Notes: generated by a model from the sequence alone, not told the origin. A stretch of 22,645 nucleotides of DNA from a virus (IMGVR_UViG_3300005827_000098:1-22645), one strand, 5' to 3'. Positions 1 through 22,645 are shown, numbered from the stretch's first letter. A program made the numbers and translations.

Positions 1-79
1 AAGCGCCACCCTTGGAGACGTCGCCCTGAGCCGCAGGGAACTTGACGGAAAGACCGTCAGCATTGACCCAAATAGACAT
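1..79 (-). CDS. 5' end of a gene downstream of the capsid gene, cut by the window edge
   Basis: The first 26 codons of a leftward gene are present, beginning MSIWVNADGLSVKF. The start is ATG at 79, preceded by a strong Shine-Dalgarno sequence (AGGAGGAT) that sits just after the capsid stop codon. It follows the major capsid gene in the structural operon and may encode a virion protein, but too little is present to name a family. Confidence 0.7.
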   Translation of the reverse strand, partial: MSIWVNADGLSVKFPAAQGDVSKGGA

Positions 80-95
80 GTTCTATATCCTCCTA

Positions 96-1058
96 TTAGG
101 CGATCACAGTGGAGTCGAAGTCAGTGACCACAACAACCATGTTCTCGGGACGATACAGCTTGAAGCCGTAACGACAGGTCGTCACATACTCTTCACGCTG
201 GTAGTCCTTGTTATAGTCCGAATCGACCTTCGGAGCCTGACGGATCAGACCGACGATCGGAAGGACATGTTGAGCCGCAGAGAAGAACAGGTTGTTAACA
301 CCAGAGGCCGCGGTAACCGAGTTGATGGTTTCCGAAGCAGCGTTAACTTTCAGGTTCTGCGACACGTACACGTCGAAGCCGTACACGTTGGCAAGGAACT
401 TCGTACCAGTGAGGGCACCGGTGTCGATGATCGAATTCCAACGCTGGTTGTTCGAAGTGAAGTTCAGGAGGTTAGCCTGGGTCTGCAGCGTATAGCCCAC
501 CGACGGGTGAACAATAGCCACACGGCCTTCCATCGGGACGTTAGCCATCGTCAGGGCGTAATCAGCCTTGGCGAAGTCCTTCATCGCGATAGCCTCGTTC
601 GTACCACCACCCACGAAGCGGTGAGCCGCGCCGTTAATGGTGTTGAGTGAGGCGAGAGTCTGACCTTCCGGACCGACGGCAAGCATACGCTTCTCCATCG
701 CGGCAGCCAGTGCACGAGCCTGCATCGGGACGAACTGAGACACGACACGGTTCATATTGAACGAGTCCTGCTTCAGCTTCTCCGTGATCCAGGTGGCCGA
801 GCTCTGGTACTTGTCGATCGAGAACTGGAAGTTACCAGTATCCATCGCATTGTACTTGATCGCCTGACCTTCAACGTAGTCGTTGATTTCGGCCTGACCG
901 ATAGAGGTGATATTGATCGTATCACCGTCCGGGAAGTCGGTAAGCATTTCGACCCAGCGGTTGCCCAGGAGATCATCCTCGAGCACTTCCTTCATCTGGT
1001 TAGACCAGACCTGGGACCGAATCATATAGTCGGTATTCTGAGTAGAGAAACCAGCCAT
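96..1058 (-). CDS. Major capsid protein (HK97 fold)
   Basis: This 320-residue protein is the probable main subunit of the head shell. It lies directly after a scaffold-like gene and three genes after the portal, the usual place for the capsid gene in short-tailed phages. The N-terminal part (residues 40-110) has the pattern of the family: FPDGDTINITSIG, then NDYVEGQAIKYNAMDTG, a strand-rich segment that would form the E-loop and P-domain, followed by a helix with PMQARALAAAMEKRM near residue 120 (spine helix). The start ATG at 1058 has AAGGA upstream. No protease or decoration domain is fused. It resembles capsid proteins of phiEco32-like and T7-like podoviruses from memory, without a search. 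Confidence 0.88.
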   Translation of the reverse strand: MAGFSTQNTDYMIRSQVWSNQMKEVLEDDLLGNRWVEMLTDFPDGDTINITSIGQAEINDYVEGQAIKYNAMDTGNFQFSIDKYQSSATWITEKLKQDSFNMNRVVSQFVPMQARALAAAMEKRMLAVGPEGQTLASLNTINGAAHRFVGGGTNEAIAMKDFAKADYALTMANVPMEGRVAIVHPSVGYTLQTQANLLNFTSNNQRWNSIIDTGALTGTKFLANVYGFDVYVSQNLKVNAASETINSVTAASGVNNLFFSAAQHVLPIVGLIRQAPKVDSDYNKDYQREEYVTTCRYGFKLYRPENMVVVVTDFDSTVIA

Positions 1059-1068
1059 AGTGGTTTAT

Positions 1069-1086
1069 CCTTCTAAAGTTAGAAGG
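1069..1086 (-). promoter_or_regulatory. Hairpin hiding the capsid ribosome binding site
   Basis: A perfect 8-base inverted repeat, CCTTCTAA and TTAGAAGG with a 2-base centre, covers both the stop codon of the scaffold gene and the AAGGA Shine-Dalgarno sequence of the capsid gene. In the mRNA the binding site would be paired until a ribosome finishing the scaffold gene opens it. Translational coupling is an inference from position. Confidence 0.5.
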
Positions 1087-1858
1087 CGTCTCCTAGTACC
1101 TTGATCTGGCGGAAGAGTTCATTCTGGACTCCGGGCTTAAAGAACTCAGCGTCTCCAATCTGCTTACGCAGTTGCTTGTAGTACGCACCATTCTTGACGG
1201 CACCAGTCGTTGCGTCACGCAGGGCTGCAGAGTTGACCTGTGTGCGGGGCAGACCCGATCCGGCTTCCTGCTTGCCTTCAGCTCCGATCAGACGCGCAAA
1301 GGCGGCTGGGGAGTTGGCAGCGAGGTTAGTCAGATACTCTTTCGAGACACCGAGTTCATCGGCCTTCTCTGAGAGAACGGTCGGGTAGTTCGCACCGAAG
1401 GCTGCCTGCGCTATGCGCTGCGCTTCCTTCAGGTTGGCTTCTGCGTTCTTACGCGCTTCGCGCTGTTCCAGAAGTTCTTCCACCTCGGCAGGCGTGAGAG
1501 CCTTCTGAGTTGGAGTTTGGGGTTGGGTAGTGGGCTGGTTCGTGTTCGTTCCGTCAGGGGTGGTTACCTGCGTATTAGACGCACCGGGTGCAGAGTTAAC
1601 GGACTTCAGCTTGTCAAGAAATTCGTCAATCTTCTGTTCACCGCGTAGGGCTGAACGAGCAGCAGCAGCTTCCTGCTTCAGTCGCTCAATAAAGTCGTCC
1701 TTGTCTTTGGCTCCTTTGGCGAGGGCGGCTACATCCTTGTAGCGTTTACCTTCACCAACATACATTGCAAGGTAGTCTTCGTTGCTCTCATTGGTCTGAG
1801 GAGCGCCTGCGTTGCCCTGGTCAGAGCCAAACAGCAGGTTAGTATCGGGAGTTGTCAT
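1079..1858 (-). CDS. Head scaffolding protein
   Basis: This 259-residue protein is the likely internal scaffold that guides capsid assembly. It is polar and charged, with predicted helical, coiled-coil-like segments at about residues 45-90 (rich in K, D, E and A) and 115-150 (EVEELLEQREARKNAEANLK). Between them is a Q, T and P rich linker at residues 93-118. The C-terminus (residues 225-259) is a short basic and hydrophobic segment of the kind that binds coat protein. It lacks a recognisable enzyme motif. The position between portal and capsid supports the call. ATG at 1858 has AAGGAT five bases upstream. Confidence 0.78.
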   Translation of the reverse strand: MTTPDTNLLFGSDQGNAGAPQTNESNEDYLAMYVGEGKRYKDVAALAKGAKDKDDFIERLKQEAAAARSALRGEQKIDEFLDKLKSVNSAPGASNTQVTTPDGTNTNQPTTQPQTPTQKALTPAEVEELLEQREARKNAEANLKEAQRIAQAAFGANYPTVLSEKADELGVSKEYLTNLAANSPAAFARLIGAEGKQEAGSGLPRTQVNSAALRDATTGAVKNGAYYKQLRKQIGDAEFFKPGVQNELFRQIKVLGDAF

Positions 1859-1860
1859 AG

Positions 1861-2148
1861 TTATCCTTTGTCAGGGTTCAAGAAAGAAAAGAGTTCACCG
1901 AGATCGTTTAGCTCCGCTAGCTTCCCATTTCGGAAAGCCTGGAGGGTCACCCATCCGGCTTCGGCGTAGTCTTCCTCCTTGAAACCTTTGCGCTCTACGA
2001 GCTCATAACGGTCTTGGAGGATGGAGAGGAAGAGAGAGCAGATCTGAGTTGAGTTGCGGATAAACTCTTCTCTGTTTCGCTTTTCCTCATCTGTACGACA
2101 GCCTTTATACCAGGCTATCGGAAGGTGTTTGTTAGACGTCATAGTCAT
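1861..2148 (-). CDS. Small unknown protein between portal and scaffold
   Basis: This is a 95-residue acidic protein of unknown function. It overlaps the end of the portal gene by 17 bases and stops two bases before the scaffold start, so it is a firm member of the head operon. The sequence is mostly helical in character with a central segment RNSTQICSLFLSILQDRYEL. A second in-frame ATG lies two codons in (2142), and neither start has a good Shine-Dalgarno sequence, so expression may depend on ribosomes ending the portal gene. A role in head assembly is inferred only from position. Confidence 0.7.
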   Translation of the reverse strand: MTMTSNKHLPIAWYKGCRTDEEKRNREEFIRNSTQICSLFLSILQDRYELVERKGFKEEDYAEAGWVTLQAFRNGKLAELNDLGELFSFLNPDKG

Positions 2149-3913
2149 CCGGGGTTAGGCCGGTGGCTTGGCCAGCCTCAGTGGCGACCTGCTCCTGTCC
2201 GGCGTTGGCGAGGGACTGGGCTTCCTGCTGTTCACTCAGGCGTACGTAGGGCTGAACCACACCGTAGTCCTGGATGTCCAGTAGCTCTTCAAACATCCGA
2301 GCTAGGGCGACAGTAGAGAAGTGGGCTTTGATCTCTGGGTCTTGTCCCAGGACAGAGCCGAAGAAGGCGTTGACGTTCTGCACTCTGTCAGCTTTGTCTG
2401 CGAAATTGCGAGCTGCAACGGGACGGAGACGCCCAAATCCTGCAAGATCCGCAGGACTGATTGTGAGGAAGTTAGTGGCATTGGTGGCATCCTCAAAGAC
2501 ACGGAGGATCATCTTGCCGGTCGCCTTACGACGAGTCAGCTCAAGACCATCGTTCAGGAGCGGTTCAATGATGAACTCTTCGAACTGCTTGGTCTTGGCG
2601 TAGAAGATTCGGGAGGCTGCATTTTCCAACCGCTGTACTTCGTACCGAGTCTTTTCACCCGGAGTACGGAAGCCAGCCGCTTCTTTCGGCGATCCCGCGT
2701 ATTCTTCCATCTTTTGCTGCAGCTGATCAATCTCGAGGTTTGCCGAGAGGACGTTGCCCTCTGGAGCGAAGGACTTGACATCTCCGTCGTCCCCGACATA
2801 GATGCGAGCGAAAGGCGCCCATTCGAAGTCTTCTACCAACCCTTTGACCATCAGGGGAGGAGCTGCAATGAGATCGAAGACGTCAGCCTTCAGATTCTCA
2901 AGATGGTCGATACGATACTGCATTCCGACCAGGTTTTCCAGTGGACCCATAGCCCAGAGGTTATCCTGACGGAGACGCCATCCGATGTGGCGAATCTTGG
3001 TCCCTGCGATGCCAGACGGGTTGTCCTTGATGCAGAGAACCTTATGTCTGTCAGCGACAGTGATTACGGCGTTCTGGTAAAGCTTGTCCTTCTGGACGTC
3101 ATAGAAGTCGCCGTAGAAGGTGAGCACCTCCGTGTAGGGTGAGCGAAGGTACTGAGAGAAGTTCCCGAAGCCATCAATCTTGTAGAGCGTGTCCCGCTCC
3201 TTGAAGTCCTTCGGGGCTGTAGTCGCAGCGTGACGAATCTCACGCAGGTAGGCAAAGGCAGCTTCCAGCTCTTCCTGTTGGTCAGAGGGGGTCTGCTTCA
3301 TCATCGCAACCTTCAACTCACCAAGGGTGACAAAGGAGCGTACGATCTTAGGAGTAGACTCGAAGTTCGGAGCGATGGGGTTGAAGACAATGTCGTAGGG
3401 GGAGATACGACGATAGGCAGGCCCAATGTAGCCCACCTTCTCTTCACCATCCCTGGTGACTACTGTGTCATCATCCCAGTCAGCCAGAGCAAAAGCATTG
3501 CCATAGTCGATGTAGTCAAGGACAAGACGCTGAAGAACTTCTTTGTTCCGGTTCTGAGTGAGAGTGTGGGCACCAAAGGCCTCCATCACTTCTGTCTTCT
3601 TCTTCGTCTGGTCAGACCTACGATCGCCCTGCCACTCAATGAAGTCATCCTTCGGGAAGAGGGCTGCGATGTAGTTAGCGAAGAGGTTGTCACGGATCTG
3701 GGTGAGCTTGGGGAGAACAGTCTTGTTCTTCCACAGCAGCGCCCCGTTAGGGGTAGCAGAGGTGCTAGTGGCATAGATATACCGCTGCATCTCTTCCCAG
3801 TCAGCTTTCTTGGGATTGCGGAGGATGTCCCACTCCACCCACTGATTGGCGATATAGTTGCCAATCGTATCGGGAGTGATCACCTCATCGAGGTCAACGG
3901 TTTTACCAGCCAT
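2132..3913 (-). CDS. Portal (head-tail connector) protein
   Basis: This 593-residue protein should form the twelve-subunit ring at the packaging vertex that binds terminase during DNA filling and the tail afterwards. Size, order (terminase, portal, scaffold, capsid) and sequence character match podovirus portals. The N-terminus has a short helix (QWVEWDILRNPKKADWEEMQ), the middle holds a long stem-like region, and the glutamine-rich C-terminus (about residues 545-593) fits a crown or barrel tail. The gene starts at an ATG that overlaps the upstream stop as TAATG. No frameshift or truncation is seen. Confidence 0.85.
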   Translation of the reverse strand: MAGKTVDLDEVITPDTIGNYIANQWVEWDILRNPKKADWEEMQRYIYATSTSATPNGALLWKNKTVLPKLTQIRDNLFANYIAALFPKDDFIEWQGDRRSDQTKKKTEVMEAFGAHTLTQNRNKEVLQRLVLDYIDYGNAFALADWDDDTVVTRDGEEKVGYIGPAYRRISPYDIVFNPIAPNFESTPKIVRSFVTLGELKVAMMKQTPSDQQEELEAAFAYLREIRHAATTAPKDFKERDTLYKIDGFGNFSQYLRSPYTEVLTFYGDFYDVQKDKLYQNAVITVADRHKVLCIKDNPSGIAGTKIRHIGWRLRQDNLWAMGPLENLVGMQYRIDHLENLKADVFDLIAAPPLMVKGLVEDFEWAPFARIYVGDDGDVKSFAPEGNVLSANLEIDQLQQKMEEYAGSPKEAAGFRTPGEKTRYEVQRLENAASRIFYAKTKQFEEFIIEPLLNDGLELTRRKATGKMILRVFEDATNATNFLTISPADLAGFGRLRPVAARNFADKADRVQNVNAFFGSVLGQDPEIKAHFSTVALARMFEELLDIQDYGVVQPYVRLSEQQEAQSLANAGQEQVATEAGQATGLTPDDYDV

Positions 3914-4116
3914 TATGAGCGGATCTTCTTCTTATAACCCTGGGGAAGACGCGGGGCCATAGGGTTCTTCCCTACGCCTAGGTCCCATGCATTACCGTAA
4001 CCACGGGCTGGGACACCCCACTCTTCATCCTTATTCTCGTTGTCGTTGATTGCGACCTTAGTCCCGATCGCAGCCTTGCGAACCTGGGACTTCTTCTTGC
4101 TGTTGTTTACTGCCAT
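3913..4116 (-). CDS. Small basic protein between large terminase and portal
   Basis: This 67-residue protein has a lysine-rich N-terminus (KKKSQVRK) and a basic C-terminus (YKKKIRS). Its ATG lies inside the last codons of the large terminase gene (10-base overlap) and its stop overlaps the portal start as TAATG. It has no recognised domain. The charge pattern would suit a DNA- or portal-associated accessory protein, which is inference only. Confidence 0.68.
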   Translation of the reverse strand: MAVNNSKKKSQVRKAAIGTKVAINDNENKDEEWGVPARGYGNAWDLGVGKNPMAPRLPQGYKKKIRS

Positions 4117-5666
4117 GTAACACCGCCAAACTTGTTATTGAAGACTTTCGTCTGCATGTTGTTGCGCTTCATGCGCTCGCTAGTAGGAGGGATACACATC
4201 TCAACACAAGCAGCGAGAGCGTCCTTCACGTCGTCATGAGCTGGGTTCTGTAGAGTCAGCTCTTCTTCAAGCACTTCGTTATTTCCACCACGGTAGTGCC
4301 ACATCTGGAGGTTGGCGTACTTCGGCTGGAGAGCAGCTTCAATGCGCTCTTCCTTCCGCCCCTGCATCCTTGTGGGCCTATTCTCTTCAACCGCTAGGCT
4401 GAGACCATTGGTCCGGATGTAGTTCTCTTTGAGATCCTTGACGATGATCTCCTGGGCTGCAGTCACCTCGCACCGGATCTTCCGGAAGTCCCACTTGACG
4501 TGGAGATCGAGGATGTGCTTGTAGTACTCAGAGATCAGGTTCGTTTTGAACCGGTCAATCTCGAGAACGTAGTAATTGCTCTTCGCATCGACAGCGACCA
4601 CGACAATTGCTGTATAGTCAGAGGTCTGTCGCTTCGTGTAGGCGAAGTCGATTGCTGCGAAGATGTTGACCTTGTTGCCATTGATGTACCAGTTACCCCC
4701 GTCGCTTCTAATACGAGAACGGTCGTAATACTGGAAATATTCCCTCGATATGGCAGATGTAGAGACATCATTGGGATCGTTATAGTACTGTGCGTAGAAC
4801 TGAGTCTTGTCCAGGTACTGAGCGCGCTTCTTGGCCAGGATCTTTGCGTTGAACCCAAACTGCTTCCCATCGGCTCTCGCCTCTCGGGGCCACAGGAAGG
4901 TTCCAGAACCATCACGGTTCAAGCTGTCTTCCGTCACTCGCTCAAAGACTTCGTAGAGTTTATCACTCTCGACGACATCACCATCATCCGAGAACTCTTC
5001 TACCTGTTTCGCTAGCAATTCAGAGTAGAGGTCCTTGGGGTGGTACCTGGTCCCGACGACTAGCTCTAGGGCTTCTGCCCCTTCAATAGACGACAGGAGA
5101 GAGTACTGAGACCGGACCTTTCCGCGACCTTCTTCTGAGTATGCGTTCTCTTGGACGACCACGTCATCAAGGACAGCAATATCGCAGTGGAGGCCGGTAA
5201 GAGACGTAGTAAGGCCACCTGTGAAGACGGTAGGGTCACGGACAGCCTCTTTAACACGGAGGGGGTGGTCTACGGCAATTTCAGTATTAGTCCACTTCTC
5301 TCGCTTCCCTTCTTCCTGGTTGACCATCTCTGGCCAGTACTTCCGGTAGATTGGGGAGGTCAGGATACCCTTGATGAAGCCTAGCTGCTTCTCTGCAAGG
5401 TTCGCAGTGGACGAGATATAGAGGACTCGGATAGTGGGGTTCTTTGTGATCTGCCAGGCCACCCAGTAGGCAGCGAAGGCAGACTTACCGTGGTCCCGCG
5501 GCAGGAGGACCATCAGGTGGGACTTAGCGTCCTTCCGGGTCATCCACTTTACGAGATCCGAGTGGATCTTGCCCAGGTGGCGCTGGGGGTGGACTAGACG
5601 GATGAAGGTCTCTAGATCTGCTTCAGCCTTAGCCCTGACTTGGTCAATCAGGCTAGTGGTGTTCAT
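4107..5666 (-). CDS. terL: Terminase large subunit (packaging ATPase and nuclease)
   Basis: This 519-residue protein is the motor that pumps DNA into the head and cuts the concatemer. The ATPase domain has a Walker A variant PRDHGKS at residues 56-62 and a Walker B AVLDD at 164-168. The RNase H-like nuclease domain shows the three expected acidic sites: D340 in AAIDFAY, E400 in RCEVTAAQ, and the aspartates of HDDVKDALA at about 478-482. Length is within the usual range. The gene starts at ATG 5666, overlapping the preceding stop as TAATG, and is followed by a small basic gene and the portal. Confidence 0.95.
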   Translation of the reverse strand: MNTTSLIDQVRAKAEADLETFIRLVHPQRHLGKIHSDLVKWMTRKDAKSHLMVLLPRDHGKSAFAAYWVAWQITKNPTIRVLYISSTANLAEKQLGFIKGILTSPIYRKYWPEMVNQEEGKREKWTNTEIAVDHPLRVKEAVRDPTVFTGGLTTSLTGLHCDIAVLDDVVVQENAYSEEGRGKVRSQYSLLSSIEGAEALELVVGTRYHPKDLYSELLAKQVEEFSDDGDVVESDKLYEVFERVTEDSLNRDGSGTFLWPREARADGKQFGFNAKILAKKRAQYLDKTQFYAQYYNDPNDVSTSAISREYFQYYDRSRIRSDGGNWYINGNKVNIFAAIDFAYTKRQTSDYTAIVVVAVDAKSNYYVLEIDRFKTNLISEYYKHILDLHVKWDFRKIRCEVTAAQEIIVKDLKENYIRTNGLSLAVEENRPTRMQGRKEERIEAALQPKYANLQMWHYRGGNNEVLEEELTLQNPAHDDVKDALAACVEMCIPPTSERMKRNNMQTKVFNNKFGGVTWQ

Positions 5667-6028
5667 TATCTCTTCTTGGGTGTAAGCTTGACACTTGGGA
5701 GGAGCTTAGAGGCAACCTCCTCAGGGGATTCTTTGTAGCCCAGGAGACGACGAGTACCCTCTACGGTATCGTAGACGGTGTCATCCAGACCCCTCTTAAG
5801 GGTGGCCTTGAAGCTGTCTCTGGGGTCTGGCTCACCCCGGTAGGGGGCTGCCTTCTCAATATTCTTTGACTCTGGAAGCTTGGAGGTGTTAACCTTTAGC
5901 TTAGGAGACATAGCCTGCACCACCTGCCCACCAAGGGCATAGACAGACTTATTGTCTGCCAGCCAGCCCTGGGTCCTCTGGACCTCAGCCTGGGCTTTGG
6001 TAGGTACTGTGTGCTTGGCCTTTGCCAT
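5666..6028 (-). CDS. Basic unknown protein before the large terminase
   Basis: This 120-residue protein has a lysine-rich N-terminus and a basic C-terminus (KLTPKKR). No domain is recognised. It is linked to both neighbours by one-base TAATG overlaps, so it is translated as part of the packaging operon. A basic protein between small and large terminase could be a packaging cofactor or a minor head protein; the sequence alone does not decide. Confidence 0.7.
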   Translation of the reverse strand: MAKAKHTVPTKAQAEVQRTQGWLADNKSVYALGGQVVQAMSPKLKVNTSKLPESKNIEKAAPYRGEPDPRDSFKATLKRGLDDTVYDTVEGTRRLLGYKESPEEVASKLLPSVKLTPKKR

Positions 6029-6489
6029 TATTTCCCGACCTTACGGTACTGGTAGCTGCCCTTCTTGACAGTCTTGGCCCCACCGGTGTTCCAGTTACCC
6101 TGGACGATCGCCTTGGGGGCTGCCTTCTTGCCTACAGCGTTCTTATCGTAGGAGATGGCCTTGGTCTTCTTGGGGGAGTTATCCGTCGGCTGAGCCTGCT
6201 TCGGCGTATGCTTGGGCCGGATGGGCTCCTTGATCTCGTAGGCCGAGCTATTACCCGGCTGGGTGGGCTTGACGTTAGACCGCTGGGGATTAACCGTCTT
6301 CACCACCCTCCGCGTCTTAAGACCCTCATCGGTCCCCGCGGAGAATTTGGAGGCTTTGGACATCCCTGGGAGCCCTGAGATGGGCCGAGTCGGGGGCCCA
6401 CCAGAGGGCCGTAGATCCTTCTTGGGGTTATAACCGCGCTTACGGTCACCCTTGCCAGACCTGTTAACTAGTACGTCAAAGAGACCCAT
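6028..6489 (-). CDS. Highly basic, low-complexity unknown protein
   Basis: This 153-residue protein is very rich in K, R, P, G, S and T and looks largely disordered: it lacks hydrophobic stretches apart from the first ten residues. It starts at ATG 6489 and ends in a TAATG overlap with the next gene. The extreme charge suggests nucleic acid binding or packing inside the head, but no family is recognised. It sits between the small terminase candidate and a second basic protein, all in one leftward operon. Confidence 0.66.
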   Translation of the reverse strand: MGLFDVLVNRSGKGDRKRGYNPKKDLRPSGGPPTRPISGLPGMSKASKFSAGTDEGLKTRRVVKTVNPQRSNVKPTQPGNSSAYEIKEPIRPKHTPKQAQPTDNSPKKTKAISYDKNAVGKKAAPKAIVQGNWNTGGAKTVKKGSYQYRKVGK

Positions 6490-6989
6490 TACTGCATAAT
6501 CCTTTTGAAGTCTTCGAGAGTGTCTTTCTCGTCCTGAAAGAGCTTCTCGGCTTCCCGTTTGATCTTATCCTTGCTGGGACGGCCTACCGAGTCCTTAGAC
6601 CCTGGCTTCCATTGCCCAGACAGAAGGTATTTGTTGGCCTCGTAGCTGAACTTGGAGTGTTCATCTCGGGCTGTATGGAGGACTGCGGCCAGGGCTTCAG
6701 ACCGAATCCTGAGTTCTAGCTCTTCTCGCCACCTATTAACGAATGGCTGCATCCATTTACACTCGGAAACCTTCTTCCAGTGGTCGAAGTTCTCGAAGCA
6801 GGCATCAGCAAAACGCACTTCAGTAGGATCACCGATACGCATATAGAGCTGGTAAAGAGACTTATAGCCCTCGTGGTCCTGATCCTTGAGGGTATAGACC
6901 ACGTAGGTCTTGTCCATATAGGACTCCTCGAGGAAAAGAGCGTTAAGAAGACGCTGATTCGTGATTGGATGTCTGTAGGTGGGCGCCAC
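6489..6989 (-). CDS. terS: Terminase small subunit (probable)
   Basis: This 166-residue protein is the probable DNA-recognition subunit of terminase. It is the first gene of the leftward packaging operon and is of typical small-subunit size. It is helical and charged, with a repeated aromatic pattern (EGYKSLYQLYMRIGDPTEVRF, about residues 40-60, then NFDHWKKV) and a C-terminal acidic and basic helix (DKIKREAEKLFQDEKDTLEDF) that would contact the large subunit. The start is GTG at 6989 with AAGGA about ten bases upstream. The next in-frame ATG is 25 codons later. The call rests on position and general similarity. Confidence 0.68.
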   Translation of the reverse strand: MAPTYRHPITNQRLLNALFLEESYMDKTYVVYTLKDQDHEGYKSLYQLYMRIGDPTEVRFADACFENFDHWKKVSECKWMQPFVNRWREELELRIRSEALAAVLHTARDEHSKFSYEANKYLLSGQWKPGSKDSVGRPSKDKIKREAEKLFQDEKDTLEDFKRIMQ

Positions 6990-7134
6990 CGAGTGGGGTC
7001 CTTAGAGAAAGAGAGACATAAAAAGGTTAAAGTGACTTAGAATACTTCCTGAATCCCTTAATCCTCTACTTCTATAGACAAGACTGAAGAGGTTGAAAGA
7101 GATCAGAAGTCTCTTAAGGTATCCTTATAGTAGT

Positions 7135-7162
7135 AATATAGAGACTCTAAAATGCTTGTCAA
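7135..7162 (-). promoter_or_regulatory. Sigma70-like promoter for the packaging and head operon
   Basis: On the minus strand a perfect -35 box TTGACA (7162-7157) is followed after 16 bases by TATATT (7140-7135), five of six matches to the -10 consensus. Transcription would start near 7128 and give a leader of about 140 bases before the small terminase gene. The surrounding DNA is AT-rich. Confidence 0.6.
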
Positions 7163-7204
7163 GGGGTAAAAGACAGAAAATATATAAAAATATGTATTGA
7201 CAAG
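7155..7204. repeat. Inverted TTGACAAG pair around an AT-rich centre
   Basis: CTTGTCAA at 7155-7162 and TTGACAAG at 7197-7204 form an 8-base inverted repeat separated by 34 bases of A/T-rich DNA. The left copy contains the -35 box of the leftward promoter. The right copy points rightward but has no good -10 box 16-18 bases beyond it, so only the left promoter is supported. Confidence 0.4.
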
Positions 7205-7303
7205 GTATATCCCCCTTCCTAGGGGTACTCCCTAAGGTTACCCCGCTTATGGGGTTACTCAATGATATCAACATGTTAACACATTCACCCCCCATAATTT
7301 CTA

Positions 7304-7316
7304 TGAGATAATCTCA
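7304..7316. promoter_or_regulatory. 13-base palindrome, possible operator
   Basis: TGAGATAATCTCA is a perfect palindrome around one central base. It is flanked by ACCCCCC (7287-7293) and GGGGGT (7317-7322), which could extend it into a larger hairpin. It could be a repressor site or a weak terminator stem; the following bases are not a clear U-tract. Confidence 0.35.
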
Positions 7317-7473
7317 GGGGGTCTTTCACATGTACAGCAGGGCCCCCGCCCCCCACAGTGCCCCCCAGGCTTCCTCCCTGTACACTGCATGGAGAGAGTT
7401 AATTAGTGTGCTACCCTCTGTGTACTGCATAGCATCCCCTATCCCATTGATATCACATGTGTCTCACTCTTAC

Positions 7474-7490
7474 AGGCACCTTCGGTGCTT
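7474..7490 (+). terminator. Terminator-like hairpin, copy 1
   Basis: AGGCACC and GGTGCTT form a seven-pair stem (one G-U) with a TTC loop. No T-run follows, so termination would be weak. The preceding bases (TTACAGGCACCT) recur before the hairpin at 9711, so the two look like copies of one element. Confidence 0.35.
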
Positions 7491-7542
7491 GATATAGACA
7501 GTAGGTATGGAGTATGATGTGATGGTATCCTGGATGGTTAGG

Positions 7543-7726
7543 ATTCAGTACAGGTTTGAGCCACTCCGGTGAGCCCTAGCTTGGGGTCACCATTCACCAT
7601 CCTATGTTCACCCCACTCTGTGATCCAACGGTTGCCCTCGGACGTCACCGTTCATGACCCGTGTAGATTATATCAGTTGCCTTGAGGGCTACGATAACAC
7701 ACCCCACGGTCATATCAACAAGGACC
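7543..7726 (+). repeat. Left arm of a large inverted duplication
   Basis: This 184-base arm matches the reverse complement of 7768-7966 along its whole length, roughly three quarters identical by eye with short gaps. Exact shared blocks, in order, include CAGGTTTGAG (7551-7560), GGTTGCCCT (7630-7638), CCCGTGTAGATT (7658-7669), TAACACACCCC (7695-7705) and TCAACAAGGACC (7715-7726). The arms are separated by a 41-base centre that holds one TCCTATCAT copy. Confidence 0.85.
7667..7675 (-). promoter_or_regulatory. Extended -10 promoter candidate, leftward
   Basis: On the minus strand TGATATAAT is a perfect extended -10 element inside the left arm of the inverted duplication. There is no TTGACA-like box 17 bases upstream. 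The right arm has TATAAA at the matching place (7827-7832), reading rightward, so each arm may carry an outward promoter. Confidence 0.35.
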
Positions 7727-7738
7727 TCATAATGATCC

Positions 7739-7747
7739 TCCTATCAT
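7739..7747 (+). repeat. TCCTATCAT copy 1 (centre of inverted duplication)
   Basis: Exact 9-mer in the 41-base centre between the two inverted arms, preceded by C. No start codon follows. Confidence 0.8.
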
Positions 7748-7767
7748 ATCCTCCTGCATTCGGTGTC

Positions 7768-7966
7768 GGTCCTTGTTGACATGCCCTCAAGGGGGTGTGT
7801 TACTTCGCCCTCTTAACGGCAACCGATATAAAAATCTACACGGGCCAACGGAGACGATTGTCCAAGGGCAACCGAAGCATCCCTGAGCGAGGAGCGAAAA
7901 TGGGACGGTGTAAATGGCGCCCGCCAATCTAGGACTCACCTACGCGTCTCAAACCTGAAGCTGAAT
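7768..7966 (-). repeat. Right arm of a large inverted duplication
   Basis: This 199-base arm is the reverse-complement partner of 7543-7726. Matching blocks are 7768-7779, 7792-7802, 7833-7844, 7865-7873 and 7948-7957, in the order expected for an inverted copy. Indels are not multiples of three and no reading frame is shared, so the conserved unit is not a protein-coding gene. Confidence 0.85.
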
Positions 7967-7971
7967 TGTCG

Positions 7972-7986
7972 GAGAGCGTTGCTCTC
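7972..7986 (+). promoter_or_regulatory. Short hairpin in the leader of the rightward operon
   Basis: GAGAGC and GCTCTC form a perfect six-pair stem with a GTT loop, about 45 bases before the first start codon. It has no T-run after it, so a leader stem or processing site is more likely than a terminator. Confidence 0.35.
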
Positions 7987-8024
7987 GTGTGTTTATTGTA
8001 ATGGTTAATATCATAACTGGAGGT

Positions 8025-8033
8025 TCCTATCAT
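8025..8033 (+). repeat. TCCTATCAT copy 2 (at a start codon)
   Basis: Exact 9-mer whose last two bases are the first two of the ATG at 8032. It fills the spacer between GGAGG and the start codon. Confidence 0.85.
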
Positions 8034-8379
8034 GCGTGTCATAGTCTGTGGTGGTCGTGTCTTCAACGATAGCGCCAAGCTGAACCAAGTGCTTAATGCT
8101 CTCCACTTTGAGCATGGGATTACAGAGGTCATCGCTGGCGGAGCTGCTGGTGCTGATACCCTTGCAGTCCGTTGGGCTGAGGGCAAGGGGATTCCCGCTA
8201 CTGTCATCATGGCTGACTGGGCTCGCTACGGTAAGCGCGCTGGTTGGCTTCGCAACAACAAGATGGCTGACGAAAACCCTGACGCTGTCATTGCATTCCC
8301 CGGTGGAAGGGGCACGGCAATGATGATCGAGATTGCGAACAGTCGGGGCATCATGCTGTACAACTTCACATACATCTGA
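8032..8379 (+). CDS. SLOG-family nucleotide-binding protein (DUF2493/YspA-like)
   Basis: This 115-residue protein looks like a single Rossmann-like SLOG domain. The signature runs in order: VIVCGGRVF at residues 3-11, the glycine-rich IAGGAAGADTLAVRWA at 34-49, ARYGKRAGWLRNNKM at 64-78, and VIAFPGGRGTAMM at 86-98. SLOG proteins bind nucleotides or nucleotide-like ligands, and some act as sensors in conflict systems. It opens the rightward operon, is preceded by GGAGG and the TCCTATCAT element, and is followed by a DUF4326 gene and a NADAR-like gene. The exact ligand cannot be told. Confidence 0.85.
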   Translation: MRVIVCGGRVFNDSAKLNQVLNALHFEHGITEVIAGGAAGADTLAVRWAEGKGIPATVIMADWARYGKRAGWLRNNKMADENPDAVIAFPGGRGTAMMIEIANSRGIMLYNFTYI

Positions 8380-8388
8380 GAGGTTATC

Positions 8389-8640
8389 ATGCAGTACGTC
8401 GTTCATTGCAAGAGATCAGCACATGATGTCTACATTGGTAGGCCAAGCAAGTGGGGCAATCCCTTCGTGATTGGCAAAGACGGCTCTCGCGCTGAGGTCG
8501 TCGCCAAGTATAGAGAGTGGGCTCAGCGTCGTGGCCTTGACAAGGCTGCTGCGCTCGAGCTGAAAGGTAAGACACTGGGCTGCTGGTGCAGTCCGCAAGC
8601 ATGTCATGGTGATGTGCTTGCAGAATGGGCAAACAACTGA
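8389..8640 (+). CDS. DUF4326 protein
   Basis: This 83-residue protein matches the DUF4326 pattern: YIGRPSKWGNPF at residues 15-26 and LGCWCSPQACHGDVLAEW at 63-80. The CWC...CH group could bind a metal or form an active site; the family's function is not established to my knowledge. It sits nine bases after the SLOG gene and twelve before the NADAR-like gene. The ribosome site is GAGAGG, with a spacer that lacks three bases of the element found at neighbouring starts. Confidence 0.82.
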   Translation: MQYVVHCKRSAHDVYIGRPSKWGNPFVIGKDGSRAEVVAKYREWAQRRGLDKAAALELKGKTLGCWCSPQACHGDVLAEWANN

Positions 8641-8645
8641 GAGGT

Positions 8646-8654
8646 TCCTATCAT
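8646..8654 (+). repeat. TCCTATCAT copy 3 (at a start codon)
   Basis: Exact 9-mer overlapping the ATG at 8653 and preceded by GAGAGGT. The gene before it (start 8389) has the same context with three bases missing (GAGAGGTTATCATG). Confidence 0.85.
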
Positions 8655-9006
8655 GATTCGCCACGGCTCCCCGCCATACCTTGAATGCAGCAGCAAGGGC
8701 GATGCGCGCTTCTCTGCATTCTATGCTAAGATTGATGGTGTGTCCATCGAGCAGATCTACCAAGCTGCCAAGGTCTTTGAAGATGGTAGCACCGGCTTAG
8801 GCTGGCGCCAAGCGAAAGGCCGCAAGGCTGTGAATCAAGCAGAGGTTGCCCTACTGTATGGCTACCTCTGGGACGAGTATATCAAGCGCAATCCGCATCT
8901 GTTAACGGTGTTGCGTAAAGCATCCGGTGTGTCTGACATGTTCGGACAGCCCGGTCGTTGTTGTCAGGCCACTGAGCTGTGGCGTATCCGTAACTCTAAC
9001 CTGTGA
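8653..9006 (+). CDS. NADAR-like protein (possible ADP-ribose or N-glycoside hydrolase)
   Basis: This 117-residue protein has the layout of a small NADAR-type domain: RFSAFYA at residues 19-25, SIEQIYQAAKVF at 31-42, an AKGRKAVN segment at 54-61, and LWDEYIKRNPHLLTVL at 72-87, then a C-terminal QATELWRIRN. NADAR proteins remove ADP-ribose from nucleic acid or act on related N-glycosides. The match is partial, and this may be a separate phage family with a similar pattern. Its pairing with SLOG and DUF4326 genes supports a link to nucleotide or NAD chemistry. The start is ATG 8653, with GAGAGG and the shared spacer. Confidence 0.55.
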   Translation: MIRHGSPPYLECSSKGDARFSAFYAKIDGVSIEQIYQAAKVFEDGSTGLGWRQAKGRKAVNQAEVALLYGYLWDEYIKRNPHLLTVLRKASGVSDMFGQPGRCCQATELWRIRNSNL

Positions 9007-9009
9007 GGT

Positions 9010-9018
9010 TCCTATCAT
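9010..9018 (+). repeat. TCCTATCAT copy 4 (at a start codon)
   Basis: Exact 9-mer overlapping the ATG at 9017, preceded by GTGAGGT. It supports this ATG as the true start rather than an upstream in-frame codon. Confidence 0.85.
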
Positions 9019-9262
9019 GCCGCAACCATCCCACTATCTCGTCTGGTACTACCTGCTAGACGCCCCTAAGGAGCTCGAGGCTCCGGGGGTCTACGGTATC
9101 TATGCTACAGAAGCAGAGGCTGATGCAGCACTCCTTAAGGCTCCCCCTCAGGTGTGGAAGGACACCGATTGGGATGAGATCAACGACCAGAACGTCGGTG
9201 CCTACTTCAACGTCCACTACCATGTGTTCCCCCATTACAACGAGGAGATTAGCCAGTCATGA
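9017..9262 (+). CDS. Small unknown protein
   Basis: This 81-residue protein has no recognised domain. It has an aromatic N-terminus (HYLVWYYLLDAP), a repeated alanine and glutamate segment (YATEAEADAALLKAP) and an acidic C-terminus. The start is set at ATG 9017 because of GTGAGG and the shared spacer, although the frame is open further upstream. Its stop overlaps the next start as ATGA. Confidence 0.68.
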   Translation: MPQPSHYLVWYYLLDAPKELEAPGVYGIYATEAEADAALLKAPPQVWKDTDWDEINDQNVGAYFNVHYHVFPHYNEEISQS

Positions 9263-9531
9263 CCCGTGCCAAGCAGATCAAGAAGCTTCAGTTTGTACTC
9301 ATCGGTGCACCTGAGGCTGAGCTTCACGCCCTGTTGGATGCAGGTTACACACCTGCTCAGATCATCAGGTCCTACCTTGTGCCTGTCCTCACCTCGCACT
9401 TCGTAGATGAGTTCATGGCTTTGCCAGCTCCTCAGCCCGAGTGGGATGATGAGAACCAGAACCACCAGTTCAAGGCTCAGAGCCGGTGGCAAGATCGTGC
9501 CTATGTCATTAACAATCCGGAGTATCGTTAA
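9259..9531 (+). CDS. Small unknown protein
   Basis: This 90-residue protein is not recognised. It starts at ATG 9259, overlapping the previous stop as ATGA, with GAGGAG about ten bases upstream. It ends in a TAATG overlap with the next small gene. The N-terminus is basic (RAKQIKKLQ), and the middle (HALLDAGYTPAQIIRSYLVPVL) reads like a short helix-turn-helix segment, without further support. Confidence 0.65.
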   Translation: MTRAKQIKKLQFVLIGAPEAELHALLDAGYTPAQIIRSYLVPVLTSHFVDEFMALPAPQPEWDDENQNHQFKAQSRWQDRAYVINNPEYR

Positions 9532-9695
9532 TGCCCCAGACATATGAGCTAACTGATCTCGCGTATGAGGCCTACCTCAAAGAGCAGCAAGAGCTCGATC
9601 GCGAGTACCACGAATGTGAGTTCTGTAGCGCCGAGCTCACCGACGAAGACGACAGCACGAAGCTTTGCAACGCTTGTCTCCGTGCTTTCTCATAA
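9531..9695 (+). CDS. Tiny zinc-ribbon protein
   Basis: This 54-residue protein has two CxxC pairs, C29/C32 (CEFC) and C46/C49 (CNAC), spaced as in a small zinc ribbon after an acidic helical N-terminus. It begins at an ATG overlapping the previous stop as TAATG, so it is probably coupled to the upstream gene. Its binding partner is unknown. Confidence 0.65.
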   Translation: MPQTYELTDLAYEAYLKEQQELDREYHECEFCSAELTDEDDSTKLCNACLRAFS

Positions 9696-9710
9696 GTATA
9701 TCACCTTTAC

Positions 9711-9740
9711 AGGCACCTCGGCTGCGCCTCGGTGCTCGTT
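9711..9740 (+). terminator. Terminator-like hairpin, copy 2
   Basis: GGCACC and GGTGCT form the outer stem, GGC and GCC an inner one with an internal loop, and CGTTTT follows. It lies between the zinc-ribbon gene and the next gene, so it may end the first part of the rightward operon. The lead-in TTACAGGCACCT matches the hairpin at 7474. Confidence 0.5.
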
Positions 9741-9782
9741 TTGGGTGTAAGTGCAGTAACTTCAACTCAACATCTAAAGGAT

Positions 9783-9791
9783 TCCTATCAT
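9783..9791 (+). repeat. TCCTATCAT copy 5 (at a start codon)
   Basis: Exact 9-mer overlapping the ATG at 9790, preceded by AAAGGAT, which serves as the ribosome binding site. Confidence 0.85.
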
Positions 9792-10413
9792 GAATCGCGT
9801 TCTTCAGGCTATCGAGAATATCAACAACACCAGCACCGCTGAGGATGTTGATCCGTCCAAGATCAACTCCAAGGGAGCTGAGATCATTGGGCAGATGGAC
9901 GACGCAATGCAGTCGTTCTACTCCAACTTCACCGACTGGCACCAGCTCGCTGACACGATGCAGGACCAGCGGCACGGCACTGTTGCTGTCGCCAAGATCA
10001 AGTACCCGATCAATCAGGTGCTTCAGGCGCTCTGGCAGGCAGTCTACGGCAACCGCACCAAGGAAGAACTTGCTCGCGGTGAGCAGACTGATCGTCCTTC
10101 GGTTCGGTTCTCTGCTTTCGAGAACATGAACTATCGCTCGTCCCTCGTGTCTTCCCTCGACCAGCCCGAAGAAGGGGCTGAGCAGGGTCCTGACCTCGCC
10201 GACGAGACCAAGGTTGTGAATGCGTTTGAGGGTGAGCTCCGCTTCGGGGCAATGAAGCCCTTGCTCGATGCGTTCATGAATCTCTATCAGTTGACCTGCG
10301 ATGAGACGTGGGAGTACACCCCGTGGAACGAGGTCGACAAGCGTAAGGCCAACACCGCATCTGTTGCTTCGGCACTCATGCGCGCTCGTGGCCGTCTGCC
10401 GGCTGCTGAATAA
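9790..10413 (+). CDS. Unknown protein, probably well expressed
   Basis: This 207-residue acidic protein has no recognised domain. It looks mostly helical, with a central Pro/Glu/Gly-rich linker (residues 123-138). The ATG at 9790 has AAAGGAT and the shared spacer upstream. It stands alone between two hairpins (9711 and 10421), so it may be its own transcription unit, often the case for an abundant early protein. Function unknown. Confidence 0.78.
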   Translation: MNRVLQAIENINNTSTAEDVDPSKINSKGAEIIGQMDDAMQSFYSNFTDWHQLADTMQDQRHGTVAVAKIKYPINQVLQALWQAVYGNRTKEELARGEQTDRPSVRFSAFENMNYRSSLVSSLDQPEEGAEQGPDLADETKVVNAFEGELRFGAMKPLLDAFMNLYQLTCDETWEYTPWNEVDKRKANTASVASALMRARGRLPAAE

Positions 10414-10420
10414 GCAGTAG

Positions 10421-10459
10421 GGACCCAGGACCGCACCGATAAGGCGGTATCCTGGGTCC
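10421..10459 (+). terminator. Strong hairpin, probable terminator
   Basis: GGACCCAGGA (10421-10430) pairs perfectly with TCCTGGGTCC (10450-10459), with an inner CCGC/GCGG stem. It begins seven bases after the stop of the 207-residue gene. The tail TCTTCCT is only partly U-rich, so this is a terminator or a 3' end-stabilising stem. Confidence 0.6.
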
Positions 10460-10462
10460 TCT

Positions 10463-10471
10463 TCCTATCAT
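10463..10471 (+). repeat. TCCTATCAT copy 6 (intergenic)
   Basis: Exact 9-mer just after the strong hairpin at 10421-10459. No start codon follows; the next gene begins 75 bases later. Confidence 0.8.
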
Positions 10472-10474
10472 CGC

Positions 10475-10504
10475 CTCACTCGCTCGCTACGCTCGCTCGC
10501 TCGG
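10475..10504 (+). repeat. CTCG/GCTC tandem tract
   Basis: A run built from GCTC and CTCG units with one interruption (GCTAC) lies between the hairpin and the next gene. It is not an inverted repeat. It makes the DNA here locally GC-rich and prone to slippage. Confidence 0.6.
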
Positions 10505-10545
10505 CCTCGCCCAGGTTGACTGCAGGACACGGAAAGCCAAACACC

Positions 10546-11142
10546 ATGCTCGACTTCAACACATCCAATCGCGCTCTTCATCGTGAGTCTATGCTGTACT
10601 TGTTCTGGCGTTTGTATAAGCTCCTATCATCGAGCAGCCTACTAGCATATCTTCCCGGTGGTAACGATCGAGAAGCCGTGCTTCACATGTACAAGTTCGG
10701 CAAGTCCAACATGAAGCTGCTTGGCTTCGACAACAACGACACAGGTACGTGGGCAGACAGTCTGCTCTATGCAGAACAACGACACACTCCACTTGTTTGG
10801 GGTGATCTGTGTGAGCTTGACTATTTCGCAGCACCTGACACAATTGACGGTATCAATGCAGACTTGTGTACATTCTACAGTCACAAGTTTGTCATGGACT
10901 TTCTCTACATGATGCGTAGCAAGGCGCTCAAAGACAAGGTTGTCCTTGGCATCAACCTTCAACAGCGTTGCAGCAAGCGAACCAAGAAAGAGTGGGACAC
11001 TGGCACTCTCAAGTATCTGCTCACCAAGCTTCTTGCTGAAGCTAAATGGCGTGTTGTCAATTCAACCGTCAGCTACAGCTATCGTAGCGATCTCAAGTCC
11101 AACATGGAATACAACGTCTTCAGTCTGGAGCGGATGTCATGA
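10546..11142 (+). CDS. Methyltransferase-like Rossmann protein (tentative)
   Basis: This 198-residue protein has the outline of a class I SAM-dependent methyltransferase: LPGGNDREAV at residues 36-45 as a degenerate motif I, KLLGFDNN at 57-64 with an acidic end of the second strand, WGDLCELDYF at 85-94, and INADLCTFYSHKFVMDFL at 103-120. No DPPY or NPPY catalytic motif is seen, so the activity and substrate are unclear. ATG 10546 is chosen over an in-frame TTG at 10516 because a purine-rich GGA-AAG stretch lies upstream of the ATG. It ends in an ATGA overlap with the next gene. Confidence 0.5.
   Translation: MLDFNTSNRALHRESMLYLFWRLYKLLSSSSLLAYLPGGNDREAVLHMYKFGKSNMKLLGFDNNDTGTWADSLLYAEQRHTPLVWGDLCELDYFAAPDTIDGINADLCTFYSHKFVMDFLYMMRSKALKDKVVLGINLQQRCSKRTKKEWDTGTLKYLLTKLLAEAKWRVVNSTVSYSYRSDLKSNMEYNVFSLERMS
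10622..10630 (+). repeat. TCCTATCAT copy 7 (inside a gene)
   Basis: Exact 9-mer inside the methyltransferase-like gene, read there as parts of codons for Leu-Leu-Ser-Ser. It is not near a start codon. Confidence 0.8.
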
Positions 11143-11396
11143 GCAAGCTGTGTATGGACTGTCTACACCGATGGGTTGATCCATCTCGTCCACTATCTAA
11201 CACGGCAGGTTGGTACTGCATGGCGCTTGCTCGCACCAGCCCACTCGATGGTTCGCAACAGTATCCACAGTGTCAGACTGAACGTGACAACGTCTCTGGC
11301 TTCTGTGGTCCACACGGTCTGCTATGGAAGCAGAAGATAATCGAGAATGTCTACACCCCTCCACGTAGAAAGGAGAGCGGCAATGACCATTATTGA
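11139..11396 (+). CDS. Small cysteine-rich protein, probable zinc binder
   Basis: This 85-residue protein carries C5/C8, C27, C45, C56 and H59 in the pattern CxxC...WYC...C...FCGPH, which suggests one or two bound metals. It starts at ATG 11139, overlapping the previous stop as ATGA, with GGAG eight bases before. The function is unknown; similar cysteine-rich orphans are common among early phage genes. Confidence 0.65.
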   Translation: MSKLCMDCLHRWVDPSRPLSNTAGWYCMALARTSPLDGSQQYPQCQTERDNVSGFCGPHGLLWKQKIIENVYTPPRRKESGNDHY

Positions 11397-11484
11397 AGGC
11401 TTCTCGCTGTTCAGTGCAATGCTTGTTGTACTGGTCACGCTCTACATCATCACCACTACAAGCACTCCAGGTCGATGGGGTTAA
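11383..11484 (+). CDS. Tiny single-span membrane protein
   Basis: This 33-residue peptide is mostly one hydrophobic stretch (residues 7-26, containing SAMLVVLVTLYIITTT). It has a strong ribosome site (AGGAG, seven bases before ATG 11383) and overlaps the end of the preceding gene by 14 bases. It would insert as a single membrane helix. A role as lysis helper or host-membrane effector is possible but not shown. Confidence 0.5.
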   Translation: MTIIEGFSLFSAMLVVLVTLYIITTTSTPGRWG

Positions 11485-11678
11485 CACTCTTCCTATCATA
11501 CGCGCTGTGGGTAATAGAGCCATCAGGGCGTCAATACATCTATCGTCCACCATTTCCCGACATCCACTCATGCTCAGGAGCACTCGCCCGTGAACAAAAC
11601 GCGCAAGACCACGTCCTCAAAAGACACAAAGGACGTTGGAGTCCAAACCTCAAATTTGACTGTCGTCCAACGCCTTAA
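11475..11678 (+). CDS. Possible small protein overlapping its neighbours
   Basis: This open frame of 67 codons begins at ATG 11475 inside the end of the small membrane protein gene and runs 89 bases into the next gene. The N-terminus is hydrophobic (LTLFLSYALWVI), the rest basic. Only a weak CAGG lies upstream. It contains a TCCTATCAT copy. The long overlap makes it doubtful, but without it about 100 bases would be unexplained. Confidence 0.35.
   Translation: MGLTLFLSYALWVIEPSGRQYIYRPPFPDIHSCSGALAREQNAQDHVLKRHKGRWSPNLKFDCRPTP
11491..11499 (+). repeat. TCCTATCAT copy 8 (inside small open frame)
   Basis: Exact 9-mer just after the stop of the small membrane protein gene and inside the overlapping open frame at 11475. 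A near copy (TTCCTATC) lies at 11834-11841. Confidence 0.8.
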
Positions 11679-11874
11679 AGCAGCAGGCTTCGAAATCGAC
11701 AGCTTTGTCTGTCGTGATGGTGATGACGATGGTGATGACTACACCAGCCTCTACGGAGCCACAGCCACCTGTTGCCTCGATGAAGCATACCAAGAAGCTG
11801 ACGATTGTGGCAGCGACACCATCTTTGCACTTGTTCCTATCGCCCGACGCACCAAACAGTGGAGTGAAACATGA
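11590..11874 (+). CDS. Small acidic unknown protein
   Basis: This 94-residue protein starts at GTG 11590, with AGGAG nine bases upstream, and ends in an ATGA overlap with the next gene; it contains no internal ATG. The N-terminus is basic (NKTRKTTSSKDTK), and the middle has a very acidic stretch (CRDGDDDGDDYTS, about residues 41-53). The acidic stretch could bind a metal or mimic DNA, which is speculation. Confidence 0.6.
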   Translation: MNKTRKTTSSKDTKDVGVQTSNLTVVQRLKAAGFEIDSFVCRDGDDDGDDYTSLYGATATCCLDEAYQEADDCGSDTIFALVPIARRTKQWSET

Positions 11875-12053
11875 AGACAATCGAAATCATCACCCTCAAA
11901 GCAGCACATGCTGAGTTGACCAAGGGTGAGAAGACTGCAGGCTACGTGAAGCTGGCAGACCTCAAGGCCTTGTGCCTTCCCGATCGCAAGCCCAAGCAGG
12001 GCTGGCATTTCACCGGTAACTGGAACAAGAGTGTGAAGCCTCACTATGCTTAA
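11871..12053 (+). CDS. Small basic unknown protein
   Basis: This 60-residue protein starts at ATG 11871, overlapping the previous stop, with GGAG six bases upstream. Its stop lies eight bases inside the next gene. It is rich in lysine and has no recognised domain. Tight coupling to both neighbours supports expression. Confidence 0.6.
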   Translation: MKTIEIITLKAAHAELTKGEKTAGYVKLADLKALCLPDRKPKQGWHFTGNWNKSVKPHYA

Positions 12054-13044
12054 TGGTCAGATCTTCGAAAAGCTGAGTGAATTCAGTGGGATGGGCACCA
12101 TCACCGATGATTCCATCACCAGCTTCGACACATGGATGAAGGGTGTTGTCAAGTCTGGCAACGCCTATCCCACCTATTACGCATTCAATGAGATGCAAGA
12201 TCAGTGGGACTCCAAGGCTCAGCGCGTCAAGAAGTCACAGAGTTTGATGCCTGTGTCTTATTACTGTATGCGTCACTTCGCCAACAACTACAAGAACCCC
12301 ACCGATGCACTCATCTTCAAGCTCACGAACAAGACCGGGCGACCCACTATCACGAAGGAGTTTTATGAATATCTCTTTGCTGATTCGTCTCCTTGGCGAA
12401 GCGCTTTTCCTGGCCTCGCAGGGCTCAAGCCTGACAAGAACGGAATCCCAGACTACATCGTCTGGTTCGACACCAAGAAAGTCCCAGCCAAGACAGTAGC
12501 CAATCTGTTTGCAGCCATCCGTCTGCACACCTGCTGGGGCGCTGACTGGTTCTTCATGCGTCTACGTGAACTGGGGTTCAAGGATGAAGCAGCTATCCTC
12601 CTATCATCAATCTTCGCATGGAATGGTCAGACCATCACCACGAGCAACGGGCACAGTGCCAAGTTCAGTGAAGATCCCCGTCAGCTCATTGAGCTCAACA
12701 AGTTCGGTGCATCCAAGACCGACATGCCTTTCTCGACGCAGTATAACCCAAGCGGTTTTCAGCCACTACTGGTTCAGAAAGAGCCTTCCACCGTTAGTAA
12801 ATCACTGATGGACAAGACACCGACCCAGCCGAACAACTTCATCTGGCACGGTGACAAGAAGGCAATCAACGCTGACAGTCTCAACACAACCAGTGAAGAG
12901 TACAAGAACAGTCTTATCAAGATCGTTCCTCATAGCGATCCTACCGGACTGCACTCAGCAATGAAGGGCAAGAAGAAGCTGTCGAAGGCCACCCTGTCCG
13001 AGATCGAAGACGCTCTCTATAACGCCAAGTCCATCACTCTCTAG
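12046..13044 (+). CDS. Unknown protein at the head of the amidoligase operon
   Basis: This 332-residue soluble protein has no family I recognise. The N-terminal half contains SYYCMRHFANNYKNPTDALI (residues 71-90), and the middle has a conserved-looking IRLHTCWGADWFFMRLREL (158-176). The C-terminal part is rich in K, S, T and P and ends in a charged helix (KKLSKATLSEIEDALYN). It starts at ATG 12046, overlapping the gene before by eight bases, and ends nine bases before the class I amidotransferase. The position suggests it could be the substrate or a partner of the ligases that follow. Confidence 0.7.
   Translation: MLNGQIFEKLSEFSGMGTITDDSITSFDTWMKGVVKSGNAYPTYYAFNEMQDQWDSKAQRVKKSQSLMPVSYYCMRHFANNYKNPTDALIFKLTNKTGRPTITKEFYEYLFADSSPWRSAFPGLAGLKPDKNGIPDYIVWFDTKKVPAKTVANLFAAIRLHTCWGADWFFMRLRELGFKDEAAILLSSIFAWNGQTITTSNGHSAKFSEDPRQLIELNKFGASKTDMPFSTQYNPSGFQPLLVQKEPSTVSKSLMDKTPTQPNNFIWHGDKKAINADSLNTTSEEYKNSLIKIVPHSDPTGLHSAMKGKKKLSKATLSEIEDALYNAKSITL
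12599..12607 (+). repeat. TCCTATCAT copy 9 (inside a gene)
   Basis: Exact 9-mer inside the 332-residue unknown gene, read as Leu-Leu-Ser-Ser codons. Confidence 0.8.
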
Positions 13045-13053
13045 GAGTACCCA

Positions 13054-13770
13054 TTGAGCAAGAAGCTTCCAACCATAGACATCCCTGACTTGATTGTCGG
13101 TGTAACCAGGCCTACACTTGGTGCCGAGAACATCTTCACCAAAGAAGATGGTTATCAAGTCGTCATCCTACGTCCGGGTGAGCCTTTGCCTGACCATGTA
13201 GACATCCTTGTGTTTACAGGTGGCGATGACATCAGCCCTTCGCTATATGGTGAAGGTCGTTGTCCTGAGACTCATCCGAATACGGATCGTGATGCCTTCG
13301 ACATCCACGTCCACAAGAAGTACAGCATGGCAGCCAAGCTTGGTATCTGCCGCGGTGCTCAGTTCTTGTGTGCATGGAATGGCGGCAAGCTGTGGCAGGA
13401 CATCCCTGATCACAACTCTGGTCTGCATCTCGTCCGTGACATGTTCACCAACAAGCTGGTCAAGGTTAACTCAGTCCATCATCAGGCCTGTCGTCCTCCT
13501 GACTTGGCTGTCACCATTGCTCAGACCACAACCACTGTTCCGTGGGTCAAGGATCAAAATGCCAAGGCCTACATGCCTCGCTACGTCGTCGAAGCATTCT
13601 TCATCCCAGATGACAATGCTCTTTGTGTCCAGTGGCACCCTGAGTTCGGCCATCTCGAGTCCAAGGAATACTTCTTCGAACTCGTGGAACGATACATTAA
13701 GCCTGATGAGATGCGTCTTGCTCTCATGACCCAGCAGGAAGCAGCCAACAACAATAGAGCCGTAGGCTAG
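13054..13770 (+). CDS. Class I glutamine amidotransferase (peptidase C26-like)
   Basis: This 238-residue enzyme should release ammonia from glutamine, or cleave a gamma-glutamyl bond. The triad is visible: nucleophile Cys99 in GICRGAQ, His195 and Glu197 in QWHPE. The oxyanion segment FTGGDDISP lies at residues 54-62. The GGDD-type pattern is closest to gamma-glutamyl hydrolase and PuuD-like members. The start is TTG at 13054, backed by AGGAG six bases upstream; no ATG lies nearby. It stands next to a class II amidotransferase and several ligases, so it probably supplies ammonia to, or trims, an amide-bonded product. Confidence 0.88.
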   Translation: MSKKLPTIDIPDLIVGVTRPTLGAENIFTKEDGYQVVILRPGEPLPDHVDILVFTGGDDISPSLYGEGRCPETHPNTDRDAFDIHVHKKYSMAAKLGICRGAQFLCAWNGGKLWQDIPDHNSGLHLVRDMFTNKLVKVNSVHHQACRPPDLAVTIAQTTTTVPWVKDQNAKAYMPRYVVEAFFIPDDNALCVQWHPEFGHLESKEYFFELVERYIKPDEMRLALMTQQEAANNNRAVG

Positions 13771-13782
13771 GAGTAACAACGC

Positions 13783-15252
13783 ATGTGTGGTATGGCTGGG
13801 ATCATGTCGACGAACATGATCGACAACGAGGTAGAGATCGGGCGTCGACTCGGCATCCTTAACCATTTCCGTGGTGAGGATGCCGTAGGTATGTTCGACT
13901 ATGTACCCTCACTCAAGGATGCTGAGCAGATCCGCTATTGGAAGTACGATGCTCACCCCTTGGACTTCATCAAGAAGCCCTTCGATCGTATCAAGCAGAC
14001 ACGATGGAAGACCAACCCCAAGCTGTTCGCCATCCACTGTCGAGCCGCTACTCAGGGCAAGCTTAGTGAACGCAACGCTCATCCGTTTGCATTCAAGAAC
14101 ATCGTGGGTATGCACAATGGCACGATCACCAAGGAGTTCGCTAACCGCAAGAAGTTTGAGACGGACTCTGAAGCGCTCTTCTACAACATCGACAAGATGG
14201 GACTACGTGATGCGCTTAAGGAGCTACAGGGCAAGGATGCGGCATTCGCCCTCGTCTGGCTCAACTGGTACGACGGCACCCTCAACTTCATCAGAAACTA
14301 TAAGCGTCCTCTCCATGTCACCTCGTTTATGGGAGGATCTACGATTGCCTGGTCATCCGAAGAAGCCCATCTGAAGCTGGCAATCGAGTCGGTCATGAAG
14401 AGCAGCTATCCATCCATCAAGCAGTTCAGGGTGGGTGTGCACTACAAGATCGACATCGACGCAACCAAGCTGGAGTTCGAGGAGACCGAGATCGAAGAGG
14501 CTAAGGAGGTAGTGACGTATGCGCCACCCTCTACGTTTCAAGGTACTGCTGAGGGCTATACGCCGAGCTACCCTTCGTCCACCTCTTCCGGCACAGCCTA
14601 TAGTCCCCGAAAAGATCTCACGGAAAGCTCCGCCTACTGGCTTAAGTTTGGGCGAGATTCCGCGAAGGTCGACCTCAACTGGGACCTCTACACGCAGTAC
14701 GATGAGGTCTCTGGATACTTCTTTACAACCTACGCGTATGAGCGACTTAAAAAGTACCGTCTCATCGAAGAGTCCAAGAGGTACATAGAGGAGCAGAAGA
14801 AGCAGGAGGCCACGTCTTCCAACGTGGTTACCTTTCAGCCGAAAGGGGAGAAAGAGGAAGTCACGCAAACTTCGGGTGAGATCCCCTTCAACGACCCAAC
14901 CCCTTGGGAAGATGACTATGCAAAGTCGATGATGAATGAGGCTAAGGACGAGATCTTCTACCCTTTTGGAGTGGGTGGCGTCAAGCTTTGTTCGGGACCG
15001 GCCTACCGTCAAAAGCTGGCACATGATTGTTGTTCATGTGGCAACGCCGAGCCTGATGAGGACGACTACCTCTTCTGGCTTAACGATGATGAGTTCCTCT
15101 GCCTCAGCTGCGCTCAAGACGTAACTGAGAATGACAACAACTGGATGCTTAAGGGCAGCATCAGCGACCATGAACGCCAACGGATCAAGATGGAGATCGA
15201 CGCCCTCGGTTTCGATAACGATCCAGCTGAAGAAAAGGTAGCAGTACATTGA
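13783..15252 (+). CDS. Class II glutamine amidotransferase with C-terminal zinc ribbon
   Basis: This 489-residue protein begins MCGMAGI, which places Cys2 as the N-terminal nucleophile after methionine removal. Other class II features are HCRAATQG (residues 85-92), NAHPF (98-102) and GMHNGTI (109-115). The amidotransferase domain ends near residue 230. The rest is unusual: a Ser/Pro/Thr-rich linker (250-280), a charged helix (320-345) and a C-terminal CxxC...CxxC ribbon (C416/C419, C440/C443). No asparagine synthetase or sugar isomerase domain is attached. AGGAG lies nine bases before the ATG. Its product ammonia would feed the ligases downstream. Confidence 0.9.
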   Translation: MCGMAGIMSTNMIDNEVEIGRRLGILNHFRGEDAVGMFDYVPSLKDAEQIRYWKYDAHPLDFIKKPFDRIKQTRWKTNPKLFAIHCRAATQGKLSERNAHPFAFKNIVGMHNGTITKEFANRKKFETDSEALFYNIDKMGLRDALKELQGKDAAFALVWLNWYDGTLNFIRNYKRPLHVTSFMGGSTIAWSSEEAHLKLAIESVMKSSYPSIKQFRVGVHYKIDIDATKLEFEETEIEEAKEVVTYAPPSTFQGTAEGYTPSYPSSTSSGTAYSPRKDLTESSAYWLKFGRDSAKVDLNWDLYTQYDEVSGYFFTTYAYERLKKYRLIEESKRYIEEQKKQEATSSNVVTFQPKGEKEEVTQTSGEIPFNDPTPWEDDYAKSMMNEAKDEIFYPFGVGGVKLCSGPAYRQKLAHDCCSCGNAEPDEDDYLFWLNDDEFLCLSCAQDVTENDNNWMLKGSISDHERQRIKMEIDALGFDNDPAEEKVAVH

Positions 15253-16094
15253 AAGGTTATCTCCTTCGTCGCCGTAAGCTTGGCAACGGCAGCACTCTCG
15301 GCATTGTTGCTGCGTCTAAGACAGGCATCACTGTCGTCCGTAACGACAAGACTCTACCATCAGCAGCTGACCTCGTCTGCATCCGCTGGGGTTGTTCCTC
15401 TCAGGTCCCTCAGGCCAAGGTGTGGAACAAGGTAGAGGCGATGCACCGTGTGGCAAACAAGAAGAACTTCCGTCTCTTGCTCTCTAAGAACGACCTCGCA
15501 GTCCCCTCTTGGGGTAGCTACGAGAACTTCCTCTCTACGCAGACATCAAATAAGTGGGTGGTGCGCCCTGCCACCCATGCCCAAGGCCGTAACATCTGGG
15601 CGTTCGACAGCACACAGTTGGCAGCGATGAAGGCCAAGTGTAAGCAGCTGGGTGACTACTACATCTCTGAGTTCTTCGACAAGAAGGCTGAGTACAGAGT
15701 GTTTGTCGCATTCGGACGGGCCGTATGGGTAGCTCGCAAGACTCCAGGTAACCCAGGTGACCTGGCGTGGAACGTAGCGCAGGGCGGTAAGTTTGACAAC
15801 GTCAAGTGGGGTGACTGGCCCCTCAATGTTGTCAAGATTGCCTGTGATGCAATGAGTCTGAGTGGTCTTGACTTCGGCGGTGTCGATGTCATGGTTGACG
15901 ATCAGGACAACTTGTCTGTCCTCGAGATCAACTCCGCTCCGTCTCAGACATCGCCTTATCGACAGTCATGTGTGGCCAAGGTGTTCGACTGGCACCTTAC
16001 GGCTGGCCTTCATGACCACTACACCCTCGGCAAGTCCGGTAAGTACTACCGTTACATCCATCCAGCCCTTGATTCAGGAGCAATCATCTCGTGA
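15249..16094 (+). CDS. ATP-grasp ligase (RimK-like)
   Basis: This 281-residue enzyme is expected to activate a carboxyl group as acyl phosphate and join it to an amine. ATP-grasp marks in order: a glycine-containing ATP loop VVRPATHAQGRNI at residues 104-116, YYISEFF at 137-143, EYRVFV at 148-153, DFGGVDV at 208-214, and the metal-binding LEINSAPS at 225-232 (E226 and N228). It starts at TTG 15249, overlapping the preceding TGA as TTGA, so translation is coupled to the class II amidotransferase. The substrate is unknown. Confidence 0.88.
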   Translation: MKGYLLRRRKLGNGSTLGIVAASKTGITVVRNDKTLPSAADLVCIRWGCSSQVPQAKVWNKVEAMHRVANKKNFRLLLSKNDLAVPSWGSYENFLSTQTSNKWVVRPATHAQGRNIWAFDSTQLAAMKAKCKQLGDYYISEFFDKKAEYRVFVAFGRAVWVARKTPGNPGDLAWNVAQGGKFDNVKWGDWPLNVVKIACDAMSLSGLDFGGVDVMVDDQDNLSVLEINSAPSQTSPYRQSCVAKVFDWHLTAGLHDHYTLGKSGKYYRYIHPALDSGAIIS

Positions 16095-16897
16095 TCTATT
16101 CGACTATCAAGCCTGAGGTCAGCGTTGGTGCTGACCCTGAACTCTTTGTCTTCCGTCAGTACACGCCTGTGTCTGCCCACGACATGCTTCCGGGAACCAA
16201 ACATGCACCCATGAAGGTTCCTCGCGGTGCCATTCAGGTCGACGGTGTCGCCGCGGAATTTAACATAGAGCCGGCCAAGACGCAGAAGGATTTCCTCAAG
16301 AACATCCGTCATGTGCGTCGCATCCTCGAACGACTCGTCGCAGCAAAGGGTAAAGAGTATGTCCTACAGGCGGTCCCAACGGTCCACTTCGATCCGGAGT
16401 ACTTTGCGGCGCTACCGGATGAAACGAAAGCACTTGGCTGTGAGCCCGACTACGATGCCTACACAGGTAAGCCGAACCCCAAGCCGGAGACCACGAAGCC
16501 TATGCGTACTGGTTCTGGCCACGTTCATGTTGGTTGGGCTGGGTGCAATCCCGATCGCAGTGATTACCATGAGATCTGCTCTCTCCTGGTACAGGAACTC
16601 GACTTCACGCTCTACCGCCAGTCCCTCAAGTGGGACGACGACAAGGAACGAATGGAGCTGTACGGTAAGCCGGGTGCCTTTCGGTACAAGCCGTATGGAC
16701 TCGAGTACCGTGTCCTCAGCAACCGCTGGCTCGAGAAGGAAGGCACTCAGAAATTTGTCTTTGACACGGTCAAGAATGTCACCACCCGAGTACTGATGGG
16801 CGAGCAGTTCGCTAAGAACTTCCAGTCACAGTGTAGCTACGAGAACTACCTGCTCGTCAGGAGACTTCCTATCATAAACGAGTACATCAATGGCTAA
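16091..16897 (+). CDS. COOH-NH2 ligase type 2 (phiEco32-like amidoligase)
   Basis: This 268-residue protein belongs to the glutamine synthetase/GCS-fold amidoligases known from phage phiEco32. Signatures: GADPELFV at residues 13-20, the metal-binding QVDGVAAEFN at 49-58, GCEPDYDAYT at 116-125, RTGSGHVHVG at 139-148 and GLEYRVLSNRW at 203-213. It should form an amide bond between a carboxylate and an amine at the cost of ATP. The start is GTG 16091, overlapping the previous TGA as GTGA, with AGGAG upstream. The 3' end holds a TCCTATCAT copy. Confidence 0.9.
   Translation: MIYSTIKPEVSVGADPELFVFRQYTPVSAHDMLPGTKHAPMKVPRGAIQVDGVAAEFNIEPAKTQKDFLKNIRHVRRILERLVAAKGKEYVLQAVPTVHFDPEYFAALPDETKALGCEPDYDAYTGKPNPKPETTKPMRTGSGHVHVGWAGCNPDRSDYHEICSLLVQELDFTLYRQSLKWDDDKERMELYGKPGAFRYKPYGLEYRVLSNRWLEKEGTQKFVFDTVKNVTTRVLMGEQFAKNFQSQCSYENYLLVRRLPIINEYING
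16867..16875 (+). repeat. TCCTATCAT copy 10 (end of ligase gene)
   Basis: Exact 9-mer near the 3' end of the COOH-NH2 ligase gene, read in a different frame (Leu-Pro-Ile-Ile) from copies 7 and 9. The repeat is therefore a DNA or RNA signal, not a protein motif. Confidence 0.8.
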
Positions 16898-17516
16898 GGA
16901 ACCTCGGTATCTACAGTCCAATGACGCCACCATGAGGCTCGATGGGTCTCTGGTGCGATACAAGGACAAGGTCTATCTTGGGCGGATAGACGGCAGCTAC
17001 ATCGCTCTGTTCGACATCTACGAGTACGCCAACACAATGGGTGTCACTCCCAAGCACAAGATCTCGTGGAATGACGAAGACATTGACATCAGGGCAATCC
17101 ACGTAGGCTACATCAACCACGACAAGATGGCCTACTACATCACTCGGCCTCCTTTCAGGAAGCAGAAGCAGGGTACAGCAGTGACCAACGTCTATTCGGC
17201 CCCTGCAGGTACCCTTAAGTTCGGTCCTGTAGCCAACGGTCTGTTCTTCTCACAGGGCCTCAGAGATGCTGTCCACCTCATCTACCCACCCTATAAGGAA
17301 GCAGTCAAGAAGGTTGTCAAAGACCAGAATCTCAAGTCCATCGCCTTCTCTCCCGAGTTTGCGCTTAATACTAAGGATGAGACAGGCGTTGTACTTTATT
17401 GCGATCAGACCCGAGTTGGTCAGCTCGATCCCAACGACTACATGCAGCTTGACGCCGACTGTCAAGACTCAATCCTTGTACAGAAACTGTCTGATCTTGG
17501 AGTACCAGTAGCATAA
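16890..17516 (+). CDS. Unknown protein between the two amidoligases
   Basis: This 208-residue protein has no family I recognise. The N-terminus (residues 14-45) reads as beta strands (SLVRYKDKVYLGRIDGSYI), the centre has AYYITRPPFRKQKQG at 101-115, and the C-terminus is acidic. It overlaps the ligase before it by eight bases and the amidoligase after it by one base (TAATG). Being locked between two ligases, it could carry or bind the substrate; this is inference. Confidence 0.7.
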   Translation: MAKEPRYLQSNDATMRLDGSLVRYKDKVYLGRIDGSYIALFDIYEYANTMGVTPKHKISWNDEDIDIRAIHVGYINHDKMAYYITRPPFRKQKQGTAVTNVYSAPAGTLKFGPVANGLFFSQGLRDAVHLIYPPYKEAVKKVVKDQNLKSIAFSPEFALNTKDETGVVLYCDQTRVGQLDPNDYMQLDADCQDSILVQKLSDLGVPVA

Positions 17517-19231
17517 TGGTTGCCCCCACCACCGGCATTCTCCAGCTCAATGAGCCTTTGGAGAAATACCTTCCTCAGCTTAAGCCTGTCGCCAAGACCC
17601 TTGATGAGGCCATCATTGGCGTTGAGTTTGAGAATGAAATCAAGACGAATGACGCCCCGTTCACTGGTCTCTTCCAGAAGTTCGGGGCAGTCAAGAACTG
17701 GAAGTACCATGACGAGAACTCCTTGCGGCACTACGGCTTTGAGTTTGTCTCGCGTCCCGTGCCTATTCCAACCTTTAAGCTGCAGACACTCGACCTGTTC
17801 AAGAATATGGCACACCAGATTGCCGCTAAGGAATCCTGGTACTCTCCCGAGAAGCCCCTCCCACTTACGAACTCTACTCGCACGTCCGTCCACGTTCACT
17901 TTGATGTACTGAAGTACTCCACGGTCCAGCTCATTAACTTTGTCTCCCTTTACTGGATCATGGAGCCGTTCCTACAGCATTTCTGTGGCAGCTGGCGACA
18001 GGGCAATCTCTTCTGTCTCAGGGCCAAGGACAGCAGCTACATCAAGATCATCCTCTCGGACATCTTGGCTAGCAAGAAGCCGCTCCTTAAGTCCACCCTA
18101 GTTAACGAGAGCTATCGGTATGCCTCTGTTAACTTCAACAGCCTCACCAAGTTCGGCACCATTGAGTTCCGGCTCATGCGTGGTGTCAGCGATCCCTTTG
18201 ACTCCTTCCTCTGGGTAGATGCACTCGAGGCTATCCGTAAGTTTGCCCTCCAGTACCCCTCTACCGATGCCTTCAAGAGCTTCTTTATGAACGAGGTTGA
18301 CGCAGCAGACCTGCCCAAGTACGTCCTTGGACCCGAGCTGTACCTCAAGATCAAGAAGTCTTTCCCCAAGAACGAATCTATGGGCACTGCTATCCGTGAT
18401 GGCTGGATGTCTATCTCCTCCATCATGCGTCCGTCTACCAACTGGGATGCAAAGTATCTTGATGGTCTAAGAAAAAAAGTAGAAGATGAGCGGGCTGCAC
18501 GACTCATCGAGAGTCAAAAGATGCAGCCTGAGTTTCTTGACGCTATTATGAACTCTGAGTATTGGAAGAAGGGTATGCAGGATCACGATCTGACCCACGA
18601 TGCCCTTTGGTCTTCTTGTAAGACCTACCACCCCCATCCCATCCTTAACGGTGCCCTCAAGGAGTGCAAGATCTCCATCACGGATTACCGTAAGGCCTTC
18701 TTCTTCAACGAGTGGGAGCGGGAGTATGTCCAAGACTATGAGGCCGACCCTCATCCTCCTCTGCCTTCTAACCAGCTCACTGGCTTTGGCTCAGCTAATA
18801 CTATCTCAGGTAACTGGTCATTCGGTAGTGGACCTAGTGGCGTAGAGGCTCAGCTGATTGCTGCAAGTGCAGATGCTGCTAGCCTAGCGACCTACAAGAG
18901 CATCTACGGTATGACGCACAACATGACGCAGACTAAGCTGAGTATTGCTGCTGCTATGGTTGTGGGCCTGCCTCTGACTACTTCGCCTAGTAACTTCATG
19001 CTTGCTCTGCAGGTTCACCCGCTTGTGCCCTGGTCCAAGTGGGATGGTGCAAAGTGGATTAACCACATCCCTGATGTAAATCCTGCAGCTGAGGTACTTG
19101 CAAACATAGCAACGGGTCCCCATATCTCTGGTGATGGTCATGTGGAAGACGTGACAATTGTCGATGACCTTGAATGGCTCGATGATGACATCCCGGATGA
19201 AGAACCTCCGCACCTCGACGACGACTTCTAA
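17516..19231 (+). CDS. Amidoligase (Amidoligase_2 family) with long C-terminal extension
   Basis: This 571-residue protein has an amidoligase domain in its first 250 residues: IGVEFENEI at 34-42, YGFEFVSRP at 73-81, RTSVHVHFDV at 122-131, a tryptophan-rich helix with WIMEPFLQHF at 147-156, SYRYASVNF at 199-207 and GTIEFRLMRG at 214-223. This order matches glutamine synthetase-like amidoligases. Residues 300-571 are an extra region, ending in a very acidic tail (EWLDDDIPDEEPPHLDDDF), that I cannot assign. The start is ATG 17516, overlapping TAA. It is the second amidoligase in the operon, so two successive bond-forming steps are likely. Confidence 0.86.
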   Translation: MVAPTTGILQLNEPLEKYLPQLKPVAKTLDEAIIGVEFENEIKTNDAPFTGLFQKFGAVKNWKYHDENSLRHYGFEFVSRPVPIPTFKLQTLDLFKNMAHQIAAKESWYSPEKPLPLTNSTRTSVHVHFDVLKYSTVQLINFVSLYWIMEPFLQHFCGSWRQGNLFCLRAKDSSYIKIILSDILASKKPLLKSTLVNESYRYASVNFNSLTKFGTIEFRLMRGVSDPFDSFLWVDALEAIRKFALQYPSTDAFKSFFMNEVDAADLPKYVLGPELYLKIKKSFPKNESMGTAIRDGWMSISSIMRPSTNWDAKYLDGLRKKVEDERAARLIESQKMQPEFLDAIMNSEYWKKGMQDHDLTHDALWSSCKTYHPHPILNGALKECKISITDYRKAFFFNEWEREYVQDYEADPHPPLPSNQLTGFGSANTISGNWSFGSGPSGVEAQLIAASADAASLATYKSIYGMTHNMTQTKLSIAAAMVVGLPLTTSPSNFMLALQVHPLVPWSKWDGAKWINHIPDVNPAAEVLANIATGPHISGDGHVEDVTIVDDLEWLDDDIPDEEPPHLDDDF

Positions 19232-19244
19232 TAAGGATAAAACA

Positions 19245-19457
19245 TTGCGTTGTCATATATGTGATTACTCCGGGTCTCCCGGAACTGCCTCTCTCTACTC
19301 CACCTCCCTCGTCGACCCAAAGGGTTCGCGTAAGCGGACCCTAAGGGTTGACCCTAGGACAGGCTACGAGATCTGCTCAGTGTGTGAGCATGACGTAACC
19401 CCCAGTCCTACGAAGCGTAAGCCAAGGCGTATGATGGACTGGGACCCTCAGTTCTAA
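19245..19457 (+). CDS. Small zinc-ribbon protein with TTG start
   Basis: This 70-residue protein has CHIC at residues 3-6 and CSVC at residues 45-48, a likely four-cysteine zinc ribbon, with a basic stretch between and after (RKRTLRVDPRTG, KRKPRR). The frame is open upstream to an ATG at 19158, but that would overlap the amidoligase by 74 bases. TTG 19245 has AAGGAT seven bases upstream, and the first CxxC begins at once, so I choose it. It ends in a TAATG overlap with the primase-helicase, suggesting a replication role. Confidence 0.68.
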   Translation: MRCHICDYSGSPGTASLYSTSLVDPKGSRKRTLRVDPRTGYEICSVCEHDVTPSPTKRKPRRMMDWDPQF

Positions 19458-21043
19458 TGGCAGAGCCACCGCTCAAAGCGCACCAACCGTGCCCTTGCGG
19501 TGAGTCGTCAGACGCCTATGCTCTATGGGCAGATCATGGCTACTGCTTCTCATGCAAGAAAACACATCAATTCAAGGATGAAATCATAGTGGAATCAGAT
19601 CCAGGATTCTCTGCAGCAGCCCCCGTCGTTTCCACTGTTGCGAGTCTCCAGCAGGTGCCTTACCGCGGTCACTCCGTCAGTGCTCTAGTCAAGTACGGTG
19701 TACAGATTGAGTTTGACCAAGCCAATGAGATGATCGGGGTAAGGTACCCTGGCTGGAAGCCGGGCTCCTACAAGCGACGAGACCTGCGTAAGAAGGACTT
19801 CCGATGGGTAGGGCACCCTGGTCCAGGCCTAATCGGTAAGGACAGGTTCTCTGCAGGGTCAGCAATGGCCATTACTGTCACAGAGGGCGAAGAAGATATG
19901 CTCTCAGCATACGAGATGCTGGGCAGCAAGTACCCTGTCGTATCCCTTCAGTCGGCCACTAGTGCCATTAACGACTGTAAGGCTGACTACAACTACCTCA
20001 ACGCCTTTGAGAAGATCTACCTGTGCATGGACAATGACAAGGTAGGGCAGCAGGCAGTCGAGGACATCTCCAAGCTCTTCCCCTACCACAAGATCTATGT
20101 GGTTGAGAAGACCAAGTTCAAGGATGCCAATGAGTACCACATCAACGGTGCCTCCGCTGAGTACCAGAAAGTATGGTGGGCAGCGAAGCGACATGACCCA
20201 GACAATATCGTATCATCGTTTGACGGCCTCCGAGAGGAGTTCTTTAAACCGACTAAGAAGGCTCTTTGCACGTTTCCGTTCGCTGAACTCCAAGACGCCA
20301 CAAGGGGGATACGAGTTGGAGAAACTTATCTCGTCAAAGCACTTGAAGGCATTGGCAAAACTGAGTTCCTCGGGGCCATAGAATACCATGTCCTCCAGAA
20401 TACTGACGTTCCCATTGGTATCATACATCTGGAAGAAGACATCCAGCGTAGTGCGTACCGTATGGTCAACTACCATGTCAAGCAACCAGTCCACCTCGAA
20501 GGGGCTACCAGTCTCAACCAAGAGGACATCTTCGAGCTCTACAAACAGGCGGTGGGTAGCGACGATCGCGTTCACTATTACAAGAAGGGGAAGAATGACA
20601 CGGACACAAGTCACTTTCTGGCAGCTGTCCGATTCATGGTGGCCTCGGCTGGTTGTAAAGTGGTATTCTTCGACCATATCACACGCCTCGCTACTTCTTT
20701 CCGACTAGATGATGAACGTAAGGAACTTGACTTCGTAAGCACGAAGCTGAGTGAGATGGCAGAAGAGCTAGGCTTTGCTCTCATCATGATCTCCCACGTC
20801 AACGCAGAAGGAGATACGCGTGGCTCTAAGAACATCTCCAAAGAAGCGTGGACTGTCATCAACCTCTACCGGGATCGAGTTGAAGACAATCCGATCAAAC
20901 GTAACACTACCACGTTGGTCATCGAAAAGAACCGCCATGCAAGCACGACTGGTCCAGCTGGTGCTGTCTACTTCAATCCCGAAACCTTCACCCTGACTGA
21001 CAACGTACCGACGTTGACTGTCCCTGTTGAGGACCCCACATGA
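19457..21043 (+). CDS. DNA primase-helicase (T7 gp4-like)
   Basis: This 528-residue protein joins primase and replicative helicase. An N-terminal zinc ribbon (C12, C14, C30, C33) is followed by a TOPRIM domain with EGEED at residues 143-147 and DND at 192-194. The RecA-like helicase has Walker A ALEGIGKT (295-302), acidic LEED at 325-328, Walker B VVFFDH (402-407), ISHVN (445-449) and an arginine-bearing KNRHASTTG (491-499). It should unwind the fork and prime lagging-strand synthesis. It starts at ATG 19457 (TAATG) and ends in ATGA with the next gene. Confidence 0.94.
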   Translation: MAEPPLKAHQPCPCGESSDAYALWADHGYCFSCKKTHQFKDEIIVESDPGFSAAAPVVSTVASLQQVPYRGHSVSALVKYGVQIEFDQANEMIGVRYPGWKPGSYKRRDLRKKDFRWVGHPGPGLIGKDRFSAGSAMAITVTEGEEDMLSAYEMLGSKYPVVSLQSATSAINDCKADYNYLNAFEKIYLCMDNDKVGQQAVEDISKLFPYHKIYVVEKTKFKDANEYHINGASAEYQKVWWAAKRHDPDNIVSSFDGLREEFFKPTKKALCTFPFAELQDATRGIRVGETYLVKALEGIGKTEFLGAIEYHVLQNTDVPIGIIHLEEDIQRSAYRMVNYHVKQPVHLEGATSLNQEDIFELYKQAVGSDDRVHYYKKGKNDTDTSHFLAAVRFMVASAGCKVVFFDHITRLATSFRLDDERKELDFVSTKLSEMAEELGFALIMISHVNAEGDTRGSKNISKEAWTVINLYRDRVEDNPIKRNTTTLVIEKNRHASTTGPAGAVYFNPETFTLTDNVPTLTVPVEDPT

Positions 21044-21324
21044 CACTAGAAGAAGCTGTTAAGACTTATACCTACTGCGCTGTCTTCCCAGATACCTGGG
21101 GTGATCGAGTTCCAGAGCCTAAGTATTGGGAAGCCCGAGCTATTACAGGCAATCTATTCAGTCGAAAGTACGCAGCATTTGCAAGGTATTTTCCTAATCC
21201 AGCATGGTCAGACGAGGTAAATGCAGACGTTGACAAACACAGTGAAGAAGAACAAGACCGTCGTCTTAGACTGCGAGACGAATGCACTGACCGGATACGA
21301 GAAATTCTGGGTCGCGGTCAGTAG
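21040..21324 (+). CDS. Small unknown protein between primase-helicase and polymerase
   Basis: This 94-residue protein starts at an ATG overlapping the primase stop, with GAGGA about seven bases upstream. It has an aromatic N-terminal half (YCAVFPDTWGD, EPKYWEARAI) and a highly charged helical end (EEEQDRRLRLRDECTDRIREIL). Its last part overlaps the start of the polymerase gene in another frame. No family is recognised. Confidence 0.65.
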   Translation: MTLEEAVKTYTYCAVFPDTWGDRVPEPKYWEARAITGNLFSRKYAAFARYFPNPAWSDEVNADVDKHSEEEQDRRLRLRDECTDRIREILGRGQ

Positions 21325-22645
21325 AGATGTTGACAGCGGTGAAGTTGTTGTTTTCAAGAATGTCCACGAAGATCCGCAGCCACTTCGTGACCACCTCAAT
21401 ACAGTTGATGTCATTGTCGGGCACAACCTTGTGGGTTTTGATCTTGGTGTTCTCAGGCATTTTCTGGGGATTGACTGGCCTCTCGATCGCATTCTTGATA
21501 CACTTGTTATTTCTCGACTCCTAGACTACCGACGTGAAGGTGGTCATAGCCTAGACAACCTAGGCAAAGCACTAGGCTATAAGAAAAGCCTCTTCAATGA
21601 CTTCAGCCAATGGTCTGAAGCCCTCCAAACACGGTGCATCATTGACACCGAGATCAGCCTCAAGGTTTACAACGAACAGAAAGCCTACATCTATAGCAAG
21701 AAGTGGGCTCCTATTATCCAGATGGAGACTTTTATCCAGGGCTTCTGCCAGGATATGTCTACCGACGGATTTCATTTCGATATTGACACGGCCACGGAAC
21801 TCTGCGAGACGCTAGAGCCTGTAGTAGCGCAGCTTGAGGAGGACTTGAGAACGGCCTTCATACCGTGGCCTGTCTTCGTCAGGGAGATCAACCCGCGGGC
21901 CACTAAGTCTGGGGCACTGCACTCCCAAGACTTTAAATGGATGAAAGAAGAAGTCAAAGACTTGACTGGCTTCTCTCCAGGTGCGCCCTTCTCCCTGATC
22001 GAATTTCCCCAGTTCAACCCACGCTCTAGTAAGCAGCGAGTTGAACGACTGAACGAAGCCGGATGGCGTCCAATCAATAAGACGAAAGCGCACATAGAAG
22101 CTGAACGAGCAAAAGATGTAGACAAGATCAGGTATTATCGAACTTGGGGTTGGAAGGTAGACGAGGAAAATCTTGCCACCCTTCCAGAAACTGCCCCTCC
22201 AGCTGCTCAGATGTTGTCCAAATTCCTCCTCTTGTCCAACCGACTTAAGGTGTTGCAGGAGTGGATCAACATCTACAATCCAGAGACAGGTCGTATCCAC
22301 GGGACGTTCACGGGTATCGGGTCATGGACCCACCGAATGGCGCATTCCGCACCTAATATGGCTAACGTACCTGCTTTGGTTAACAGACACGGCAAGCCGC
22401 AACCATACGGAGCTGAGTTCCGATCCCTCTGGACGGTACCCCAGGGTAAGATACTCATCGGATGTGACGCTGAGGGTATTCAGCTTCGTCTGTTTGCACA
22501 TTTCTGTAATGATTCCAAGCTCATAGAAGCAATCGTTAACGGAAAGAAAGAGGATAAATCTGACATCCACTCCTTGAATCAGGCCATCCTCGGCACTATA
22601 TGTAATACTAGAGAGGTAGCAAAGACCTACATCTACGCCCTATTG
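21221..22645 (+). CDS. DNA polymerase, family A (T7-like), 3' end outside the window
   Basis: The first 475 codons are present. Residues 1-150 form a 3'-5' exonuclease: VVLDCETNAL (Exo I, D17 and E19), VGHNLVGFDLGVL (Exo II, N69 and D74) and the Exo III region with D142. In Exo III the usual Tyr four residues before Asp is Arg138. The polymerase part has THRMAHSAPNMANVP and motif A IGCDAEGIQLRLFAHF with D416. Motif B begins (R464, K468) as the window ends. The start is ATG 21221 (GAGG three bases upstream) or GTG 21242; either overlaps the gene before by about 80-100 bases. It should copy the phage genome with the primase-helicase. Confidence 0.93.
   Translation, partial: MQTLTNTVKKNKTVVLDCETNALTGYEKFWVAVSRDVDSGEVVVFKNVHEDPQPLRDHLNTVDVIVGHNLVGFDLGVLRHFLGIDWPLDRILDTLVISRLLDYRREGGHSLDNLGKALGYKKSLFNDFSQWSEALQTRCIIDTEISLKVYNEQKAYIYSKKWAPIIQMETFIQGFCQDMSTDGFHFDIDTATELCETLEPVVAQLEEDLRTAFIPWPVFVREINPRATKSGALHSQDFKWMKEEVKDLTGFSPGAPFSLIEFPQFNPRSSKQRVERLNEAGWRPINKTKAHIEAERAKDVDKIRYYRTWGWKVDEENLATLPETAPPAAQMLSKFLLLSNRLKVLQEWINIYNPETGRIHGTFTGIGSWTHRMAHSAPNMANVPALVNRHGKPQPYGAEFRSLWTVPQGKILIGCDAEGIQLRLFAHFCNDSKLIEAIVNGKKEDKSDIHSLNQAILGTICNTREVAKTYIYALL

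Follow-up and report, generated by a model that had tools for sequence, protein, structure and literature searches.

A divergent seven-gene phage amidoligase/ATP-grasp cassette and its putative cell-wall substrate

RIO-1-like phages have been described as carrying a seven-gene putative 'peptidoglycan modification cassette' (Hardies et al. 2013, as relayed in a passage of PMC5498523), and the same passage lists this cassette for phiEco32, 7-11, PA11, tf, MR299-2, LUZ24, PaP3 and CW02 (PMC5498523). Phage phiM6 is credited with seven ORFs of the peptidoglycan modification cassette (PMC6256558); superinfection exclusion or preparation for lysis have been proposed as its uses (PMC11945000), and in phage HP1 the cassette genes are transcribed immediately upon infection (PMC7082346). 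In the literature searched there was no experimental test of the cassette's substrate, nor any description of a substrate, a product or a mutant phenotype.

The DNA considered here (the window) is the whole of IMG/VR virus record IMGVR_UViG_3300005827_000098, 22,645 bases from an uncultured phage. Capsid, head-tail adaptor and terminase genes occupy its left part on the minus strand; the terminase shares 59-64% identity with its counterparts in cobavirus-like phages that infect marine Rhodobacterales. A first-pass annotation had proposed six linked genes from 13054 to 19231, and all six ORFs are present there, co-oriented on the plus strand. From the 13054 gene onward the junctions measure +12, -4, -4, -8 and -1 nt; the tally of four tight junctions in five was too low, since all five fall between -8 and +12 nt. 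The operon reading stands, but its left boundary does not: a further gene (12046-13044, plus strand), separated from the 13054 gene by a 9-nt gap, had been left out. The cassette in this window therefore comprises seven genes, 12046-19231. Downstream lies a primase/helicase gene (19457-21043, plus strand; PHROG 239, 2.4e-115), a neighbor and not a cassette enzyme. Scans of the window for promoters and terminators returned no more sites than did shuffled sequence, and so have no bearing on transcription.

A COOH-NH2 ligase type 2, an amidoligase, a RimK-like ATP-grasp and a class II glutamine amidotransferase (GATase II) are encoded together, with a C26 enzyme in the same block and the primase/helicase adjoining it. 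On these grounds the window almost certainly holds the known phage amidoligase/ATP-grasp cassette in a divergent form. The four core families are those which had been assigned before, now recovered through Pfam or PHROG matches, and the likeness once drawn to the phiEco32-type clusters described by Iyer, Aravind and colleagues was well placed. The substrate had at that stage been treated as wholly open, whereas host peptidoglycan had already been put forward in the literature (PMC5498523, PMC6256558, PMC11945000).

Alignment queries recovered 539 matching stretches from a viral contig collection; the window's COOH-NH2 ligase or ATP-grasp, used as a single sequence to scan viral contigs, gave no match. 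The best 80 loci were taken, of which 51 had enough flank to be considered well covered. All 51 encode GATase II, the COOH-NH2 ligase and the ATP-grasp; the amidoligase and the conserved partner protein (below) are found in 50 each, the C26 enzyme in 46 and the family upstream of it in 44. All seven parts occur together in 42 of the 51, always on one strand, and the commonest order (31 of 51) is upstream gene, C26, GATase II, COOH-NH2 ligase, partner, amidoligase, ATP-grasp. Among the best 80 of the 539, the primase/helicase lies beside the block in 71, and a gene for gamma-glutamyl cyclotransferase (GGCT) is found nearby in 26. GGCT is accordingly an optional member, and the lack of a GGCT match within the 22,645-base window does not exclude membership.

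Among named phages, all six parts stand beside a primase/helicase in the Zobellviridae (PA11, CW02, CVT22 and oyster-associated phages) and in the HMO-2011-like rhizobial phages phiM6 and RHph_I3_11; LUZ24-like PhiCHU and Kuravirus SU10 carry the set beside a primase/helicase with no recognised C26 gene, and Vibrio phage V07 encodes the C26 enzyme and GATase II as well as the COOH-NH2 ligase, the partner and the amidoligase. Bacterial genomes representing 84,980 species yielded only 12 matches, all on metagenome-assembled contigs and several of them phage-sized (46-50 kb); these are likely to be phage contigs binned with bacteria, and a bacterial origin was set aside. The first-pass annotation had looked to neighborhood comparison and to the fate of active sites in relatives. 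Dozens of phages carry the set, far beyond chance, and the loss of active-site residues that it had named as a refutation did not occur: in each family the catalytic residues are kept by 115-144 relatives. The composition, the order of the genes and the intactness of the catalytic residues are established, as is the persistence of one co-oriented block across unrelated phage backbones. This widespread cassette is found in phages that infect Pseudomonas, Escherichia, Vibrio and Rhizobium, among others, and occupies 6-7 kb in genomes of roughly 50 kb.

The product of 13054-13770 (plus strand) had been called a class I glutamine amidotransferase. It matches Peptidase_C26 (PF07722) at 3e-21 and 76.7 bits, above the cut-off, and the class I GATase profile at only 7e-6 and 26.2 bits; it also matches PHROG 7218. 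The solved chains nearest to it are Lin1909, the probable glutamine amidotransferase 7d4r and gamma-glutamyl peptidase 1, and the triad Cys99, His195 and Glu197 is 100% conserved in 115 relatives. Because the C26 score exceeds the GATase score and a gamma-glutamyl peptidase is among the solved relatives, an enzyme of GATase class I fold that acts like a gamma-glutamyl hydrolase is more likely here than a second supplier of ammonia. The earlier idea of two ammonia-releasing enzymes consequently loses its support; the homologues in phiM6 and KZY1 are likewise annotated as C26 or gamma-glutamyl-hydrolase-like.

The adjoining GATase II (13783-15252, plus strand) matches GATase_6 (1.5e-10) and PHROG 4736 (1.4e-54). 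Across 135 relatives Cys2, Arg87, Asn112, Gly113 and Asp128 are conserved at 93-99%, as is a C-terminal, zinc-ribbon-like motif of four cysteines (Cys416/419/440/443). It is followed by the ATP-grasp (15249-16094, plus strand), which matches RimK (2.3e-7), TTL (1.5e-6) and PHROG 2599 (1e-18), and in which Lys71, Arg106, Glu148, Arg150, Lys164, Asp213, Glu226 and Asn228 are conserved at 99-100% in 137 relatives. This protein belongs to a minority subtype, A, scoring 417 bits with the type A profile as against 56 with that of the common type B. Type A was found at 13 of 171 loci, some of which come from the same contigs; given that only two of the 13 hold both types, A usually replaces B. Its position is usually 5' of GATase II; among the 171 loci, only the window and one other viral locus, L014, have it between GATase II and the COOH-NH2 ligase. 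The minority subtype also accounts for the failure of tblastn to match the window's ATP-grasp in 50,697 INPHARED phage records. The ATP-grasp subtype is the clearest variant feature of this cassette.

Both remaining ligases are recognised by PHROG profiles and not by the Pfam families that had been named for them; Pfam by itself would have confirmed neither. The phiEco32-like COOH-NH2 ligase type 2, of glutamine-synthetase-like fold (16091-16897, plus strand), matches PHROG 3815, 'COOH.NH2 ligase', at 1.8e-72; PF14395 (COOH-NH2_lig) reaches 6.5e-4 and 19.5 bits, under its gathering score of 25 bits. Its predicted ligase kinship is founded on PHROG 3815 and on direct homology to annotated members, and Glu17, Glu56, His144, His146, Arg198, Glu205 and Arg207 are conserved at 99-100% in 139 relatives. 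For the large amidoligase (17516-19231, plus strand) no Pfam family matches, PF12224 (Amidoligase_2) included; here the predicted kinship comes from PHROG 7469 (1.1e-35, over residues 33-303) and from conserved motifs, with Glu37/39/41, His126, His128, Arg161, Asn206, Glu217 and Arg219 kept at 99-100% in relatives.

Two parts of the cassette have no assigned function. In the viral loci the genes found directly 5' of the C26 gene are related to one another and make up a single family of about 102 ORFs. The window's representative, the 332-aa product of 12046-13044, has one close homologue, in the same position in L014 (8.6e-83); tblastn found no match in phage records, and the family was reached by profile only. 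A joint profile of the window and L014 proteins aligns to it with hhalign probability 96.8 (E 3e-10), and hmmsearch places the L014 protein in it at 1.9e-8. No Pfam family fits the window protein, its AF2 model is of low confidence (pLDDT 62.6) and has no PDB match, and the Foldseek list obtained with that model (Rob complex, GINS, APH, LuxS) was discarded as noise. In 41 family members Cys74 is conserved at 100%, Arg159 at 98%, Gly177 at 95% and His203 at 93%; the invariant cysteine, accompanied by a near-invariant arginine and histidine, suggests a candidate Cys-dependent enzyme.

The partner protein (16890-17516, plus strand) matches PHROG 11055 (9.6e-14), a family without assigned function, and its gene is nearly always immediately 5' of the amidoligase gene in the well-covered relatives that have it. 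Its AF2 model, built from 61 sequences, is confident (pLDDT 94.7, pTM 0.88), but a Foldseek search of solved structures returned no match (best E 0.28) and BFVD only phage proteins, one of them from CW02. Gly, Arg and Pro account for most of the conserved residues (G73, R86, P88, R90, G95, P133, G177). Since these do not make up a catalytic-looking set, the role that seems likeliest for the partner is that of scaffold, adaptor or substrate presenter.

The amidoligase itself has an unusual end. Of its 571 residues, approximately the first 300 form the catalytic domain; an extension of about 270 residues follows, in which no homologue is recognisable, and which ends in EEPPHLDDDF. An acidic tail with a final F, W or Y is found on 34 of 132 distinct amidoligases (26%) and on 14 of 1,250 unrelated ORFs (1%; Fisher p 5e-26), a comparison that is uncorrected for kinship (loose clustering groups the 132 into 114, of which 25 contain a tail) and uses a pattern defined after the sequences had been inspected. 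No such tail occurs among 415 C26, GATase II, COOH-NH2 ligase and partner proteins. The other tail-rich family in these loci is PHROG 862 (240 aa), in which 42 of 56 members carry tails such as GDDDIPW; the C-terminus of T7 gp2.5, EEADEDGDF, is of the same style. PHROG 862 is not supported as a gp2.5 homologue, having neither a Pfam match nor an alignment to gp2.5. The amidoligase tail may act as a signal for docking, or may itself be a substrate of the ligases.

The explanation we consider best is that the cassette builds amide bonds in cell-wall material, to which, with membership of the known cassette or by itself, we give a probability of roughly 0.4. The cassette genes would be expressed together, before or with replication. 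GATase II would draw ammonia out of glutamine; the three ligases (COOH-NH2 ligase, amidoligase and ATP-grasp) would activate carboxylates at the expense of ATP and form up to three amide bonds; and the C26 enzyme, by cutting gamma-glutamyl amides, would edit or trim the product, while the fold-orphan partner may scaffold the ligases or present the substrate. If the enzymes are cytoplasmic, as we assume, then the most likely substrate would be a murein-peptide precursor or another gamma-Glu peptide, and the outcome a phage-specific wall, an obstacle to superinfection or a preparation for lysis. Gamma-glutamyl chemistry recurs, as C26 in the window and as GGCT in about a third of the relatives; action on peptidoglycan is a published proposal for a cassette of like composition, and prompt transcription is on record for that of HP1 (PMC7082346). 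Against this, the published proposal was built on gene content alone, the window's own proteins fall short of the PF14395 and PF12224 cut-offs, GGCT is missing from the window, and both the gp2.5-like amidoligase tails and the adjacency of the primase/helicase fit a protein-tail or replisome role equally well.

Members of the RimK and TTL families act on acidic protein C-termini, those of ribosomal protein S6 and tubulin, and the window's ATP-grasp matches both. The main rival is protein modification, in which phage or host proteins with acidic C-terminal tails, the amidoligase itself perhaps among them, would have glutamate or another amine added to those tails by the ATP-grasp and the amidoligases, with C26 or GGCT enzymes reversing the reaction. 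The concentration of tails on amidoligases is consistent with this, as is the annotation of the ATP-grasp in relatives such as PA11 as ribosomal protein S6 glutaminyl transferase; but only about a quarter of amidoligases are tailed, the tail may serve docking rather than as substrate, and two glutamine-synthetase-fold ligases with an ammonia supplier exceed the needs of RimK-type tagging, so that we regard it as possible but doubtful. A system in which ATP-grasp and amidoligases extend acidic-aromatic tails, for example those of the amidoligase and of the replication-region protein PHROG 862, with the partner as adaptor and the upstream Cys/His enzyme as a dedicated part, seems to us improbable. 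We also hold a small-molecule role unlikely, in which the product made or remodelled would be the gamma-glutamyl amide of some amine or amino acid, as in the PuuA/PuuD polyamine route, and would serve to redirect the host's nitrogen or amine metabolism or to overcome a defence. A C26 hydrolase with glutamine-synthetase-fold ligases does resemble the gamma-glutamyl-polyamine pathway, and the solved neighbors of the C26 enzyme agree with such a role; yet three ligases and two extra conserved proteins are too many for simple conjugation, and polyamine-specific partner genes were not seen. Very improbable, finally, is a replisome role, the amidoligase docking through its tail and the cassette acting on DNA or replication proteins: this tail type is otherwise concentrated in PHROG 862 and resembles the gp2.5 end, and a primase/helicase adjoins the cassette, but PHROG 862 has gained no ssDNA-binding identity and the block contains no recognised base-modification enzyme. 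Should the cell-wall explanation be true, the cassette is a path to superinfection immunity; should protein tails be the target, it is a new phage protein-modification system. The seven parts, the conserved residues of the two without assigned function and the recurrent tail provide concrete mutants and baits for a substrate hunt.

Comparison with described systems places the locus more exactly. In the PuuA/PuuD gamma-glutamyl-polyamine pathway a glutamine-synthetase-fold ligase works with a C26 hydrolase. The logic of ligase plus C26 is similar in the window, but the phage ligases are from other families, and the pathway has no counterpart to the ATP-grasp, to GATase II or to the two function-unassigned parts. 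The cobavirus-like Zobellviridae whose terminases are 59-64% identical to the window's (Celeribacter P12053L, Lentibacter ICBM1-3 and Roseobacter SIO1) do not figure among the best 60 COOH-NH2 ligase matches listed. The peptide-bond module of Sinorhizobium phage phiM6 and Rhizobium phage RHph_I3_11 shares all six parts with the window and has the nearest partner protein among cultured phages, and the phiM6 primase/helicase is the closest to the window's (1e-98) among the annotated phages compared; unlike the window, both phages carry an internal HNH gene, a second GATase-like gene and a different ATP-grasp subtype, and phiM6 also has GGCT. The RIO-1-type cassette (RIO-1/PSA-HP1, PA11, CW02, tf, LUZ24, PaP3, phiEco32 and Salmonella phage 7-11) resembles the window in comprising C26 or GATase, GATase II, COOH-NH2 ligase, a conserved unknown, amidoligase and ATP-grasp, and in lying on one strand amid replication genes (composition checked in PA11, CW02 and relatives). 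It differs in that the window's ATP-grasp is of another subtype and sits between GATase II and the COOH-NH2 ligase, a position shared with L014 only, in the absence of GGCT from the window, and in the length of the amidoligase, which has 571 aa where those of the annotated phages compared have about 266-398. What the present analysis adds to the known cassette is its definition as seven parts, the reclassification of the C26 enzyme, the replacement of the usual ATP-grasp, a partner of orphan fold and a tail that recurs on amidoligases.

Among the loci of relatives that carry the cassette of phage amidoligase and ATP-grasp genes is a family of proteins of about 240 aa and of unknown function, PHROG 862 (for example, L141:11784-12521 and L128:13028-13849; others are similar). 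Acidic-aromatic tails resembling those of SSB, such as GDDDIPW, are present in 42 of the 56 PHROG 862 proteins, and Pfam does not recognize the family. PHROG 862 is a candidate family of phage ssDNA-binding proteins.

In the window, a small plus-strand ORF between amidoligase and primase (19158-19457) has cysteines in a CxxC-type pattern and a weak homologue at the equivalent position in the relative L014 (7e-4). The frame at 21221-22645 (+) continues past the record end; its nearest match is the L014 ORF that follows the primase (7.5e-171), and in relatives this position is occupied by a family A DNA polymerase. A 117-aa ORF (8653-9006, +) matches the DarT1-associated NADAR antitoxin model at 4e-6, slightly short of the cut-off, and is possibly an ADP-ribose-related or counter-defence gene.

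Two loci, L101 and L120, combine both ATP-grasp subtypes: A, the window's own minority subtype, precedes the class II glutamine amidotransferase, and B, the common one, follows the amidoligase. In L174, L175 and L177 the cassette lies on phage-sized contigs (46-50 kb) assigned to bacterial MAGs (Crocinitomix, Patescibacteria and Colwellia); these are probably misbinned phage contigs.
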